Assembly: GCF_019112525.1 (NCBI RefSeq)
Contig: NZ_CP077800.1
Location: 62,001-126,000, forward strand
Reading direction: 5' to 3'
Length of the DNA: 64,000 nt
Source of the DNA: Modestobacter sp. L9-4
GTDB lineage: Bacteria > Actinomycetota > Actinomycetes > Mycobacteriales > Geodermatophilaceae
The notes under the pieces were generated by a model. That model saw nothing but the letters and a program-made list of their open reading frames with translations, searched no databases and was not told where the DNA came from. A program made the translations under genes and the position numbers. Positions 1 through 64,000 of the stretch are shown here, piece after piece (the first letter of the stretch is position 1; each line of letters begins with the position of its first letter).

Positions 1-269
1 TCACCGCCTCCCCGCTGCGGGCGACGCTGGAGGACCTCGCCGGCCTGCCCCAGGCGCTGGTCATCGTCGGTGAGGCCGACGTCCTGCGCGACGAGGGCGA
101 GGCCTACGCGGCCAAGCTGCGCGCCGCCGGCGTCCCGGTCACCGCGGTCCGCTACGCCGGGATCACCCACGACTTCGTGGGCCTGAACCCGCTGCGGCAC
201 ACCTACGCCGCCGAGGCCGCCATCAACCAGGGCATCGCGTTCCTGCGCGGCGTGCTCGGCACCGACTGA
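1..269 (+). CDS. alpha/beta hydrolase (HSL-type esterase), C-terminal fragment
   Basis: Only the last 88 residues lie in the window; the gene enters from the left in frame 3. The fragment shows the end of an alpha/beta-hydrolase fold of the hormone-sensitive-lipase type. The stretch [17 protein letters not shown] carries the acid of the catalytic triad in the family's usual D-x-L-x-D-E-G-x-x-Y setting. The later GITHDFVGL carries the triad histidine. The nucleophile and oxyanion-hole HGGG region would lie upstream of the window. The TGA stop overlaps the ATG of the next gene (ATGA), so the two are probably co-translated. The substrate cannot be told. Confidence 0.8.
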
Positions 270-637
270 TGCCCGACGCCCTGGTGCCCGGTCCCGCGGA
301 GCTGTTGGAGCGGATGGTCGCCGACGTCTTCAACCAGCCCGACGCCGACCGGCGGGCTGCGGTGATCGCCGAGCTGTTCACCTCCGACGTCGAGTTCACC
401 GACCCGGAGCGGACCGTGCGCGGCCGCGACGAGCTGGCCGCGACGGTGAGCGGGCTGCTCGCGCAGGGACCCGGCCTCGTCTTCGTCCACGCGGGTCCCT
501 TCCGCGGCGTGGGCGACCTGGGCATGCAGTCCTGGCGGCTGGGCCCGCCCGGCGGCGAGCCGGTGCTCGGCGGGCTGGACGTCGTGACCGTCGTCGACGG
601 CCGCATCGCCCGGCTCTGGACCCTGATCGACGCCTGA
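269..637 (+). CDS. SnoaL-like / NTF2-fold small protein
   Basis: This 122-residue protein has the length and pattern of the SnoaL/NTF2-like superfamily. An N-terminal amphipathic helix (about residues 8-40, ELLERMVADVFNQPD) is followed by AELFTSDVEFTDPE, the usual first strand after helix 1. The sheet ends in GLDVVTVVDGRIARLWTLID. Such proteins bind small ligands or act as isomerases, cyclases or dehydratases. No catalytic residue can be assigned. It overlaps the upstream esterase by four bases, suggesting one operon. The stop is followed by a GC-rich spacer before the convergent LuxR-type gene. Confidence 0.72.
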   Translation: MPDALVPGPAELLERMVADVFNQPDADRRAAVIAELFTSDVEFTDPERTVRGRDELAATVSGLLAQGPGLVFVHAGPFRGVGDLGMQSWRLGPPGGEPVLGGLDVVTVVDGRIARLWTLIDA

Positions 638-694
638 CCCGCTGCCCGCGCCCGCTGCCGCCCCGGCCGTCACCGGGGCGGCGGCGGGCGCGGT

Positions 695-3472
695 TCAGCG
701 GCCGAGCGCGTCGCGCAGCTGTGCCCGGGAGGTGAGCCCCAGCTTCGGGAAGATCCGGTACAGGTGGCTGCCCACCGTGCGGTGGGAGAGGTAGACCTGG
801 TCGGCGATCTCCTTGTTGGTGTGACCGTCGGCAGCCAGGTGCGCGATCTGCAGCTCCTGGGCGGTGAGCAGGGCGGCGGCGTCGCGGGCGCCGCGCGGGT
901 GCCGGTCCACCGGTGCCGCGCCGGCCGCCCGCAGCTCCGCGGCGGCCCGCTCGGCCCACAGCCGGGCACCGGCGGCGTCAAAGGCGTTCAGCGCCTCCGT
1001 GAGCGGCTCCACCGCCGACCCGATCTGCCGCTGGCGGCGCAACCACACCCCGTGCGCGAGCCGGGTGCGGGCCAGCTCCAGCGGGGCGCCGCCGACCTCG
1101 CCGGCCGCGGTCGCCGCCCGGTAGGCGTCCTCGGCGTCCGGCCCGTCGCACAGCAGCGCGCGGCTGCGGTGGAGCAGCATCGCCAGGTGCGGTGAGCCGA
1201 ACACCGCGTTGTCCCGCTCCAGCTGCTCCACCACGCCGGTCACCTCGGCGGCCTTGCCACTGCGGACGGCGGCCTCGGTCAGGTCCCCGATCGCCCAGGC
1301 GGCGACCACGGGGTGCTCCTCGACCTGGCGCAGCCGCACCCACGCGTCGCGGTGCCGGTGCTCGGCCAGGGCCAGGAGACCCGCGGCCCAGTGCAGCTCG
1401 GCCGCCGTGCGGCCCACCGGCGCGCTGCCGGCCGTCGTCTGAGCCTGCTGCAGCGCCGCCGCGGCCCGCTCCAGGTCACCCGTCCAGGTCGAGGCCTGCG
1501 CGAGGACGCCGAGGGCGGCCGCCTGCACGATGAACAGGCCGGCGTCGCCGGACATCCGCCGGGTGAGCTCGGCGCTGGCCAGCGCGCCGGTGAGGTCACC
1601 GGTCACCACCCGCACGAGCGCCTGGCCGTGCAGGGTGAGGCACTCCTCGCTCACCTCCCGCGCCTGCCGGGTCAGCTCGGTCGCGGTCGACCACAGCGCC
1701 GCTGCCGTGGGCAGGTCCTGGATCGCCTCCGCCGCGGTCGCCAGCCGGTTGGGGGCCGGCACCGCACCGCCGATCTGACCCAGCCGGCCACGCCACCGGG
1801 CGGCGTGCTGCAGCGGGTCCACCAGCAGCAGGGCGACCTGCAGCTCGGCGTCGGGCACGCCCAGCGGGCGGACGGCGGCCAGCGCGTCCCGCACCCGCCC
1901 GGGCAGTGTGCCGCCGGGGTGCAGCACGTTGACCCCGATGGCGGCGGCCGACAACGCGCGCATCCGGGCGTGGGGGTGGGCGGTGCCGGTGGGCCCGGCC
2001 AGGTCCTCGGCCAGCCGGACCAGCTCCTCGATCCGGCCGGCCCACTCCCCGTGGCTGGCGCTCAGCCGCCACCGGGTGACCGCGGCCCGCACCGCCAGCG
2101 CCGGTTCGGCCGAGGGGTCGGCGAGCAGCGGGCGCACCGTCGCCGACAGGGACGCCGCCGACGCCAGCCCGGCCAGCCGCGCCGTCTCCGCGGCCTCGAC
2201 CAGCCGGCGCAGCCGGGCGGCCGGGTCGACCGACAGGGCCGCGGCGCGCTCGTAGGCCGCCGAGGCCTCGGCCTGGGCGCCTCGCTGCGCGGCGTCCTCG
2301 GCCACGTCGGTGAGCGCCCGGGCGACCTGCTCGTCCGGGTCGGGGGTGGCGGCCGCGCGGTGCCAGGTGGAGCGCCCCGCGGAGGTGCTGCCGGCCAGCG
2401 CCTCGTGCACGGCCAGCCGGGCCGCGAACGGCGCGGCGCCGTAGACCGCCGAGCGCACCAGGGGGTGCCGGAAGCGCAGCTCGTGCGCCAGCACCCGCAC
2501 CAGGCCGGCGGCCTCGGCCGGCGCCAGGTCCAGCGGGTGCAGCCCGAGGTCGCGGGCCGCGGCGACGACCTCGCCGAGGGGTGCGTCCTCACCGGCGGCG
2601 GCCACGAGCAGGAACCGCTGGGTGGGGTCGGGCAGCCGCAGCACCTGCTGCATGAACGCGTCCTCCAGCCGCTGCGGCAGCGGCAGCCGGGGGAGCCGGT
2701 CGGCGTCGGCGGGGGCGCCCGGGTCCTGCACCAGGACGGCGAGCTCGCGCAGCGCCAGCGGGTTGCCGTAGGCCTCCTCCAGCACCCGGGCGCGCAGCCG
2801 GCCCGTGGGCGGGGTGCCCAGCTCGTCGAGCAGCTGCCCGGACTCCTCGGCGCTCAGCGGTGCCAGCTGCAGCTGCTCGACCTGCCAGCCCGGGCGGTCG
2901 GCGGGGGCGGTGTCACCGGTGCGCAGGGTGGCCAGCAGGACGACCCGGGTCTGGGTGGCGCGGCGGGTGAGGACGCCCAGGAGGTCGGCGCTGGAGCGGT
3001 CCAGCCACTGGACGTCCTCGACCAGCAGCAGCAGCGGCCGGTCGGCGCTCGCCTCCTCCAGCAGCCCCAGGGTGGCGGCGTGCACCAGCAGCCGGTCCGG
3101 CGCCCGCACCTGTCCCTCGGCGTCGTCGGTCCCGAACACCGTGGCGAGGGTGGCCTGCTGGCGGCGGGGGAGCTGGGGCAGGTGCCCGGTCAGCGGGTGC
3201 AGCAGCTGGTGCAGCCCGCCGAAGCCGACGGTGCGCTCGTGCTCGACCCCCACGCACCGCAGCACCGTGTACCCGGCCGCCACCGCGTGGTCGGCCGCCT
3301 CCTCGACGAGGGTCGTCTTGCCGATCCCCGGCTCGCCGGTCACGAGGACGGCGGCCCCGCCGGCGTCGACGCCGTCGAGCAGCTGCCGCAGGCGGGTGCG
3401 CTCCTCCCGCCGGCCCACGAGCGGCCGGCCCGGGGCCGTCTGCAGGCCCGACGTCGTTGACATGTCACCCAC
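695..3472 (-). CDS. Large LuxR-family regulator with AAA/STAND ATPase domain
   Basis: This protein of about 925 residues combines an N-terminal STAND-type ATPase, a helical repeat middle and a C-terminal LuxR helix-turn-helix. The Walker A motif GEPGIGKTTL sits about 45 residues from the start. A Walker B-like LLLLVEDVQWLDR follows about 100 residues later. The last 60 residues (LTAQELQIAHLAADGHTNKEIADQVYLSHRTVGSHLYRIFPKLG) are a GerE/LuxR DNA-binding domain. A GTG at 3472 is preceded by AGGGAG with 7-nt spacing, better than the ATG at 3463 (about 16 nt away), so I use GTG; the reading frame is the same. It is divergent from an XRE/NB-ARC regulator. The ligand is unknown. Confidence 0.88.
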   Translation of the reverse strand: MGDMSTTSGLQTAPGRPLVGRREERTRLRQLLDGVDAGGAAVLVTGEPGIGKTTLVEEAADHAVAAGYTVLRCVGVEHERTVGFGGLHQLLHPLTGHLPQLPRRQQATLATVFGTDDAEGQVRAPDRLLVHAATLGLLEEASADRPLLLLVEDVQWLDRSSADLLGVLTRRATQTRVVLLATLRTGDTAPADRPGWQVEQLQLAPLSAEESGQLLDELGTPPTGRLRARVLEEAYGNPLALRELAVLVQDPGAPADADRLPRLPLPQRLEDAFMQQVLRLPDPTQRFLLVAAAGEDAPLGEVVAAARDLGLHPLDLAPAEAAGLVRVLAHELRFRHPLVRSAVYGAAPFAARLAVHEALAGSTSAGRSTWHRAAATPDPDEQVARALTDVAEDAAQRGAQAEASAAYERAAALSVDPAARLRRLVEAAETARLAGLASAASLSATVRPLLADPSAEPALAVRAAVTRWRLSASHGEWAGRIEELVRLAEDLAGPTGTAHPHARMRALSAAAIGVNVLHPGGTLPGRVRDALAAVRPLGVPDAELQVALLLVDPLQHAARWRGRLGQIGGAVPAPNRLATAAEAIQDLPTAAALWSTATELTRQAREVSEECLTLHGQALVRVVTGDLTGALASAELTRRMSGDAGLFIVQAAALGVLAQASTWTGDLERAAAALQQAQTTAGSAPVGRTAAELHWAAGLLALAEHRHRDAWVRLRQVEEHPVVAAWAIGDLTEAAVRSGKAAEVTGVVEQLERDNAVFGSPHLAMLLHRSRALLCDGPDAEDAYRAATAAGEVGGAPLELARTRLAHGVWLRRQRQIGSAVEPLTEALNAFDAAGARLWAERAAAELRAAGAAPVDRHPRGARDAAALLTAQELQIAHLAADGHTNKEIADQVYLSHRTVGSHLYRIFPKLGLTSRAQLRDALGR

Positions 3473-3774
3473 TATGCTGCTCCCTGTGTGGACGACGGTG
3501 GGCCCGGGTGCGGGACGCCGGCGGACGCGCGGGCGCCGGTCGTCGTGCGCGGTGCGGGCGGTCGGCAGCCCCGGGGTCGTGGGCCCGGAGCCGCGGCGGT
3601 CGAGCGGGCGCGGGCCGGGGACGCTGTGCACGGGTGTCCTCCCTGCGGGTCGTGAGCACCCCGGCCCGCCGGGCAGGAGCGGGACGCGGGGACGGCGGCT
3701 GTGCACCAGCCCACCAGTGACGGCACCGGACCACCAGGCAGAACAGCAGGCAGGACGACGGACCGGAGGACACC
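3473..3774. other. Divergent intergenic region between two large regulators
   Basis: About 300 bases separate the LuxR-type and XRE/NB-ARC regulators. I see the ribosome binding site of each gene at the edges: AGGGAG for the minus gene and GGAGGA at 3765-3770 for the plus gene. I see no convincing -35/-10 pair, strong hairpin or small gene between them. Confidence 0.5.
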
Positions 3775-3801
3775 CTGGCCGGGGCTGACGTCGGCATCCT
3801 G

Positions 3802-6006
3802 GTGCGCCGGCACCGCCGGGCGGCCGGGATGTCGCTGGAGGCGCTCGCCGAGGCCTCGGGTGTGAGCGTCCGGGCGATCGGCGACATGGAGCGCGGCCGG
3901 GCCCGCGGGCCGCAGGCGCGCACGATGGTGGCGCTCGCCGACGGGCTGCGGCTGACCGGCGCGGTGCGCGAGGAGCTGCTGGGCGCGGCCCGCGACGCGC
4001 GGCTGCGCCGGCAGCCGGACGCACCCGGGCTGTGCGACCTGCCGCGCGACGTCCCCGACTTCGTCGGCCGGGAGGCGGAGCTGATCGAGCTCGACCGGCT
4101 CCGCGACCGCTCGACCCGGTCCCCGCTCGTGGTGGTCTCCGGCGCGGGCGGCCTGGGCAAGTCCGCGCTGGCCGTGCACGCCGCCGCCCGCGTCGCCGAC
4201 GGCTACCCGGGCGGGGTCCTGCACGTCGACCTGCGCGGGCTCGACCGGTCACCGCTGGAGCCGGTCGACGTCCTCGAGCGGCTGCTGCAGGCCCTCGGGG
4301 TGCGCGACCTGCCGGCCGCCCTCGACCACCGCGTGGCGGTCTACCGCCGGCTGCTGGCCCAGCGGGACGTGCTCGTGGTGCTCGACGACGCCGCGTCCGA
4401 GGCACAGGTGCGGCCCCTGCTGGTGGGCGAGGGCAGCAGCACCGTGCTCGTCACCTCGCGGCGGCTGCTCACCGGGCTGGCCCACGCCCGCCGGCTGCCG
4501 CTGGTCCCGCTGCGCGAGGCGGAGGCGGTGACCCTGCTGGCGCGCGCGGGCGCGGTCGCCGACGAGCCGGCGGCACTCGCGTCGGTGGCCCGGCTGTGCG
4601 GCAACTTCCCGCTCGCGCTGCGCATCGCCGGCAACCGCCTGCACAGCCGCCCGTCCTGGACCCCGGCCGACCTGGCGGTCCGCCTGGGCGACAGCGAGCG
4701 CCGGCTGGACCAGCTGGTGGCCGGCGACCTGCAGGTGTCGGCGGCGCTGGCGCTGTCCTACGACCAGCTCGAGGACGACGCCCGCCGGGTCTTCCGCCGG
4801 TTGTCCCTGGTCCCCGGGGCCAGCGCCGGCCCGGCGATGGCCGGGGTGCTGGCCGGCCTCCCGGTGCGGGAGGCCGAGCACCGGCTCGACGAGCTGGTCG
4901 AGCTGAGCCTGCTGGAGCCGGTGGCCGGGGGCCGGGTCGCCTTCCACGACCTGGTGGCCGTCTACGCCGCGGACCGGCTCACGGCGGAGGAGGGGGTCGT
5001 GGCGCGGACGGCGGCCGCCGGGACGCTGCGCTCCTGGCTGCTGGCCACCGCGCAGGCCGCCGGCGGGCTGTTCGAGCCGGAGCCCGGCGACCCGCCCCCG
5101 CCCGGCGGTCTGTCCTTCGCCGACCTCGACACGGCGGAGCGCTGGCTGGTCACCGAGGTGGACAACTGGACGGCGGCGCTCGGCGAGGCGGCGGCCGCCG
5201 GCGCGGACCGCACGGTGGTCGAGGTCGCCGAGTCCATGCACTGGTTCTCCGACCGCCGGTCCGGGTGGCGGTGCTGGGTCGAGGTGTTCGGCTGGTCGAG
5301 CACCGCTGCGCAGCGGCTGGGCGACGGCCGGCTGGAGGCGGTGCACCGCAACTACCTGTCCTGGGCGCTGACGGTGCAGCAGCGCCACGACGAGGCGGCC
5401 CGGACGGCGAAGCGGGCCGGTGCGCTGGCCCGCGCGGCCGGCGACGTCCGCGAGGAGGCATGGGCCCACCGGTACGCCGCGGACGCCCGGGGCGGGGACC
5501 GGCCCGGTGGGGAGGGCGACCCGGTGGCCCTGGAGCACCACCTGCGGGCCGGTGAGCTGTTCGCCCGGGTCGGTGACGTGATGGGGCTGCTGACCTCGCA
5601 GGCCGGTGCCGGCCGGGAGCTGGGCCGCCTGGGCAGGCACGCGGAGGGGCTGGCCCTGCTCGACCAGGTCCTCGCCGCGCTGGAGGACCCGGCCACCGAC
5701 GTCCCGCAGCACATCCTCGGCTGGCAGCACATCGTCATCCTGGGCCTGAGGGGCGGGCTGCTCGCCGACGCCGGGGACCTCTCCGCCGCCGAGGCCAGCC
5801 TGCGGGCGGCCGTCGCCCGGGCCGAGCACTTCGGGGCGCCGGCCCTGCGGGCGCGGTCCTGGCACCTGCTCGGTGAGGTGCTGCGCGCCCAGGGGCGCTC
5901 CGCCGAGTCGCGCGTGACGCTGCTGCACGCGCGCGCCCACTACGTCTCCGCCCAGCGCGACCGCAGGGTCGCCGAGGTCGACGCCGCCCTGGCCGTCCTC
6001 GGCTGA
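3802..6006 (+). CDS. XRE-family HTH regulator with NB-ARC ATPase and TPR-like tail
   Basis: This is a transcriptional regulator of about 734 residues. An N-terminal XRE helix-turn-helix (LEALAEASGVSVRAIGDMERG) is followed by an NB-ARC ATPase with intact Walker A (GAGGLGKSAL), Walker B-like VLVVLDDA and a GNFPLALRIAG motif. A long alpha-helical TPR-like C-terminus completes it. The first GTG (3802) falls inside the first helix of the XRE domain and has no ribosome binding site. Nine codons upstream a CTG at 3775 sits 4 nt after GGAGGA, and an in-frame stop at 3718 leaves no other ATG or GTG. The true start may therefore be CTG 3775. The signal sensed is unknown. Confidence 0.85.
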   Translation: MRRHRRAAGMSLEALAEASGVSVRAIGDMERGRARGPQARTMVALADGLRLTGAVREELLGAARDARLRRQPDAPGLCDLPRDVPDFVGREAELIELDRLRDRSTRSPLVVVSGAGGLGKSALAVHAAARVADGYPGGVLHVDLRGLDRSPLEPVDVLERLLQALGVRDLPAALDHRVAVYRRLLAQRDVLVVLDDAASEAQVRPLLVGEGSSTVLVTSRRLLTGLAHARRLPLVPLREAEAVTLLARAGAVADEPAALASVARLCGNFPLALRIAGNRLHSRPSWTPADLAVRLGDSERRLDQLVAGDLQVSAALALSYDQLEDDARRVFRRLSLVPGASAGPAMAGVLAGLPVREAEHRLDELVELSLLEPVAGGRVAFHDLVAVYAADRLTAEEGVVARTAAAGTLRSWLLATAQAAGGLFEPEPGDPPPPGGLSFADLDTAERWLVTEVDNWTAALGEAAAAGADRTVVEVAESMHWFSDRRSGWRCWVEVFGWSSTAAQRLGDGRLEAVHRNYLSWALTVQQRHDEAARTAKRAGALARAAGDVREEAWAHRYAADARGGDRPGGEGDPVALEHHLRAGELFARVGDVMGLLTSQAGAGRELGRLGRHAEGLALLDQVLAALEDPATDVPQHILGWQHIVILGLRGGLLADAGDLSAAEASLRAAVARAEHFGAPALRARSWHLLGEVLRAQGRSAESRVTLLHARAHYVSAQRDRRVAEVDAALAVLG

Positions 6007-6278
6007 GCCGCGTCCGGCGGGCCGGTCCGTGGAGCCGCGCCACCTGCTGCCGGTGCCCGAGCGGCACCGCACCGTGGTCCAGGTCGACAGCCCGGCCGCC
6101 GACCGGCCCCGGGACCTGACCCGTCCCGCCCCGCGAGAGGTCCGGGTCAGCACGGATGCCGGCCCCCCGGTGCGTGCCTAGCGTCGAGGACGTCCCGCCG
6201 ACGGCCGCTGCACGGCCCACGGGCACCTGCGTGGCGGACCCCGCTGCACCCCGCACGACCGATGACAGGAGGACGACC
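6007..6278. promoter_or_regulatory. Promoter region with CGGATG-N20-TAGCGT
   Basis: This intergenic segment has CGGATG at 6153-6158 and TAGCGT at 6179-6184, exactly 20 bases apart. The same spacing and wording recur at three other promoters in the window (17992, 21352 and 23975). The predicted start near 6191 gives a leader of almost 90 nt before the GNAT gene. The rest of the gap holds nothing recognisable. Confidence 0.55.
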
Positions 6279-7163
6279 ATGACCGCGGACGCCGCACCCG
6301 ACGCCCCGGCCCAGCCGGGCCCCCGCGGCGCCGGCACCCCCGGGCTGCTCGACGAGCGCTCGGCCCGGGCCGAGCGTGCCGAGGCCCTGGCGATGGGCAC
6401 CTTCGTCGGCAGCGTCCCGGGACCGGCGCGCAGCCGGTTCGGCATCACCGCCACCCGGATCGGTGGTGCCACGGTGCTCGCGCTGGCCGACGACCCGACC
6501 GACTACTGGAGCAAGGCACTCGGCTTCGGGGTCACCGAGCCGGTCACCCGGGAGCTGATGACGGAGGTCGTGCGCTTCTACGAGCTCAGCGGGGCCCGGC
6601 TCGCGACGGTCCAGCTGGCACCCGCCGCGCTGCCCGAGGACTGGGTGGAGATCGCCGCCGACCTCGGGCTGGAGCAGCGGGCGAGCTGGGTCAAGCTGCA
6701 GCGCGACCTCGCCGTGCCCGGTGAGCTGCCGGAGGTGCGCACCGACCTGCGCATCGCACCGGTGGCCGAGGACCAGCTGGCCGAGTGGGCGCGGGTCCTC
6801 TTCTCCGGCTTCGGGATGCCGGCCGACTACGACGTCATGGCCCTCAGCGTCGACCCCGCGGTCTTCCGCCGGTTCGCCGCCTGGGACGGCGACCGGATCG
6901 TGGCCGCCGCGAGCCTCGTGGTCGACGGCGACGCCGCCGGCATGTTCGGCGCCGCCACGCTCCCCGAGCACCGCGGCCGGGGCGCCCAGTCCGGTCTGCT
7001 CGCCGCCCGGCTGCGCGCCGCGGCCGAGGCGGGGGTGCGCTGGGTCAGCGCCGAGACCGGCGTCGAGACCCCCGGGTCGCGCAACCCCTCCCTGCACAAC
7101 CTCCGGCGCGCCGGGCTGGCCGACCTCTACGAGCGGCCGAACTGGCTCTGGCGGGCACGGTGA
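6279..7163 (+). CDS. GNAT family N-acetyltransferase
   Basis: This 294-residue protein is a GNAT enzyme that would transfer an acetyl group from acetyl-CoA to an amine. The C-terminal acetyl-CoA-binding motif A is visible as AGMFGAATLPEHRGRGAQSGLLAARLRAA (about residues 220-250), including the R-G-x-G-A turn. The N-terminal half (VPGPARSRFGITATRIGGATVLALADDP) resembles the extra domain of two-domain actinobacterial GNATs. The ATG at 6279 is chosen because AGGAGG at 6268-6273 lies just upstream. The LLM oxidoreductase and a SARP regulator follow on the same strand. The substrate is unknown. Confidence 0.82.
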   Translation: MTADAAPDAPAQPGPRGAGTPGLLDERSARAERAEALAMGTFVGSVPGPARSRFGITATRIGGATVLALADDPTDYWSKALGFGVTEPVTRELMTEVVRFYELSGARLATVQLAPAALPEDWVEIAADLGLEQRASWVKLQRDLAVPGELPEVRTDLRIAPVAEDQLAEWARVLFSGFGMPADYDVMALSVDPAVFRRFAAWDGDRIVAAASLVVDGDAAGMFGAATLPEHRGRGAQSGLLAARLRAAAEAGVRWVSAETGVETPGSRNPSLHNLRRAGLADLYERPNWLWRAR

Positions 7164-7266
7164 CCGCCCGGCCTCCCGCGTCCGGGGCGGCGTCCGGGCA
7201 GCAGCTGCCCGCTCGCCGGCGGGTCGCCAGCACCGACGGCACGTCGACGCGGTGGCGGGGCCGGGC

Positions 7267-8340
7267 ATGACCTTCGGGGTGGGCGTCCTCACCCTCGGTG
7301 AGATCACCAGCGACCCGGCCACCGGCCGGCTGCCGTCGGCGCTGCAGCGGATGCGTGACACCGTCGAGCAGGCCGTGCTGGCCGAGCAGGTGGGCCTGGA
7401 CGTGTTCGGGGTGGGGGAGCACCACCGCGGCGACTTCATCGCCTCCTCCCCGGCGGTCGTGCTGTCCGCGATCGCGGCCCGGACGTCGTCCATCCGGCTC
7501 ACCAGCGCGGTGACCGTGCTGAGCTCGCTGGACCCGGTGCGGGTGTTCCAGGACTTCGCCACGCTGGACCTGGTCTCCGGCGGCCGGGCCGAGATCATCG
7601 CCGGCCGCGGTCCCGCCACGGACTCCTTCCCGCTGTTCGGCCTGCACCTGGAGGACCACGCCGCCCTCTTCGCCGAGAAGCTCGACCTGCTGGTGTCGTT
7701 GCGCGAGGAGGACCCGATCACCTGGTTCGGCCGGTTCCGCACGCCGCTGCACGAGGCCGACGTCGCCCCACGCCCGGTGCAGGAGCGGCTGCCGGTGTAC
7801 GTCGGCGTCGACGGCACGCCCTCCTCGGCCGCCCGCGCCGGGCGGATGGGGCTGCCGCTGGCCCACGGCGTCCTGTTCGGCCGCATCGACAGCGCGCTCG
7901 GCGTCCACGAGGCCTACGTCCAGGCCGCCACCGAGGCCGGCCACGACCCGGCACGGCTGCGGCGGACCGTCGCCGCGCACGGGTTCGTCGCCGCCACGAG
8001 CCAGCAGGCGCGCGCCACGACGTACGCCCACCTCGCCCACGGCATGCGCGAGAACGGACCCGTCCGGGGTGGCTCCGGCGCCCCCGGCAGCGACGTCGGG
8101 CGCAGCTGGTTCGACCACCAGGCCTCCGCCGCCGGCGCCCTGATGGTCGGCAGCCCCCAGCAGGTCGTGGACAAGGCCGTGCACCAGCACGAGCTGTACG
8201 GCCACGACCGGCTGCTGCTGCACCTGGGCGCGGGCGGCGTGCCCCAGCGCGAGGTCCTGCGGGCCATCGAGCTGCTGGGCACCGAGGTGGCCCCGGTGCT
8301 GCGCCGGGAGATCCCCGTCCTGGCCCCGCTCGGCGTCTGA
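7267..8340 (+). CDS. LLM-class flavin-dependent oxidoreductase
   Basis: This 357-residue protein belongs to the bacterial luciferase-like TIM-barrel family, which uses FMN or F420. Family signatures are the N-terminal FGVGVLTLGEIT strand, VFGVGEHHRGDF (about residues 48-59) and TSAVTVLSSLDPVRVFQDFATLDLVSGGRAEII. A late VYVGVDGTPSSAARAGRMGLPL region completes the barrel. Length is normal for the family. The ATG at 7267 begins the first beta strand, but no strong ribosome binding site precedes it. Substrate and cofactor choice cannot be decided. It sits between a GNAT gene and a SARP regulator, all in the same direction. Confidence 0.87.
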   Translation: MTFGVGVLTLGEITSDPATGRLPSALQRMRDTVEQAVLAEQVGLDVFGVGEHHRGDFIASSPAVVLSAIAARTSSIRLTSAVTVLSSLDPVRVFQDFATLDLVSGGRAEIIAGRGPATDSFPLFGLHLEDHAALFAEKLDLLVSLREEDPITWFGRFRTPLHEADVAPRPVQERLPVYVGVDGTPSSAARAGRMGLPLAHGVLFGRIDSALGVHEAYVQAATEAGHDPARLRRTVAAHGFVAATSQQARATTYAHLAHGMRENGPVRGGSGAPGSDVGRSWFDHQASAAGALMVGSPQQVVDKAVHQHELYGHDRLLLHLGAGGVPQREVLRAIELLGTEVAPVLRREIPVLAPLGV

Positions 8341-8396
8341 CCGCGCCACCGCAGCACCGGGTCCGCCCCGGCCCGACGACCCACGCAGGAGAGCAG

Positions 8397-10355
8397 ATGG
8401 TCCACGTCAGCCCCGAGAGCCCGCACGCGTTCGCCTTCCTGGGGCCGGTGCGTGCCCGGCTGCACGGTCGCGAGGTCGCGCTGGGCAGCCCCCAGCAGCA
8501 GGCGGTCTGGGCCGCGCTGGTGCTGGGCGACCGGGTGCTCACCGGCGCCGACCTCGTCGACGTGCTGTGGGGGGAGACCCCGCCACGGGGGGCACGGGCC
8601 ACCGTGCGCACCTACGTCTCCCGGCTGCGGGCCGCGCTGACCGCAGCCGACCCGGCCGGGGAGGTCGCCCAGCTGGTCACCGGCAACGGCGGCTACCGGG
8701 TCCGGGTGCCCGACGAGGTGGTCGACGTGCGGCTGGCCGAGCTGGAGGCGGCCCGGGCCCGGGCGCTGGCCGACGGTGGCGACCGGCCCGCCGCCCGGTC
8801 GGTCCTGCGGGAGGTGGCGGGGCTGTGGACCGGCAGCCCGCTCACCGGCGCCGTGGGGCCCTGGGTGGAGACGCGCGAGCAGGTCCTCGCCGGTCGGCAG
8901 GCCGAGCTGCTGGAGGAGCTGTGGGAGCTCGACGTCGACCTCGACCCCGCCGGGGGAGTGGTCGCCGAGCTCACCGACGGGGTCCGGGAGGAGCCGCTGC
9001 GCGAGCGCCGGCACGAGCTGCTGATGCTGGCGCAGTACCGCACCGGCCGGCGGGCGGCGGCCCTGGCCACCTACCGCGCGGCCCACGACGTGCTCGCCGA
9101 GGAGCTCGGCATCGAGCCCGGGCCGGCGCTCAAGACGCTGCACCGGCGGGTGCTGCACGACGACCCGACGCTGCGGCCGCGCACGGCCGCCGGGCGACCG
9201 GCCCCCGTCCGCCCGGCCCAGCTGCCGCCGCCGGCGGGTGCGCTGGTGGGCCGGGACGCACTCGTCGCGGAGCTGGTCGCCGAGCTCACCGCCGGGGACG
9301 GCGCCCCGCGGCTGGGGCTCACCGGGCTGGGCGGCATGGGCAGCAGCGCGCTGGTCCTGGAGGTCGCCCGCCGCGCGGCCCCGACGTACCCGGACGGCCA
9401 GCTGTACCTCGACCTGCGGGCCGCCGGCGACGACGTGGGCGTGCTGCTCGGCGGCCTGCTGCGGTCGCTGGGCACCCCGGCGGCCGACGTGCCCGCCGGG
9501 GCCGGTGAACGACTCGCCGCCTGGCGCACGGCGAGCAGCAGCCGCCGCCTGCTCGTGGTCCTCGACCACGTCCCCGGGCCCGCGCAGCTGCAGGCGCTGG
9601 CCCCGGCCGGCCCGGGCAGCGCGCTCGTGGTCACCGCGCCCCGGCGGGTGCTCACCCCGTCGGGCCTGCGCTGGTGGACCGTGGGCCCGCTCACGCCCGA
9701 GGCGTCCCTGCAGCTGCTGGCCGACCGGGCCGGGCACGACCGCGTGCACGCCGAGCGGGAGGTCTCCGCAGCGCTCGTGGCGGCCTGCTCCCACCAGCCG
9801 CTGGCGGTCGTCGTCGCCGCCGCACGGCTGTCCGACCGCCCGCACTGGTCGGTCGCCCAGATCTCCGCCCAGCTCGACGCCGACCTGCGCGAGCCGGTGG
9901 TGATGGCCGCCGACTGCGCCGTCGTCGACGCCCCGTTCGCCCGGGTGCAGGCCCTGCTGCCGCGGGCGCTGGACGACGCCGCGTGCCTGCTCGCCGTGCC
10001 CGACGTCGACCACCTGGACGCAGCCGCGGCCGGCGCACTGCTGGAGCTGCCGGTCGACCGGGCGCAGGCGGTGCTCGAGGCGCTGGTCGACGTCCACCTG
10101 CTCGTCGCCGAGCCCGGTGGGCGCTACCGGATGCTGGGCCTGGTGCGCGCGGTCCTGCGGCGGCAGGCGTGGGCCCGGCAGGGCGCCGGCGTCGTCCGGG
10201 CGGCACTGCGCCGGCTGGCCGACCACCTCACCTGCCGCGAGCAGGTGCCCACCATCGGCAGCGGGGGCCGTCAGCTGCCGGACCCCGCGCCGGCCGCCGT
10301 CCTGGCGCAGCTGGGGGGCGGGCACCCTGCCGACCGGGAGCGCACGAGCGCCTGA
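8397..10355 (+). CDS. SARP-family regulator (BTAD) with degenerate NB-ARC domain
   Basis: This 652-residue protein has an N-terminal OmpR-like winged helix (FLGPVRARLHGREVALGSPQQQAVWAALVL, then TVRTYVSRLRAAL). A bacterial transcriptional activation domain ends in LAEELGIEPGPALKTLHRR. An NB-ARC-like ATPase domain follows at about residues 275-520. The P-loop reads GLGGMGSSAL: the Walker A lysine, normally in GxGGxGK(T/S), is serine. Walker B reads LLVVLDH instead of the usual D-N/D-D. ATP binding may therefore be lost. It also lacks the long TPR tail of the sister SARP at 12399. The ATG is preceded by AGGAGAGCAG. A SARP-style heptamer repeat lies just downstream before the FAD oxidoreductase, a likely target. 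Confidence 0.88.
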   Translation: MVHVSPESPHAFAFLGPVRARLHGREVALGSPQQQAVWAALVLGDRVLTGADLVDVLWGETPPRGARATVRTYVSRLRAALTAADPAGEVAQLVTGNGGYRVRVPDEVVDVRLAELEAARARALADGGDRPAARSVLREVAGLWTGSPLTGAVGPWVETREQVLAGRQAELLEELWELDVDLDPAGGVVAELTDGVREEPLRERRHELLMLAQYRTGRRAAALATYRAAHDVLAEELGIEPGPALKTLHRRVLHDDPTLRPRTAAGRPAPVRPAQLPPPAGALVGRDALVAELVAELTAGDGAPRLGLTGLGGMGSSALVLEVARRAAPTYPDGQLYLDLRAAGDDVGVLLGGLLRSLGTPAADVPAGAGERLAAWRTASSSRRLLVVLDHVPGPAQLQALAPAGPGSALVVTAPRRVLTPSGLRWWTVGPLTPEASLQLLADRAGHDRVHAEREVSAALVAACSHQPLAVVVAAARLSDRPHWSVAQISAQLDADLREPVVMAADCAVVDAPFARVQALLPRALDDAACLLAVPDVDHLDAAAAGALLELPVDRAQAVLEALVDVHLLVAEPGGRYRMLGLVRAVLRRQAWARQGAGVVRAALRRLADHLTCREQVPTIGSGGRQLPDPAPAAVLAQLGGGHPADRERTSA

Positions 10356-10387
10356 TCGACGACGTGTGGACGCCGGCCCCCGGTCTC

Positions 10388-10420
10388 GTCGACACGACGT
10401 CGACACCCGCCCGGTGCACT
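10388..10420 (+). promoter_or_regulatory. Candidate SARP operator and promoter
   Basis: GTCGACA at 10388-10394 is repeated at 10399-10405, an 11-base period. A -10-like TGCACT follows at 10415-10420, 9 bases after the second repeat. SARP activators (ActII-ORF4, DnrI, AfsR) are known to bind heptamer direct repeats with 11-base period about 8 bases upstream of the -10. The site lies between a SARP gene and the FAD oxidoreductase and reads toward the latter. The ATG at 10427 is 6 bases after the -10, which fits a leaderless transcript. Confidence 0.55.
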
Positions 10421-10426
10421 GGGGGC

Positions 10427-11857
10427 ATGACCACGATCGACCGCACCCCAGCGCTCTCCCCGGTCGCCCTCGCCGACCTGGCCGGGTCCGTCAGCGGGGT
10501 GGTGCTCACCCCGGGCCAGCCCGGCTACGCCGAGGAGTCCGCGCCCTTCAACCTCGCCCTCGAGTCGCACCCGGCCGTGGTGGTCGGGGCGACCGGCGCC
10601 GCCGACGTGCAGGCCGCCGTCCGCTTCGCCGCCGAGCACGGCCTGCCGGTGGCGGTGATGTCCACCGGCCACCAGGCCTCGGTGCCGGTGGACGCCGCCG
10701 TGCTGATCACCACCCGCCGGATGTCCGACGTCTCCGTCGACCCCCTCGCCGCCACCGCCACCGTGGGGGCCGGCGTGCAGTGGCAGCAGGTCGTGGACGC
10801 CACGACGCCGTACGGCCTGGCGCCGCTCAACGGCTCCTCCCCGCTGGTCGGGGTGGTCGGCTACACCCTCGGCGGTGGCCTGAGCCCCATGCTGGGCCGG
10901 GCCTTCGGCTGGGCGGCCGACGCGCTGCTGGCGATGACCGTGGTCACCGCCGACGGCGAGGTGCACGAGCTCTCCGCCGACGCGGCGGACCCCCTGGACG
11001 CCGACCTGTTCTGGGGCCTGCCCGGGGCCAAGAGCAACCTGGGCGTCGTCACCTCGATGACGTTCCGGTTGTTCCCGGTGAGCCGGCTCATCGGCGGCGG
11101 GGTCTTCTTCGCCGGCACCGAGCTGGCGCCGGTGCTCACCGCCTACGCCGCGCTGACCGCGTCCGCACCCGACGAGCTGACCACCTCGATCGCGCTGCTG
11201 CGCTTCCCGCCGCTGCCGTTCGTACCGGAGTTCCTGCAGGGCACCTTCGTCGTGCACGTCCGGGTGTCCTTCCTCGGCTCCGCCGAGGCCGCCGAGGAGC
11301 TGCTGCGGCCGCTGCGCGTGGCGGCGCCGGCGATCCTGGACACGGTGGCCGACATGCCCTACGCGGACTTCGCCAGCATCCACGCCGACCCCTCCTCGCC
11401 CGCCCCGTGGCGCGAGCGGGCGGCGCTGCTGGGCCCGCTGACCCCCGGCGCCGTCGACACCCTCGTCGAGCTCGCCGGCCCCGACGCCGAGGTCCCGGTC
11501 CAGATGCTGCAGCTGCGGCACCTGGGCGGTGCGCTCGCCCGCGGGGAGGCCTCGACCAACGCGGCGGCCCGCCGGCACGCCGAGTTCACCCTCGACGCGC
11601 TCGCCATCGGCCCGGCCGAGGCCACCCGCGAGGCGATGACCTGGGCCGCGGTCCTGGTGGAGCAGCTGGCGCCGGTGCGGGTGCCCGGCGCGAACCTCAA
11701 CTTCCTGGCCGCCGAGGACGCGAGCCCGGCCGAGGTGGTCGCCGCCCACGACCCCGACGTCCTCGCCCGGCTGCGGCGCATCAAGCGCGCCGTGGACCCG
11801 GGCAACACCTTCCGGCTCAACCACAACATCACCCCCGAAGAGGCAGACGCACGATGA
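10427..11857 (+). CDS. FAD-binding (PCMH-type, BBE-like) oxidoreductase
   Basis: This 476-residue flavoprotein has a PCMH-type FAD domain (VVVGATGAADVQAAVRFAAEHGLPVAV, then VGYTLGGGLSPMLGRAFG) and a C-terminal BBE motif (AVDPGNTFRLNHNI). The histidine of VMSTGHQ sits where family members attach FAD through the 8-alpha carbon. The segment SSPLVGVVG has no cysteine where bicovalent berberine-bridge enzymes carry their second flavin bond. A monocovalent flavin is therefore more likely. The gene follows a SARP regulator and a heptamer repeat. It overlaps a SnoaL-like gene by four bases, so the two proteins may act on the same substrate. The substrate is unknown. Confidence 0.87.
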   Translation: MTTIDRTPALSPVALADLAGSVSGVVLTPGQPGYAEESAPFNLALESHPAVVVGATGAADVQAAVRFAAEHGLPVAVMSTGHQASVPVDAAVLITTRRMSDVSVDPLAATATVGAGVQWQQVVDATTPYGLAPLNGSSPLVGVVGYTLGGGLSPMLGRAFGWAADALLAMTVVTADGEVHELSADAADPLDADLFWGLPGAKSNLGVVTSMTFRLFPVSRLIGGGVFFAGTELAPVLTAYAALTASAPDELTTSIALLRFPPLPFVPEFLQGTFVVHVRVSFLGSAEAAEELLRPLRVAAPAILDTVADMPYADFASIHADPSSPAPWRERAALLGPLTPGAVDTLVELAGPDAEVPVQMLQLRHLGGALARGEASTNAAARRHAEFTLDALAIGPAEATREAMTWAAVLVEQLAPVRVPGANLNFLAAEDASPAEVVAAHDPDVLARLRRIKRAVDPGNTFRLNHNITPEEADAR

Positions 11858-12351
11858 CCACCACGACCACGCACACCACCGACCTCGCAGCGCTGCTCGA
11901 CCACCACGACATCGTCGACACCCTGCTCCGCTACACCGGCGGCCTGGACCTCGCCGACGCCGAGCTGATGACCTCTGCGCTCACCGAGGACGCCGTGGTC
12001 GACCTGACCCCGGCGACGACGAAGATCGGCCTGGACTTCCCGGTCCTCGCGCCGCGGGACACCGTCGTCGGTGCCCTCGTCGGCGCCGTCGGGCCGCTGG
12101 ACACCAGCCACTCGGTGACCAACGCCCGCACCACGGTGGACGGCGACGAGGCGACCCTGACCGCCTACGCGCGCGCGACGCACTACCTGCCCGGCACCGG
12201 GCCCGACCATCGCCGGACCGAGATGGCCGAGATGATGAACCGCTACACCACCCGGCTGGTCCGCCAGGACGGCACGTGGCGCATCCGGCACCTGAGCATC
12301 GACAACCTCTGGTTCGCCGGCGACCCGCAGATCCTGGTCTCCCAGGTCTGA
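11854..12351 (+). CDS. SnoaL-like domain protein
   Basis: This 165-residue protein is of the SnoaL_4/NTF2 type. Helix 1 (ALLDHHDIVDTLLRYTGGLDLADAELMTSALTEDAVVD) is followed by the beta sheet and ends RLVRQDGTWRIRHLSIDNLWFAGD. Such proteins serve as small isomerases, cyclases or dehydratases, or bind ligands. Its ATG overlaps the stop of the FAD oxidoreductase (ATGA), so translation is coupled and a shared pathway is likely. A Thr/His-rich start (MTTTTTHTTD) precedes the fold. It ends 47 bases before the convergent stop of the next SARP gene. Confidence 0.83.
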   Translation: MTTTTTHTTDLAALLDHHDIVDTLLRYTGGLDLADAELMTSALTEDAVVDLTPATTKIGLDFPVLAPRDTVVGALVGAVGPLDTSHSVTNARTTVDGDEATLTAYARATHYLPGTGPDHRRTEMAEMMNRYTTRLVRQDGTWRIRHLSIDNLWFAGDPQILVSQV

Positions 12352-12398
12352 GCTGCCCGCCCATCCGGTCGGCTGCCGGGGTCCCCGCTCCTGCCCGG

Positions 12399-15299
12399 TC
12401 AGCTGCCGGGCGGCGTCGGGGCCCCGGCCAGCAGGTCCGCCAGCTCCGCACGGACCGCACGGGCCCATCCGAGCTCGCCCGCCGGGTCCAGACGGTCGAT
12501 CGCACGGACGGCCTCGGCCCACGCCGACCTCGCACCGGGCACGTCCCCGGAGGCCACGAGCGCGTGCCCGACCCCGGCGGTCGCCTCGACCAGGACGCGC
12601 GCGTCCTGGTCGGGGGCCGACCGGGCCACCTCGCGGTAGCGGGCGAGCGCCTCGGTGACCCGGCCCTGGGCGAGGGCGGCGTGCGCGAGCTTCACCTCGA
12701 CCTCGAGCATCCACCGGTCGTCCCCGACGGCACGGAACAGGTCCCTGCTCCGGGACCACTCCTGCTCGGCGCCTGCGGCGTCGCCCGCCGACAGCAGCCG
12801 TGAGCCCGCGTCGACCCGGAACATCGCCTCCAGCTGCCGGTCGCCCAGCTCCTGGATCAGGGCGAGCGCCGCCTCGAGGTGCTCACGCACCTCCGCGTCG
12901 CGGTGCGGGTCGGGCGGGCCGGCGACCTCGCTGAGGGTCTCGGCGAGCTGGGCGTGCGCCTCCGCCTCACCGCGGCGGACCCCCGCCATCCGGTAGGCGG
13001 TGATCGCCGACCGCAGGTGGTCGATGCTGAGCGCCGCGTCCCCGAGGCTGTCGTACGCGCTGGCGAGGCCGTGGTGCACGCGCCCCAGCCACGACCGGTC
13101 GTCGGCACGCTCGGCGGCGGCGAGCGCCAGGTGCTGGCAGACGACGGCGTCGGCCGGGCGGCCCAGCCTGTCCTGCAGCGGCAGCAGCAGGGCGGTCAGC
13201 TGCAGCACGTCCTGGTCGAGTCCCGCTGCGGCGGCCTGCTGCACGACCGAGACCAGGCTCGCGGCCTCGGTCGCGAACCAGCCGACGACGGCGGCCGCGT
13301 CACCGAGGACCTCGGGCGACACCCCGGTCGGGAGGGGAGGCAGGTCCAGCGGCACGCGCTGGGGGAAGTGGACCCGACGCGCGGCGGCCGTCGTGTGCAG
13401 GTGGTGCGCGGTGGTCCGCACCACGAACTCGGCGCGCTCCGGCCCGCCGGTCACCTCGCCGGCGTAGGCCAGCAGCAGGTCGTGCATCCGCCAGCGGTCC
13501 GGGCGCGGCTGGGTGACCAGGGCCGAGTCCGCGAGCTGCCGCAGCAGCCGGCCGACCGGGGAGCGGTCCAGGCCGCTCGCGCTCGCGACGGCGGCCGTGC
13601 CGGTGTCCGCGCCCGGCTGGGCCGCCAGCGCCCGGAACACCCGTGCCGCGTCCGGTGCCAGCGCCCGGTAGGACGGGGCGAGCACGGCACGCAGGTCGCT
13701 GACCGGGTCGGAGGTCGCCATGGCGTCGAGGGGACCCGCGCCCAGCTCCTCGGCCAGGGCGGCGAGGGACATCGCCGGGGAGATCGCGGCGCGGGCGGCC
13801 ACCACGGCCAGGGCCAGGGGCAGCCCGCCGGTCCGTTCGGCCAGCCGGTCCACGGCGGCCGGCTCGGCGTCGACGCGCCGGTCGCCCAGCCGCCGGCGGA
13901 GGAACTCACCGGCGGCGCCGGGGTCGAGGACGTCGAGGGCGACCGGCCGGGCGCCGGCGGTCACGACGAGGCCGGCGAGCGGGTCCCGGCTGGTGACGAC
14001 GACCAGCGTGCCCGGGTCACCGGGCAGCAGGGGGCGCACCTGCTCGGCGTCCCGGGCGTTGTCGAGCAGGACCAGCATGCGGCGTCCGTGCAGGAGGGTC
14101 CGGTACAGGGCGGCGCGGCCCTCGAGGTCGGTCGGCACGCCCTGCGGGGGGACCCCCAGGGCCTCGAGGAAGCCGCGCAGCGCCTCGGCGGGGTCGACCG
14201 GTCGGTGCACGGGGTCGAACCCGCGGAGGTCCGCGTGCAGCTGCCCGTCGGGGTGGTCGGCTGCCCGTGACCGGGCGAAGTGCACGGCCAGCGTCGTCTT
14301 GCCCACCCCGCCCATCCCGGAGACGGCGACCACCCGGGCGGCGGCACCGGTGTCGGCCGCGGCCTCGGCCAGCCGGGCGAGGTCCTGCTCGCGGCCGGTG
14401 ATCCGGGCGACCTCGCCGGGCAGCTGGGCCGGCGCCGGGGTCGCGCGCACCGCGGGCGCGACCGGCCCGGCCGGCACCGGAGGAGTGCCGGTGAGCACGA
14501 GCTCCTGCAGCGCCTGCAGGGCCGGGCCGGGGTCGACGCCGAGCTCCTCGGCCAGGACGGTGCGGGCCTGGGCGTAGGCCGACAGCGCCTCGGCCTGCCG
14601 GCCGAGCCGCCACAGGGCGAGGACCTGCAGTTCCCGCAGGCGCTCACGGAGCGGCTGCTGGGCGATGAGGACGGTGAGCTCGCCGAGGGCCTCGGTCAGG
14701 TGCCCCAGCTCGACCTCGGCGGCGAGCAGCTCCTCGACGACGGTGTCGTGGAGCTGGGTGAGGCGTTCCCGCTGCGACTCGGCGTACGGGCCGGGCAGCC
14801 CGGAGAGCGGCGTGCCCCGCCAGAGCGAGAGCGCGGCCCGCAGCTGCTCCGCTGCCGCCGCGGTGTCGCCCCGCCGGGTCGCCTCCGCCGCACGCTCCCG
14901 CCGGACGGTGAAGGCGGTGAGGTCGAGGTCGTAGCCGGCCCGGTCCAGCCGGTAGCCGCCGCCGGTCGCCCGGAGCAGCTCGCTCGCCGGGCCGAGCGCA
15001 CGGCGCAGCCGGGACAGGTAGGTGCGCACCGTGCCGGCCGCACTGACGGGCGCGTCCTCGCCCCAGAGGCCCGCGACCAGCGCCGGGAGCTCGACGTGGG
15101 CCACCTCGTGCATCACCAGGGCGGCCAGCACGGCCTGCTGCTGGGGCGAGCCCAGCGCGACCTCGGACCCGCCGGTCCGGGCCTCCATCGGGCCCAGCAC
15201 CGACAGCTGCAGCCGAGGGACCTCCGGGACGGCGCTGAGCCGGCTGCCCGAGGACGTCGACCGGCTGCTCGAGGACGCCGCCGGGTGGCTCGAGGACAC
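12399..15299 (-). CDS. SARP-family regulator with NB-ARC ATPase and TPR tail (AfsR-like)
   Basis: This protein of about 966 residues has full AfsR architecture. An N-terminal winged helix (LSVLGPMEARTGGSEVALGSPQQQAVLAALVM) and BTAD domain (ending VLAEELGVDPGPALQALQEL) are followed by an NB-ARC ATPase with canonical GMGGVGKTTL, VLLDNARDAEQV and GGLPLALAVV. A long TPR-like region occupies the last 400 residues. In contrast with the SARP at 8397, the P-loop is intact. The GTG at 15299 follows GAGGGAGG and opens a Ser-rich leader before the winged helix. The upstream cupin gene is co-directional but separated by about 160 bases. The target is unknown. Confidence 0.88.
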   Translation of the reverse strand: MSSSHPAASSSSRSTSSGSRLSAVPEVPRLQLSVLGPMEARTGGSEVALGSPQQQAVLAALVMHEVAHVELPALVAGLWGEDAPVSAAGTVRTYLSRLRRALGPASELLRATGGGYRLDRAGYDLDLTAFTVRRERAAEATRRGDTAAAAEQLRAALSLWRGTPLSGLPGPYAESQRERLTQLHDTVVEELLAAEVELGHLTEALGELTVLIAQQPLRERLRELQVLALWRLGRQAEALSAYAQARTVLAEELGVDPGPALQALQELVLTGTPPVPAGPVAPAVRATPAPAQLPGEVARITGREQDLARLAEAAADTGAAARVVAVSGMGGVGKTTLAVHFARSRAADHPDGQLHADLRGFDPVHRPVDPAEALRGFLEALGVPPQGVPTDLEGRAALYRTLLHGRRMLVLLDNARDAEQVRPLLPGDPGTLVVVTSRDPLAGLVVTAGARPVALDVLDPGAAGEFLRRRLGDRRVDAEPAAVDRLAERTGGLPLALAVVAARAAISPAMSLAALAEELGAGPLDAMATSDPVSDLRAVLAPSYRALAPDAARVFRALAAQPGADTGTAAVASASGLDRSPVGRLLRQLADSALVTQPRPDRWRMHDLLLAYAGEVTGGPERAEFVVRTTAHHLHTTAAARRVHFPQRVPLDLPPLPTGVSPEVLGDAAAVVGWFATEAASLVSVVQQAAAAGLDQDVLQLTALLLPLQDRLGRPADAVVCQHLALAAAERADDRSWLGRVHHGLASAYDSLGDAALSIDHLRSAITAYRMAGVRRGEAEAHAQLAETLSEVAGPPDPHRDAEVREHLEAALALIQELGDRQLEAMFRVDAGSRLLSAGDAAGAEQEWSRSRDLFRAVGDDRWMLEVEVKLAHAALAQGRVTEALARYREVARSAPDQDARVLVEATAGVGHALVASGDVPGARSAWAEAVRAIDRLDPAGELGWARAVRAELADLLAGAPTPPGS

Positions 15300-15463
15300 G
15301 GCCCTCCCTCGGTCTCCATCGGCGCGCGGTCGCCGGAGGGGGAGCGTCCCGGCGTCCCGGGGCCGGTCCAGGACGTGTGCGGACCGGCCTCCGGGGAGCC
15401 GAGCCGCACCGGCCCGGACCCTACGCGAACGGGACGGGTAGGACCGGGCCGCGTCGAGGCAGG

Positions 15464-15967
15464 TCACGGGAGCAGCGGGGGCCCGACGATCTGGATCCCG
15501 TGGCCGGCCGCGATCCGGGTCAGCTCGGCCGGGTCCGGCGGGCCGCCGGCCGGGGCGTCGAGCGGCAGCCCGACCTCGGCGACGAAGCGGTCGAACCCAC
15601 CGGGGGTGTGCAGGGTGAGGAAGCGGGCCGACGGCGAGGTGACGACGAAGCCGTGCGCCTGGCCGCGGGGGAGCAGGGCCAGCCCGCCGGCGCCGACGGC
15701 CAGCCGCTCGCCCCCGACCTCCACCCGCAGCTCGCCGTCGAGCACCAGGAAGGTCTCCTCGTCGGCGTCGTGGACGTGCAGCGGGGACATGTACCCGCGG
15801 TCGCCGGTGTGCTCGAGCAGCGCCCAGGCGCCCTCGGTGTCGGCGGAGCCGGCCCGCAGGTGGACCAGGCCGCCGAGGAACTGCACGGCGGTCTGGGTCG
15901 AGGGGTCGGTGAGCAGGGGTGCGGTGACCACGCCGAGGGGGTGGGTGCCGGTGTGCGTCGATGTCAT
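15464..15967 (-). CDS. Cupin-domain protein
   Basis: This 167-residue single-cupin protein shows metal-binding motif 1 clearly: GYMSPLHVHDADEETFLVLDGEL, matching G-x5-H-x-H-x3,4-E-x6-G (about residues 58-80). Motif 2 is LPRGQAHGFVV, carrying the last histidine. A divalent metal is therefore likely bound in a beta barrel. Members include quercetinase-like dioxygenases and sugar isomerases, and no specific reaction can be assigned. The ATG at 15967 is preferred over an in-frame upstream start because the fold begins soon after. The gene is divergent from a LysR regulator 109 bases away, a classic regulator-target pair. Confidence 0.83.
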   Translation of the reverse strand: MTSTHTGTHPLGVVTAPLLTDPSTQTAVQFLGGLVHLRAGSADTEGAWALLEHTGDRGYMSPLHVHDADEETFLVLDGELRVEVGGERLAVGAGGLALLPRGQAHGFVVTSPSARFLTLHTPGGFDRFVAEVGLPLDAPAGGPPDPAELTRIAAGHGIQIVGPPLLP

Positions 15968-16064
15968 GCACCCATGGCAGCCCCGCGGCGGGAGGGTGTC
16001 CAAGACCGTCCCCGCATCACCCGATCCTCCGCCGGCATCGGTCCAGCTCAGCGCCTCGGCGGGC

Positions 16065-16070
16065 TACCGT
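16065..16070 (+). promoter_or_regulatory. -10 box TACCGT of the LysR gene (leaderless)
   Basis: TACCGT ends 6 bases before the ATG at 16077, so transcription should begin at or next to the start codon. No Shine-Dalgarno sequence is present in those 6 bases. CGGTCC lies 20 bases upstream of the box. Confidence 0.5.
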
Positions 16071-16076
16071 GGGGGC

Positions 16077-17018
16077 ATGCTGCCGGCCGAGCCCGTGACG
16101 CCGGCGACGCGGCAGGACCCCGACGTCGACCCCCGCCTGCTGCGCGCCTTCCTGGCCGTCGCCGAGGAGGGCCACTTCGGCCGCGCCGCCGCCCGGCTCC
16201 GGCTCGCCCAGCCCGCGCTGAGCCGGCAGGTGCAGCAGCTGGAGCGGTCGCTGGGCGTGGAGCTGTTCACCCGGGGTCCGGCCGGGGTCGAGCTGACCGA
16301 CGTCGGTCGCGTCGTGCGGCCGGAGGCCGCCCGGGCGCTGGCGCAGAACCAGCGGCTGGTGCGCACGGCGCGGGCCCACGCGGGGGCGCCGGGTCCGGCG
16401 CTCACCGTCGCCGCCCCCATGCCCGCACCGCCGGGCGGGCTGCTGGCGGCGGCGATCCGGCTCTTCCGTGCCGACCACGGCGACCTCGCGCTGGCGGTGG
16501 TGGAGCTCGACGACGACGAGCAGGCCACCGCGCTCGCCGAGGGCCGCGTCGACGTCGCGCTGACCTGGGAGCGCCCGGTCCGGCCGGGGCTCACCGCCGA
16601 GCGGCTGCTGACCGAGCCGACGGTGGCGCTGCTGCCACCGGGGCACCCGCTGGCGGGGGCGGCGTCCTTCCCGGTCGGGGCGTTCACCGACGGCCCGCTG
16701 CTGTTCCCGGTGGCGGAGCGCAGCCACTGCTGGGCGCAGCTGGAGACCCTCGCCGGCGGTGCCGGGGTGCGGCTGGACCCGATCCCGACGGCACCGTCGG
16801 CGGTGACCGACCTGGTCGCCGCCGGGCTGGGCATCTCCGCCGTCCCGGGCTCCTTCAGCTCCTCGGGCCGCTCGGACGTGGCGTTCGTCCCGGTGCCCGG
16901 GCTGGTCGGGGAGATGTCGGTGCTCTGGCGGGACGAGGAGTCCGACGTCCTGGTGCTGGACTTCCTCGACGCCTGCCGCGCCGCGGCGCGGGAACAGGTG
17001 GCCGGCCGGGCCCGGTGA
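16077..17018 (+). CDS. LysR-family transcriptional regulator
   Basis: This 313-residue protein is a standard LysR regulator. The N-terminal winged helix-turn-helix reads LLRAFLAVAEEGHFGRAAARLRLAQPALSRQVQQLERSLGVELFTRG (about residues 20-66), almost the family consensus. The rest is a periplasmic-binding-protein-like effector domain (LTVAAPMPAPPGGLLAAAI to the end). Length is typical. It lies divergent from the cupin gene and probably controls it, with LysR and cupin operators shared in the 109-base gap. The effector is unknown. Confidence 0.9.
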   Translation: MLPAEPVTPATRQDPDVDPRLLRAFLAVAEEGHFGRAAARLRLAQPALSRQVQQLERSLGVELFTRGPAGVELTDVGRVVRPEAARALAQNQRLVRTARAHAGAPGPALTVAAPMPAPPGGLLAAAIRLFRADHGDLALAVVELDDDEQATALAEGRVDVALTWERPVRPGLTAERLLTEPTVALLPPGHPLAGAASFPVGAFTDGPLLFPVAERSHCWAQLETLAGGAGVRLDPIPTAPSAVTDLVAAGLGISAVPGSFSSSGRSDVAFVPVPGLVGEMSVLWRDEESDVLVLDFLDACRAAAREQVAGRAR

Positions 17019-17068
17019 GCCGGGCCGGGACGGCCAGGGAGAGAGGGGCCCTGGAGCCGGGCGGGCGG

Positions 17069-17839
17069 TCAGCGCGAGCGGAGGAACGTCCAGCTCTCCG
17101 CGGTGACCGCGCCCAGCGAGGCGTACAGGGCGGCGCCCTCGGGCGAGGGGTGCAGGCACGCCACGCGCGCCCCGGCGGACGCCGCGTGCTGCAGTGCGGC
17201 GACCGTCACGGCCCGGCCGACACCACGGCCGCGGTGGGTGGGCAGGGTCGCGACGTTCACCAGGACGGCGCACCCGTCGACCACGACGGTCTTCGCCGTG
17301 CCGCAGGGCCCACCGCGCTCCTCGGCCACGTGCACGGTGACCTGCGGGGAGTCCAGGGCGGCGGCGGTCGCCACCGGCGTGAAGACCTCCGGTGTCGTGC
17401 CGAAGCCGGCAGCGACCAGCTCGGCGTACTGCGTCGCCTCCGTGCCGTCCACCGTGCGCACGACCAGGCCCGGCGGGGCCGGCGGGACGTCCGCGGGGGC
17501 GGACAGGTCGATCAGCTGGAAGTCCATGCGGTGGCCGTGGACCAGCCCGTGCCGCCGGGCCACCGCGGCCAGCTCGTCGCCGGGGGTCCCGCGCACGACG
17601 ATGCTCCACGGCGTCCCCGTCCAGTCCTGGGCCGCGACGAGCCGCTCGACCTCGGCGACGTCCGGCTCGGTGGCGGTGCTCACCACCGCGTTGAGGGCGG
17701 CCGCCGGTGCGCCGGTGACGTACAGCGTGGTGTCGTGCGCGCCCTCCAGGGTCCGGCCGGCGACGGCGTACCGGGCGGCCAGGGCCATCGCCCCCCGCCA
17801 CGCGTGTGCGGCGCGGTCGGTGGTCGTCTGCAGGTGCAC
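17069..17839 (-). CDS. GNAT family N-acetyltransferase
   Basis: This 256-residue protein carries a C-terminal GNAT domain with motif A: VNVATLPTHRGRGVGRAVTVAALQHAASAGARVACLHPSPEGAALYASLG (about residues 195-245). The V-A-T-x-P-x-x-R-G-x-G-x-G/A signature binds acetyl-CoA. The N-terminal third (ALAARYAVAGRTLEGAHDTTLYVTGAPAAALNAVV) resembles the lid region of two-domain GNATs. The GTG at 17839 follows GGAG by 5 bases. It converges with the LysR gene across a 50-base gap. The substrate is unknown. Confidence 0.82.
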   Translation of the reverse strand: MHLQTTTDRAAHAWRGAMALAARYAVAGRTLEGAHDTTLYVTGAPAAALNAVVSTATEPDVAEVERLVAAQDWTGTPWSIVVRGTPGDELAAVARRHGLVHGHRMDFQLIDLSAPADVPPAPPGLVVRTVDGTEATQYAELVAAGFGTTPEVFTPVATAAALDSPQVTVHVAEERGGPCGTAKTVVVDGCAVLVNVATLPTHRGRGVGRAVTVAALQHAASAGARVACLHPSPEGAALYASLGAVTAESWTFLRSR

Positions 17840-17991
17840 GGCGTCTCCTCGGGGGTGGGGCGCCGCGGACGTGCGGCGATGCACGCCCAGCGAAGACCGG
17901 CCCGGCCGCGGCGCGCACCCGGGCCGGCACGGGCATCTCGCGCTCGGTGACCCGGCGCCGGGCAGGACGCCGCGACAACCCGGTGGTCTCC

Positions 17992-18023
17992 CGGATGGAG
18001 CCGGTCCCCGCGCTCCCTAGCGT
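17992..18023 (+). promoter_or_regulatory. Promoter CGGATG-N20-TAGCGT
   Basis: CGGATG (17992-17997) and TAGCGT (18018-18023) lie exactly 20 bases apart and read toward the small gene at 18064. The layout is shared with promoters at 6153, 21352 and 23975. The predicted transcript start near 18030 leaves a leader of about 35 nt containing GAGGAGGT. Confidence 0.55.
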
Positions 18024-18063
18024 CGATCGCACGATCGGGCCGCCGGTCACCGAGGAGGTCGTG

Positions 18064-18348
18064 ATGTCCCGTCCGCTGTCCGTGCTGCTGCTCCGACTGC
18101 GGCTGGCCGCACCTCCACCCGGAGCCGGCCACGAGCCGCACCGGCCGGTCGCGCTGTCCCGCAGCAGGCGGGCGCGGGGTGCCGTCCGCCGCCTCCTGGC
18201 GCGTCAGTGGGAGCTGTACCAGCGGCTGTACCTGCCCCCGTTCCCGTGGGAGGAGGACTTCCTGCGCTGGTCCGGCGACCAGTTGGTGGGGCAGCTGCTG
18301 CCCCCGTCCGGACGGCACGGCCACGACAGCAGCCGGATCGAGCCCTGA
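18064..18348 (+). CDS. Small hypothetical protein
   Basis: I do not recognise this 94-residue protein. It is basic and Arg-rich in the first half. A compact aromatic segment, WELYQRLYLPPFPWEEDFLRWSGD (about residues 51-74), looks like the conserved core. There is no signal peptide or clear membrane helix. GAGGAGGT ends 4 bases before the ATG (a GTG sits directly upstream), and a CGGATG-N20-TAGCGT promoter lies 40 bases further up. Promoter, ribosome site and coding bias together support it as a real gene. It ends 37 bases before the convergent LuxR-type regulator. Confidence 0.62.
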   Translation: MSRPLSVLLLRLRLAAPPPGAGHEPHRPVALSRSRRARGAVRRLLARQWELYQRLYLPPFPWEEDFLRWSGDQLVGQLLPPSGRHGHDSSRIEP

Positions 18349-18384
18349 CCGCAGCCCCGCGCCGCCCCGCTCCCGGCCGGGGGC

Positions 18385-21174
18385 TCAGACGCCGAGCCGG
18401 GGCCCGCGCGTCTCGGCCAGCGCCCGGGCCAGCCGGGTGCGGCTGGTGACCCCGAGCTTGCGGTAGACCGCGGCCAGGTGGCTCTCCACCGTGCGCACGC
18501 TGACGAACTGCGCCGCCGCGATCTCACGGTTGCTGGCCCCCGCGGCCACCGCCTGCGCGATCCGCTGCTCCGACGCCGTGAGACCGGTCGGCCCGGCCGG
18601 CCCACCGGTGCCCAGCAGCTGCTCGGCCCGCCGCTGCAGCGGGACGTCCCCGGCGTCACCGGCGACCGCCCGGGCCTGCTGGAGGAGCGCCTGCGCCCGC
18701 GCGCGGGCCCGGCGCCGCCGCAGGACCCGTCCCAGCTCCAGCAGGCTGCGGCCGTGCTCGCGCCGGTACCCGGTGGGGGCCAGCAGTGCGACCGACTCCT
18801 CGAGCAGCTGCTGGGCCACGGCCGCCTCGCCGCGCACCCCGGCCACCAGCCCGCGGACGCGCAGCAGCTGCCCGGACACCAGGGGGCGGTCGCCCCCGGC
18901 TGCCACCTCCGCCAGCCGGGCCGCGACCTCCTCGGCCTCGTCGGGCCGGTCCAGCGCGCACAGCGTCTCGGCCAGGTCGACGTCCAGCCACAGCCGGCGT
19001 CCCGGGTCGCGGACGCCCGCGGCGTCGGCCAGCCGGCGGGCCGCGGTCAGCGGCTCCACCGCCTCCGCCCACCGCCCGTCCCGGGCCGCGGCCATGCCCT
19101 GCAGGGCCAGCCGGGTCCAGGCGTGCACGGCGCTGCTGCCCGAGCGGCCCGGCCCGTCCAGCACGGCCTGCAGCTCGTCGGGGTCCCCGGTCGCCAGCGC
19201 CAGCACGCCCCGGGCCCGGACGACGAACGGCGGTGCGGCCTCGGCCCACGGTGGGGTGTGCTCCAGCGCGGCGAGCAGCTGCTCCGCCCGCGGCCGGTCG
19301 CCGCCCAGCACGGCGACCAGTGCCAGGTGGTGGCCGAAGAAGGAGGCATGGGCCTCCTCGCCGCCGGCGGTGGCCTCCTCGACGAGCTGTTCCAGCACCG
19401 TGGTGGAGGTGCCGAGGTCGTCGACCTGGTAGGCGGAGCGGCCCAGCACCGCCCGGGTGCTGTCGAGCACGCTGACCAGCGGCAGGCCGTGCTCCAGCGC
19501 GGCCGCGCGGTCCAGCAGCGCGCGGTCCAGCCCGAGGCCCTGGTCCAGGCGCAGCTGCACCAGGGTGGTCAGCGCGCGGTGCAGGGTGCTCGGTGCCCGC
19601 TGCTCCCGGGTGAGGACGGCGACGGCGGACTCGGCGAGGCGGTCCCGCTCGGGCATCGGCCGGGAGCCGTCCTCGGCCCGGTAGGTGTCCAGGACGGCGA
19701 GGGCCACGGGCTCGGCGGGCAGCTGCCCGGCCAGCCGGGCGAGCAGGTCGTGCGCCCGCTGCTCGCCGTAGCGGACCACCTCGGCCTCCACCAGCAGCGG
19801 CAGGACGCGGTCGAGCAGGTCACCGGGGAGGTCGGCCAGCGCCAGCCCCTCCAGGTCCAGCACCCGGTCCAGGTCGCCGGCGGCGAACGCGAGCTCGGCG
19901 ACCGCGACCGCGCGGGAGTCCCGGGCGCCCGGGCCCGACGGGCTGCGCTCCAGGGCGCGCAGGGTCTGGTCCAGCGCCGCCGCGGTGGCGCCGTGCGCCC
20001 GGGACTCGGCCGCGCCCTCGTCGAGGGCGGCGGCGACCTCCGCGTCGGGGCCGGGTGGGACGGCGAGGTCGAGGTGGTGGGCGCGCTCGCCGGCCGTGGT
20101 CGCCACCGCGGCGATCAGCCGGTGCAGGCCCGGCCGGTCGGCGGCGCCGCACGCCTCCAGCGCCGCCGCGCCCACCAGCGGGTGCACCGGCTCGACCCCC
20201 TGCGGGGTGAGGTGCAGGACGCCGGCGTCCAGGGCGTCGAGGAGCGCGCGCCGGCCGTCGGGCACCACGGTGGTCAGCCGCTCGGGCGCGACCCGGCCGA
20301 GCGCGGCGACGACGGCCAGCGCCGTCCGGGCAGCGCCGGTGAGCCCGCCGATGCGGGTGGCGAGCACGCCGGTCAGGGACGCCGGGGTGCCGACGTCGGG
20401 TGAGGAGGCGAGGGAGCCCAGCTGGGGGTGGCTGAGCTCGGCGGCCCACAGCGGGTTGCCCGCGGTGACCCGGTGCAGCTCGCCGAGGACGGTGGGGTCC
20501 CACCGGCGTCCGGTCCGCTCGGTGACCAGCTCGGCGAGGGAGCCCACCGACAGCGGCGGCACGCCCAGGACGTCGGAGGGGCGGAACAGGTCGGCCTCGA
20601 CCCGGTCCTGGGCGCCGGACAGCGCCCCGTACAGGGCCTGGGTGGCCAGCAGGGCCGGGGCACGCCCGTCGCGGGGCGGCCGGGTGAGCACGTGCCGCAC
20701 CACCGCGGCCGTCTCCGGGTCCAGCTCCGGCCAGTCGTCGACCGCCAGGCAGACCGGCGCGTTGACGAGCAGGCCGTCGACCCAGGACGCCACGGCGGTG
20801 CGCAGCGCGGTGGGCGGCAGCGGGCGGTCGGCCGGCCGGCGGGCGAGGGCCACCTCCAGGGCCACCCGCTGGACCGGCGGCAGGGCGTCGAGCTCGGCCT
20901 CCCGCAGCGGGTGCAGGAGGTCGATCAGCCCGGCGAAGGGCTGCCCGCCGGTCCCCGCGGCACGGGCGGAGAGGACGACCGCGCCGGCCGCGCGGGCGTC
21001 GGCCACGGTGAGCGCCAGCACCGTGCTCTTGCCGATCCCCGGCTCGCCGACCAGCAGGGTGCGGGTGCCCGCCCCGGTCGCCCGCCGCCGCAGCTCGGCC
21101 ACCAGCGCCAGGCGTTCGGGCGCCACGGGCTGCACCGCCGGCACCCTGTCCTCGGTCGGCTCGGTCGTGTCCAT
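18385..21174 (-). CDS. Large LuxR-family regulator with AAA/STAND ATPase domain
   Basis: This 929-residue regulator carries an ATPase with Walker A GEPGIGKSTV (about residues 42-52) and Walker B VCLAVDDWPELD (about 130-141). A long helical repeat region follows. The C-terminal LuxR helix-turn-helix reads LTASEQRIAQAVAAGASNREIAAAQFVSVRTVESHLAAVYRKLGV. The ATG at 21174 follows GAGGGGG. It is divergent from a hypothetical gene at 21391 across a 216-base region that contains a 22-base tandem repeat. This is the second such regulator in 18 kb. The inducer and targets are unknown. Confidence 0.88.
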   Translation of the reverse strand: MDTTEPTEDRVPAVQPVAPERLALVAELRRRATGAGTRTLLVGEPGIGKSTVLALTVADARAAGAVVLSARAAGTGGQPFAGLIDLLHPLREAELDALPPVQRVALEVALARRPADRPLPPTALRTAVASWVDGLLVNAPVCLAVDDWPELDPETAAVVRHVLTRPPRDGRAPALLATQALYGALSGAQDRVEADLFRPSDVLGVPPLSVGSLAELVTERTGRRWDPTVLGELHRVTAGNPLWAAELSHPQLGSLASSPDVGTPASLTGVLATRIGGLTGAARTALAVVAALGRVAPERLTTVVPDGRRALLDALDAGVLHLTPQGVEPVHPLVGAAALEACGAADRPGLHRLIAAVATTAGERAHHLDLAVPPGPDAEVAAALDEGAAESRAHGATAAALDQTLRALERSPSGPGARDSRAVAVAELAFAAGDLDRVLDLEGLALADLPGDLLDRVLPLLVEAEVVRYGEQRAHDLLARLAGQLPAEPVALAVLDTYRAEDGSRPMPERDRLAESAVAVLTREQRAPSTLHRALTTLVQLRLDQGLGLDRALLDRAAALEHGLPLVSVLDSTRAVLGRSAYQVDDLGTSTTVLEQLVEEATAGGEEAHASFFGHHLALVAVLGGDRPRAEQLLAALEHTPPWAEAAPPFVVRARGVLALATGDPDELQAVLDGPGRSGSSAVHAWTRLALQGMAAARDGRWAEAVEPLTAARRLADAAGVRDPGRRLWLDVDLAETLCALDRPDEAEEVAARLAEVAAGGDRPLVSGQLLRVRGLVAGVRGEAAVAQQLLEESVALLAPTGYRREHGRSLLELGRVLRRRRARARAQALLQQARAVAGDAGDVPLQRRAEQLLGTGGPAGPTGLTASEQRIAQAVAAGASNREIAAAQFVSVRTVESHLAAVYRKLGVTSRTRLARALAETRGPRLGV

Positions 21175-21259
21175 CGTGGTCCCCCTCGAACGGCCGGCCC
21201 GGGCGCACCGGCATCGGTCCTGAGCACACCGCGCCGCCGTGGACGTCCGGTGGACGATC

Positions 21260-21303
21260 GATCGACGTCCGCTGTGCCGGCGATCGACGTGGGCTGTGCC
21301 GGC
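21260..21303. repeat. 22-base tandem repeat in a divergent promoter region
   Basis: Two adjacent 22-base units, 21260-21281 and 21282-21303, are identical at 20 positions. Each begins GATCGACGT and ends CTGTGCCGGC. They lie between the LuxR-type regulator (minus) and the hypothetical gene (plus), upstream of the CGGACG-N20-TAGCGT promoter. Position and spacing of two helical turns suggest an operator. Confidence 0.6.
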
Positions 21304-21351
21304 GGCGCCCGGTCGCACAGCGCGCGCAGGGCCGACAGTCCCGTGGTCGCA

Positions 21352-21383
21352 CGGACGTGACCGGGGGGCCGGCGACCTAGCGT
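21352..21383 (+). promoter_or_regulatory. Promoter CGGACG-N20-TAGCGT
   Basis: CGGACG (21352-21357) and TAGCGT (21378-21383) are 20 bases apart. The ATG at 21391 comes 7 bases after the -10 box, so the transcript is probably leaderless. It shares its layout with three other promoters in the window. Confidence 0.58.
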
Positions 21384-21390
21384 CGGGTCC

Positions 21391-21987
21391 ATGCCGAACG
21401 TCGAGGCCGGCGACCTGCACGCCGGCCGCGGTCAGCTGGCCCGCCGGGTGCTGGAGACAGCCCTGTTCTGCCACGCCGACAGCGAGCTCGAGACGACCGC
21501 CTTCGGCGGTGACCGGCCGGCGGGCGGACTGCGCCTGGCGGTGGTGGAGCAGGTGCGGACGCTGATGGCCGGCCTGACCCCCGACCGCGACTCCGGGACC
21601 GGGGGCGACGTCGACGTCCGCGGGTCCGCCGTCGAGCCCGGGCTGGTGCTCGTCACCGTCGCGACCGGCACCGGACGGCGGCAGCTGGGCGTCCAGGTGG
21701 TCGACCACGGCGAGCTGCTCGTGCGGGACCGGGTCGAGTCGCTGCCCGACCGCCGCGACCGGTTCCGGACCGCCGCCGGCCGGGACGCCGCCTGGTACGC
21801 GCTCCTGGCCGGGGACCTCACCGACCACCGGGTCCGCCAGCGCGTGCAGAGCGTGCAGGGCCGGTTCGCCTGGGACGGCGACCTGGTCGTCGCACCGCAG
21901 TACGCCTCGGGCTTCCTCCGCCTCGGGGCGGCGGACCTGCACCGGCTCGTCGACCGGGTCGCCGACTCGTGCCCGACGGCCCGATGA
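21391..21987 (+). CDS. Hypothetical protein
   Basis: I do not recognise this 198-residue protein. It has no signal peptide, membrane helix or known catalytic motif. Its sequence alternates short strands and helices (GLVLVTVATGTGRRQLGVQVVDHGELLV, then AAWYALLAGDLTDHRVRQRVQSVQGRFAWDGDLVVAPQYASGFLRLGAADLHRLVD). This suggests a small soluble alpha/beta protein. It appears leaderless: TAGCGT sits 7 bases before the ATG. It is divergent from the LuxR-type regulator at 18385, which may control it through the 22-base tandem repeat. Confidence 0.68.
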   Translation: MPNVEAGDLHAGRGQLARRVLETALFCHADSELETTAFGGDRPAGGLRLAVVEQVRTLMAGLTPDRDSGTGGDVDVRGSAVEPGLVLVTVATGTGRRQLGVQVVDHGELLVRDRVESLPDRRDRFRTAAGRDAAWYALLAGDLTDHRVRQRVQSVQGRFAWDGDLVVAPQYASGFLRLGAADLHRLVDRVADSCPTAR

Positions 21988-22052
21988 GCCCCGCCCGCCG
22001 GACGCGCGGCACGCGACTGGACGGGCGGGCGCCGGGGCCCCGGCGGGCACGG

Positions 22053-22862
22053 TCACGCCGCGGCGCGCACCCTGGGCCGGCTCAGCCGCTCGTAGGTCAG
22101 GGCGTTGCGCCGGCGGGTGAACAGACGCAGCGACCAGACGGTCACCTTCCACCGCAGCCCGACGACCGTGTACATGCGGTCGCGGTCCACCGCGTCCAGC
22201 GCGGCCTCCACCACCCGGTCGGGGCTGATCGGGCGGCCGAAGGCGGCCTCCTCGTGCCCGCCGAGCACCTGGAAGTACTCGGTGTCGACCGCGGCCGGGC
22301 ACACGGCGGTGATCCGGACCCCGGAGCCGCGGTTCTCCGCCCACAGCCCCTCGGTGAAGGCCTGCACGAACGCCTTCGTCGCGGAGTAGACGAGCTGGTA
22401 GGGCAGCGCCTGGAACGCCCCCGCGGAGGACACGTTCACCACCACGCCGTCGCCGCGGGCCACCATCGCCGGCAGGAACTGGTGGGTCAGGCCGACGTAG
22501 GCGGTCGTGCCGACGGTGATCATGTCCCGGTCGCGCCGCGGGTCGGCGGCGACGAAGGGACCGTAGGCGGAGAAGCCGGCGTTGTTGACCAGCACGTCCA
22601 CCTCCAGGCCCAGGTCGGCGACGGCGGCGGCGACCTGCTCGGCGGCGTCCGGTGCGCTGAGGTCGGCGACCACCACGTGGGTGGCCACGCCGTGCGCCCG
22701 GTGCAGCTCGGTGGCCAGCCGGGTGAGCTCGGCCTCCCGCCGGGCGACCAGCACCACGGTGCTCCCGCGTGCGGCCAGCGTCCGGGCGAAGGCCGCGCCG
22801 ATGCCCGACGAGGCGCCGGTCACCAGTGCGGTCCGGCCTCGGTGGTCGATCTCGTTCGTCAT
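22053..22862 (-). CDS. Short-chain dehydrogenase/reductase
   Basis: This 269-residue protein is a classical SDR with a Rossmann fold. The NAD(P)-binding TGASSGIG motif is at about residues 15-22, with VARREAE after the second strand suggesting NADP(H). NNAG follows at about residue 92. The catalytic serine is in VNVSSAG, and the tyrosine and lysine are in YSATK. The extra C-terminal tail (VTVWSLRLFTRRRNALTYERL) is typical of the actinobacterial SDR group acting on long-chain or lipid ketones. AGGGA lies 4 bases upstream of the ATG. It is divergent from an AraC regulator 146 bases away. The substrate is unknown. Confidence 0.9.
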   Translation of the reverse strand: MTNEIDHRGRTALVTGASSGIGAAFARTLAARGSTVVLVARREAELTRLATELHRAHGVATHVVVADLSAPDAAEQVAAAVADLGLEVDVLVNNAGFSAYGPFVAADPRRDRDMITVGTTAYVGLTHQFLPAMVARGDGVVVNVSSAGAFQALPYQLVYSATKAFVQAFTEGLWAENRGSGVRITAVCPAAVDTEYFQVLGGHEEAAFGRPISPDRVVEAALDAVDRDRMYTVVGLRWKVTVWSLRLFTRRRNALTYERLSRPRVRAAA

Positions 22863-23008
22863 GTCGTCCCTCTGTCTCGCGTCGTGGTGGACCCGGCTCC
22901 CGGCCGGGCACACCGAGCCTGTCGCCGGGGCGGTGCCGTGGCTTGCGACCGGGCGCGGTGGCCTGTCGGTGCGGCGCACGCCGCCCGGGCTGCGGCGTAG
23001 GTCCCGTC

Positions 23009-23953
23009 GTGTACCGGGTGGAGGAACAGCCGCGCGACGGCTTCGACGAGGCGTTCGCCGCGCTGCACGGCGACCACGACGTCCTGCTCACCGCGGCCGG
23101 GAGCCCCGGGCGCGGCCGGCTGGTGTCGCAGCAGAGCGACCGGTACCGGCTCGCCTCGTGCGGCGGGGGAGACCAGCGCATCGCCCGCAGCTCGAGGCAC
23201 GTCCGCCGCGACCCCCGCGGCACCTACGAGCTGCTCGTGCCGCTGCGCGGGAGGGCGGTGGTGGGCACCGGCGGCAGCACAGCGACGCTGTCGGCCGGGA
23301 CGGCCGTGCTGTGCGACGTCGACCGGCCGCTGCGCCTGTCGCACGGCGCGGACTTCGAGTCCCTCGCTCTGGTCGTGCCCCAGCTCGAGGTCACCTCCCG
23401 CGACCGGGGGCTGGAGGCCGCCGCCTCGGTCATCGACACCAGCAGGGGCATCGGTGCGCTGGTGCGGCAGCTGGCGGTGTCCCTGCACGGCGAGCGGGAC
23501 GCGCTCGACCAGCAGGCCTTCGACGCCTCCTGCGACGGCCTGCTCGACCTCGCCGCGCTGGCCGCCGGGGGCGCCGACCGGGCCCCGGAGGCCCAGCACA
23601 GCTCGGTGCTCGACGCCGTCCGCGGCCACGTGCGCGCGCACGCCCACGAGCCCGACCTCGACGTCCAGCAGGTCGCGCGGGCCCTGGGCTGGTCCGCGCG
23701 GCACGTCCAGGGGGTGCTCCAGGCCGCGGGCACCACCGCCCGCGACCTGATCCGCACCCAGCGGCTGGAGCTGGCCCGCGCGCGGCTGACCAGCGCCCAG
23801 TGGGCCGACGTGACCGTCGCCGACATCGCCTCGGCCAGTGGGTTCAGCACCCACTCGATGTTCTCCACCGCCTTCCGCGCCGAGTTCGGGCTCACGCCGT
23901 CGGCCGCGCGTGCGCACCGTCCGCCGCGGGACCGGCCGGGCAGCGCGGGGTGA
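23009..23953 (+). CDS. AraC-family transcriptional regulator
   Basis: This 314-residue protein has an N-terminal AraC-binding-like domain (about residues 40-180) and a C-terminal double helix-turn-helix. The domain end (LARARLTSAQWADVTVADIASASGFSTHSMFSTAFRAEFGLTPSAAR) matches the AraC/XylS signature. The first helix pair is VLDAVRGHVRAHAHEPDLDVQQVARALGWSARHVQGVL. The GTG at 23009 is chosen because the product then begins VYRVEEQPRDGFDEAF, a usual opening for this subgroup. It is divergent from the SDR gene, its likely target. The ligand is unknown. Confidence 0.87.
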   Translation: MYRVEEQPRDGFDEAFAALHGDHDVLLTAAGSPGRGRLVSQQSDRYRLASCGGGDQRIARSSRHVRRDPRGTYELLVPLRGRAVVGTGGSTATLSAGTAVLCDVDRPLRLSHGADFESLALVVPQLEVTSRDRGLEAAASVIDTSRGIGALVRQLAVSLHGERDALDQQAFDASCDGLLDLAALAAGGADRAPEAQHSSVLDAVRGHVRAHAHEPDLDVQQVARALGWSARHVQGVLQAAGTTARDLIRTQRLELARARLTSAQWADVTVADIASASGFSTHSMFSTAFRAEFGLTPSAARAHRPPRDRPGSAG

Positions 23954-23974
23954 GGGCTGATCCCCGTGCTGGCA

Positions 23975-24006
23975 CGGATGCCGCGGCGCCGGCCCGCGGG
24001 CAGGGT
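23975..24006 (+). promoter_or_regulatory. Promoter CGGATG-N20-CAGGGT
   Basis: CGGATG (23975-23980) and CAGGGT (24001-24006) are 20 bases apart, as in three other promoters here. The first ATG downstream, at 24013, is 6 bases after the -10 box and opens a 20-codon reading frame. Confidence 0.55.
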
Positions 24007-24012
24007 CGGGGC

Positions 24013-24075
24013 ATGCCGCCCGACCACCACCTCCACCCGGCGTCCGTGACCACCGACGGCGGAGCGGCGTGGTGA
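24013..24075 (+). CDS. Possible 20-residue leader peptide
   Basis: The ATG at 24013 lies 6 bases after a -10-like CAGGGT and opens a 20-codon frame, MPPDHHLHPASVTTDGGAAW. It ends at TGA 24073-24075, overlapping the GTG at 24072 of the hydrolase gene (GTGA). The placement fits a leaderless leader peptide translationally coupled to the next gene. It is too short for coding statistics to decide, and it may only be an upstream start that never yields a stable product. Confidence 0.3.
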   Translation: MPPDHHLHPASVTTDGGAAW

Positions 24076-24818
24076 GCAGCGGCAGCGTGGTGCCCCAGGA
24101 GGTGGCCGACGACGTGTTCCGCGTCGACGGCGGGCTGGTCAACTGGTACCTGCTGCGCGACGGTCGGGACCTCACCCTCGTCGACGCCGGCTACCCCGGG
24201 GACGCCGGTGCGGTGCTGGCCTCGATCGCGGTCCTCGGCCACCGGCCCGGCGACGTCCGGGCGCTGCTGCTCACCCACGCCCACGCCGACCACATCGGTG
24301 CCGCGACCGCCCTCGCCGTCCACGGGGTGCCGGTCTGGTGCTCCCCGGAGGAGGTGCCGCACGCCCGCCGGGAGTTCCTGCAGCAGGTGACCCCGGGGAT
24401 GCTGCTGCCCCACCTGTGGCGCCCGAGCGTGCTCGGCTGGGCGCTCGGCGCCGTCACCCACGGCGGCCTGCGGTCGGTCGCCGTCCCGGCGCTGCCCTTC
24501 CCGGCGCCGGGGCCGCTGGACCTGCCCGGCGCACCGGTGCCGGTGGCGACCCCCGGGCACACCGTCGGGCACACCGCCTACCTCCTGCCCGGCGCCGGTG
24601 CCGTGCTCACCGGCGACACGCTGGTCACCGGGCACCCCACCGTGCGCCGGGTCGGGCCGCAGCTGCTCCCGGAGTTCTTCGACCACGACCGGGCCGGGGC
24701 GGTGCGGGCGCTGGGCGCGCTGGCCGCCCTGGACGCCGACCTGCTCCTGCCCGGTCACGGCCGGCCGCTGCGGACACCCGTCACCCGGGCCGTGGAACTG
24801 GCCGCCGACGCGGCCTGA
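24072..24818 (+). CDS. Metallo-beta-lactamase-fold hydrolase
   Basis: This protein of about 248 residues has the two-metal site of the metallo-beta-lactamase superfamily. The key motif is LLLTHAHADHIGAA (T-H-x-H-x-D-H, about residues 68-75). Later metal ligands are in VATPGHTVGHTAYLL, LTGDTLVTGHP and LLPGHGRPL. The substrate could be a lactone, thioester or phosphoester. The start may be GTG 24069 or GTG 24072; GGAG at 24061-24064 suits 24072 better. It overlaps a 20-codon upstream frame served by a CGGATG-N20-CAGGGT promoter. Confidence 0.85.
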   Translation: MSSGSVVPQEVADDVFRVDGGLVNWYLLRDGRDLTLVDAGYPGDAGAVLASIAVLGHRPGDVRALLLTHAHADHIGAATALAVHGVPVWCSPEEVPHARREFLQQVTPGMLLPHLWRPSVLGWALGAVTHGGLRSVAVPALPFPAPGPLDLPGAPVPVATPGHTVGHTAYLLPGAGAVLTGDTLVTGHPTVRRVGPQLLPEFFDHDRAGAVRALGALAALDADLLLPGHGRPLRTPVTRAVELAADAA

Positions 24819-25035
24819 GCACCCGGCCCCGCGGCGCACCACGACCAGAGGCGTGCGCGGCACGGCACGGGGGTCCGGTCGCGGTGACCGCCGGGACGGG
24901 TCCCGGCGTCCGGCCCGGCGGCGCGCCGCCGCCGTCCACAGCGGCGCGCGGGACGTCGGACAGCCTGCGCACAGGTCGCCGCCGGACCGTCGTCCCACCG
25001 GCCGGGACGACCCGGCCTCCGGACGAGGAGTGCAC

Positions 25036-25659
25036 ATGCGCAGCAAGCTCATCATCGCCACGACCGCGGGCGTGCTGACCCTGGGGGGACTGGCCGTGGC
25101 CGTCCCCGCCCTGGCCGACTCCGGCGCCACCGGGTCGGCGGTGGACCGGATCACCACGGCGCTGTCCGGCCTGGTGTCCGACGGGTCGCTGACGCAGGAG
25201 CAGGCCGACGAGGTCGCCACCACGCTGGACGGCGCGGGCATCGGCGGTCCCGGCCCCGGCGGGCACGGTCCCGGGGGCCCCGGTGGTCACGGCCCCGGTG
25301 GGGGCCGGCTGGAGCTCTCGGCGGCCGCCACCGCCCTGGGCATCAGCGAGGACGACCTGCGCACCGCCCTGGACGTCGAGGGCACCAGCCTCGCCGACGT
25401 CGCCGCGCAGCGGGGCGTGGCCGTGGACACGGTGGTCGACGCGCTGGTGACCGCCGCGAAGGCCGACATCGCCGCCGCGGTGCAGGACGGCGACCTGACC
25501 CAGGAGCAGGCAGACGCCCGGCTCGCCGACCTCACGCAGCGGGTGACCGAGCAGGTCCAGAGCGACAGCCGGGGCCCGGGCCACGGCCCCGGTCGCGGCG
25601 ACCGGGCCCCCGAGGCCACCGGGGGCACGACCGGGGACGGGGCGACCACCGAGGACTGA
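25036..25659 (+). CDS. Secreted protein with repeated LTQEQAD motif
   Basis: This 207-residue protein begins with a clear signal peptide (MRSKLIIATTAGVLTLGGLAVAVPALAD, cleavage probably after ALA). The mature part has DGSLTQEQADEVATTL (about 55-70) and DGDLTQEQADARLADL (about 155-170). These flank a Gly/Pro/His-rich linker (GPGPGGHGPGGPGGHGPGGG) and a helical region with GISEDDLRTAL. Paired LTxEQAD helices occur in secreted actinobacterial proteins of unknown function. The His-rich linker could bind metal. The tail is Gly/Thr/Asp-rich. GAGGAG lies 7 bases before the ATG. Function unknown. Confidence 0.75.
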   Translation: MRSKLIIATTAGVLTLGGLAVAVPALADSGATGSAVDRITTALSGLVSDGSLTQEQADEVATTLDGAGIGGPGPGGHGPGGPGGHGPGGGRLELSAAATALGISEDDLRTALDVEGTSLADVAAQRGVAVDTVVDALVTAAKADIAAAVQDGDLTQEQADARLADLTQRVTEQVQSDSRGPGHGPGRGDRAPEATGGTTGDGATTED

Positions 25660-25660
25660 C

Positions 25661-25745
25661 GACGTCCCCGGGGTGCTGCGCGGCGTCCCCGGGGTGCTGC
25701 GCGGCGTCCCCGGGGGTGCCGCGCGGCGTCCCCGGGTGGTCGCGG
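25661..25745. repeat. Tandem repeat, about 21 bases, four units
   Basis: Four near-identical units (25661-25681, 25682-25702, 25703-25724, 25725-25745) are built on GGCGTCCCCGGGGTGCTGCG. Each unit contains the self-complementary CCCCGGGG. They follow directly after the stop of the secreted-protein gene. They could act as a transcription end or simply be an unstable repeat. Confidence 0.75.
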
Positions 25746-25815
25746 CCGACGTCGGGACGCGCCGCGCCACCGTGCCGCCCGGCGGGTGGGGGAGGCGCGC
25801 GACGAGACTGGGCCC

Positions 25816-26052
25816 ATGACTGCCCTCAGCGCGTTCGAGCACTGGCTCGTGGTGGTCCCCTCAGCCGGCGACCGTCAGGTCCTGACCAGCCTGCCCCGGG
25901 GCAGGGACCGCGGTCACCAGCTGCAGTGCGGCGCGTGCGACGGCGTCCTCGCGCTGGACCGGCTCCCGAAAGCCGGGCCGTCCCCGGTGATGCGGTGCGT
26001 GTCGTGCGGGTCGCTGAACGACCTGGCCCGGGAGCGTCTGCCGCAGGGCTGA
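25816..26052 (+). CDS. Small zinc-ribbon-like protein
   Basis: This 78-residue protein has two CxxC pairs, QCGACDG (about residues 38-44) and RCVSCGS (about 59-65), separated by 17 residues. This is the spacing of a zinc ribbon. The N-terminal half (SAFEHWLVVVPSAGDRQVLTSLPRGRDRGHQ) has no known motif. There is no signal peptide. The ATG at 25816 follows a GC-rich stretch without an obvious ribosome binding site. Function unknown; small zinc ribbons often mediate protein or nucleic-acid contacts. Confidence 0.65.
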   Translation: MTALSAFEHWLVVVPSAGDRQVLTSLPRGRDRGHQLQCGACDGVLALDRLPKAGPSPVMRCVSCGSLNDLARERLPQG

Positions 26053-26186
26053 GCCGCCGGGGCTGTGGGCCCGGGCCGGCGCCGGGCCGGTCACGGCACG
26101 GCGCGGCGGTGCGACCGCCCGGCGTCCACGGCCCCGCGCGGCCTCGCTCCGGTGGTCCCCGGCGTAGCGGGGACCACCGCGCGGGG

Positions 26187-26792
26187 TCAGGCGACGATCT
26201 TGGCGGTCATCTCCGCGAGCCGGCGGCCCTGGTAGCGGGCGGCCTCCAGCTCCTCCGCGGACGCGGTGGCCGACTGGCCGCCGGAGGAGGTGGAGGAGCC
26301 GTAGGGGTTGCCACCGGCGGCGAACAGCAGCGGGTCGGTGTAGCCGGGCGGCACGATGACGGCGCCGAAGTGCGTGAAGATGTTGAAGAAGGTGAGGATC
26401 GTCGACTCGTTGCCGCCGTGGGTGTTCTGCGCGCTGGTGAAGGCGGTGGCGCCCTTGTTGGCCAGCTTGCCGGTGAACCACAGGCCGCCGAGGGTGTCGA
26501 TGAACTGCTTCATCTGCGCGGCCGGCGTGCCGAAGCGGGTGGGGGAGCCCAGGGCGTAGCCGTCGGCCCACTCCATGTCGGCCGGCGTGGCCTCCTCGAC
26601 CTGGCCGGCGGTGGCGTCGACGTGCGCCTGCCACAGCGGGTTGGAGGCGATGGCCCCGGCCGGGGCGGTCTCGGGGACGCGGCGCAGCCGGACCTCGGCA
26701 CCGGCGGAGGCGGCGCCCTCGGCGATGGCGGCGGCCAGCTGGTGCACGTTGCCGGTGGACGAGTAGTAGATGACTGCGATCTTGGTGGGCAC
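26187..26792 (-). CDS. wrbA: NAD(P)H:quinone oxidoreductase, WrbA type
   Basis: This 201-residue flavodoxin-like protein matches WrbA. The FMN phosphate loop is IYYSSTGNVHQLAAAIAEGA (about residues 8-27). SPTRFGTPAAQMKQFID and LANKGATAFTSAQNTHGGNESTIL carry the isoalloxazine-binding region. YGSSTSSGGQS is the usual late motif. WrbA enzymes reduce quinones by two electrons and form tetramers in the cytoplasm. The GTG at 26792 is 6 bases after AGGAG. A TTGCCA-N17-TAGCGT promoter and an overlapping GGTTG/CAACC palindrome lie upstream, so regulation by a repressor is likely. Confidence 0.93.
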   Translation of the reverse strand: MPTKIAVIYYSSTGNVHQLAAAIAEGAASAGAEVRLRRVPETAPAGAIASNPLWQAHVDATAGQVEEATPADMEWADGYALGSPTRFGTPAAQMKQFIDTLGGLWFTGKLANKGATAFTSAQNTHGGNESTILTFFNIFTHFGAVIVPPGYTDPLLFAAGGNPYGSSTSSGGQSATASAEELEAARYQGRRLAEMTAKIVA

Positions 26793-26834
26793 GCGCGTCT
26801 CCTCGAGGAGGTGGACCAGGGGTGTGTGGCCGGG

Positions 26835-26890
26835 CGGTTGGTCAACCGCTCAACCACCTGGACGCTAGGTCCGCCGGGTGCACCTGGCAA
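26835..26890 (-). promoter_or_regulatory. wrbA promoter with palindromic operator
   Basis: On the minus strand TTGCCA (26890-26885) and TAGCGT (26867-26862) are 17 bases apart, a housekeeping-type promoter. Just downstream lies a palindrome with arms CGGTTG and CAACCG around two bases (26835-26848). TCAACC is also repeated 8 bases apart at 26842-26855. An operator overlapping the transcript start fits a redox- or quinone-responsive repressor. Confidence 0.65.
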
Positions 26891-27000
26891 GCGGGGGAGG
26901 CGCGGACGGCCCCGCCGCGCGCGGCCGGGCCGGGTGGCCCACCACGTCACCGCCGGGCACTAACCTGACCGGCGGTGACGACGGCGAGGGTGGGGATCCG

Positions 27001-27660
27001 ATGACGAGGGCGGACGGTCGGCCTGCCGACCTCCCGGGACGGGCCGGGCACCCGGTGGCGCCTGCGGCGGCGGTGAGCCGAGACGACCTCAGCGACCGGG
27101 TGCTGACGCTGCCCAACCTGCTCTCGTTCGTCCGGCTGCTGGGCGTGCCGCTGTTCCTGTGGCTGCTGCTGGGCCCGCACGCCGACGGCTGGGCGATCGT
27201 GGTGCTGGCCCTGTCCGGGGTGACCGACTGGGCCGACGGGGCGCTCGCCCGCGCGCTCGGGCAGTCCAGCCGGCTCGGTGCGCTCCTGGACCCGGCGGCC
27301 GACCGGCTCTACATCGTCGCCACCCTCGTCGCCTTCGTGCTGCGCGACGTCGTCCCGCTGTGGGTCGTGCTCGTGCTGCTGGGCCGGGAGCTGGTGCTCG
27401 GGGTGACCCTGCTGGTGCTGCGCCGGGCGGGCTGGCCGCCGCTGCAGGTGCACTACCTCGGCAAGGCAGCCACCTTCCTGCTGCTCTACGCCTTCCCGCT
27501 GCTCCTGCTGGCCGACGGCACCGGCACCGCCGCCGAGATCGCCCGGCCCATCGCCTACGCGCTCACCGTGTGGGGAGCGGCCCTCTACGTCCTGGCCGGG
27601 GCGTTCTACGTCGTCCAGGCGGCCGGGCTGCTGTCCGACGGCCGCCGGGCCCCCGCGTGA
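27001..27660 (+). CDS. CDP-alcohol phosphatidyltransferase (PgsA-like)
   Basis: This 219-residue integral membrane enzyme transfers a phosphatidyl group from CDP-diacylglycerol to an alcohol. The full signature D-x2-D-G-x2-A-R-x8-G-x3-D-x3-D is present in VTDWADGALARALGQSSRLGALLDPAAD (about residues 78-106). About five hydrophobic helices follow. In Mycobacterium tuberculosis the gene at this place in the same cluster is Rv1822 (pgsA2). The alcohol acceptor is not certain. Its TGA overlaps the GTG of the DUF881 gene. A TAACCT box at 26961 suggests a promoter about 35 bases upstream. Confidence 0.88.
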   Translation: MTRADGRPADLPGRAGHPVAPAAAVSRDDLSDRVLTLPNLLSFVRLLGVPLFLWLLLGPHADGWAIVVLALSGVTDWADGALARALGQSSRLGALLDPAADRLYIVATLVAFVLRDVVPLWVVLVLLGRELVLGVTLLVLRRAGWPPLQVHYLGKAATFLLLYAFPLLLLADGTGTAAEIARPIAYALTVWGAALYVLAGAFYVVQAAGLLSDGRRAPA

Positions 27661-28616
27661 GCGCTCCGGCACCGGGCCGGCAGCGCTCGCTGGGGGCCTC
27701 GCTGCTGGACCAGGTGCTGGCCGAGACGCTCGACCCGGCCTACGCCCGCGCCGCCGCCGACCGGGAGGCCACCGCCCGCGCGGCCGCCGCCCGGCCGGCC
27801 ACCCCCGGCCCCCGCCCGTCGTGGGTGCTGCGGCACCGCGGCCAGCTGCTGGTCGCCCTCACCCTGCTGCTGGCCGGGCTGCTCGCCTCGGTCACCTACC
27901 GCGAGGCCGCCGCCGGCGCCCAGGGCCGCGAGCAGACCCGCGAGGCGCTGCGCGACGACATCCGTGAGGAGTCCGACGTCACCGACGACCTGGTCGCCCA
28001 GCTCGAGGACCTCACCGGCCAGGTCGGCCGCACCCGCGACCAGGCCCTGGCGGCCTCCGCGACCGGCCAGCAGGCGCTGACCCGGCTGGCCGCGGTCGAG
28101 CAGGGCACCGCCGTGGTCGCGGTCTCCGGCCCGGGACTGCGGGTCACCCTCGACGACGCCCCGCCGCCGGCCGACAGCGACCCCGTCGGTGGCGCGACCG
28201 AGCAGAACCAGGCCGGGCTGGTCCAGGACGCCGACGTGCAGCTGGCGGTGAACGGGCTGTGGGCCGCCGGCGCGGAGGCGATCAGCATCAACGGCCAGCG
28301 GGTCGGCGCCACCACCGCCATCCGGCAGGCCGGCGGCGCCATCCTGGTCAACTTCCGGCCGGTCGCCCCGCCCTACGACATCGAGGCCGTGGGCGACTCC
28401 GAGGCCCTGGCGAGGGAGTTCCTGGCCGGCCCCGAGGCGGACACCCTGGCCCACCTGACCCTCGACTACGGTCTCGTGTTCGACTTCGCCCGGGTCGGCG
28501 ACCTTGACCTGCCGGCCGGGACCAGCGCCGAGCTGCGCTTCGCCCAGCCGCTGACCCCGTCCACCCCGGCCGCGACCGCACCGGCCGCGCCCGCACCGAC
28601 CACCGACGGAGGCTGA
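27657..28616 (+). CDS. DUF881 family membrane protein
   Basis: This 319-residue protein has a cytoplasmic N-terminus and one transmembrane helix (LLVALTLLLAGLLASVTY, about residues 66-83). An extracytoplasmic coiled coil (about 95-150) leads into the DUF881 domain. That domain has VVAVSGPGLRVTLDDA, LVQDADVQLAVNGLWAAGAEAISINGQRV and ILVNFRPVAPPYDIEAVG. It is the ortholog of Rv1823 by position. It forms a trio with a small basic protein and a second DUF881 protein and may belong to a cell-envelope or division complex. The GTG overlaps the preceding stop. Confidence 0.87.
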   Translation: MSAPAPGRQRSLGASLLDQVLAETLDPAYARAAADREATARAAAARPATPGPRPSWVLRHRGQLLVALTLLLAGLLASVTYREAAAGAQGREQTREALRDDIREESDVTDDLVAQLEDLTGQVGRTRDQALAASATGQQALTRLAAVEQGTAVVAVSGPGLRVTLDDAPPPADSDPVGGATEQNQAGLVQDADVQLAVNGLWAAGAEAISINGQRVGATTAIRQAGGAILVNFRPVAPPYDIEAVGDSEALAREFLAGPEADTLAHLTLDYGLVFDFARVGDLDLPAGTSAELRFAQPLTPSTPAATAPAAPAPTTDGG

Positions 28617-28619
28617 CCT

Positions 28620-28952
28620 GTGATCCCGATCCTCGGACTCGCGGTCGGCGTCGTGCTCGGCCTGCTGATCGACCCCAGCGTCCCGCTGTGGCTCCAGCCG
28701 TACCTGCCGATCGCCGTCGTGGCCGCCCTGGACGCCGTGTTCGGTGGCGTGCGGGCCCGCTTCGACCGGATCTTCGACGCCAAGGTGTTCGTGGTGTCGT
28801 TCGTGTCCAACGTGGTCGTGGCGGCCCTGATCGTCTTCCTCGGCGACCAGCTCGGGGTCGGCGCCCAGCTGTCGACCGCCGTCGTCGTGGTGCTCGGCAT
28901 CCGCATCTTCGGCAACGCCGCGGCCATCCGCCGGCACCTGTTCCGCGCATGA
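28620..28952 (+). CDS. sbp: Small basic protein (DUF1290)
   Basis: This 110-residue membrane protein has three predicted helices: ILGLAVGVVLGLLI, YLPIAVVAALDAVFGGV and a pair across VFVVSFVSNVVVAALIVFL / LSTAVVVVLGIRIFGNAAAI. It matches the Sbp/DUF1290 family (GGVRA near residue 43 and the FGNAAAIRRHLF ending). In Bacillus the sbp gene lies near ftsAZ. In mycobacteria it is Rv1824, between two DUF881 genes exactly as here. GGAGG lies 7 bases before the GTG. Molecular function is unknown. Confidence 0.88.
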   Translation: MIPILGLAVGVVLGLLIDPSVPLWLQPYLPIAVVAALDAVFGGVRARFDRIFDAKVFVVSFVSNVVVAALIVFLGDQLGVGAQLSTAVVVVLGIRIFGNAAAIRRHLFRA

Positions 28953-29983
28953 GCGGGCCGCTGCACCCCGGCGAGCAGCCGGCCGCCGGCCTGCCCGCCG
29001 AGCCGCCGGTGCACGAGCACCCCGCCGACCAGCTCCCTCCCGACCAGCCTCATACCGGGCAGCCCCTCGCCGGGCAGCCCGGCGCCGGTGCCCCGGTGGA
29101 GGACCCGGCCGTGGCCGGGCCGACGACAGGGCACGTCCTGGACCCGACGGGCCAGGAGGACCACACCGGGAACGGCGTCCCGGCCGCCGGCCCGCCGCCA
29201 GACGCGGACCCGGCCGCAGGTCCGCCACCGGACGCGGACCCGGCGCCCGCTCCGCCGTCCGGGAGCGGGGGAGCGGCCCCGCCGCGGCCCCGGCGGCGGA
29301 GGGACCCCCTCGCCGCCTCGCTGATCGGCGTCCTCACCCTGCTGCTCGGCTTCGCCTTCGCCGTCCAGGTGCGCAGCACCGACACCGACCAGCAGCTGTC
29401 CGGCGCCCGCGAGGAGGACCTCGTCCGCATCCTGGACGACGTCACCGCCCAGGAGGACCGGCTGCGCCAGGAGATCGCCGACCAGCGGGTGGCGCTGGAC
29501 TCCCTGGGCGACTCCGACACCGTCGCGGCGGCCGCCCTGCAGGAGGCCCAGCAGCGCGCGGAGACCCTCGGCATCCTCAACGGCACGCTCCCCGCCCGCG
29601 GTCCCGGCCTGGAGGTCACCATCCGGGACCCCGCCGCCCAGATCGACGTCGACGTGCTGCTCAACGCCGTCCAGGAGCTGCGCGGTGCTGGCGCGGAGAC
29701 GATGCAGATCGACGACGTCCGGATCGGGGTGAGCAGCGCCGTCACCGGTGACCCGGGCGCGCTCGCCATCGACGGACAGCCCCTGTCGGCCCCGTACACG
29801 GTGCGGGTCATCGGCTCGCCGCAGGACATGGCCACCGCCCTGGCCATCCCGGGCGGGGTGGCCACGAAGGTCGGCCGCGTCGAGGGCACGATGGAGGTCG
29901 TCCAGTCCGCCGAGGTCGTCGTCGACGCGTTGCGGCCGCTGGACGAGCCTCAATACGCTGAGCCCGCCCCGGGCGGCAACTGA
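28949..29983 (+). CDS. DUF881 family membrane protein with Pro-rich cytoplasmic tail
   Basis: This 344-residue protein starts with about 115 residues of Pro/Gly/His-rich low-complexity sequence, including GPPPDADPA repeats. One transmembrane helix (LAASLIGVLTLLLGFAFAVQV) and a coiled coil (about 145-205) follow. The DUF881 domain has GPGLEVTIRDPAAQIDVDVLLNAVQELRGAGAETMQIDDVRI. It is the positional ortholog of Rv1825. The ATG overlaps the stop of sbp. The long disordered cytoplasmic tail is the variable part of the family. It is likely a partner of the other DUF881 protein. Confidence 0.87.
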   Translation: MSGPLHPGEQPAAGLPAEPPVHEHPADQLPPDQPHTGQPLAGQPGAGAPVEDPAVAGPTTGHVLDPTGQEDHTGNGVPAAGPPPDADPAAGPPPDADPAPAPPSGSGGAAPPRPRRRRDPLAASLIGVLTLLLGFAFAVQVRSTDTDQQLSGAREEDLVRILDDVTAQEDRLRQEIADQRVALDSLGDSDTVAAAALQEAQQRAETLGILNGTLPARGPGLEVTIRDPAAQIDVDVLLNAVQELRGAGAETMQIDDVRIGVSSAVTGDPGALAIDGQPLSAPYTVRVIGSPQDMATALAIPGGVATKVGRVEGTMEVVQSAEVVVDALRPLDEPQYAEPAPGGN

Positions 29984-29990
29984 CGAAGGA

Positions 29991-30042
29991 CCTCGGTGCC
30001 CCCCACCTCACGCTCCGCGCGAGGCGGGACCCTGCACCGAGG
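29991..30042. terminator. Hairpin between DUF881 gene and gcvH
   Basis: CCTCGGTGC (29991-29999) pairs with GCACCGAGG (30034-30042), with a smaller CCTC/GAGG stem inside the loop. It lies directly after the DUF881 stop. It could end the upstream operon or form part of the gcvH leader. The glycine-riboswitch core is not visible. Confidence 0.5.
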
Positions 30043-30084
30043 CCGTTCCAGCCCCTGACCCACCACCGACCTTGGAGATGCCGC

Positions 30085-30489
30085 ATGGCCACGCCGGACG
30101 ATCGCCGTTACACCGACCAGCACGAGTGGGCGCTGGTCCAGGGCACCGAGGGTGCTGCGACGGTGGTCCGGGTCGGGATCACCGACCACGCCCAGGACGC
30201 CCTCGGCGACATCGTCTTCGTGCAGCTGCCCGAGGTCGGCGCCGACGTGGCCCCGGGCAACCCGATCGGCGAGGTCGAGTCGACCAAGTCCGTCTCCGAC
30301 GTCTACTCCCCGGTGGCCGGGGTCGTCACCGCGGTGAACGACGCGCTGGCCGACGCCCCCGAGACGGTCAACAGCGACCCCTACGGTGCCGGCTGGCTGG
30401 TCGAGGTCGAGGTGACCGGTCCCGCCGGTGACCCGACCGCGGACCTGCTGGACGCCGCCGCCTACCAGTCGCTCGTCGACGCGGGCTGA
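30085..30489 (+). CDS. gcvH: Glycine cleavage system H protein
   Basis: This 134-residue lipoyl-carrier protein shuttles the aminomethyl group of glycine between the P, T and L proteins. The lipoylation lysine is Lys68 in IGEVESTKSVSDVYSP, the family signature. YTDQHEWALV at the start and NSDPYGAGWLVEVEV near the end are typical. Length is normal. It lies in the conserved order DUF881-gcvH-garA-merR-DUF151-merR-gcvP; gcvP is 3.6 kb downstream, while gcvT is not in the window. GGAG lies 7 bases upstream of the ATG. Confidence 0.95.
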   Translation: MATPDDRRYTDQHEWALVQGTEGAATVVRVGITDHAQDALGDIVFVQLPEVGADVAPGNPIGEVESTKSVSDVYSPVAGVVTAVNDALADAPETVNSDPYGAGWLVEVEVTGPAGDPTADLLDAAAYQSLVDAG

Positions 30490-30497
30490 CCCCCGGT

Positions 30498-30523
30498 CAC
30501 CGCCGTCCACGCGGGCGGCGGTG
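30498..30523 (+). terminator. Hairpin after gcvH
   Basis: CACCGCCG (30498-30505) pairs with CGGCGGTG (30516-30523) across a 10-base loop, starting 9 bases after the gcvH stop. No T-run follows, as is usual in actinobacteria. Confidence 0.5.
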
Positions 30524-30590
30524 CGGGGATCCGGGTGCCCTCGACGGCCAGTCGGGCACCCGCCGTCCCGGTACGGCGCCCGACGATCAC

Positions 30591-30821
30591 TATCATCTCC
30601 GGCGAGGGTCGGCCCGTGATCGTCGCGGAGCCCGCCGACCCCCACCCTGTACCTGTGGTCGACCTCCAGGGGTCGGCCAGCCAGAGTTCCCATGACCCCC
30701 GGCCCGACCGTGAACCTGCGGCGGCCGACCTGCGACGGGCCAGCCGGCCCGCCGTCCGCCGGCCGACCGCGGCCGTACCACCAGGCCCGCGGCGGTGCCG
30801 TCTGCACCGGAGGAGACCCAC
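30591..30821 (+). promoter_or_regulatory. garA promoter -10 and long leader
   Basis: TATCAT at 30591-30596 is one of the best -10 boxes in the region and implies a leader of about 220 nt before the garA GTG. The leader contains repeated GGTCGGC/GCCGACC words that can pair, so it may be structured. No named riboswitch is recognised. Confidence 0.5.
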
Positions 30822-31340
30822 GTGCTCTGCACTCGATGTGGCCACCAGAACCCCGAGGGCAGCCGCTTCTGCGCGCAGTGCGGCTCGGCTCTGAGCCCGG
30901 AGCGGGTCGGCGAGTCGACCAGCATCATCCCCAAGGTCGGCGGTGAGGACTCCGGCGAGCAGTCGGAGGTCTCGGAGTCGACGGCCGACGCGCACGCCGG
31001 TGCGGTCGAGTCGCTGCCGCCGGGCTCTGCCCTGCTGGTCGTCAAGCGCGGCCCGAACGCCGGCAGCCGGTTCCTCCTCGACCAGGAGGTCACCACCGCC
31101 GGCCGGCACCCCGACAGCGACATCTTCCTCGACGACGTCACCGTCAGCCGCCGGCACGTGGAGTTCCACCGCGAGGGCGGCGGCTTCACCGTGCACGACG
31201 TGGGCAGCCTCAACGGCACCTACGTCAACCGCGAGCCCGTCGACGTCGCCTCCCTGGCTGGTGGCGACGAGGTGCAGATCGGCAAGTTCCGCCTGGTCTA
31301 CCTGACCGGGCCGCGGACGGGCGAGCCGGCCGGCTCGTGA
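30822..31340 (+). CDS. garA: FHA-domain regulator GarA (OdhI homolog)
   Basis: This 172-residue protein has an N-terminal zinc ribbon (Cys3, Cys6, Cys17, Cys20). A Ser/Thr-kinase target motif follows (GESTSII, Thr33 the likely phospho-site), then a C-terminal FHA domain with GRHPDSDIFLDDVTVSRRHVEF and VGSLNGTYVN. GarA/OdhI controls 2-oxoglutarate dehydrogenase and glutamate metabolism when unphosphorylated. Phosphorylation makes the FHA domain bind its own tail. The GTG at 30822 is 7 bases after GGAGGA and starts directly at the zinc ribbon. The position between gcvH and the MerR gene equals Rv1826-Rv1828. Confidence 0.92.
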   Translation: MLCTRCGHQNPEGSRFCAQCGSALSPERVGESTSIIPKVGGEDSGEQSEVSESTADAHAGAVESLPPGSALLVVKRGPNAGSRFLLDQEVTTAGRHPDSDIFLDDVTVSRRHVEFHREGGGFTVHDVGSLNGTYVNREPVDVASLAGGDEVQIGKFRLVYLTGPRTGEPAGS

Positions 31341-31431
31341 CCGGGCGGCTCGTCACCGGGCGCTGCGGCGCCGTGGCCGGGCCCGTCGTGGCCCGGCCCG
31401 CGGGGGAGCAGGACCTGACCGGACGCCGGTC

Positions 31432-32136
31432 GTGACGGCGGTGCCCCAGCCCGGAGCCAGCGCGGACCGGGACACCGACACCACGCCCCGCCACACGATC
31501 GGGGAGGTCCTCACCGCGCTGCGGGGGGACTTCCCGGACGTGACGATCAGCAAGATCCGCTACCTGGAGTCCGAGCAGCTGGTCCACCCGCAGCGGACGC
31601 CGTCGGGCTACCGGAAGTTCTCCCTGGCCGACGTGGCCCGGCTGCGCTTCGTGCTGTCCGCCCAGCGCGACCAGTACCTGCCCCTGCGGGTCATCAAGGC
31701 CCAGCTCGACGACCTCGACCGAGGTGCCGCCACCCCCGGCCCGCCCGGGGACGACGCCCCCGCCGCGTCCCTGCTGTCCGCGGAGGAGTTCGCCCGCGCC
31801 GCCGGGCTGACCGACGGCCAGCTGGCCGACTGCGTCGAGTTCGGGTTCGTCACCACCGACGCGCAGGGCCGCCACCGCGGCGCCGAGCTGCCGGTGGCCC
31901 GGGCCGTGGCCGGCCTGGCCCGGCACGGCATCGAGCCGCGGCACCTGCGCGTGCACCGCACCGCCGTGGAGCGGGAGGCCGCCCTGCTCGAGCAGGTGGT
32001 CACCCCGGCGCTGCGGGCCCGTTCGGAGGAGGGGCGCAGCCGCGCCACCGAGCAGCTGCAGGAACTGGCCCGGCTCTCGGCGCAGCTGCACTCGGCACTG
32101 CTGGACGCGCGCCTGCGCGAGGTCCTCGGCAGCTGA
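31432..32136 (+). CDS. ftsR: MerR-family regulator (FtsR/Rv1828-like)
   Basis: This 234-residue MerR-type regulator has an N-terminal winged helix, TIGEVLTALRGDFPDVTISKIRYLESEQLVHPQRTPSGYRKFSLADVARLRFVL (about residues 22-76). A C-terminal helical dimer and effector part follows. By sequence style and gene order it corresponds to Rv1828 of M. tuberculosis and FtsR of Corynebacterium glutamicum, which activates ftsZ. The effector is unknown. Starts at GTG 31432 or GTG 31441 are both possible. It lies downstream of garA. Confidence 0.86.
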   Translation: MTAVPQPGASADRDTDTTPRHTIGEVLTALRGDFPDVTISKIRYLESEQLVHPQRTPSGYRKFSLADVARLRFVLSAQRDQYLPLRVIKAQLDDLDRGAATPGPPGDDAPAASLLSAEEFARAAGLTDGQLADCVEFGFVTTDAQGRHRGAELPVARAVAGLARHGIEPRHLRVHRTAVEREAALLEQVVTPALRARSEEGRSRATEQLQELARLSAQLHSALLDARLREVLGS

Positions 32137-32145
32137 GGGCTGGCG

Positions 32146-32151
32146 TACCGT
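32146..32151 (+). promoter_or_regulatory. -10 box TACCGT upstream of DUF151 gene
   Basis: TACCGT shortly after the MerR stop suggests a separate promoter for the DUF151 gene, with a leader of about 95 nt. No clear -35 partner is visible. Confidence 0.35.
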
Positions 32152-32253
32152 TGCGCCGGTAGGGACAGCCGCGGACACGTGGCCCGGCGTCCCCGCCCGC
32201 GCGGCCCGGGAGGGCGGTCGTGGGTGGGGGGAGGCAGCGGAGGGGAGCCAGAC

Positions 32254-32733
32254 GTGCAGGAGCTCAGAGTCGTCGGCGTCCGGGTGGAGCTGCCCGGCAA
32301 CCAGCCCATCCTCCTGCTCAAGGAGACCCAGGGCGAGCGGTACCTGCCGATCTGGATCGGCGCGGTCGAGGCCGCCGCCATCGCCTACGAGCAGCAGGGC
32401 GTCCGGCCGGCCCGGCCGATGACCCACGACCTGCTCCGCGAGGTGGTCACCACCCTGGGCGCCAGCCTGGAGGCCGTGCACATCACCGAGATGCGCGACG
32501 GCATCTACATCGCCGAGCTGCTGTTCGGCAACGAGCGGACCGTCAGCGCTCGGCCCTCCGACGCCGTTGCCCTCGCCGTCCGCACCGGCGCCCCGATCTA
32601 CGGCGCCGAGTCGCTGCTCGACGAGGTGGGGATCGAGATCCCCGACGAGCAGGAGGACGAGGTCGAGAAGTTCCGCGAGTTCCTCGACAACATCAGCCCG
32701 GAGGACTTCGAGGCCGGCTCCGGCCCAGCCTGA
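32254..32733 (+). CDS. Bifunctional nuclease-domain protein (DUF151)
   Basis: This 159-residue protein matches the DUF151/bifunctional nuclease family. It opens LRVVGVRVELPGNQPILLLKE, followed by LPIWIGAVEAAAIAYEQQGV, RPMTHDLLREVV and RPSDAVALAVRTGAPIY. It is the positional ortholog of Rv1829. Family members have been reported as RNases/DNases in plants, while the bacterial role is unclear. The acidic tail (DEQEDEVEKFREFLDNISPEDFE) is conserved. The GTG at 32254 follows GGAG by 7 bases and starts the first strand; an in-frame start further up would add a Gly/Arg-rich leader. Confidence 0.88.
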   Translation: MQELRVVGVRVELPGNQPILLLKETQGERYLPIWIGAVEAAAIAYEQQGVRPARPMTHDLLREVVTTLGASLEAVHITEMRDGIYIAELLFGNERTVSARPSDAVALAVRTGAPIYGAESLLDEVGIEIPDEQEDEVEKFREFLDNISPEDFEAGSGPA

Positions 32734-32766
32734 CGGCAGACCCCGTCGCCCCACGGCGACGGGCCT

Positions 32767-32874
32767 GACCGGTGCCCTGCTCCTCGCTCGCTCGGGGTGA
32801 GCTCTGCGATGGCCGGACCGGTGCCCTGCTCCTCGCTCGGGGTGAGGCTCGGCGACGGGTCCGACCGGTGCTCC
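32767..32874 (+). repeat. 24-base direct repeats, about 49-base period
   Basis: Two identical 24-base copies (32767-32790 and 32816-32839) begin GACCGGTGCCCTGCTCC. A third copy at 32863 is cut to about 12 bases. All lie just after the DUF151 gene. No hairpin potential was evident, so duplication of spacer DNA is the simplest reading. Confidence 0.65.
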
Positions 32875-33095
32875 CGCCCCTCACAGGCTCGGCAGTGGGC
32901 TCCTGCGGTGGGAGCTGACCGCCCGTGGGGGAGTCGGGACCCCCACGCGCGGTCCGGCCGGCGAGGTGGGCGGGACTCCTGGGACGAGGGCCCGGAGGGA
33001 GCCCGGTGGGGGTCCGTCCCGTCCCAGGGCCACCGGACGGGCGCCGACGGCCTCCCCCGGAGGGGGTGAGTGGGCCGACACGCCGCCATCCGCGG

Positions 33096-33124
33096 TTGAC
33101 CGCTCCGCGGCCCCGGCCTACGGT
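33096..33124 (+). promoter_or_regulatory. Promoter TTGACC-N17-TACGGT
   Basis: A near-consensus -35 and a TANNNT -10 with ideal 17-base spacing read toward the MerR gene at 33313. This leaves a leader of about 180 nt, much longer than that of most genes here. Confidence 0.65.
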
Positions 33125-33312
33125 CAGCGAATCACGCGCGTGGAACTCGACGAGCCCTCCGCGCGTGCGGCGTCCCGGCGAGAGCGGGGAACGGCGCCGG
33201 CCACCGCGCCGGTGCGGGACCTCGTCCCGGCCCACCCGGGCCGGTGTGCGAGCCGGGACGAGAGCACAGCAGGGTCGCGGACGCGGCCGACGAGCGCCAG
33301 CGAGGAGTGCCC

Positions 33313-33888
33313 GTGAGCGACCACGACAACGGTTCGCAGGGTCAGCTGTTCAGCGACGCAGCGGTGGGTGCTCTCTCCTACGACGACATGGACACCGACG
33401 TCGTCGGCTACCGCGGTCCGACCGCGTGCTCGGCCGCCGGCATCACCTACCGCCAGCTCGACTACTGGGCCCGCACCGGCCTGGTCGCCCCCTCGGTGCG
33501 CACCGCCACCGGCTCGGGCACGCAGCGGCTCTACTCCTTCCGCGACATCCTCGTGCTCAAGGTCGTCAAGCGGCTCCTGGACACCGGGGTCTCGCTGCAG
33601 AACATCCGCAAGGCCGTCGACCACCTGCGCACCCGCGGGGTCAAGGAGCTGTCGAACATCACGCTCCTGTCCGACGGTGCCACGGTCTACGAGTGCACCT
33701 CCGCCGAGGAGGTCGTCGACCTGCTGGCCGGTGGCCAGGGCGTCTTCGGCATCGCCGTCTCCGGCGCGCTGCGCGAGCTGTCCGGTGAGCTCGCCGAGCT
33801 GCCGGCCGAGCGCCTCGACGGCAGCGGTCCGGTCAACGCCGACGACGAGCTCTCCGCGCGCCGTCGCCGCCGGGCCGCCTCCGCCTGA
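33313..33888 (+). CDS. MerR-family regulator (Rv1830/ResR-like)
   Basis: This 191-residue protein has a MerR winged helix (TACSAAGITYRQLDYWARTGLVAPSVRTATGSGTQRLYSFRDILVLKVVKRLLDTGVSLQNI, about residues 35-95) and a short C-terminal effector part. It corresponds to Rv1830 in M. tuberculosis, reported as ResR/McdR and linked to cell division and antibiotic resilience. GAGGAG lies 5 bases before the GTG. A strong promoter lies 190 bases upstream, giving an unusually long leader. A perfect hairpin about 80 bases after the stop probably ends the transcript. Confidence 0.88.
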   Translation: MSDHDNGSQGQLFSDAAVGALSYDDMDTDVVGYRGPTACSAAGITYRQLDYWARTGLVAPSVRTATGSGTQRLYSFRDILVLKVVKRLLDTGVSLQNIRKAVDHLRTRGVKELSNITLLSDGATVYECTSAEEVVDLLAGGQGVFGIAVSGALRELSGELAELPAERLDGSGPVNADDELSARRRRRAASA

Positions 33889-33967
33889 CGGAGGACCCGG
33901 TCCTCCTCACCTCTCGCACGCTGGGGGTGGACCTCGGGACGGGACCGAGTCCCACCACTCGCAGGCT

Positions 33968-33987
33968 CGCGGCAGGCCCCTGCCGCG
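33968..33987 (+). terminator. Perfect hairpin after MerR gene
   Basis: CGCGGCAGG (33968-33976) pairs with CCTGCCGCG (33979-33987) with only CC between the arms. The tight GC-rich stem lies 80 bases after the MerR stop and is a likely transcription terminator. Confidence 0.6.
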
Positions 33988-34052
33988 GGGTCGACCGCTG
34001 CCGGTGACACCCGGGATGGGACCGATCCCATCGCCGCCCTGTGCCCCACCTC

Positions 34053-34083
34053 ACGACCCCGTCGGGCCCTCCGGCGGGGTCGT
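34053..34083 (+). terminator. Hairpin ahead of gcvP
   Basis: ACGACCCCG (34053-34061) pairs with CGGGGTCGT (34075-34083) across a 13-base loop. It sits 10 bases before the gcvP -10 box, insulating gcvP from upstream transcription. Confidence 0.6.
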
Positions 34084-34093
34084 TGCGCGCTGG

Positions 34094-34099
34094 TAGCGT
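34094..34099 (+). promoter_or_regulatory. gcvP -10 box TAGCGT (leaderless)
   Basis: TAGCGT ends 7 bases before the ATG at 34107, which leaves no room for a leader. No glycine riboswitch can therefore fit between promoter and start. Confidence 0.5.
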
Positions 34100-34106
34100 C
34101 GGAGCA

Positions 34107-37139
<3,033 letters not shown>

Positions 37140-37146
37140 GTCCCGC

Positions 37147-37179
37147 CGTCCGGCGGCCGGTCGACCCGGCCGCCGGACG
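37147..37179. terminator. Bidirectional terminator hairpin after gcvP
   Basis: A 14-base perfect stem, CGTCCGGCGGCCGG (37147-37160) with CCGGCCGCCGGACG (37166-37179), has a TCGAC loop. It lies between the convergent gcvP and SnoaL-like genes. Confidence 0.78.
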
Positions 37180-37191
37180 ATGCGCCGCCGG

Positions 37192-37572
37192 TCAGGCCGG
37201 GGTGGGGCGCACGAAGGCCGCGGAGTCGTAGTAGGTGCGCACGCCGGAGACCTGTTCGCCGTCGACGTCGATGACGGTCACCCCGCTGTAGGTCAGCTCG
37301 GCGCCGTCCTCGAGGGTGCTGCGCGAGACCCACTCCAGCGACGAGCCGGTCTCGCCGTCCAGGGTGGAGGTGAACTCGGTGCTGATGGTGGCGAACACCG
37401 AGCGGTAGTCGTCCCAGAAGACCCGGGCGCCCTCGGGTCCGGTCTCCTCCTGGTGCCGGTCCAGCTTGCGCAGCACCGCCTCCGGTGCGGTGAGCTCCAC
37501 CATCGGCCCGGTGTCGGCGTGCTCGTCGAGGTGGTGCAGGGCGGCCATGAAACGGTCGCTGACAGCGCTCAT
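37192..37572 (-). CDS. SnoaL-like / NTF2-fold small protein
   Basis: This 126-residue protein shows an NTF2-like fold: SAVSDRFMAALHHLDEHADTGPMVELTAPEAVLRKLD (helix 1 and linker), ARVFWDDYRSVFATISTEFTSTLDGET, SLEWVSRSTLEDGAELTYSGVTVIDVDGEQVSGVRTYYDSAAF. It resembles SnoaL-like ligand-binding proteins or polyketide cyclases. GGAGGAGAAC lies directly upstream of the ATG at 37572, which decides the start. It faces gcvP across a strong terminator and is followed on the same strand by no close partner. Function unknown. Confidence 0.78.
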   Translation of the reverse strand: MSAVSDRFMAALHHLDEHADTGPMVELTAPEAVLRKLDRHQEETGPEGARVFWDDYRSVFATISTEFTSTLDGETGSSLEWVSRSTLEDGAELTYSGVTVIDVDGEQVSGVRTYYDSAAFVRPTPA

Positions 37573-37734
37573 CGGTTCTCCTCCAGGTGCCGGACCCTCT
37601 GCCCGTTCCTGGTGGCCTACCCGGTCGTGCGGCATCGACCCACCCAGCGCCCCGTCGGTCCCGGTCGCCGCGCCTCGGCCCCCTCGTAGGGGCCCGCCGC
37701 GAGCTCGCGAGCGGTGGGGGACGAGGGGGTCCTC

Positions 37735-38697
37735 TCAGAGCTTGCGGAGCAGGACCCGCCGCACGGAGTGGTCGGCGGACTTCTGCAGCACCAGCTTGGC
37801 CCGGGAACGGGTCGGGGCGATGTTGCGGCGCAGGTTGGGCTCGTTGACGCTCCGCCAGATGCCCAGGGCGGTCGTGGTGGCCTCCTCGTCGGTGAGGTCG
37901 GCGAACCGGTGGAAGTAGGCGCTGGTGTCCTGGAAGGCGGTGCGCCGCAGGGCGAGGAAGCGCTCGACGTACCAGCGGGAGATGTCGGCCTCGGTGGCGT
38001 CGACGTAGACGGAGAAGTCGAAGAAGTCCGAGAGGAACACCTCCGGCACCCGACCGTCGGAGCGGCCGCCGGCCTGCAGCACGTTGAGCCCCTCGAGCAC
38101 GAGCACGTCGGGGCGGTCGACCACCTGCCGCTCACCGGGCAGGACGTCGTAGGACTGGTGGGAGTACAGCGGCGCGCTGACCTCCGGCCGCCCGGACTTC
38201 ACGTCGGCCAGGAAGCGCAGCAGGGCGCGGCGGTCGTAGCTCTCCGGGAAGCCCTTGCGGTCCAGCAGCCCGCGGGACTCCAGCTCGGCGTTGGGCAGCA
38301 GGAAGCCGTCGGTGGTGACCAGGTCGACCCGCGGGGTGTCCGGTGCGGCGGCCAGCAGGGCCTGCAGCACCCGGGACGTCGTGCTCTTGCCGACCGCGAC
38401 GCTGCCGGCCACGCCGATCACGAACGGCACCTTCTCGGTGCGGGCGCCCAGGAACCGGGTCTGCTCGGCCCACAGCCGCCGGCTGGCGCTGACGTGCAGG
38501 TGCAGCAGCCGGGCCAGCGGGAGGTAGACCGTGGCCACCTCGTCGAGGTCGATGCGGTCACCGAAGCTGGCCATCGCCCGGACGTCGGCGTTGCTCAGCG
38601 GCAGTTCGCCCCCGGCCGCCAGTGCCCGCCACGACTCACGGTCGAAGGCGGTGAAGGGCGAGACCTGCGCTCGCGTTCCGGCCGTCACGGCGCCCAT
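37735..38697 (-). CDS. coaA: Type I pantothenate kinase
   Basis: This 320-residue cytoplasmic kinase phosphorylates pantothenate, the first committed step of coenzyme A synthesis. The P-loop [15 protein letters not shown] is at about residues 95-109. [15 protein letters not shown] carries the catalytic aspartate. [28 protein letters not shown] and [12 protein letters not shown] are family signatures. It belongs to the CoaA class found in many actinobacteria and is usually feedback-inhibited by CoA. It is divergent from a GNAT gene 92 bases away. Confidence 0.95.
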
Positions 38698-38776
38698 GGT
38701 GCCGTCTGCCCGCTCCGGGCCCCCCGACCGGGTGGTCCCGGGGCGGCTGGCGGGCCGCCCGGCGGCCCGGGGCGGC

Positions 38777-38782
38777 TAGGGT
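38777..38782 (+). promoter_or_regulatory. -10 box TAGGGT of GNAT gene (leaderless)
   Basis: TAGGGT ends 7 bases before the GTG at 38790. The gap to the divergent coaA start is only 92 bases, so both promoters overlap. Confidence 0.48.
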
Positions 38783-38789
38783 CCACGAC

Positions 38790-39629
38790 GTGTCGTCGCC
38801 CGGGCTCCTCGACCGGATCGAGCGCTACTTCGCGCTCGCCCCGCTGCCGGAGGCGACCGTGCGCACCGTCGGCAGCCTCGAGGTGCCGATCGGCCCGGTG
38901 GAGTGGCCCTTCGCCGCCCGGCCCCGCGCCGGCCGCGAGGGCGAGGTCACCCTGGCCGACGTGCAGGCCGCGATCGCCCTGCAGGAGGGTGCCGGGCTGC
39001 CGGCGTCCCTGGAGTGGCTGGGCGACCGCTGCCGCGGCCTGTCCACCGTCGCCCGCTCGGCCGGGCTGGCCGTCGACGAGCTGCCGCTGCTGGTGGCCGA
39101 CGACCCGCTGAGCGTGCTGCTGCCCACCGGGGTGCGCCTCTACCTCGTCGGCGCCGACGACCCGAGACTGGCGCTCTACCAGCGGCTGGCCGCCCTCGCC
39201 TTCGCCTCACCCGGGCCCCTCGCCGTCCCCGCGGGTGCCGAGCGGCGCACCGGGGTGCCCGACGTGGCCCTGGACGACCCGGGGCCGGAGCACCTGCCGC
39301 CCACCGAGGTGCTGCGCGAGCGGGTCGCCACCGGGCGCACGGTGATGATGGTCGCGGTCGAGGACGGCCAGCCGGTCGCCATCGGCTCCCACCAGCCGGT
39401 CGACGTCGACGGCACCGAGATCAGCGAGGTCGTCGGCGTGGCGACACTGCCGCGCTTCCGCGGCCGTGGCCTGGGTGCCGGTGTCACCTCGGCGCTGGTC
39501 GAGCACGCCCGGCAGACCGCGGACCTGGTGTTCCTCTCCGCCGGAGACGACGACGTCGCCCGGGTGTACGAGCGCGCCGGCTTCGCCCGGGTCGCCACCA
39601 GCTGCGTCGCCGAGCGCCCCGCCGGCTGA
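38790..39629 (+). CDS. GNAT family N-acetyltransferase
   Basis: This 279-residue protein has a C-terminal GNAT domain. Motif A reads VVGVATLPRFRGRGLGAGVTSALVEHARQTADLVFLSAGDDDVARVYERAGFARV (about residues 210-265), with the acetyl-CoA loop R-G-R-G-L-G-A. The N-terminal half contains a helical domain (DRIERYFALAPLPEATVRTVGSLEVPIGPVEWPFAARP), seen in a group of actinobacterial GNATs. TAGGGT 7 bases before the GTG implies a leaderless transcript. It may be unrelated to coaA except for the shared promoter gap. The substrate is unknown. Confidence 0.83.
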   Translation: MSSPGLLDRIERYFALAPLPEATVRTVGSLEVPIGPVEWPFAARPRAGREGEVTLADVQAAIALQEGAGLPASLEWLGDRCRGLSTVARSAGLAVDELPLLVADDPLSVLLPTGVRLYLVGADDPRLALYQRLAALAFASPGPLAVPAGAERRTGVPDVALDDPGPEHLPPTEVLRERVATGRTVMMVAVEDGQPVAIGSHQPVDVDGTEISEVVGVATLPRFRGRGLGAGVTSALVEHARQTADLVFLSAGDDDVARVYERAGFARVATSCVAERPAG

Positions 39630-39634
39630 ACGGT

Positions 39635-39667
39635 CCGGCGGGGGAGGGGAGCACCCACCCCCGCCGG
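39635..39667. terminator. Bidirectional terminator hairpin
   Basis: CCGGCGGGGG (39635-39644) pairs with CCCCCGCCGG (39658-39667), with a 13-base loop. It lies between the convergent GNAT and PEBP genes. Confidence 0.7.
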
Positions 39668-39674
39668 CACACGG

Positions 39675-40214
39675 TCAGTCGACCGAGAAGGTCGCCACGA
39701 TCGTCGCCCGGGCCAGGGTGTGCCCGAACAGGTTGAACCCCAGGTAGGCCGGGGTCGCCTCGGCCGGCACACCGAGGTCGTCGGTGTCCAGGGCGTGCAC
39801 GACCACGTAGTAGCGGTGCGGGCCGTGCCCGGCCGGCGGGGCGGCGCCCACGAAGCCCGCGAACCCGGCGTCGTTGCGCAGCTGGACGGCGCCGGCGGGC
39901 AGCCCGCCCTCGGACGCGCCGCTGGGCAGCTCGGTGACCGAGACCGGGATGCCGGTCACCGCCCAGTGCCAGAAGCCGCTGGTGGTCGGGGCGTCGGGGT
40001 CGTACACGGTGACCGCGAAGCCACGCGTGCCCTCGGGGAAGCCGGACCAGGACAGCTGCGGGGAGCGGTCCTCACCGCCGGGGACGCCCATCGCACCGCT
40101 GGTGTGCGGCGCGGGGAGCACCTGGCCGTCGGTGACGTCGGTGCTGGTGACCTGGAACGAGGGCACCTGGGGGAGGAAGTCGTAGGGGTTGGGCGGGATC
40201 GGTCGACCGGCCAT
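39675..40214 (-). CDS. YbhB/YbcL family PEBP protein
   Basis: This 179-residue cytoplasmic protein belongs to the phosphatidylethanolamine-binding (Raf-kinase-inhibitor-like) family. The ligand-pocket motifs are present: [23 protein letters not shown] (D-P-D-A-P and H of CBR1) and [20 protein letters not shown] (G-x-H-R-Y of CBR2). Its length matches E. coli YbhB. There is no signal peptide. Bacterial members have no settled function. A long intergenic region with one copy of the CCGTTATCCCCAAC repeat lies upstream. Confidence 0.9.
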
Positions 40215-40444
40215 GCCGGGTCCTCCTCGGGTCGCGGGCTCCCGGGCGCTGATCGCGGGGGAGCGGCCGGGCCGACCCTAGGCAGCCCGGTCGTGCACCG
40301 CTCGGTCGCCCCCCGTCCGGACCGGCGGCACGGCGGCGGGTCCCGTCGGCGGGACGCACGCCGTGCCGGCGCCGGCACGGCTGGGACGGCGGTGTGCCGG
40401 CCGGGCGAGGTGCCCGGCGCCGGACGCCGACACGCCGTCGTCCA

Positions 40445-40458
40445 CCGTTATCCCCAAC
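40445..40458 (+). repeat. Dispersed repeat, copy A (CCGTTATCCCCAAC)
   Basis: One of four intergenic copies (others at 45396, 49293 and 49712), all on the plus strand. Upstream words are also shared in part (GTCGTCCA before the core). GGGGAGC lies about 40 bases downstream, as in copies B and C. Confidence 0.7.
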
Positions 40459-40607
40459 ACGGGCGCCGCGACGCCGACCCGCCGTCCCCGACCAGGGGAG
40501 CAGCGCAGCCGCCCCGACGACGGGACGAACTGCAGCAGCGGCGGCCGGAGGAGCGGGTGGGCGCGCCGTCCGGGAGGACTGCGCACGGGACCGACATCCG
40601 GGCGCCG

Positions 40608-40613
40608 TACGGT
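40608..40613 (+). promoter_or_regulatory. -10 box TACGGT of phosphomutase gene
   Basis: TACGGT ends 7 bases before the GTG at 40621, predicting a leaderless transcript for the phosphomutase-GH65 operon. Confidence 0.5.
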
Positions 40614-40620
40614 TGCGCGC

Positions 40621-41352
40621 GTGCTGGGACTCCCCGATGACATCCGGGCCTGCTTGTTCGACCTCGACGGGGTCCTGACCCAGACCGCGAAGGTGCACCA
40701 GGCTGCCTGGAAGCGCACCTTCGACGAGTTCCTCCAGGGTCGGGACCCGTCGGCGGCCGAGTTCAGCGGCGACGACTACAACCGCTACGTCGACGGGAAG
40801 CCCCGCAAGGACGGCGTCCGCGACTTCCTGGCCAGCCGGGACATCACCCTGCCCGAGGGCAGCGACGACGACCCCGCCGACGCCGCGACCGTCACCGGGG
40901 TGGCGACCCGCAAGAACCAGCTGGTGCTGGCCGAGCTCGACGAGCACGGCGTGCAGGTCTACGAGGGCTCGATGCGCTACCTGCGTGCCGCCAAGGCCGC
41001 GGGCCTGGCCACCGCGGTGGTGACCGCGTCGGCCAACGGCGGCAACGTCATCGCCACCGCCGGGTTCGCCGACCTGATCGACGCCCGGGTCGACGGGCTG
41101 GTCGCCGCCGCGGAGGGCCTGCGCGGCAAGCCCTCCCCGGACCCGTTCCTGGCCGGGGCGCGGGCGCTGGGCATGACGCCCGCGCAGTGCGTGGTGTTCG
41201 AGGACGCCCTGTCCGGGGTCGAGGCCGGCCGGGCCGGGGACTTCGGCTTCGTCGTCGGCGTGGACCGGGTCGGGCAGGCCGAGGCGCTGCGCGAGCACGG
41301 CGCCGACGTCGTCGTCCAGGACCTGGACGAGCTGCTGGAGGCCCAGCAGTGA
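40621..41352 (+). CDS. Beta-phosphoglucomutase family HAD hydrolase
   Basis: This 243-residue HAD-superfamily enzyme opens with CLFDLDGVLTQTAKVHQAAWKRTFDEFL, the D-x-D nucleophile motif and cap start of beta-phosphoglucomutases. ATAVVTASANG (motif II), GKPSPDPFLAGA (motif III lysine) and VFEDALSGVEAGRAGDFGFVVGVDR (motif IV) follow. It should turn beta-glucose 1-phosphate into glucose 6-phosphate. Its stop overlaps the GTG of the GH65 phosphorylase gene, which would supply beta-glucose 1-phosphate; the pair corresponds to Rv3400-Rv3401. The start lies 7 bases after TACGGT. Confidence 0.9.
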   Translation: MLGLPDDIRACLFDLDGVLTQTAKVHQAAWKRTFDEFLQGRDPSAAEFSGDDYNRYVDGKPRKDGVRDFLASRDITLPEGSDDDPADAATVTGVATRKNQLVLAELDEHGVQVYEGSMRYLRAAKAAGLATAVVTASANGGNVIATAGFADLIDARVDGLVAAAEGLRGKPSPDPFLAGARALGMTPAQCVVFEDALSGVEAGRAGDFGFVVGVDRVGQAEALREHGADVVVQDLDELLEAQQ

Positions 41353-43721
41353 CCGAGGGGCGCGCGCACTTCGTCGTCGAGCCCTGGTCGGTCACCGCGA
41401 TCGGGCTGGACCTGGCCTCCCTGGGTGTCAACGAGTCGGTGTTCGCCCTCGCCAACGGGCACATCGGCATGCGCGGGACCTTCGAGGAGGGGGAGCCCGT
41501 CGTCGTCCCGGGCACCTACCTCAACGGCTTCTTCGAGGAGCGGCCGCTGCCCTACGCCGAGGCCGGCTACGGCTTCCCCGAGCAGGGCCAGACGGTCGTC
41601 AACGTCACCGACGGCAAGATCATCCGGCTGCTGGTCGGGGACTCCCCGCTGGACCTGCAGTACGGCGACCTGATCGACCACCGCCGCACCCTGGACCTGC
41701 GCGACGGCGTGCTGCGCCGCACCACCGAGTGGCGCTCGCCCAGCGGCCGGCAGGTGCGGGTCACCAGCACCCGGCTGGTCTCCCTCACCCGCCGCTCGAT
41801 CGCGGCCATCGAGTACACCGTCGAGTGCACCGACGACTCCGGTGACCTCTACATCGCCCTGCAGTCGGACCTGCTGGCCAACGAGGCCGTCTCCACCACC
41901 GAGACCGACGACCCGCGGGCGGGCTCGGCCATGGACCGGCCCCTGGTCTCCGAGCTGCACGAGGGCCGCGCCCGGCACGCCGTCCTGGTGCACCAGACCC
42001 GGCGCAGCAAGCTGCGGATGGCCGCCGGGATGGACCACGAGGTGGAGATCCCGGACTCCGCGTCCGAGGAGCTCGAGGTGTCGGCGGACCTGGCGCGCTA
42101 CCAGCTCGCCGCGCGCCTGCCGGCCGGCTCGAAGCTGCGGCTGGTCAAGTACCTGGCCTACGGCTGGTCCAGCCGGCGGTCCCCGGCCGCCATGCGGGAC
42201 CAGGTGGAGGGTGCGCTGGCGACGGCGAAGCTGGCCGGTTGGGACCGGCTGCTGCGCGAGCAGCGCGAGCTGCTGGACACCCACTGGGACGAGGCCGACG
42301 TCGAGATCGAGGGCGACGCGGAGCTGCAGCAGGCCGTGCGGGTGGGCATGTTCCACGTCCTGCAGGCCGGGCTGCGCGCCGAGCGCCAGCCCATCCCGGC
42401 CAAGGGGCTCACCGGCGACGGCTACGACGGGCACACCTTCTGGGACACCGAGACGTACGTGCTCCCGGTGCTCACCTACACCGCGCCGCAGGCGGTGCGC
42501 GACGCGCTGCTGTGGCGGCACTCCATCCTCGACCAGGCTCGCGACCGGGCCCGCGTGCTCGGCTTCGACGGCGCGGCCTTCCCGTGGCGCACCATCCGCG
42601 GCGAGGAGACCTCGGGCTACTGGCCGGCCGGGACGGCGGCGTTCCACATCAACGCCGACATCGCCGACGCCGTCGCCCGCTACACCGCCGCCACCCGCGA
42701 CGAGGTCTTCGACCGCGACTACGGCACCGAGCTGCTGGTGGAGACCGCGCGGCTGTGGAGCTCGCTGGGCCACTTCGACGGGGAGCAGAACTTCCGGATC
42801 GACGGGGTCACCGGCCCCGACGAGTACACGGCCGTGGTCGACAACAACGTCTACACGAACCTGATGGCGCAGCGGAACCTCCGCGAGGCCGTCGCCGCGG
42901 TGGGCCGCAACCCCGACACGGCCGTGCGGCTGCAGGTGGGCGAGGACGAGGTCGACCGGTGGTCGCGCGCGGCCGAGGCGATGCGGGTGCCGTTCAACAA
43001 GGTGCTCGGCGTGCACGAGCAGTCGGAGGGCTTCACCCACCACGAGGAGTGGGACTTCGCCGGCACCCGGCCCGACCAGTACCCGCTGCTGCTGAACTTC
43101 CCCTACTTCGACATCTACCGGAAGCAGGTCGTCAAGCAGGCCGACCTGGTGATGGCCCTGCACCTGCGTGGCGACGCCTTCACCCTCGAGGAGAAGATCG
43201 CCGACTTCGCCTACTACGAGGCGCGCACCGTGCGCGACTCCTCGCTGTCGGCGGCGGTGCAGGCGGTCATCGCGGCCGAGACCGGGCACCTCCAGCTCGC
43301 CCACGACTACTGGGGCGAGGCGGCGCTGACCGACCTGCAGAACCTGCACGGCAACAGCGGCCACGGCCTGCACATCGCCTCGCTGGCCGGTGGGTGGATG
43401 GTCGCCGTCGGCGGGTTCGGCGGGATGCGCGACCACGGGGGCGAGCTCACCTTCGCGCCGCGGCTGCCCCCGCGGATCACCCGGCTGCGGTTCCGGGTGG
43501 TCTTCCAGGGCCGCTGCCTGTCGGTGACCGTCACCCCCGAGCGGGCCACCTACCGGCTGGTCTACGGCGACGAGCCGCTGACCATCCACCACCACGGGGA
43601 GAAGGTGGACGTCGCCCAGGACGGCGTGGAGATGGCCGTCCCGCCGGCGCTCGAGGTCGCGCCGGTCCACCAGCCGCCCAACGCCGCCCCCCGCCGCCGG
43701 AACCGCCCCACCAGCGACTGA
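41349..43721 (+). CDS. Glycoside hydrolase family 65 phosphorylase
   Basis: This 790-residue protein is a GH65 inverting disaccharide phosphorylase (maltose, trehalose or kojibiose type). The N-terminal sandwich starts ESVFALANGHIGMRGTFEEGEP. The (alpha/alpha)6 barrel holds GYDGHTFWDTETYVLPVL, PWRTIRGEETSGYWPAGTAAFHINADIADAV and the catalytic glutamate in GVTGPDEYTAVVDNN. YRKQVVKQADLVMAL contains the K-Q phosphate-site motif expected of a phosphorylase rather than a hydrolase. The linkage specificity cannot be read. The GTG overlaps the stop of the phosphomutase, so both form an operon. Confidence 0.92.
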   Translation: MTEGRAHFVVEPWSVTAIGLDLASLGVNESVFALANGHIGMRGTFEEGEPVVVPGTYLNGFFEERPLPYAEAGYGFPEQGQTVVNVTDGKIIRLLVGDSPLDLQYGDLIDHRRTLDLRDGVLRRTTEWRSPSGRQVRVTSTRLVSLTRRSIAAIEYTVECTDDSGDLYIALQSDLLANEAVSTTETDDPRAGSAMDRPLVSELHEGRARHAVLVHQTRRSKLRMAAGMDHEVEIPDSASEELEVSADLARYQLAARLPAGSKLRLVKYLAYGWSSRRSPAAMRDQVEGALATAKLAGWDRLLREQRELLDTHWDEADVEIEGDAELQQAVRVGMFHVLQAGLRAERQPIPAKGLTGDGYDGHTFWDTETYVLPVLTYTAPQAVRDALLWRHSILDQARDRARVLGFDGAAFPWRTIRGEETSGYWPAGTAAFHINADIADAVARYTAATRDEVFDRDYGTELLVETARLWSSLGHFDGEQNFRIDGVTGPDEYTAVVDNNVYTNLMAQRNLREAVAAVGRNPDTAVRLQVGEDEVDRWSRAAEAMRVPFNKVLGVHEQSEGFTHHEEWDFAGTRPDQYPLLLNFPYFDIYRKQVVKQADLVMALHLRGDAFTLEEKIADFAYYEARTVRDSSLSAAVQAVIAAETGHLQLAHDYWGEAALTDLQNLHGNSGHGLHIASLAGGWMVAVGGFGGMRDHGGELTFAPRLPPRITRLRFRVVFQGRCLSVTVTPERATYRLVYGDEPLTIHHHGEKVDVAQDGVEMAVPPALEVAPVHQPPNAAPRRRNRPTSD

Positions 43722-43917
43722 CGCAGGGCCCCCTCGCCCCCCAAGCCACGCTCAAAGCGGCGCTGGGCCCGGCGAGGGGGCGGGGGCCGGCCGGCTCGCA
43801 CCGGTCGGTGGTGAGATCTGCGTCCTCGTGGCCTCCGGGCGCGGGTGACCACGAGAACGCAGATCCCGCGCGGACGGCGACGGGAGCAGCGATCGCCCCG
43901 CCCGGGCCGGGTCCGGA
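43722..43917. terminator. Terminator region with two hairpins
   Basis: CCCCCTCGCC near 43731 pairs with GGCGAGGGGG near 43780, typical of a terminator between convergent genes. A second, separate structure has 17-base arms at 43815-43831 and 43849-43865 with one mismatch and a 17-base loop. Confidence 0.65.
43815..43865. repeat. Long near-perfect inverted repeat
   Basis: The left arm GATCTGCGTCCTCGTGG and right arm CCACGAGAACGCAGATC match at 16 of 17 positions, with a 17-base loop. It is less GC-rich than the usual terminators here. It may be a REP-like palindromic element. Confidence 0.65.
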
Positions 43918-44634
43918 TCAGCCGGTGGACGGCGCGAGCAGCCACAGGCTGCCGAGCACCAGCGCGCCGCCGTCCACGAGCAGGAACAGCCCCACCCACA
44001 GCAAGCCCGGCAGCCGGGTGAGCCGGGCCAGCTGGTCGGCGTCGGAGTCCCGCGCCGTGCCGCGCCGCCGGGAGCGCTGCAGCTCCAGCACCGTGCGCGG
44101 GGCGGCCAGCAGCAGGAACCAGGTGACCACGTGGGCGAACGCCGTCTGGCCCTCCGCGGGCGCCCACCAGGTGGCGGCGAACACCAGGGCCGCGGTGACC
44201 AGCACCGACCACAGCCCGTACCAGTTGCGGATCTGCACCAGCAGCAGCGCCAGGAGCAGCAGCAGCGCCCACAGCAGCCCGACGGCGTACCCGGCGGCCA
44301 GCAGCGCGGCCGCGCCCAGCCCGATGAGCCCCGGGCCGGTGTAGCCCGCGGCCGCGGTGAGCACCATGCCCGGACCGCTCGCCCGCCCGGCGGAGACGGT
44401 GACCCCCGAGGTGTCCGAGTGCAGCCGGATGCCCGCCAGCCGGCGTCCGGTGACCAGCGCGGCCAGCCCGTGCGCGCCCTCGTGGGCGATGGTGACCGCG
44501 TGCCGCGCCGAGCGCCACAGCGCGGGGGAGAGCACCAGGACGGCGGCCAGCGCTGCCGAGGCGGCCAGGGCCCACCCCGGCAGCGGGGGAGAGGTGGAGC
44601 TGACCCGGGTCCAGAACTCCTCGACGGCCGCCAT
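43918..44634 (-). CDS. M50-like membrane metallopeptidase
   Basis: This 238-residue membrane protein has the zinc motif HExxH in VTIAHEGAHGLAALVTGRRLAGIRLHSDTSG (about residues 47-78), the signature of the M50B-like family. About six hydrophobic helices follow, including YTGPGLIGLGAAALLAAGYAVGLLWALLLLLALLLVQIRNWYG, where N-W-Y-G replaces the usual N-x-x-P-x-x-x-L-D-G. Intramembrane cleavage is therefore not certain. The ATG at 44634 lies 6 bases after CATGAT, a possible leaderless -10. It is divergent from the ABM-domain gene. Function unknown. Confidence 0.82.
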   Translation of the reverse strand: MAAVEEFWTRVSSTSPPLPGWALAASAALAAVLVLSPALWRSARHAVTIAHEGAHGLAALVTGRRLAGIRLHSDTSGVTVSAGRASGPGMVLTAAAGYTGPGLIGLGAAALLAAGYAVGLLWALLLLLALLLVQIRNWYGLWSVLVTAALVFAATWWAPAEGQTAFAHVVTWFLLLAAPRTVLELQRSRRRGTARDSDADQLARLTRLPGLLWVGLFLLVDGGALVLGSLWLLAPSTG

Positions 44635-44730
44635 GCCCCGATCATGACCAGCCCTGCTGTGCCCGGGCCGGGCGGCGCGCGGGGGCACCTCGTTGCACGT
44701 TCGACACAGATGACGGCGATCCTGTGTCGC

Positions 44731-45345
44731 ATGGAGAGTGCTGCACCGGCACCCGCAGTACCGGAGACCCCGGAACTGCCGGTGACCGTCTCGTTCACCC
44801 GGCGCGCCGACCCGGCGCACGCGGTGGAGATGACCGCCTGGATCCGGGCGGGGCTGACGATGGCCGAGGGCTTCCCCGGCTTCCTGGGGGGCGGCTGGGT
44901 CCGTCCCCGGCACGGCGCGGACGAGTGGCACATGCTGTGCCGCTTCTCCTCGCCGGCCATGCTCGCCGCCTGGGAGGCGAGCTCCGAGCGTCGCTGGTGG
45001 CTCGGCTCGGCCCAGGGACTGGCGGAGGTGACCCGCACCGAGCGGCGCAGCGGCATCGAGGGCTGGTTCGACGCCCCCGTCGAGGCAGCCACGGAGCTGC
45101 CCGCCGCACCGCCGCCGGTGGCCCCGCCCCGGTGGAAGCAGGCCGTCACGATCTGGCTGGTCTTCTTCCCGCTCAACCTGCTCGCCACGGTCACCCTCGG
45201 CGCGCTGCTGGCCGACGTGAACGTGGTGCTCCGGGTGGCGGTCACCACGCTCACCCTCACGCCGCTGATGACCTACCTGCTGCTGCCGTGGATGACCCGG
45301 CGGCTGGGCTGGTGGCTGCAGGGCCGCCGCTGGCGCGAGCGCTAG
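44731..45345 (+). CDS. Antibiotic-biosynthesis-monooxygenase-domain membrane protein
   Basis: This protein of about 204 residues has an ABM-like ferredoxin-fold domain (PVTVSFTRRADPAHAVEMTAWIRAGLTMAEGFPGFLGGGWVRP, about residues 14-60, with HMLCRFSSPAMLAAWEAS). Two C-terminal transmembrane helices follow (VTIWLVFFPLNLLATVTLGALLA and VLRVAVTTLTLTPLMTYLLLPWM). This ABM plus membrane-anchor form is common in actinobacteria and has no known function. The ATG at 44731 lies 7 bases after GATCCT, with TTGCAC 19 bases upstream. The ATG at 44710 is an alternative. It is divergent from the peptidase gene. Confidence 0.8.
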   Translation: MESAAPAPAVPETPELPVTVSFTRRADPAHAVEMTAWIRAGLTMAEGFPGFLGGGWVRPRHGADEWHMLCRFSSPAMLAAWEASSERRWWLGSAQGLAEVTRTERRSGIEGWFDAPVEAATELPAAPPPVAPPRWKQAVTIWLVFFPLNLLATVTLGALLADVNVVLRVAVTTLTLTPLMTYLLLPWMTRRLGWWLQGRRWRER

Positions 45346-45395
45346 CCGCCACGGGCAGGGCTGCGCCACCGCGCCGTCCTGCGTTCGTCCATCAA

Positions 45396-45409
45396 CCGTT
45401 ATCCCCAAC
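45396..45409 (+). repeat. Dispersed repeat, copy B (CCGTTATCCCCAAC)
   Basis: Second copy of the intergenic motif, between the convergent ABM-domain and response-regulator genes. CAGCAGCGGGGGAGCGGTCCG lies about 40 bases downstream, close to the matching stretch in copy C. Confidence 0.72.
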
Positions 45410-45467
45410 GATCGCGCCGCTGATCAACCCAAGAAGACCCAGCAGCGGGGGAGCGGTCCGATGCGCG

Positions 45468-46139
45468 TCAGACCAGGTCGGCGTCGTGCACGAGCAGCGC
45501 CACCTGCACCCGGTTCGTCAGGTCGAGCTTCACCATCAGCCGGGACACGTGCGCCTTGACCGTGGCCACGCTCAGGTACAGCTCGGTGCCGACCTGCGCG
45601 TTGGACAGCCCGCGGCCCACGGCCAGGGCCACGTCGCGCTCCCGCTCGCTGAGCACCGCCAGCCGGTCCCGGGCCCGCTGCTGCCGCGCCTCACCCGGCG
45701 GCACCGGCCCCACCGCGGAGACGTGCGCGATCAGCTGGCGGGTCACGGTCGGCGAGAGCATCGGCTCCCCGTCGGCGACCCGGCGCACGGCGTCGACGAT
45801 GGCCGCCGGCGGGGTGTCCTTGAGCAGGAAGCCGCTGGCACCGGCCCGCAGCGCACGCAGCACCTGGTCGTCGGCGTCGAAGGTGGTCAGCACGATCACC
45901 GCCGGGGCGTCCGGTGCCCCCATGAGCGCCTCGGTCGCCGTCAGCCCGTCGGTCCGCGGCATCCGGATGTCCATCAGGACGACGTCCGGGCGGGTCCTGG
46001 CCACCGCTGCCGGGACCTCCGCCCCGTCGGCGGCCTCACCGACCAGCTCCAGGCCCGGGGCACCGCCGAGCACCATGGCCAGCGCCGAGCGCACCAGGGC
46101 GTCGTCGTCGACGACCAGCACCCGCACCGACCCGGTCAC
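45468..46139 (-). CDS. NarL/LuxR-type response regulator
   Basis: This 223-residue regulator has a receiver domain with acidic pocket VLVVDDD (about 7-13), phospho-acceptor aspartate in DVVLMDIRMP (about 54-63) and lysine in GFLLKD. A C-terminal LuxR helix-turn-helix follows (LSERERDVALAVGRGLSNAQVGTELYLSVATVKAHVSRLMVKLDL). Its GTG overlaps the stop of the histidine kinase, so both are one operon. The divergent ABC exporter genes are probable targets, as in many actinobacterial DesK/LiaS-like systems. The signal is unknown. Confidence 0.93.
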   Translation of the reverse strand: MTGSVRVLVVDDDALVRSALAMVLGGAPGLELVGEAADGAEVPAAVARTRPDVVLMDIRMPRTDGLTATEALMGAPDAPAVIVLTTFDADDQVLRALRAGASGFLLKDTPPAAIVDAVRRVADGEPMLSPTVTRQLIAHVSAVGPVPPGEARQQRARDRLAVLSERERDVALAVGRGLSNAQVGTELYLSVATVKAHVSRLMVKLDLTNRVQVALLVHDADLV

Positions 46140-47380
46140 GCCGGCCACGGCAGCGTCGCGGTCAGCCGGAACTCCCCGTCCGGCGTCCAGCCGTGCGCCA
46201 GCCCACCCCCGGCGAGGGTGACCCGCTCGAGCAGCCCGACCAGGCCCGTCCCCGCCCCGGGCAGGGCGTCGCCGTGCGCCCCGCCGGTGGGTGCTGGGTT
46301 GCGCACGTCGACCGTCAGCCCGGTGCCCGGGCCGCCGGTCACCGAGACGGTGGCGACGGTGCCGGGGGCGTGCTTGCGCACGTTGGTCAGCGCCTCCTGG
46401 ACCACCCGGTAGGCGGTCCGGCCGATCACCGACGGGGCAGCGCCGAGGTCGGCCACCCCGTACTCCGCCCGCACCCGCAGCCCCGCCTCCCGGCTCTCCT
46501 CGACCAACGCCGGGACGTCGGCCAGGCCCGGCTGCGGGCGCGTGCCGCCGTCCTCGTCGGGGGACTCGCGCAGCACGCCGATCACCTCCCGCAGGTCCTC
46601 CAGGGCCTGCCGGGCGCTGGCCCGCACCACGCCCGCGGCCTGGGCGACCTCGGCCGGTGGGGCGTCGGGCCGGAACTCCAGCGCCCCGGCGTGCATGCTC
46701 AGCAGCGACAGCCGGTGGGCAAGCACGTCGTGCATCTCCCGCGCGATGCGGGTGCGCTCGGTGTGCCGGGCCTGCTCGACCCGCAGCAGCTGCTCGCTCT
46801 CGGCCCGCACCGCCCGCTCGTGCCACGACAGGACCAGCTGGCGCCGGGCCCGGACGAACATGCCCCACGCGACGACGGCGGCGGTCACGAGCACGGTGAA
46901 GGCCACCAGCCAGGCGAAGGAGATCTCCTCGTCGGGCCGCAGCAGCGCGAAGACGCCACCGGACACGACGTTGACGGCCGCGACGACCAGCACCGGGACC
47001 AGCCGACAGTGCACCGCGACGGTGAACAGGCCGATCGCGGCGGCGAGGACGACCATCTCCGAGAAGCAGCCGACCAGCGCCAGGAGGAGGGCCACCGGCA
47101 CCGGCCACCGCCGGCGCCACCACAGCGCCCAGATCGCCAGGCCACCGGCCAGTGCGTCGATCAGCAGCACCGCGTCCGCCGGCGGCTGCGGCTCGCTCAG
47201 CGTCACCCCCAGCAGCACCGTGCCGCAGGCGCCGGCCAGCAGGAAGCAGCACAGGTCGACCAGCCAGTCACGCGCCGACCGCCGGCCGAGGGGCCGGGCG
47301 TCCGGGGACACCGGGGCGGGCATCAGCCACGCGCGCTCGCGACCCGGGGAGGTCGGCTCCGACGGGCGGGTGAGGGTCAC
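46136..47380 (-). CDS. Sensor histidine kinase (HisKA_3)
   Basis: This 414-residue membrane kinase has about five N-terminal helices (LVDLCCFLLAGACGTVLLGVTL through FAWLVAFTVLVTAAVVAWGMFV). A DHp domain follows with the phospho-histidine in ERTRIAREMHDVLAHRLSLLSMHAGAL, then an HATPase_c domain with YRVVQEALTNVRKHAPG and GAGTGLVGLLERVTLAGG. It has no large extracytoplasmic loop, so it probably senses the membrane or a transporter. The GTG at 47380 lies 7 bases after TAACCT (47393-47388, minus strand), indicating a leaderless mRNA; an ATG at 47323 is a weaker alternative. Confidence 0.92.
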   Translation of the reverse strand: MTLTRPSEPTSPGRERAWLMPAPVSPDARPLGRRSARDWLVDLCCFLLAGACGTVLLGVTLSEPQPPADAVLLIDALAGGLAIWALWWRRRWPVPVALLLALVGCFSEMVVLAAAIGLFTVAVHCRLVPVLVVAAVNVVSGGVFALLRPDEEISFAWLVAFTVLVTAAVVAWGMFVRARRQLVLSWHERAVRAESEQLLRVEQARHTERTRIAREMHDVLAHRLSLLSMHAGALEFRPDAPPAEVAQAAGVVRASARQALEDLREVIGVLRESPDEDGGTRPQPGLADVPALVEESREAGLRVRAEYGVADLGAAPSVIGRTAYRVVQEALTNVRKHAPGTVATVSVTGGPGTGLTVDVRNPAPTGGAHGDALPGAGTGLVGLLERVTLAGGGLAHGWTPDGEFRLTATLPWPA

Positions 47381-47387
47381 CGCGCCG

Positions 47388-47393
47388 AGGTTA
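47388..47393 (-). promoter_or_regulatory. -10 box TAACCT of the kinase operon
   Basis: On the minus strand TAACCT ends 7 bases before the kinase GTG at 47380. The opposite promoter for the ABC genes lies within the same 153-base gap (CAGGCT at 47521-47526, 7 bases before the ATG). Confidence 0.5.
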
Positions 47394-47533
47394 CGGACGG
47401 CGAGGGCCCGCGGGAACCGACCGAAGGAGGGGGTCGGTGCGACCTGTGGCCCACCGGGCGGCGACCGAGGTGGCCCCGGCCGGCGACTCCCGGGCGATGT
47501 GCCCCGACCGGTCCGCCGGCCAGGCTCGTCGGC

Positions 47534-48445
47534 ATGATCACCGTCGAGCACCTCACCAAGCGCTACGGCGCCCGGACCGTCGTATCCGACGTGTCCTTCT
47601 CCTGCCCGCCGGGCACCGTGACCGGCTTCCTGGGCCCCAACGGCGCCGGCAAGTCCACCACCCTGCGGGCGCTGGTCGGGCTCACCGTCCCGACCAGCGG
47701 CACGGCCACCATCGGCGGCCGCGCCGCCCGCGACCTCCCCAACGCCGGCCGGCAGGTCGGCGTCCTGCTGGACGCCGGGGCGCAGCACGCCGGCCGCACC
47801 GGCCGGAAGACGCTCACCCTCACCGCGGCCGTCCTCGGCGTCGGCGTCGCGCGGGTCGACGAGGTGCTCGCGGACGTCGGCCTGGCCGGGCGCCCGGCCG
47901 GCACCCGCGTGGGCGCGTACTCCCTCGGCATGCGCCAGCGGCTGGGCCTGGCGGCCGCCCTGCTCGGCGACCCCGAGGTGCTGGTGCTCGACGAGCCCGC
48001 CAACGGACTCGACCCCGCCGGCATCTGGTGGATGCGCGGGCTGCTCCGCGGCTTCGCCGACCGGGGCGGCACGGTGCTGCTCAGCTCCCACCAGCTGCGC
48101 GAGGTGGAGGCGGTGGCCGACCAGCTCGTCGTCATCGCCGGCGGCCGGGTCGCGGCCCAGGGGAGCCGGACGGAGCTGCTGGGCCGCCGCGGGACCGTCG
48201 TCCGCGGACCGGACCGGGCCGTGCTGGCCGCCGCCCTGCGGACGGCGGGCATCGCCGTCGCACCCGGGGACGGTGACGACCTCGTCGCCGACGCCGACCC
48301 GCTCGCCGTCGGACAGGCGGCCGCGGCTGCCGGGGCGGTGCTCACCGAGCTGCGGCAGGCCGGCAGCGAGGGCCTGGAGGAGCTGTTCCGGGCCCTCACC
48401 GGTGCTCAGGACGCCGCGACGGGGCAGCCGGCGGTGGCGGCATGA
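47534..48445 (+). CDS. ABC transporter ATP-binding protein
   Basis: This 303-residue protein is an ABC ATPase of the multidrug/bacitracin exporter type. Walker A is GPNGAGKSTTLRALVG (about 36-51). The signature is YSLGMRQRLGLAAALLGDPEVLVLDEPANGLDPAG, giving LSGGQ-like LGMRQ, Walker B and D-loop together. The H-loop is in LLSSHQLREVE. The C-terminal part (about 215-303) is the extra domain found in these exporters. The ATG overlaps no upstream gene and lies 7 bases after CAGGCT. It is divergent from a two-component system, which probably controls it. Confidence 0.92.
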   Translation: MITVEHLTKRYGARTVVSDVSFSCPPGTVTGFLGPNGAGKSTTLRALVGLTVPTSGTATIGGRAARDLPNAGRQVGVLLDAGAQHAGRTGRKTLTLTAAVLGVGVARVDEVLADVGLAGRPAGTRVGAYSLGMRQRLGLAAALLGDPEVLVLDEPANGLDPAGIWWMRGLLRGFADRGGTVLLSSHQLREVEAVADQLVVIAGGRVAAQGSRTELLGRRGTVVRGPDRAVLAAALRTAGIAVAPGDGDDLVADADPLAVGQAAAAAGAVLTELRQAGSEGLEELFRALTGAQDAATGQPAVAA

Positions 48446-49227
48446 GCGCCGTGACCCTCGAGACCGTCCCGCGTCGGCCGACCGGGGCGGTCAGGACGCC
48501 GTCACTACCCCGGCTCACCCGCGTGGAGCTGCGCAAGTCCTGCGACACCCGGGCCGGGCGCTGGCTGCTGGCCGTGATCGTCCTGGCGGTCGCCGGCACG
48601 GTCGCGCTGGGCCTGTTCACGAGCGACGACGCGCTGAGCCTGTCCGACCACCTGCAGTTCACCCAGCTGGCCACCGGCGTGCTGCTCCCGGTGCTCGGCA
48701 TCCTGCTGGTCACCAGCGAGTGGTCCCAGCGGACGGCGATGACCACCTTCGCGCTGGTGCCCCGGCGCTCCCGGGTGCTCACCGCGAAGGTGCTGGCCGC
48801 AGCCGGCCTCGCCCTGCTCGGGGTGGCCGCGACGCTGGTGGTCTCCGCGGGGGCCGTCGTCCTCACGCCGCTGGTGACCGACGGCTCGGCGGACTGGTCG
48901 CTGGGTGCGGCCGAACTCGGCGGGGTGGTCCTGCTGCAGCTGGTCTACGTGCTGTCGGGTGTGGCGTTCGGGATGCTGCTGCTCAGCTCGCCGCTGGCGA
49001 TCGTCACCTACCTCGTGCTGCCGACGGTGTTCACGGTCCTGGTCACCACGGTGGGTGCGCTGGACTGGGTGGGCGACTGGCTGGACCTGACGACGGCGGG
49101 AGTCCCGGTGGCCGAGGGGGGAGCGGACGCCCAGGGATGGCTGCAGCTGGCCACCGCGAGCGCGCTGTGGCTCGGGCTGCCCATGGCGCTGGGCTGGCTC
49201 CGCATCGAGCGAGCTGAGATCTCCTGA
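48442..49227 (+). CDS. ABC transporter permease (ABC-2 type)
   Basis: This 261-residue membrane protein is the permease partner of the preceding ATPase; its ATG overlaps that gene's stop. It has about six transmembrane helices (WLLAVIVLAVAGTVALGLF, FTQLATGVLLPVLGILLV, VLAAAGLALLGVAATLVVSAGAVVL, LGGVVLLQLVYVLSGVAFGMLLL, LAIVTYLVLPTVFTVLVTTVGAL and LATASALWLGLPMALGW). SEWSQRTAMTTFALVPRRSRVLTAK is typical of ABC-2-type exporters. The substrate is unknown; antibiotic-peptide or drug export is common for such systems. Confidence 0.88.
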   Translation: MSAVTLETVPRRPTGAVRTPSLPRLTRVELRKSCDTRAGRWLLAVIVLAVAGTVALGLFTSDDALSLSDHLQFTQLATGVLLPVLGILLVTSEWSQRTAMTTFALVPRRSRVLTAKVLAAAGLALLGVAATLVVSAGAVVLTPLVTDGSADWSLGAAELGGVVLLQLVYVLSGVAFGMLLLSSPLAIVTYLVLPTVFTVLVTTVGALDWVGDWLDLTTAGVPVAEGGADAQGWLQLATASALWLGLPMALGWLRIERAEIS

Positions 49228-49292
49228 GGAGTCCCGGCCCGTGGGGGTGGAGCGGCTGGTGCCGACCCACCCCCACGTCGTTCACCAGGACA

Positions 49293-49306
49293 CCGTTATG
49301 CCCAAC
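49293..49306 (+). repeat. Dispersed repeat, copy C (CCGTTATGCCCAAC)
   Basis: Third copy of the intergenic motif, one base different from the others. The next 60 bases are unusually A-rich for this genome (AAAACGAGGGAAAACCAGC) and lead into GCGGGGGAGCG and a perfect hairpin. This resembles a short transcribed element. Confidence 0.72.
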
Positions 49307-49354
49307 AAAGCGCTCGCGTCAAAACGAGGGAAAACCAGCAACGATGCGGGGGAG

Positions 49355-49379
49355 CGAGGCCGGTCCGCGACCGGCCTCG
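49355..49379 (+). terminator. Perfect hairpin after repeat copy C
   Basis: CGAGGCCGGTC (49355-49365) pairs with GACCGGCCTCG (49369-49379) with a CGC loop. It may end ABC-operon transcription or an RNA starting near copy C. Confidence 0.68.
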
Positions 49380-49711
49380 GCTGTCACCGGGGGCCGGGCC
49401 TCATTCCGTCACAGTGGGGTCACCGGTCCGCCCGGGCCTCGGTCCGGCCGACTCGAGCGGGAGTCGTGGCGATGCGGCCGGGACGGTGGTCCGGCGCCCC
49501 GGGGGAGGCTGGTCGCCCTGCCACGTCTCCCTCGCGGGGGTCGGCGTTCGGCACACGGGAGGGGGCGAACTGCCCGGCCTCGGGGTGCCGCGCTGAGTGC
49601 CCATGTCGCCCTGTCGGCCGTCTCGCCGTCGAGCAGCCGACGAGTTCCAGGGGCGTCACCGCCAGCGGCCGACCTGCCGATGACACACATGGAGCCCTTC
49701 CCTGGACTGGT

Positions 49712-49725
49712 CCGTTATCCCCAAC
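49712..49725 (+). repeat. Dispersed repeat, copy D (CCGTTATCCCCAAC)
   Basis: Fourth copy, 419 bases after copy C. It is followed by AAATTGCCACTCACCAGCAA, again locally AT-rich. It lies 76 bases before the end of the convergent WYL-regulator gene. Confidence 0.72.
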
Positions 49726-49800
49726 AAATTGCCACTCACCAGCAATGGAAAGCCCATCCGCAACAGCCCCAAGGACGACCGATGAGGTTCCAGGAACGTG

Positions 49801-50769
49801 TCACTCCGTGCGCCGGACGGCACGCGAGTAGAGCTCGGACCAGTCGGTGAGCAGCTGGAGCAGCTCGGGCGGTGACTGCACGGTGAACTCATGGCCCAGT
49901 GATCCCAGGGCCATCGCCGGCCAGCTCAGGTCGTCGGCGGTCATGCTGAGCCGGCAGCTGGTGGGGGAGACGGCGGTGACGGTGCCCCAGCGAGCCACGT
50001 GCGCGACCACCTCGGCGGCCGGGGCGGCCACCAGCACCTCCACCCGGTGGGGGTCGCGTCGGCCCGCCAGGCCGGCCAGCACGAAGCTGGCGGCGTCGGT
50101 CGCGGGCAGCCGGCGCGGTGCGAAGTGCTGCCCGGTGGTGGCCGCCTCGGCGAGCCGGTCCAGCCGGAACGTGCGCCAGTCCCCGCGGACGAGGTCGTAG
50201 GCCACCAGGTACCACCGCTGCCCGACGGGGACGAGCCGGTGCGGCTCCACGTGCCGGCCGCTGCTGGCGCCGTCAGACGCCACGTAGTCGAAGGTGAGCC
50301 GTTCGGCGTCCCGGCAGCACTGGGCGACGGTCGTGAGCGCCAGCGGGTCGACCGGCTCCGTCCCGGCCTCGCCCCACGCGGCCGGGACGGTGACCGCCTG
50401 TAACGCCTCCACCCGCCGGCGCAGCCGCTGGGGCATGACCTGGACGACCTTGGTGAGCGCCCGCACCGATGCCTCGGCCATGCCGCTCACCGACGAGTGC
50501 GTCGCCGACCGGAGCCCGACGGCCAGGGCGACCGCCTCGTCGTCGTCGAGCACCAGCGGCGGCAGGGAGACCCCGTGGGTCAGCTGGTAACCGCCGTCGA
50601 CCCCTCGGCTGGCCGCCACCGGGTACCCGAGCTCCCGCAGCCGTTCGACGTCGCGCCGCAGCGTGCGCCCGGAGACGCCCAGTCGGTCGGCCAGGTCGGC
50701 CCCGGCCCAGTACCGCTGGCTCTGCAGCAGGGACAGCAACCGGAGCGTCCGCGAGCTGGTGTTGGCCAC
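49801..50769 (-). CDS. WYL-domain (YafY-type) transcriptional regulator
   Basis: This 322-residue protein has an N-terminal DeoR-like winged helix (TLRLLSLLQSQRYWAGADLADRLGVSGRTLRRDVERLRELGYPV, about residues 7-50) and a WYL domain (GRHVEPHRLVPVGQRWYLVAYDLVRGDWRTFRLDRL). A WCX C-terminal part completes it. WYL domains bind ligands or nucleic acid. The GTG at 50769 follows TGGAG by two bases. It is divergent from a DinB gene 84 bases away, the usual pairing for YafY regulators. The effector is unknown. Confidence 0.9.
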   Translation of the reverse strand: MANTSSRTLRLLSLLQSQRYWAGADLADRLGVSGRTLRRDVERLRELGYPVAASRGVDGGYQLTHGVSLPPLVLDDDEAVALAVGLRSATHSSVSGMAEASVRALTKVVQVMPQRLRRRVEALQAVTVPAAWGEAGTEPVDPLALTTVAQCCRDAERLTFDYVASDGASSGRHVEPHRLVPVGQRWYLVAYDLVRGDWRTFRLDRLAEAATTGQHFAPRRLPATDAASFVLAGLAGRRDPHRVEVLVAAPAAEVVAHVARWGTVTAVSPTSCRLSMTADDLSWPAMALGSLGHEFTVQSPPELLQLLTDWSELYSRAVRRTE

Positions 50770-50797
50770 CGCTCCAGCATGCCGTCTTAGGACAGGA

Positions 50798-50821
50798 AAT
50801 GACCGCAATGACCCCTACCGT
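50798..50821 (+). promoter_or_regulatory. Direct repeat and -10 box between WYL and DinB genes
   Basis: AATGACC is repeated at 50798-50804 and 50807-50813, a 9-base period. TACCGT (50816-50821) follows, reading toward DinB. The repeat would fall just upstream of the -10, so it could bind the WYL regulator. Confidence 0.45.
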
Positions 50822-50853
50822 CATCCGTACCGACGTCGAGAGGGGCAACCGCC

Positions 50854-51414
50854 ATGACCACCGACACGATCAGCCGGCCGGTATCAGGACCGGGCACCGC
50901 TCCGCTGGACCGGGAGCGCACCGACCTGCTCGAGAGCCTGGGCCGCCACCGGTACTTCCTCCGCTACACCGTCCAGGGGCTGACCGACGACCAGGCGCGG
51001 CTGCGCCCGACCGTCAGCGAGCTGTGCCTGGGCGGCATCGTGAAGCACGTGGCGGCGACCGAGGCCGCCTGGGCCGACTTCATGGTTCATGGCGCGGCCG
51101 CCTTCCCGACGGCCGACTGGAGCAGTCCGCAGATGGCCGAGCGCTGGGCCGCCGAGCACGACCTGCTGCCCGAGGAGACACTTGCCGGCGTCTTGGCTGA
51201 GTACGCCGCGGTCGCCGCCCGCACCGACGAACTGGTGCGCACCCTGCCCGACCTCGACGCCGATCACCTGCTGCCGGAGGCACCCTGGTTCACCCCCGGC
51301 GCGCGCCAGTCGGCGCGACGCACGCTGCTCCACCTGATCGCCGAGACCGCCCAGCACGCCGGCCACGCCGACGTCCTCCGCGAGACCCTCGACGGCCAGA
51401 AGACGATGGGCTGA
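50854..51414 (+). CDS. DinB family protein (possible thiol-dependent enzyme)
   Basis: This 186-residue protein is a DinB/DUF664 four-helix bundle. The metal-binding histidines are visible in CLGGIVKHVAATEAAWADFM (first) and LLHLIAETAQHAGHADVLRE (second and third). Such proteins include mycothiol- or bacillithiol-dependent S-transferases and maleylpyruvate isomerase-like enzymes. In an actinobacterium the thiol would be mycothiol. GAGAGGGG lies 9 bases before the ATG. The divergent WYL regulator is its probable controller. The substrate is unknown. Confidence 0.88.
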   Translation: MTTDTISRPVSGPGTAPLDRERTDLLESLGRHRYFLRYTVQGLTDDQARLRPTVSELCLGGIVKHVAATEAAWADFMVHGAAAFPTADWSSPQMAERWAAEHDLLPEETLAGVLAEYAAVAARTDELVRTLPDLDADHLLPEAPWFTPGARQSARRTLLHLIAETAQHAGHADVLRETLDGQKTMG

Positions 51415-51460
51415 CCGGAACTGCGGTGCGCCGGCGGCGGTCACCGAGCAGGATGACCGA

Positions 51461-52312
51461 GTGCCCACCCCACCTCTTCCCGCCTGGCCGGACGTCACGG
51501 AGCGTGACCACTGGGCGGCGGTGCTCGCGGACGTCGCACGGCGCATCGAGCGAGACAGGGGAGTGGTCGACGTCTGGCGGTTGGAGGCCAGGGACGGCGC
51601 CCTCTGGGCCTGCTATGGCGATCTCCTCCACCGGGTGGCCGGAGCACACGCCGACATCAGCGGTCCTGACGAGCTCTTCGAGGAGATCGACACCTGGGTC
51701 GCCTTCGAACGGCCAGGTGGACCCGGTCGCCTCCTGGACCGCGACCTCCAGGCGATGGCCGACTGGCGGGCTCGGCTGGCCGTTCAACGACCGAGGTACG
51801 AGGCTGCTGCCGCCCGCGTGTTCCTCGACATCGCATCCACGACCGAGCTCGACCTCGTCTGGCGGATCGCCGTGCACGAGACCGAGGTCGACTGGTCGGC
51901 TGTCCACGACAGGCTGCCCCCAGAGTGGCTCGGCGCCGCAGGCTGCGGCGGAGTCGTTGCGCGTGAGGTGGACGGACCTGACCCCTCGCCCGAGGGTCCA
52001 CCGACCCGGCCGGTGGACTTCCCGCAGCTGTACCTGGAGACCCGGACCTCGACCGGGAGCGGTTCGGACGACGTCCTCACCGGAGCCGACGACCTCGACG
52101 GTGCAGTGTGGGACGTCGCCGGCACGGTGCAGGACCTGGTCATGGAGGAGGGCGGTGGCGCCTGGCCCGCCTGTCCCGGCCACTGGCATCCCATGCAGCC
52201 CGGACATGGCGTCACCGGTCCTGTGTGGCGCTGCCCCGACGACGAGCGCGTCGCCGTCCCGATCGGTCAGCTCGTCGAGCTCTGGACGTCGGGTGACCGC
52301 GCGAACGGCTGA
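51461..52312 (+). CDS. Hypothetical protein
   Basis: I do not recognise this 283-residue soluble protein. It is acidic and Trp-rich. The first half is helical (DHWAAVLADVARRIERDRGVVDVWRLEARDGALWACYGDLL). The C-terminal part has CPGHWHPMQP and GPVWRCPDDERVAVPIGQLVEL, whose two Cys, two His and W-R-C-P turn look like a small metal-binding or substrate-recognition end. CAGGAT ends 6 bases before the GTG at 51461, suggesting a leaderless transcript. It lies between DinB and an isochorismatase-type gene in the same direction. Codon use is slightly less GC-rich than that of its neighbours. Confidence 0.68.
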   Translation: MPTPPLPAWPDVTERDHWAAVLADVARRIERDRGVVDVWRLEARDGALWACYGDLLHRVAGAHADISGPDELFEEIDTWVAFERPGGPGRLLDRDLQAMADWRARLAVQRPRYEAAAARVFLDIASTTELDLVWRIAVHETEVDWSAVHDRLPPEWLGAAGCGGVVAREVDGPDPSPEGPPTRPVDFPQLYLETRTSTGSGSDDVLTGADDLDGAVWDVAGTVQDLVMEEGGGAWPACPGHWHPMQPGHGVTGPVWRCPDDERVAVPIGQLVELWTSGDRANG

Positions 52313-52380
52313 GATCGTCGGTGGACGGCGCTACCGTCACGGACGTCGTACCGGCCCGTCCGAGCAGCAGGGGAGTCATC

Positions 52381-52935
52381 GTGACCACGCTGACCGATCG
52401 CCCGAACACCGCCCTCCTCGTCGTCGACGTCCAGCAGGGTGTGGTGACCGGCGCCCACCAGCGCGACGCCGTCGTCGGCAACATCAAGGCGCTGGTCGAC
52501 CGGGCCCGGACCGCAGGTGTCCCGGTCGTGTGGGTGGCCCACTCCGACGACGAGATGCCCCAGGGCAGCGACGACTGGCAGTACGTGCCCGAGCTCGTGC
52601 GCCAGGAGTCCGAGCCGCTGGTGCACAAGTCCTACGGCGACTCGTTCGAGGGCACCGACCTGGAGGACGTCCTGGCTGGCGCGGGCGTCGGGCGCCTGGT
52701 GGTCGCCGGCGCCGAGTCCGACGCCTGCATCCGGTCGACCATCCACGGGGGCTTCACCCGGGGCTATGACGTGACACTGGTCGGCGACGCACACACGGCC
52801 GGCGACAAGACCGTCTGGGGCGCTCCGCCGGTCGACCAGGTCATCGCGCACACCAACCTGTACTGGCGCTTCCAGGCGGCACCCGGACGCACGGCGGGAG
52901 TCGTTCCGACCGAGGACGTCACCTTCACCGGGTGA
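52381..52935 (+). CDS. Isochorismatase-family cysteine hydrolase
   Basis: This 184-residue protein has the D-K-C triad of the family. The aspartate is in TALLVVDVQQGVV (about residue 14), the lysine in EPLVHKSYGDSFEGTDL and the cysteine in VVAGAESDACIRSTIHGGFTRGYDVTLVGDAHT (about 125). Members hydrolyse isochorismate, nicotinamide, N-carbamoylsarcosine and related amides. The substrate here is open. AGGGGAG lies 6 bases upstream of the GTG at 52381, which decides the start. The dif site lies 37 bases after the stop. Confidence 0.9.
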   Translation: MTTLTDRPNTALLVVDVQQGVVTGAHQRDAVVGNIKALVDRARTAGVPVVWVAHSDDEMPQGSDDWQYVPELVRQESEPLVHKSYGDSFEGTDLEDVLAGAGVGRLVVAGAESDACIRSTIHGGFTRGYDVTLVGDAHTAGDKTVWGAPPVDQVIAHTNLYWRFQAAPGRTAGVVPTEDVTFTG

Positions 52936-52972
52936 GCCGGGGAGTGTCCCAGGAGCGGGTCTCCTCTCCACT

Positions 52973-53000
52973 ACTTGACATAATGTCGATTATCGGCGCA
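52973..53000 (-). other. Chromosome dimer resolution site dif
   Basis: Read on the minus strand, the 28 bases form an 11-6-11 XerCD site. The XerC arm is TGCGCCGATAA, the centre TCGACA and the XerD arm TTATGTCAAGT. The XerD arm matches E. coli dif (TTATGTTAAAT) at 9 of 11 positions. Both arms show the inner ATAA/TTAT symmetry required by the recombinases. The site is markedly AT-rich for this genome and lies in an intergenic gap. It marks the replication terminus. Confidence 0.87.
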
Positions 53001-53369
53001 CCGGATCGGGCTGAACGGGGTGCCGTTCAGACCCGGTGGACCAGCTGACCGGACCAGTCGGTGGACGACCCACGCAGCGGTCGTCATATGTCACCACTGC
53101 GACATGTCGACGGGACGCCACCGGTCGCTCCCCGGACGTCATGTCGACGATCTCCGGTGCGCTTCACCGTCGGTCTCGCTGGCTCCTGACGGTCGGCACG
53201 GACACACGGACGTGCATCGCCCCGGATGCTCTCGAGCTCCGGAGTTGATCAACGAGGCGGCGCTCGGCTCGGCGGACCTGCGTCCGGTCATCCGGTGATC
53301 AACGACCGTCCAGCCGCCCAGGCCGCTCATGAGCACCCTCTCGTGCGTCCACCCGCACCAACCTGGTTA

Positions 53370-53382
53370 CGTCACTCTGACG
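53370..53382. repeat. Inverted repeat CGTCA-N3-TGACG, copy 1
   Basis: CGTCACTCTGACG followed by CAA lies 63 bases upstream of the lipoprotein start. A second copy, CGTCACGGTGACG followed by CAA, lies at 53779-53791 beyond the gene. Regulator binding upstream of the lipoprotein gene is possible. Confidence 0.5.
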
Positions 53383-53433
53383 CAATGGCTTGTGATTCCG
53401 CCGTCTCAGGGAGCGGCGGACGGCAACCCTTCG

Positions 53434-53439
53434 TAGGGT
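53434..53439 (+). promoter_or_regulatory. -10 box TAGGGT of lipoprotein gene (leaderless)
   Basis: TAGGGT ends 6 bases before the ATG at 53446. No ribosome binding site is present. Confidence 0.5.
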
Positions 53440-53445
53440 CGAGAC

Positions 53446-53712
53446 ATGAACATCCGACGCCCGGTGGCAGCCCTGTTCGTCGCGCTGGCTCTGGTCGGTG
53501 GACCGGCCACGCTGACCGCCTGCAGTGCGGCCGGCGGTGGCACAGAGCGCCGCGACGGCGACAGCAGCGACAACGAGACCACGAACCCCGGTGGCAGTGA
53601 CCCGGCCGGCGTCTCCCAGGGCGGCCTGCCCCGTAACAACGACAACGAGAACGACAACGAGACCGGCGACGACGGCGGCAACAGCGGTTCGGACAACGAC
53701 TCCGACGGCTGA
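53446..53712 (+). CDS. Small lipoprotein with Asn/Asp-rich tail
   Basis: This 88-residue protein has a lipoprotein signal: basic NIRRP, hydrophobic VAALFVALALVGGPATL and lipobox LTAC with the lipid-bearing cysteine at residue 26. The mature part is short and low-complexity, rich in Gly, Asn, Asp and Ser (NNDNENDNETGDDGGNSGSDNDSDG). It is likely disordered and highly acidic. It would be anchored to the outer face of the membrane. It appears leaderless and lies close to dif. Function unknown. Confidence 0.72.
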   Translation: MNIRRPVAALFVALALVGGPATLTACSAAGGGTERRDGDSSDNETTNPGGSDPAGVSQGGLPRNNDNENDNETGDDGGNSGSDNDSDG

Positions 53713-53723
53713 GACCTGACGGC

Positions 53724-53748
53724 GGAGGGGCGGCACGTCCGCCCCTCC
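53724..53748. terminator. Bidirectional terminator hairpin
   Basis: GGAGGGGCGG (53724-53733) pairs with CCGCCCCTCC (53739-53748) with a CACGT loop. It lies between the convergent lipoprotein and Cys-rich protein genes. Confidence 0.7.
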
Positions 53749-53778
53749 CCCTCACTCACCGGCTCCTCGACCTACTTC

Positions 53779-53791
53779 CGTCACGGTGACG
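53779..53791. repeat. Inverted repeat CGTCA-N3-TGACG, copy 2
   Basis: CGTCACGGTGACG followed by CAA, the second copy of the element at 53370, lies just inside the convergent gap before the Cys-rich gene's stop. Confidence 0.5.
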
Positions 53792-53803
53792 CAAGAGGTC
53801 CGG

Positions 53804-54202
53804 TCAGCTGGGTGACCTGCCGTTGAGCCACAGCCGGTCGAGTCGGCCGGTCGACCGGACCAGCTCGACGAGCGACTTCTCCAGCTCGGCCTTCGTGGGC
53901 TTCTCCGAGAGCACCGTCTGCACGTCCTCGATGGCACAGCGCAGCTGGTACAGCCGGTCCTGCAGGCCGTCGAGCTCGGCGCGGGTCACCAGCACCACGT
54001 CGTCGGACAGGCCGGCCTTCGCGGTCGCCGACCGTTGCTCGTAGGCCCGCTGGCGGCACGCCTGGCCGCAGTACAGGCGGGGGCGCCCGACCGACTCCTG
54101 AGCGGGCAGCACACTGCGACACCACCCGCAGCGGCGCTCCTCGCCCTTGGTGCGTCGGTTGCGGGAGGCCGGGCGCACCTCGGTCTCGTGCTCTACAGCC
54201 AC
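53804..54202 (-). CDS. Small Cys-rich (zinc-binding) coiled-coil protein
   Basis: This 132-residue protein has a treble-clef or zinc-ribbon-like N-terminus: Cys25, Cys28, Cys45 and Cys49 in CGWCRS and YCGQACRQRAYEQR. A helical, probably coiled-coil C-terminus follows (ELDGLQDRLYQLRCAIEDVQTVLSEKPTKAELEKSLVELV, about 72-115). Proteins with the CxxC...CxxxCRQRAYR motif are widespread in actinobacteria with no known function. A nucleic-acid link is often supposed. The GTG at 54202 lies 7 bases after TACCGT on the minus strand (54215-54210), suggesting a leaderless transcript. It is divergent from the GDPD gene. Confidence 0.78.
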   Translation of the reverse strand: MAVEHETEVRPASRNRRTKGEERRCGWCRSVLPAQESVGRPRLYCGQACRQRAYEQRSATAKAGLSDDVVLVTRAELDGLQDRLYQLRCAIEDVQTVLSEKPTKAELEKSLVELVRSTGRLDRLWLNGRSPS

Positions 54203-54307
54203 GTCAGGGACGGTAGACGCCCGGTACGACAGGACGGAACGGACACGCCACAGCCCGAGTGGGGCCCGGCCTCGAGCACCCGTTCCACCGGCAGGACCGC
54301 CCGGCAC

Positions 54308-54313
54308 TAGCGT
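54308..54313 (+). promoter_or_regulatory. -10 box TAGCGT of GDPD operon (leaderless)
   Basis: TAGCGT ends 6 bases before the GTG at 54320. On the other strand TACCGT (54215-54210) serves the Cys-rich gene, 7 bases before its GTG. Confidence 0.52.
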
Positions 54314-54319
54314 GGTGGT

Positions 54320-55096
54320 GTGCCGGGCCCGCGTTATGCATTCCTCGACGGCCCGACCCCGGTGGCGATGGCCCACCGCGGCGGTGCCATCGAGCACCTG
54401 GAGAACACGTTCCCGGCGTTCGAGCAGTGCGTCGAGCTGGGCTACCGGTACCTCGAGACCGACGTCCGGGTGACCTCCGACGGCGAGCTCGTCGCGTTCC
54501 ACGACTCGACGCTGGACCGGGTCACCGACCGCCCCGGCCGGGTGGAGGCGATGCCGTGGCGTGACCTGCAGGGCGCTCTGATCGGTGGCCGTGAGCCGAT
54601 CCTGCGGCTGGAGGACCTGCTCGGTGCGTGGCCGGACGTGCGGTTCAACCTCGACATCAAGGCGGCCGGGGTGCTCGCCCCGCTGGTGCGCACCGTCCGC
54701 CGGCTGCGCATCGAGGACCGGATCTGTCTCGGCTCGTTCTCCGACGCCCGGATCGCGGCGGCCCGCCGGGTCTTCGGTCCCGACGTCTGCACCTCCCTGG
54801 GGCCCAAGGGCGTGGCGGCGCTGCGGCTGTCGTCGTACTCCCCCCGCGCCGCCGGGCTGGTGCGGATCGAGGCCGGCTGTGCGCAGGTGCCGCTGTCGCT
54901 GGGTGGCCGGCCGCTGGTCGACGAGCGCTTCCTGGCCGCCGCGCACGCCCGCAGCCTGCAGGTGCACGTGTGGACCGTCGACAGCGAGGCCGAGGCCGCC
55001 GGGATGCTCGATCTCGGCGTCGACGGGGTGATGACCGACCGTCCCGCGATGCTGCGCGACCTGCTGGTCGCCCGCGGCCAGTGGACCGGCGCGTGA
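54320..55096 (+). CDS. Glycerophosphodiester phosphodiesterase
   Basis: This 258-residue TIM-barrel enzyme hydrolyses glycerophosphodiesters to glycerol 3-phosphate and an alcohol. Catalytic motifs are MAHRGGAIEHLENTFPAF (H-R-G and E-N-T), YLETDVRVTSDGELVAFHDSTLDRVTDRPG (E-x-D and H-D) and FNLDIKA. The C-terminal VHVWTVDSEAEAAGMLDLGVDGVMTDRPAML is also typical. There is no signal peptide, so it is cytoplasmic like UgpQ. TAGCGT lies 6 bases before the GTG. Its stop overlaps the start of a lysophospholipid acyltransferase gene, linking both to phospholipid turnover. Confidence 0.93.
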   Translation: MPGPRYAFLDGPTPVAMAHRGGAIEHLENTFPAFEQCVELGYRYLETDVRVTSDGELVAFHDSTLDRVTDRPGRVEAMPWRDLQGALIGGREPILRLEDLLGAWPDVRFNLDIKAAGVLAPLVRTVRRLRIEDRICLGSFSDARIAAARRVFGPDVCTSLGPKGVAALRLSSYSPRAAGLVRIEAGCAQVPLSLGGRPLVDERFLAAAHARSLQVHVWTVDSEAEAAGMLDLGVDGVMTDRPAMLRDLLVARGQWTGA

Positions 55097-56058
55097 GCGA
55101 CAGCCCGGACGCAGGGACGACGAGCACACCGACGACGAGCACACCGACGACAGGCACACGGACGACGAGGCTGGCCGACCGGCTGCACGCCTGGCGTCCG
55201 GCCGCCCCTCCCCTGCCGGTGGAGCTGGCCGACCGGGTGGGTCCCGGGGACCCGGAGTGGTTCGCCCGCGAGCTCGCGATCGCCGCCGCGCCGCCGTGGT
55301 GGCTCTGGCGGTTCGCGCTGCGCCGGCTGGCCTGGGTGCCGTTGGCCTTCGGCCGGCTGCAGCTCACCGGTGGTGTCCCGGAGGAGCTGCAGGACGGCCC
55401 GCTGCTGCTGGCGGTCAACCACATCGGCGACTTCGACCCCTTCCTCATCGGGGTCGCGCTGCGCCGGGCCGGGCTGCGTCCCCGGTTCCTGGTCAAGAGC
55501 GGCGTGATGGCGTTCCCGGTCGTCGGGCCGCTGCTGGAGCGCAGCGGCAGCATCCGGGTGGAACGGGGCACCGACGTCGCCGCGCACGCCGTCCGGGTGA
55601 CCGAGGTGGCGCTGGCCGCCGGCGGGCACGTCGTCGCCTACCCCGAGGGGCGGATCGGGCTGACCGCCGACGGGTGGCCCGAGCGCGGCCGCACCGGCAT
55701 GGCGCGGATGGCGCTGGGTGCCGGCGTCCCGGTCATCCCGGTCAGTCAGTGGGGCGCCCACGAGGTGGTGCAGTACGGCATGGGCTGGGGGAAGGTGTCC
55801 ACCCTGCTCACGGCCCTGTGGCGCCAGCCGGCGCTGCGGGTGCACATCGGCCCGCCGGTCGACTTCTCCGACCTGCGGCTGGGGCGGCTCGGTGACGCCA
55901 ACCGGGCCCGCACCCGGATCGACGCGGCCCTGACCCGCGGGCTGGCCCCGCTGCGCGCCGGGGAGCCGACCGACCGGGTCGCGTACGCCGACCCGACCCG
56001 GCCGGGCACCACCACCGCGGCGTTCCCGGGAGGCGTCGTCCCACCGGAGGTCCCGTGA
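55093..56058 (+). CDS. Lysophospholipid (1-acylglycerol-3-phosphate) acyltransferase-like protein
   Basis: This 321-residue protein carries the PlsC-type acyltransferase signature. Motif I is AVNHIGDFDPFLIG (N-H-x4-D, about residue 105), motif II FLVKSGVMAFPVVGPLLERSGSIRVERG, motif III YPEGRIG and motif IV GVPVIPVSQWG. It would acylate lysophosphatidic acid or a related lipid at the inner membrane. A Thr-rich N-terminus is encoded by a 15-base tandem repeat (55116-55170), giving TSTPTTSTPTTGTRTTR. The GTG overlaps the stop of the phosphodiesterase gene. Confidence 0.88.
   Translation: MSDSPDAGTTSTPTTSTPTTGTRTTRLADRLHAWRPAAPPLPVELADRVGPGDPEWFARELAIAAAPPWWLWRFALRRLAWVPLAFGRLQLTGGVPEELQDGPLLLAVNHIGDFDPFLIGVALRRAGLRPRFLVKSGVMAFPVVGPLLERSGSIRVERGTDVAAHAVRVTEVALAAGGHVVAYPEGRIGLTADGWPERGRTGMARMALGAGVPVIPVSQWGAHEVVQYGMGWGKVSTLLTALWRQPALRVHIGPPVDFSDLRLGRLGDANRARTRIDAALTRGLAPLRAGEPTDRVAYADPTRPGTTTAAFPGGVVPPEVP
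55116..55170 (+). repeat. 15-base tandem repeat inside acyltransferase gene
   Basis: GACGACGAGCACACC is repeated about 3.7 times in frame, encoding a Thr/Ser/Pro-rich N-terminal segment. Its length may vary between strains by slippage without frameshift. Confidence 0.75.
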
Positions 56059-56128
56059 GCGGCCGGTGTGCCCCGGTGGAGGGCGTGGAGTGCTGGACCC
56101 GCGTGCCGGTGCCTGACACGCTGCGCCG

Positions 56129-57490
56129 GTGAGCGCCGCCCCCGAGGTCCTGCCCGCCGAGCCCGACCGCGCACTGCGGAGGGAGCGGGCCGGCTGGTAC
56201 TCCTACGACTGGGCCATGTCGGCCTTCAACACCACGGTCATCAGCGTCTTCCTGGCGCCCTACCTGACGTCGGTGGCGGAGGCCGCGGCCGATGCCCAGG
56301 GCCGGATCCACCCCTTGGGCATCGGCATGCCCCCGGGGAGCCTCTTCGGGTACGTGGTGTCGCTGTCGGTGGTGCTGCAGGTCGTCGTCCTGCCGCTGAC
56401 CGGTGCGGTCGCCGACCGGTCGGGACGCAAGCGGCAGCTGCTCGCGGCGTTCACCCTCATCGGGTCGCTGTGCACGATGGGTCTGTTCTTCGTCGCCGGC
56501 GGCGGCTACCTGCTGGGGTCGGGGCTGTTCATCGTGGCCAACATCGCCTTCGGGGCGGCGACGGTCGTCTACTACTCCTGGCTGCCCGACCTGGCCGCCC
56601 CTGACGAGCGGGACGCCGTGTCCAGCCGGGGCTGGGCGCTGGGGTACCTGGGTGGCGCGCTGCTCCTGGCCGCCAACCTGGCGCTCTACACACAGTACGA
56701 GTCGTTCGGGCTCACCGAGGCCGAGGCGGTGCGGATCTGCCTGGCCTCGGCCGGGGTGTGGTGGGCGGCCTTCGCCGTGGTCAGCGTGGCCCTGCTGCGC
56801 AACCGGACGCCGTCCGGGGACGTGCCGTCCTCGACGGGAGCAGCGTTCCGGTCCAGCGTCGGGCAGCTGCGCGCCACCCTGCGCGACATGCGGCAGTACC
56901 GGCTCACGCTGTGGTTCCTGGCCGCCTACCTGCTGTTCAACGACGGCGTGCAGACCGTCATCACCGTCTCGGCGCAGTTCGGCTCCGAGCAGCTGGAGCT
57001 GTCCCAGACCACGCTGGTGTCGGCGATCCTGCTGGTGCAGGTGGTCGCCTTCGTCGGTGCCCGCGGGATGGGCCGGATCGCGGAGACCGCCGGGGCCAAG
57101 CGCACCGTGCTGTGGTCGCTGCTGGTGTGGGTCGGCGTCCTGGTGGCTGCCGTCTTCCTCACCCCGGGTGCGGCGGTGCAGTTCTACCTGCTGGCGGTGG
57201 TCATCGGCTTCGTGCTGGGCGGCACGCAGGCGCTGTCGCGGTCGCTGTTCAGCCAGCTGATCCCGCCGGGCAAGGAGGCGGAGTACTTCGGCTTCTACAC
57301 GATCTCCGACCGTGGGACGAGCTGGCTGGGCACCTTCCTGTTCGCGCTGACCTACCAGCTGACCGACTCCTACCGGTACGCGATCATCAGTCTCGTCGTG
57401 TTCTTCGTCGTGGGTGGCGTCCTGCTCGCCCGGTTGGACATGCGCCGCGCCATCGTCGAGGCCGGCAACACACCCCCGGAGCGTCTGTGA
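56129..57490 (+). CDS. MFS transporter (UMF1-like)
   Basis: This 453-residue membrane protein has about 12 hydrophobic helices. It resembles the UMF1 (Atg22-like) branch of the major facilitator superfamily: it opens GWYSYDWAMSAFNTTVISVFLAPYL and has GAVADRSGRKRQLLAAFTLIGS between helices 2 and 3. The ending has GGTQALSRSLFSQLIPPGKEAEYFGFYTISDRGTSWLG. The substrate is unknown; some family members are linked to nucleoside or amino acid efflux. It lies 70 bases downstream of the acyltransferase gene, and its stop overlaps the thymidine kinase start. Confidence 0.88.
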   Translation: MSAAPEVLPAEPDRALRRERAGWYSYDWAMSAFNTTVISVFLAPYLTSVAEAAADAQGRIHPLGIGMPPGSLFGYVVSLSVVLQVVVLPLTGAVADRSGRKRQLLAAFTLIGSLCTMGLFFVAGGGYLLGSGLFIVANIAFGAATVVYYSWLPDLAAPDERDAVSSRGWALGYLGGALLLAANLALYTQYESFGLTEAEAVRICLASAGVWWAAFAVVSVALLRNRTPSGDVPSSTGAAFRSSVGQLRATLRDMRQYRLTLWFLAAYLLFNDGVQTVITVSAQFGSEQLELSQTTLVSAILLVQVVAFVGARGMGRIAETAGAKRTVLWSLLVWVGVLVAAVFLTPGAAVQFYLLAVVIGFVLGGTQALSRSLFSQLIPPGKEAEYFGFYTISDRGTSWLGTFLFALTYQLTDSYRYAIISLVVFFVVGGVLLARLDMRRAIVEAGNTPPERL

Positions 57491-58221
57491 CACCCGTACC
57501 GCCCGACGTCGAGCCCGTCGGCCCCTCCGTCGTCCCGGCCTCCGGTGACCGCCGGCGGCACCCGGCGCCGGCGCACCTGGTCTTCTTCCACGGCCCGATG
57601 GACTGCGGGAAGTCCACGCTGGCCCTGCAGGTCGACCACAACCACACCCGGCAGGGCCGCCACGGGCTGCTGCTGACCCAGGGCGACCGGTCCGGGACGC
57701 CGCAGATCAGCTCCCGGGTCGGGTTGCGCCGGGAGGCCATCGAGGTGGACGGCGACACCGACGTGCGGCTGCTGGTGCGCGACCGCTGGGCCGCCGGGCA
57801 CCGGGTGGACTACCTGATCGTCGACGAGGCGCAGTTCCTGACCGGGGAGCAGGTCGAGCAGCTGGCCGAGCTGGTCGACACCTCTCATGTCGACGTCTAC
57901 GCCTTCGGGCTGACCACCGACTTCCGCACCCGGCTGTTCCCCGGCACGCAGCGGCTGTTCGAGCTGGCCGACGACGTCCAGCGGGTGCAGGTGGAGGTGC
58001 TGTGCTGGTGCGGGCTGCCCGGCCAGCTCAACGCCCGGGTGGTCGACGGGGCCATGGTGCGAGAAGGCGCCACCGTGGTGGTCGCCGACACCGCGCCGGC
58101 ACCGCTCACCGGGGACGCCGAGGGCGCCGCGGTGCGCTACCAGGTGCTCTGCCGGGGGCACTACACGCGCGGGCAGCTGGAGCCCACGCCCACCGGCCCC
58201 GGGCAGCTCTCGCTGCGCTGA
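57487..58221 (+). CDS. tdk: Thymidine kinase
   Basis: This 244-residue cytosolic enzyme phosphorylates thymidine. The P-loop is FFHGPMDCGKSTLALQ (about residues 33-48). The Walker B-like IVDEAQFL is at about residues 115-122. AFGLTTDFRTRLFPGTQRLFELAD carries the lasso and substrate-loop region. The zinc ligands of TK1-type enzymes appear as CWCG and CRGH. The N-terminal 30 residues are an unusual Pro/Val-rich extension. The GTG overlaps the stop of the transporter gene, so both form the end of the GDPD operon. Stop 58221 is followed by the rbpA promoter region. Confidence 0.92.
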   Translation: MTPVPPDVEPVGPSVVPASGDRRRHPAPAHLVFFHGPMDCGKSTLALQVDHNHTRQGRHGLLLTQGDRSGTPQISSRVGLRREAIEVDGDTDVRLLVRDRWAAGHRVDYLIVDEAQFLTGEQVEQLAELVDTSHVDVYAFGLTTDFRTRLFPGTQRLFELADDVQRVQVEVLCWCGLPGQLNARVVDGAMVREGATVVVADTAPAPLTGDAEGAAVRYQVLCRGHYTRGQLEPTPTGPGQLSLR

Positions 58222-58404
58222 CCCCACCCGGATGGGGTGGGCGGACGCTGAGACCCCACCCCATGCGATGATGAGTCGTTCACGACACGGAATCCAATTC
58301 CGTCATCTGTCGTTGATCCCTGCGACACCCGCACCGGATGCGTGAGCATGCGGTGGCCCGGGCAGTCCTGGAAAGACCACTTCAGCACGAGAGGACGGTG
58401 TGCC
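58222..58404. other. rbpA upstream region
   Basis: Besides the SigR-type promoter it contains the 17-base palindrome ACGGAAT-CCA-ATTCCGT at 58287-58303, overlapping the GGAAT box, and a leader of about 85 nt. GAGAGGAC lies near the start codon. A GC-rich inverted CCCCACCC/GGGGTGGG element just after the thymidine kinase stop may be its terminator. Confidence 0.55.
58289..58314 (+). promoter_or_regulatory. SigR (SigH-like) promoter of rbpA
   Basis: GGAAT at 58289-58293 and GTT at 58312-58314 are 18 bases apart. This is the consensus of SigR of Streptomyces (GGAAT-N18/19-GTT), the thiol-stress sigma factor. rbpA is a known SigR target in Streptomyces coelicolor, so gene and promoter agree. Confidence 0.8.
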
Positions 58405-58749
58405 ATGGGCGAGCGATCCCTGCGTGGGAGCCGACTGGGCAGCGTGAGCTACGAGACCGAGCGCAACACCGCGCCCATCGAGCGGCAGTACGCCGAGTAC
58501 CGGTGCGCTCAGGGGCACCTCGTCACGGTGCCCTTCGCCGATGACGCCGAGCTCCCCGACACCTGGGAGTGCAAGTACGACGGTTCGGCCGCCAAGCTCG
58601 TCGGTGGCGCCGAGCCGGCCCCCAAGAAGGTCAAGCCCCCGCGCACGCACTGGGACATGCTCCTGGAGCGCCGTTCGGTCGACGACCTCGAGGAGGTCCT
58701 CGCCGAGCGCCTCGAGGTGCTCCGCGGGCGCCGTACCCGCGCCAGCTGA
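58405..58749 (+). CDS. rbpA: RNA polymerase-binding protein RbpA
   Basis: This 114-residue protein binds RNA polymerase and primary sigma factors and helps open-complex formation. It opens GERSLRGSRLGSVSYETERN, and the core domain has Cys34, His38 and Cys56. These positions match the zinc ligands described for Streptomyces RbpA, but position 59 is aspartate, so one ligand is lost. The C-terminal sigma-interaction domain reads THWDMLLERRSVDDLEEVLAERLEVLR. The ATG at 58405 follows GAGAGGAC. A SigR-type promoter lies upstream. The 19-base stem after the stop ends transcription. Confidence 0.95.
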   Translation: MGERSLRGSRLGSVSYETERNTAPIERQYAEYRCAQGHLVTVPFADDAELPDTWECKYDGSAAKLVGGAEPAPKKVKPPRTHWDMLLERRSVDDLEEVLAERLEVLRGRRTRAS

Positions 58750-58762
58750 CACCAGCGACAGA

Positions 58763-58802
58763 CACGACGGCCCCGGTGGGATCTCCCACCGGGGCCGTCG
58801 TG
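58763..58802. terminator. Bidirectional terminator, perfect 19-base stem
   Basis: CACGACGGCCCCGGTGGGA (58763-58781) pairs with the complementary arm at 58784-58802 with only two bases between. It lies between the convergent rbpA and fxsA genes. Confidence 0.85.
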
Positions 58803-58839
58803 CGTCCCGGCCCCGTCTCAGGGGCAGCGGGGTCCTCCG

Positions 58840-59352
58840 TCAGGGAGCGACCTCGCCCTCGATGACACGGGTGGCCGGACCGGCGCGGAACGGCTCGGCC
58901 GGGCCGGCGACGGGCTCGGTGCGCACCGAGCGGACGTGCACCGGGCCACGCAGCCGGTCGGGCAGGGTGCGCAGCAGCAGCCGGGCGAGGACCGCCCGCG
59001 GCAGCGCCCGGGTGAACGGCAGCAGGCACAGCAGGCCGAGCAGGTCGCCGACGAAACCGGGCAGCACCATCAGCAGCCCGCCCAGTGCGACCAGCCCGGC
59101 GTCGCCCAGTGCCCGGCCGGGGGCCCGGTGCTCCTCGGCGCGCAGCCGCAGCTCCCCCAGTGCCGCGCGGCCCTGCCGGGCCAGCAGCAGGGCGCCCAGG
59201 GCGCTGGTCACCAGGGTCAGGAGCAGCGTCGCGCCCAGGCCGATCCAGGAGGCGACCAGGACGTAGACGACGACCTCGGCGAGCGCGCCGAGGCCGATCG
59301 CCGTCCGCAGCCGGGACGGCCGGCGCTGCGCCGTGGGGTGGATGGTGGCCAT
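58840..59352 (-). CDS. fxsA: FxsA family membrane protein
   Basis: This 170-residue protein matches FxsA, an inner-membrane protein whose overproduction in E. coli relieves exclusion of phage T7 by the F plasmid. It has four hydrophobic segments: LGALAEVVVYVLVASWIGL, ATLLLTLVTSALGALLLA, LGDAGLVALGGLLMVLPGFVGDLLGLLCLLPFTRALP being the family core. GGAGG lies directly upstream of the ATG at 59352. In many actinobacteria it lies between lnt/ppm1 and rbpA; here lnt follows it directly. Function unknown. Confidence 0.88.
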   Translation of the reverse strand: MATIHPTAQRRPSRLRTAIGLGALAEVVVYVLVASWIGLGATLLLTLVTSALGALLLARQGRAALGELRLRAEEHRAPGRALGDAGLVALGGLLMVLPGFVGDLLGLLCLLPFTRALPRAVLARLLLRTLPDRLRGPVHVRSVRTEPVAGPAEPFRAGPATRVIEGEVAP

Positions 59353-59452
59353 GCTGTTCCTCCTCCGCCCGCTCGGTGACAGGGGTCCTGCCACCGACTC
59401 GGGGACGTCACCCGGTCCAACGCACGAGGGGTCGATCGTGCTCCCGGCCGGG

Positions 59453-61042
59453 TCAGGCCCCCGGCGAACGACGGCGCCGCCGCACCGCGACCACGACCGC
59501 ACCCAGGCCCAGGGCGGTGAGCACCCACTCCGGGGACGATCCCAGCCGCTCGGCGAGGGTGCGGGAGTCCCGCTGGGCGATCGGCTCGACGAAGGTGTCG
59601 GCGGTGAACAGCCCCGACTGGTGCACCAGGCTGCCGTCGGGGGCCACGATCGCGCTGATCCCGCTGGTGGCCGCCACGACCACGGTGCGCCCGTACTCGA
59701 CCGCCCGCAGGCGGCTCATGGCCAGCTGCTGGGCGCTCTCGTCGGTGCGGCCGAAGGTGGCGTTGTTGGTCTGCACGACGAGCATGCCCGCACCGGCGTC
59801 CACGACGTCGGAGACCAGGCCGTCGTAGGCGACCTCGAAGCAGATGACGTCACCGACCCGCGCCCCGCCGACGTCCAGGGTGCCCACGCCGGTGCCCTGG
59901 GCGAAGTCGTGACGCACCAGGTCGACCTTCTTGCTGAAGAACCGGAAGAAGGAGCGGTAGGGCACGTACTCGGCCAACGGCACCGGGTGCCGCTTGACGT
60001 AGGTGTCGCCGGGCCCGGTGACCGGGTCCCAGACGATGCCGGTGTTGGACAGCTTGTCGCCAGGCCCCTCGACCACCGCACCGACCAGGATCGGGACGCC
60101 GATGGCACGGGCCGCCTCGCTGATCACCGCGGCGGCGTCGGCGTTGCGGTAGGGGTCGATGTCGGAGCTGTTCTCCGGCCACACCACCAGGTCGGGCTGG
60201 ACCGCCTCCCCGCGGGCGACGGCGTCGGCCAGCGCCAGGGTCTGGCCGGCGTGGTTGTCGAGCACCGCGCGGCGCTGGGCGTTGAAGTCCAGCCCGGCGC
60301 GGGGCACGTTGCCCTGGATGACGGCGACCGTGCGGGTCGGGCCGCCCTCGGTCAGCGACGGACCGGCCAGCGGCAGCCAGGCGAGTGACCCGACCAGCGG
60401 GACGGCGAGGGCGCCCAGGAGCGCGAGCACCGCGGCGCGCCGACCCGGTCGCCGCCGGGCCACCGCGAGGACCGCAGCGGCCAGCAGCGTGCCGGTGAGG
60501 GCGACGGCGAGGCTGACCAGCGGGACCCCGCCGTAGCCGGCGAGCGCGGTGTAGGGGCCCTCGGCCTGGCTGAAGCCCAGCCGGCCCCAGGGGAACCCGC
60601 CCAGCGGCGCCCGGCCGCGCAGCGCCTCGTCGGCGACCCACAGCGCGGCGGCCCACAGCGGCCAGACCGGCAGCCGGGAGACCGCGGCCGCGGCCCCGCC
60701 TAGCAGGGCCAGGTACAGCGCCTCGAACACCGCCAGCGCCAGCCAGGGGAACGAGCCGACGTAGATGCCGGTCCAGGACAGCAGCGGCAGCATGAACGTC
60801 AGGCCGAGGACCAGCCCCAGCCACGCGCCGCTGCGCACCCGCTGCCCGCGCACGGCCAGCGCCAGCGCCATGGGGCCGAGGACCGCCAGAAGCGACAGGT
60901 CGTGGCCGGGGAAGGCGAGGAACAGCGCGAGGCCACCGGCGGCGGCCAGGGCGGTGCGCCACGGCCACCGGGACCGGCGGCGCCCCTCGGGGACGGCGGG
61001 GCTGCCCGCGTCGACCGTGCCGGCCGAGACCGCTGACGCCAC
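59453..61042 (-). CDS. lnt: Apolipoprotein N-acyltransferase
   Basis: This protein of about 529 residues has roughly seven N-terminal transmembrane helices and a nitrilase-type periplasmic domain. The catalytic triad is visible: glutamate in VVWPENSSDIDPYRN, lysine in YVKRHPVPLAEYVP and cysteine in GDVICFEVAYDG. It adds the third acyl chain to lipoproteins. AGGAGG lies 5 bases before the GTG at 61042, better than the upstream ATG at 61102. In mycobacteria Lnt is fused or adjacent to Ppm1, which is absent here between lnt and fxsA. A lipoprotein gene lies 6 kb away. Confidence 0.92.
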   Translation of the reverse strand: MASAVSAGTVDAGSPAVPEGRRRSRWPWRTALAAAGGLALFLAFPGHDLSLLAVLGPMALALAVRGQRVRSGAWLGLVLGLTFMLPLLSWTGIYVGSFPWLALAVFEALYLALLGGAAAAVSRLPVWPLWAAALWVADEALRGRAPLGGFPWGRLGFSQAEGPYTALAGYGGVPLVSLAVALTGTLLAAAVLAVARRRPGRRAAVLALLGALAVPLVGSLAWLPLAGPSLTEGGPTRTVAVIQGNVPRAGLDFNAQRRAVLDNHAGQTLALADAVARGEAVQPDLVVWPENSSDIDPYRNADAAAVISEAARAIGVPILVGAVVEGPGDKLSNTGIVWDPVTGPGDTYVKRHPVPLAEYVPYRSFFRFFSKKVDLVRHDFAQGTGVGTLDVGGARVGDVICFEVAYDGLVSDVVDAGAGMLVVQTNNATFGRTDESAQQLAMSRLRAVEYGRTVVVAATSGISAIVAPDGSLVHQSGLFTADTFVEPIAQRDSRTLAERLGSSPEWVLTALGLGAVVVAVRRRRRSPGA

Positions 61043-61161
61043 GCCCACCTCCTGCTCGTCGGACCGGTCCCCGCTCGGACCGGCCACCGACCAGCATCCC
61101 ACTGCACCGGCGTCTCCCCGCCGACGTCCTGCTCGGGACGCCCCGCGGCGGGGCCGGGGAC

Positions 61162-62679
61162 TCAGCTGAGCGGCAACAGGGGCTCACCGTCGACGAGCAG
61201 CTGACGGCAGGCCGGCCGCTCGCGGGCGGACAGGACGCCGGACAGCGTCAGGCCGGTGGCCCACAGCGCCAGGTCCGCCGGGGCACCCACCGACAGCGGG
61301 CCCTGCGGGTGCTCGGCCCGCGCGGCCACCCACCCGCCGTGGGTGGCCGCGTCGAAGGCGTCGAAGGGCCGCATGCCCGAGCTGCGGGTGGTGTGGTCGA
61401 CCGCGGCGTGAACCCCACCCCACGGGTCCAGCGGCGTGACCGGGGCGTCGCTGCCCAGGGCGACGGTCACGTCGGCGTCCACGAGGTCGGCCAGCGGGTT
61501 GGTCGCGGCCGCCCGGTCCGCACCCAGCCGCTCGGCGTACATCCGGGACGGCCCGCCCCAGGTGGCGTCGAAGGCGGGCTGCACGCTGGCCACCATGCCG
61601 AAGCGGCGCATGAGGTCGATGGCCGCGTCGCTGACCATCTCCACGTGCTCCAGGCGGTGCCGGGAGGCCCGGACGGCGTCGCGCCCCAGCTCCTCGGCCA
61701 CGGCGGTGACCGCGGCCAGCACCTGGTCGACGGCGGCGTCGCCGATGCAGTGGAAGCCGGCCTGCAGCCCGGCCGCCGTGCAGGCGCGGACGTGCTCGAC
61801 CAGTGAGCCCAGTTCGAAGCGCAGCGCACCGGAGGTCTCGGGGCGGTCGGCGTAGGGCTGCGAGAGGGCCGCGGTGTGCGAGCCGAGGGCGCCGTCGCAG
61901 AACAGGTCGCCACCGGCGCCGGCCAGCCCGAGCTCGCGGACGACGTCGAGCCCGCCGCGCTCGGACAGCTCCCCCCAGTAGCCGACCACCCGCGGGCCCG
62001 GGGCACCGGCGACCAGCTCCAGCAGCTCGGCGAGGTCGGTCGCGCTGGAGACCTCGGGGCCGGCCATCTCGTGCACCGTGCCGATGCCCAGCGCGGCCGC
62101 GGCGGCCAGGGTGGCCCGCTGGGCGGTGCGGCGCTGGTCGGCCGGCACCGAGCCGTAGGCGGCGTTGCGGGCCGCAGAGTGGGCGTCGAGCCGCAGCCGC
62201 CCGTCGGGGCTGTAGCCGGCCAGCGCGGTGATGCCGGGGACCCGGTCCAGCAGTGCCGTGGAGACGGTGGCCGAGTGGACGTCGACCCGCGCCAGGTAGG
62301 CCGGCCGGTCGCCCACCACGGCGTCGAGGTCGGCGCGGGTCAGCCCGCGGCCCTCGGGCCAGTCGGTCTCGTCCCAGCCGGTGCCCAGCACCGTGCCGGT
62401 GGGGGCCGCCGCGGTCTGCGCGGCGAGCAGGGCGACGGCGTCCCGCAGGCTGTGTGCGGCGTGCAGGTCCAGCCCGGAGAGCGCCAGGCCGGTGGCGGTG
62501 GCGTGCACGTGCGCGTCGACGAACGCCGGGGTGAGCAGGGCTCCCCCGCCGTCGAGCACCCGGTCCGCGGCGGGCGCGTCGGCCACGGCACCGACCCAGG
62601 CGATCCGCCCGTCGACGACGTGCACGGCCCGCCCGGGGCGGTCGCCCACGGTGACGTCGGTGACCAGCGACCCGCTCAC
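61162..62679 (-). CDS. Amidohydrolase family protein (YtcJ-like)
   Basis: This 505-residue metal-dependent amidohydrolase has the HxH motif FVDAHVHATATGL (about residues 52-64). LFCDGALGSHTAAL, GFHCIGDAAVDQVLAAV (metal histidine), RHRLEHVEMVSD and VALGSDAPVTPLDPW (catalytic aspartate) follow in order. It is of the YtcJ/exoenzyme-regulatory type, whose substrates are mostly unknown. The GTG at 62679 overlaps the stop of the dehydrogenase gene, suggesting one operon with a shared pathway. The product may act on a lysine-derived amide or lactam, which is only a guess. Confidence 0.88.
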   Translation of the reverse strand: MSGSLVTDVTVGDRPGRAVHVVDGRIAWVGAVADAPAADRVLDGGGALLTPAFVDAHVHATATGLALSGLDLHAAHSLRDAVALLAAQTAAAPTGTVLGTGWDETDWPEGRGLTRADLDAVVGDRPAYLARVDVHSATVSTALLDRVPGITALAGYSPDGRLRLDAHSAARNAAYGSVPADQRRTAQRATLAAAAALGIGTVHEMAGPEVSSATDLAELLELVAGAPGPRVVGYWGELSERGGLDVVRELGLAGAGGDLFCDGALGSHTAALSQPYADRPETSGALRFELGSLVEHVRACTAAGLQAGFHCIGDAAVDQVLAAVTAVAEELGRDAVRASRHRLEHVEMVSDAAIDLMRRFGMVASVQPAFDATWGGPSRMYAERLGADRAAATNPLADLVDADVTVALGSDAPVTPLDPWGGVHAAVDHTTRSSGMRPFDAFDAATHGGWVAARAEHPQGPLSVGAPADLALWATGLTLSGVLSARERPACRQLLVDGEPLLPLS

Positions 62680-63704
62680 CGGGCCACCAGGGCGTCGACC
62701 AGGGCCCGCACGCCCGGCGTCCGCCGGTACAGGTCCAGGGCCAGGGCCGCGTGCCCCGGCGTGTAGCCGTTGCCCACCAGCATCGTCACGTCCGTCGCCA
62801 TCCCCTCGGCCGCTCCGGCCGCCGCCTGACTGGCGGGAGCCGGGGAGAAGAAGACCACGGTGCCCCCGTCGGCCGTCGCGAGGACCGCGGCCTGCTCGGC
62901 TCCCGGTGCGTCGACGCACACCACGGTGACGTCGACCGGCTCGCCCACGGCCGCGGCGACGGCCAGCGGGTCGGTGGTGTCGGCCACGACCACGGCGTCG
63001 GCCAGCCGGGCGGCGCGCAGTGCCGCGGCCTCGACCTCGGTGCCCACCACCCCCACCAGCCGGCCGGCCCGGGCGTCGCGGGCAGCGGCCAGGCTCAGGC
63101 ACCCCGACCGGCCGGCCGCGCCCAGCACGGCGACCGCGGGCCGGTGGCCCGACCGGTGCACGACGCGCTCGGTGGTGGCCGGGGCGCCGCAGACACCCAG
63201 CACCGCCAGCGCGGCCTCCTCCGGCAGGTCCTCGGGCAGGACGGCGGCGATGGAGCGGGCGAAGAGCACCGCCGTCCCCGTCGTCGGGACGTGTCGGCTC
63301 GTGCCGTCCCAGGACGTCAGGCCGTCGGTGACCCGCAGCGGGACGCAGGCCAGCGGCAGCAGCGTGGCCACCCGCTGCCCGGGCGCGAGGCCCAGCGGGG
63401 AGTCCAGGCCGACCTCCTCGACGACGCCGACGAGCATGCCGGCGGTGCCGAACGCCGGGTCGTCGAGCTTCCCGCGGCGGTCGATCCCGGCGAGCAGCTC
63501 GGCCCGCACCGCGTCGCCGTCCCGGCCCTGCTGCCCGGCCTGCCAGCCCGCGGCGTCGAGGTCGATGCGCTGCACGGCGACCCGCACCTCGTCCGGGGCC
63601 AGCCGGGGGTTGGCGTCCAGCCGGTGCGCGGCCGCGGGCAGCACGCCCACCGGGTCGAGCGCCCGGTGCACGCCGAGGCTGCGGTGCAGCACGCTCTCGA
63701 GCAC
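62676..63704 (-). CDS. kdd: 3,5-diaminohexanoate dehydrogenase-like protein
   Basis: This 342-residue protein resembles L-erythro-3,5-diaminohexanoate dehydrogenase of lysine fermentation. It opens HRALDPVGVLPAAAHRLDANPRLAPDEVRVAVQRIDLDAAGWQ, then GMLVGVVEEVGLDSPLGLAPGQRVATLLPLACVPLRV. A Rossmann fold (VAVLGAAGRSGCLSLAAARDARAGRLVGVVGTE) binds NAD. GGAGG lies 8 bases before the GTG at 63704. The enzyme needs lysine 2,3-aminomutase and 5,6-aminomutase upstream in the pathway; neither is in the window. The family assignment is from memory of the sequence style and may be wrong in detail. Confidence 0.7.
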   Translation of the reverse strand: MLESVLHRSLGVHRALDPVGVLPAAAHRLDANPRLAPDEVRVAVQRIDLDAAGWQAGQQGRDGDAVRAELLAGIDRRGKLDDPAFGTAGMLVGVVEEVGLDSPLGLAPGQRVATLLPLACVPLRVTDGLTSWDGTSRHVPTTGTAVLFARSIAAVLPEDLPEEAALAVLGVCGAPATTERVVHRSGHRPAVAVLGAAGRSGCLSLAAARDARAGRLVGVVGTEVEAAALRAARLADAVVVADTTDPLAVAAAVGEPVDVTVVCVDAPGAEQAAVLATADGGTVVFFSPAPASQAAAGAAEGMATDVTMLVGNGYTPGHAALALDLYRRTPGVRALVDALVAR

Positions 63705-63801
63705 GGGAAGTCCCTCCGTCGGACCGGGGCCGGTCCCCGGGAGGGCTCATCGTCCCCCGGCGGTGGGTTTCCCCGCCCCCGGACGGCGGTAGCCCGTACC
63801 G

Positions 63802-64000
63802 GTGGAGCTGCTGTGCACCGATCGGCTGCGCCTGCGGGCCTGGACCACCCGGCCCGCCGACCTCGCACGACTGGCCGACGTCTACGGCCGCGACGAGGTG
63901 ACCCGCTGGCTCGGCGGCCCGCCCACGATCGGCCCGGCCGAGCTGGTCGAGCGCTGGCGGCTGGTGCACGAGCTGAACCCGGTGCACGGCTGCTGGGCGG
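63802..64000 (+). CDS. GNAT family N-acetyltransferase, N-terminal fragment
   Basis: The first 66 residues lie in the window and the gene runs off the right end. The start VELLCTDRLRLRAWTTRPADLARLADVYGRDEVTRWLGGP is typical of RimJ/RimL-type GNATs (R-L-x-L-R-x-W, then D-x-x-x-V/T-R-W-L-G). The GTG at 63802 lies 6 bases after TAGCCC, a weak -10-like box. It is divergent from the dehydrogenase gene across 97 bases. The substrate is unknown. Confidence 0.78.
   Translation, partial: MELLCTDRLRLRAWTTRPADLARLADVYGRDEVTRWLGGPPTIGPAELVERWRLVHELNPVHGCWA

Follow-up and report, generated by a model that had tools for sequence, protein, structure and literature searches.

A likely third bacterial replication fork trap in Geodermatophilaceae, with oriented 14-bp sites and a site-linked candidate terminator gene

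INTRODUCTION

The Tus-Ter fork trap is found in Enterobacterales, Aeromonadales, and Pseudoalteromonas, and the reason why bacteria need fork traps is still debated. As of 2019, two unrelated fork traps, Tus and RTP, had been described in four clades (PMC6549158). In narrow Tus-Ter traps, termed type I, the site adjacent to the terminator gene is the innermost one (PMC8707476). RTP, the terminator of Bacillus subtilis, acts as dimers on two half-sites (PMC10331603).

Here, we describe oriented 14-bp sites around dif in Modestobacter sp. L9-4 and its relatives. The locus has the anatomy of a fork trap with a site in the terminator gene's own promoter, an arrangement reported for both tus and rtp, to which its site and protein are unrelated. 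It resembles Tus-Ter in its non-palindromic sites, which form two opposed groups around dif, in a candidate terminator gene whose promoter carries a site, and in protein size (the Tus Pfam model has 296 positions, the protein here ~281 amino acids). Narrow traps in which the gene-adjacent site is innermost are a further common feature. It differs in that the site sequence is unrelated to the Ter consensus, PF05472 has no match here, the predicted fold is recombinase-like, and the two sites of some innermost pairs are separated by a mere ~165 bp that do not include dif. Unlike the enteric traps as PMC10331603 presents them, dif lay outside the innermost pair in 13 of the 26 genomes in which it was found, among the matches listed. 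With RTP-ter, the locus shares opposed site clusters and an autoregulated terminator gene (PMC10331603), autoregulation here being predicted. However, its site is a single asymmetric 14-bp unit, and the ~281-amino-acid protein has no Pfam RTP match.

RESULTS

Sites in the window and their surroundings

The window is the whole stretch of DNA analyzed, 64,000 nucleotides of the Modestobacter chromosome. The features considered are as follows, with window positions unless stated otherwise.

40445..40458, plus strand: Ter-like site A, CCGTTATCCCCAAC, in a divergent intergenic gap, 12.5 kb left of dif
45396..45409, plus strand: Ter-like site B, CCGTTATCCCCAAC, in a convergent gap, 7.6 kb left of dif
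45447..45453, plus strand: GGGGGAG (KOPS/AIMS-like word) within GCGGGGGAGCG downstream of copy B, a separate polar system
49293..49306, plus strand: Ter-like site C, CCGTTATGCCCAAC, in a convergent gap, 3.7 kb left of dif
49348..49354, plus strand: GGGGGAG (KOPS/AIMS-like word) within GCGGGGGAGCG downstream of copy C, a separate polar system
49712..49725, plus strand: Ter-like site D, CCGTTATCCCCAAC, in a convergent gap, innermost left site, 3.3 kb left of dif
52973..53000, minus strand: dif, TGCGCCGATAATCGACATTATGTCAAGT, flip point of site orientation, between the innermost opposed sites
Genome positions 127312, 127774, 128227, and 148911, minus strand: facing right-arm sites, just outside the window
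Genome positions 128253-129098 (L064:2253-3098): candidate terminator gene, just outside the window, past its right end

A preliminary description of the window had reported four plus-strand copies between genes, with one G/C change in copy C, and this was correct in every respect. Copy A lies in the divergent gap between a PEBP-family gene and a HAD hydrolase gene, and copies B, C, and D occupy convergent gaps. Likely genes border all four; two flanking reading frames lack a Pfam match. The distances given from each copy to dif were accurate to within 0.1 kb. As had also been noted, the window holds no further copy on either strand, and a search allowing up to two mismatches added none. The four copies found compare with 0.20 expected, and none of 100 shuffles reached four at the same tolerance. 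The sequence GCGGGGGAGCG, said to follow B and C, is present at 45445-45455 and 49346-49356, and the GGGGGAG inside it is a separate polar word that occurs genome-wide. The reported rise in density toward dif held loosely, the farthest exact copy being ~196 kb away.

Distribution and polarity across chromosomes

In the whole Modestobacter-type chromosome, CCGTTATSCCCAAC occurs nine times without mismatch: the left arm carries five plus-strand copies and the right arm four minus-strand copies. The flip at dif contemplated in the preliminary description was thus confirmed by counting both strands, with no copy on the wrong side. Allowing one mismatch added a single reverse-strand copy (five of each), absent from the stretches fetched around the terminus. 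The distance from dif to dnaA is 2,113,161 bp, compared with a half genome of 2,112,056 bp, which places dif opposite dnaA.

Of the 139 matches in the family, 121 were retrieved with their surrounding sequence. Orientation could be compared with dif in the 24 genomes whose retrieved stretch includes it; there, 107 of 108 sites with an exact core faced dif, as did 13 of 14 with one mismatch. Both exceptions (G028 110580, plus strand, exact; G015 1011608, minus strand, one mismatch) are a partner within a close convergent pair adjoining the candidate gene. Plus-strand sites were sorted before minus-strand sites in all 26 fetched contigs with exact sites in both orientations, our own chromosome being treated as circular. 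The same sorting was seen in all 38 contigs with both orientations among the matches listed in a wider search (up to one mismatch); G033 was left out of this set as a member of the fetched one, and G032 is common to both. The 14-mer thus forms opposed groups of oriented, non-palindromic sites that enclose the presumed termination region, the layout by which a fork trap is recognized. GC3-skew by position around dif, calculated for 24 genomes as a test of the actual termination point, gave inconsistent strand effects.

Chance was ruled out by the shuffles, by the genome-wide polarity, and by a reversed-pattern control, which yielded no match in 1.28 Mb around dif. Neither random placement nor the ends of one mobile element, the outcomes that the preliminary description had named as speaking against its reading, was seen.

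Conservation of the core

Exact copies recur in relatives, and their flanks have mostly diverged. Among 11 hand-picked, position-matched site pairs from close relatives, the core was identical in 10 and differed by one base in the other, and the 40-bp flanks were 25 to 65% identical in six of seven pairs away from the gene. Alignment of the flanks revealed little beyond the 14-mer that is common to the sites, and one family of short transcribed elements, an option of the preliminary description, was rejected on this ground. Mobile-element ends were rejected because the flanks mostly differ between sites and the searches made, at their sensitivity, detected no plasmid, phage, or viral-contig relative of the protein.

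The DnaA box is TTATCCACA, with TTNTNCACA as its 9-mer unit. DnaA binding had been suggested in the preliminary description, as TTATCCCCA is one base from TTATCCACA; such DnaA-box-like sites could serve titration or initiation control near the terminus. Two one-mismatch copies in G091, among the matches listed, read CCGTTATCCACAAC. However, the fetched stretches contain 15 sites with one mismatch, all of which keep the CCG before the 9-mer, both TTATCCACA and TTGTCCACA were absent from 1.28 Mb around dif, and polarity and the linked gene would be left unexplained. Core position 10, at which the 14-mer has C for A, is A in one of these 15 sites, and across the 15 sites and the 1.28 Mb, TTNTNCACA did not emerge as a conserved unit. 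DnaA binding is therefore extremely improbable.

Separation from GGGGGAG words

In Corynebacterium pseudotuberculosis, (T/C)GGGGGAG octamers are AIMS (PMC3022926). The 14-mer likewise points to dif in most genomes and is mostly confined to the terminus region, and GGGGGAG occurs within 100 bp downstream of 31 of the 121 sites, compared with upstream of 6. These properties would suit KOPS-, AIMS-, or matS-like marks for chromosome organization or segregation, read by a translocase or a Ter-macrodomain protein. Yet KOPS and AIMS are short and abundant genome-wide, whereas the 14-mer is rare (~1 to 13 copies per gene-carrying genome with one mismatch allowed, among the matches listed), non-palindromic, linked to a dedicated gene that carries a site itself, and able to converge away from dif. 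In eight Blastococcus-type genomes, the 14-mers converge 19.5 to 23.4 kb from dif, whereas GGGGGAG flips at dif itself (35:0, 108:2, then 1:80). One Blastococcus-type genus has an innermost pair with a spacing of ~165 bp, located ~20 kb away from dif. As a word abundant genome-wide, GGGGGAG gave a polarity of 145:3 over 20 tiles. Since the two flip at different places, they are separate systems, and the 14-mer does not behave as an abundant short word flipping at dif. The general dif-pointing terminus organizer envisaged in the preliminary description is accordingly disfavored, and we consider it improbable.

Linkage to a gene encoding a ~281-amino-acid protein

With zero to two mismatches, the 14-mer core adjoins the predicted promoter of the ~281-amino-acid gene in all 80 orthologues fetched (80 of 83 relatives were retained). 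It is exact in 59, has one mismatch in 17, and has two in 4, G at position 8 being scored as a mismatch. The core lies 12 to 16 bp upstream of the start, 21 bp in one case, and in 78 of the 80 orthologues a TANNNT ends 6 to 7 nt upstream of the start. For comparison, 101 sites that had not been classed as gene-adjacent were examined, and only 4 of these had a TANNNT within five bases of the core; the set takes in at least one site that does adjoin the gene (G021 58850).

A promoter site is also what would be expected if the protein were a conventional transcriptional repressor that controls its own gene and a few others at the terminus, with the sites as operators and their polarity incidental. 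Several genomes of one genus have only two sites among the matches listed, flanking the gene's upstream region, and 36 of the 121 sites, the gene's own included, lie in divergent gaps. Another 22, however, lie in convergent gaps, the scarcity of a -10-like element beside the core elsewhere does not suit operators, and incidental polarity is hard to reconcile with 107 of 108 exact sites facing dif and with the sorting of every contig in both sets. A repressor of this kind is thus an unlikely explanation of the sites as a whole. A crude gene caller placed 19 of the 121 sites inside supported reading frames, but for 12 of these the distance to the start it had called was no more than 60 bp.

The gene is present in 67 of 86 family genomes, from eight genera, and 18 genomes of four other genera have neither the gene nor any exact 14-mer; gene and 14-mer co-occur at the genus level. 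Because four genera of the family do without it, the system is dispensable. The 19 genomes examined without the gene include an incomplete genus member, G016, and 12 of them are at least 90% complete; the profile search of this set found nothing and had no positive genome within it, positives having come from separate profile searches. One-mismatch matches were found at 17 places in 11 of the 19, one of them in G016, mostly on separate contigs and as other variants. The sequence CCGTCATCCCCAAC occurs once in each of four genomes of one genus. When the profile was run class-wide against 394 genomes, seven matches resulted, of which those in G000 (the window's genome) and G033 were real. Among the other five, the best lies in a frame that resembles an ABC permease by eye; no likely gene was visible at the short match in L179, and the three others were short, with E values of 0.0012 to 0.0098.

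Family searches and predicted fold

The protein had no match among the Pfam, NCBIfam, PHROG, and PADLOC families searched, nor any Pfam match at an E value of 10 or less, Tus and RTP included. The Tus/Ter profile PF05472 matched none of 19 genus genomes, the Escherichia coli control being positive. Pfam matches of the 75 sequences in alignment A4, not all of which are orthologues, did not include the recombinase family (PF00589 integrase), and PDB sequence searches with alignments returned chance-level rows only. In comparisons with recombinases, hhalign gave a probability of 0.7%, and pairwise scores against 13 recombinases of the genus were not significant (best score of 96 versus a shuffled maximum of 102); the best of 975 pairs had a BLASTP E value of 5e-4.

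Structure prediction pointed to a particular fold. The two AlphaFold models are of low-to-moderate confidence (pLDDT of 68; pTM of 0.45 and 0.41), and the best 21 PDB matches of both are tyrosine recombinases, with best E values of 0.011 and 4.3e-4. TM-scores in the Foldseek rows were ~0.21 to 0.26, with rmsd mostly 14 to 19 Å over both domains; VIA Z values did not reach 8, and with model 1 Cre scored 6.9, no better than an unrelated chain. When model 2 was compared with viral models, unnamed and DNA_BRE_C/Integrase entries ranked near the top, at E values of 0.019 and weaker. The two-domain layout resembles Cre/Xer, whereas significant sequence or Pfam matches and the conserved catalytic set, checked in an uncertain register, were not found. 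In that register, there is no conserved Arg at 124-131, Lys at 150-160, or Tyr after 249; Y241 and Y246 do not vary. To judge from the models, the fold is probably that of a tyrosine recombinase (Cre/Xer), with catalysis lost.

An active tyrosine recombinase of a mobile-element or inversion system, with the 14-mers as its recombination sites, would share this fold, and the spacing of H214-x-x-R217 and Y249 is recombinase-like. Its residues and sites argue otherwise: R217 is R in 60 of 75 sequences, 15 of the 75 have F in place of Y249, the expected box-I stretch 124-131 lacks a conserved Arg, and the sites are single half-site-like units rather than paired arms. No protein relatives were found in plasmids, phages, or viral contigs at the sensitivity of those searches, and an active enzyme acting on two opposed sites would bring about an inversion of the terminus. 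We regard active recombination as very improbable.

DISCUSSION

Replication arrest, one of the options raised in the preliminary description, is by far the best supported by the flip at dif, the convergent copies, and the copy in the promoter of a co-distributed gene. We consider it highly probable that a fork trap operates on this chromosome, likely the third such trap in bacteria, and that the copies serve as its Ter-like binding sites. The ~281-amino-acid protein, encoded 13 kb right of dif, would always bind in the same orientation, as the 14-mer is non-palindromic, and would repress its own gene through the site abutting the -10 element of a putatively leaderless promoter. As to the blocking face, we infer that a fork arriving from the origin side meets the CCGTTAT end first and would pass the bound protein, whereas a fork already past the trap meets the CCCCAAC end first and would be stopped. 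If origin-side forks pass and outbound forks stop, forks would enter the 15.6-kb interval around dif in the window's genome but be unable to leave it. A recombinase-like fold without catalysis may act as a single clamp on a half-site-sized sequence and so form a roadblock, as far as models of modest quality suggest.

On balance, we favor, with less assurance, a fuller account, in which a third trap evolved independently within Actinomycetota and a tyrosine recombinase was domesticated as its terminator, lost its catalytic activity, and now clamps a single half-site as a one-way roadblock. In one Blastococcus-type genus, the trap would have shrunk to two sites spanning ~165 bp off dif. If this is true, the independent appearance of a third trap in so distant a phylum would argue strongly that fork trapping is selected for, and shared properties of fork traps would become separable from accidental ones. 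If the recombinase fold holds, an enzyme of the chromosome-dimer type can turn into a replication roadblock. A trap of ~165 bp away from dif would confine the fusion of forks to one promoter region, and with genera that have wide traps, ~165-bp innermost pairs, or none, one family would offer a natural experiment.

Sites in the window and on the chromosome

The four plus-strand copies of the Ter-like 14-base core to the left of dif, placed by the preliminary description at window positions 40445, 45396, 49293 and 49712, were confirmed, and no other match with up to two mismatches was found in the window (0.20 expected by chance). A search of the whole chromosome, a single contig of 4,224,113 bp, yielded nine exact copies; allowing one mismatch added one copy on the reverse strand. 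The dif site lies almost exactly opposite dnaA. A change of orientation at dif, which that description had proposed as a check, was borne out genome-wide: all nine exact copies read toward dif, which lies between the innermost opposed sites, 15.6 kb apart.

Exact 14-mer copies and associated features
Genome 102445, plus strand, exact 14-mer
Genome 107396, plus strand, exact 14-mer
Genome 111293, plus strand, exact 14-mer
Genome 111712, plus strand, exact 14-mer
Genome 4143423, plus strand, exact 14-mer
Genome 127312, minus strand, exact 14-mer
Genome 127774, minus strand, exact 14-mer
Genome 128227, minus strand, exact 14-mer
Genome 148911, minus strand, exact 14-mer
Genome 114978 (window 52973-53000), dif
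Genome 2228139, dnaA
Genome 128253-129098, gene for a protein of ~281 amino acids, 2.3 kb beyond the window edge
Window 45447-45453, plus strand, GGGGGAG
Window 49348-49354, plus strand, GGGGGAG

Conservation and polarity in the family

The exact 14-mer was present in 31 of 59 genomes (this one included), namely, 30 of the 35 from Geodermatophilaceae versus 1 of 24 outside the family, which held one copy. The reversed pattern, used as a control, matched once across all 59. For 121 of 139 family sites, the surroundings were retrieved. Position 8 was C in 113 and G in 8, the other core positions being fixed by the search; preferred bases outside the core were A at -1 (95 sites), A/T at -4 (99), and A/T at +1 (104). 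All 15 one-mismatch copies in the fetched stretches were altered in positions 9 to 14, never in CCGTTATS. Among 11 hand-picked, position-matched site pairs from close relatives, the core was identical in 10 and differed by one base in 1. Seven of these pairs lay away from the gene, and their 40-bp flanks shared 25 to 65% identity in six cases and 88% in one; in the four gene-adjacent pairs, flank identity was 45 to 95%. This pattern looks like selection on a candidate protein-binding site.

The sites are polar and sorted throughout the family, in counts that are not independent because some sites are orthologous. Where the fetched stretch contained dif (24 genomes), 107/108 exact and 13/14 one-mismatch sites faced it, and the reversed pattern had no match in the 1.28 Mb of these stretches. 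Plus-strand sites preceded minus-strand sites in all 26 fetched contigs with both orientations and in all 38 contigs tabulated among the matches listed in a wider family search. A crude gene caller placed the 121 sites in divergent (36), tandem (25), or convergent (22) gaps, near a stretch end (19), or inside supported reading frames (19, of which 12 were no more than 60 bp from the start assigned by the caller).

Wide and narrow architectures

Innermost opposed exact sites were 15.6 to 47 kb apart in 23 of the 26 fetched contigs, 136 and 162 bp apart in two, and 155 kb apart in genome G024, where dif was not found; G024 and G015 also have a narrow pair once one-mismatch partners are counted. 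With one mismatch allowed in the wider table, the innermost pair was 143 to 166 bp apart beside the gene in 19 of 38 contigs (15 from the Blastococcus-type genus g11 and 4 from genus g12) and 14 to 44 kb apart in the others. Of the 26 contigs in which dif was located, 13 had it inside the pair; in the other 13, all of which have a narrow pair, it lay 10 to 23 kb outside. In G095, an exact site (C78:58593-58606) is found 113 bp from dif, and a convergent pair of ~164 bp lies ~20 kb off.

GGGGGAG showed the strongest polarity of any 7-mer around dif in the family (760 toward and 7 away in 24 genomes), and it is polar across the Modestobacter sp. L9-4 chromosome as well (145:3 in 20 tiles). It is therefore very probably an FtsK-orienting (KOPS/AIMS) word of Geodermatophilaceae. 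An excerpt on Corynebacterium pseudotuberculosis presents (T/C)GGGGGAG octamers, which contain this word, as AIMS (PMC3022926). The switch in GGGGGAG polarity falls at dif in eight g11 genomes (35:0 outside the pair, 108:2 from pair to dif, and 1:80 beyond dif), whereas their 14-mers converge on the pair, 19.5 to 23.4 kb from dif. The 14-mer as a simple pointer to dif was thus rejected; it follows its own logic, the convergence of opposed sites. Convergence is required of fork barriers, as a pair pointing apart would leave some DNA unreplicated.

GGGGGAG also occurred within 100 bp on the downstream, dif-facing side of 31/121 sites versus 6 upstream, mostly 28 to 61 bp away, and hairpin-like words of the CCCTNCGGG type within 136 bp numbered 27 on that flank versus 2 on the other, both counts being inflated by orthology.

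A linked gene and its predicted promoter

The ~281-aa gene is tightly linked to the sites, its reading frame beginning 4 to 15 bp from one of them in 20 genomes. Two peptide patterns, which recover mainly close relatives, were scanned against 84,980 species and gave 83 relatives, of which 80 were kept. These were labeled Modestobacter, Blastococcus, Geodermatophilus, Trujillonella, Goekera, or "Geodermatophilaceae bacterium" in 78 cases, the others being a "Frankiales bacterium" and "UNVERIFIED_ORG: Bacillus sp." The core stood 12 to 16 bp before the start in all 80 (one at 21), with 59 exact, 17 one-mismatch, and 4 two-mismatch copies. Close after it, a TANNNT -10 element ended 6 to 7 bases before the start in 78/80; TANNNT accompanied 4/101 other sites, counted in slightly different windows. 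With the -10 element near the start and the core beside it, the promoter looks leaderless, and the bound protein would cover it, which predicts autorepression. Near the gene, at genome 133.8 to 151.1 kb (stretches L064 and L065), reading-frame starts resemble, by eye, helicase, TatA, and Pup-ligase/Dop-type proteins.

Gene and site are codistributed. The protein was found in 67 of 86 family genomes, across eight genera (a fragment at a contig end in G020). The 19 lacking the gene were G016, an incomplete genome (72% complete) of the window's genus, and 18 of four other genera; in all 18, the exact 14-mer was absent and a profile search for the protein at an E value of ≤1 was empty. The gene occurred in 0/60 genomes outside the family, and a class sample of 394 genomes gave no convincing match to the protein outside it. 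Four genomes of one gene-less genus (G025, G066, G090, and G093) each carry one reverse-strand copy of the one-mismatch variant CCGTCATCCCCAAC and no exact site, either chance orthologous sequence or a relic.

A candidate replication fork trap

As of 2019, fork traps were known in two unrelated forms, Tus and RTP, restricted to four clades (PMC6549158, excerpt), and the excerpted text of a 2023 review names none besides these (PMC10331603). Full-text searches of open-licence literature on fork traps in Actinobacteria/Actinomycetota, Geodermatophilaceae, or Modestobacter, and on new terminators or inactive recombinases as barriers, gave no description of this system among the papers listed. The same review excerpt reports a terminator site within the gene's own promoter for both tus and rtp (PMC10331603); likewise, the core lies at the predicted promoter of the ~281-aa gene. 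The encoded protein would bind the 14-mer, repress its own gene, and arrest forks in one direction. We consider it likely that the 14-mers and the gene form a replication fork trap of this kind, and we lean, less firmly, toward the whole reading, in which the terminator of the trap would be derived from a recombinase.
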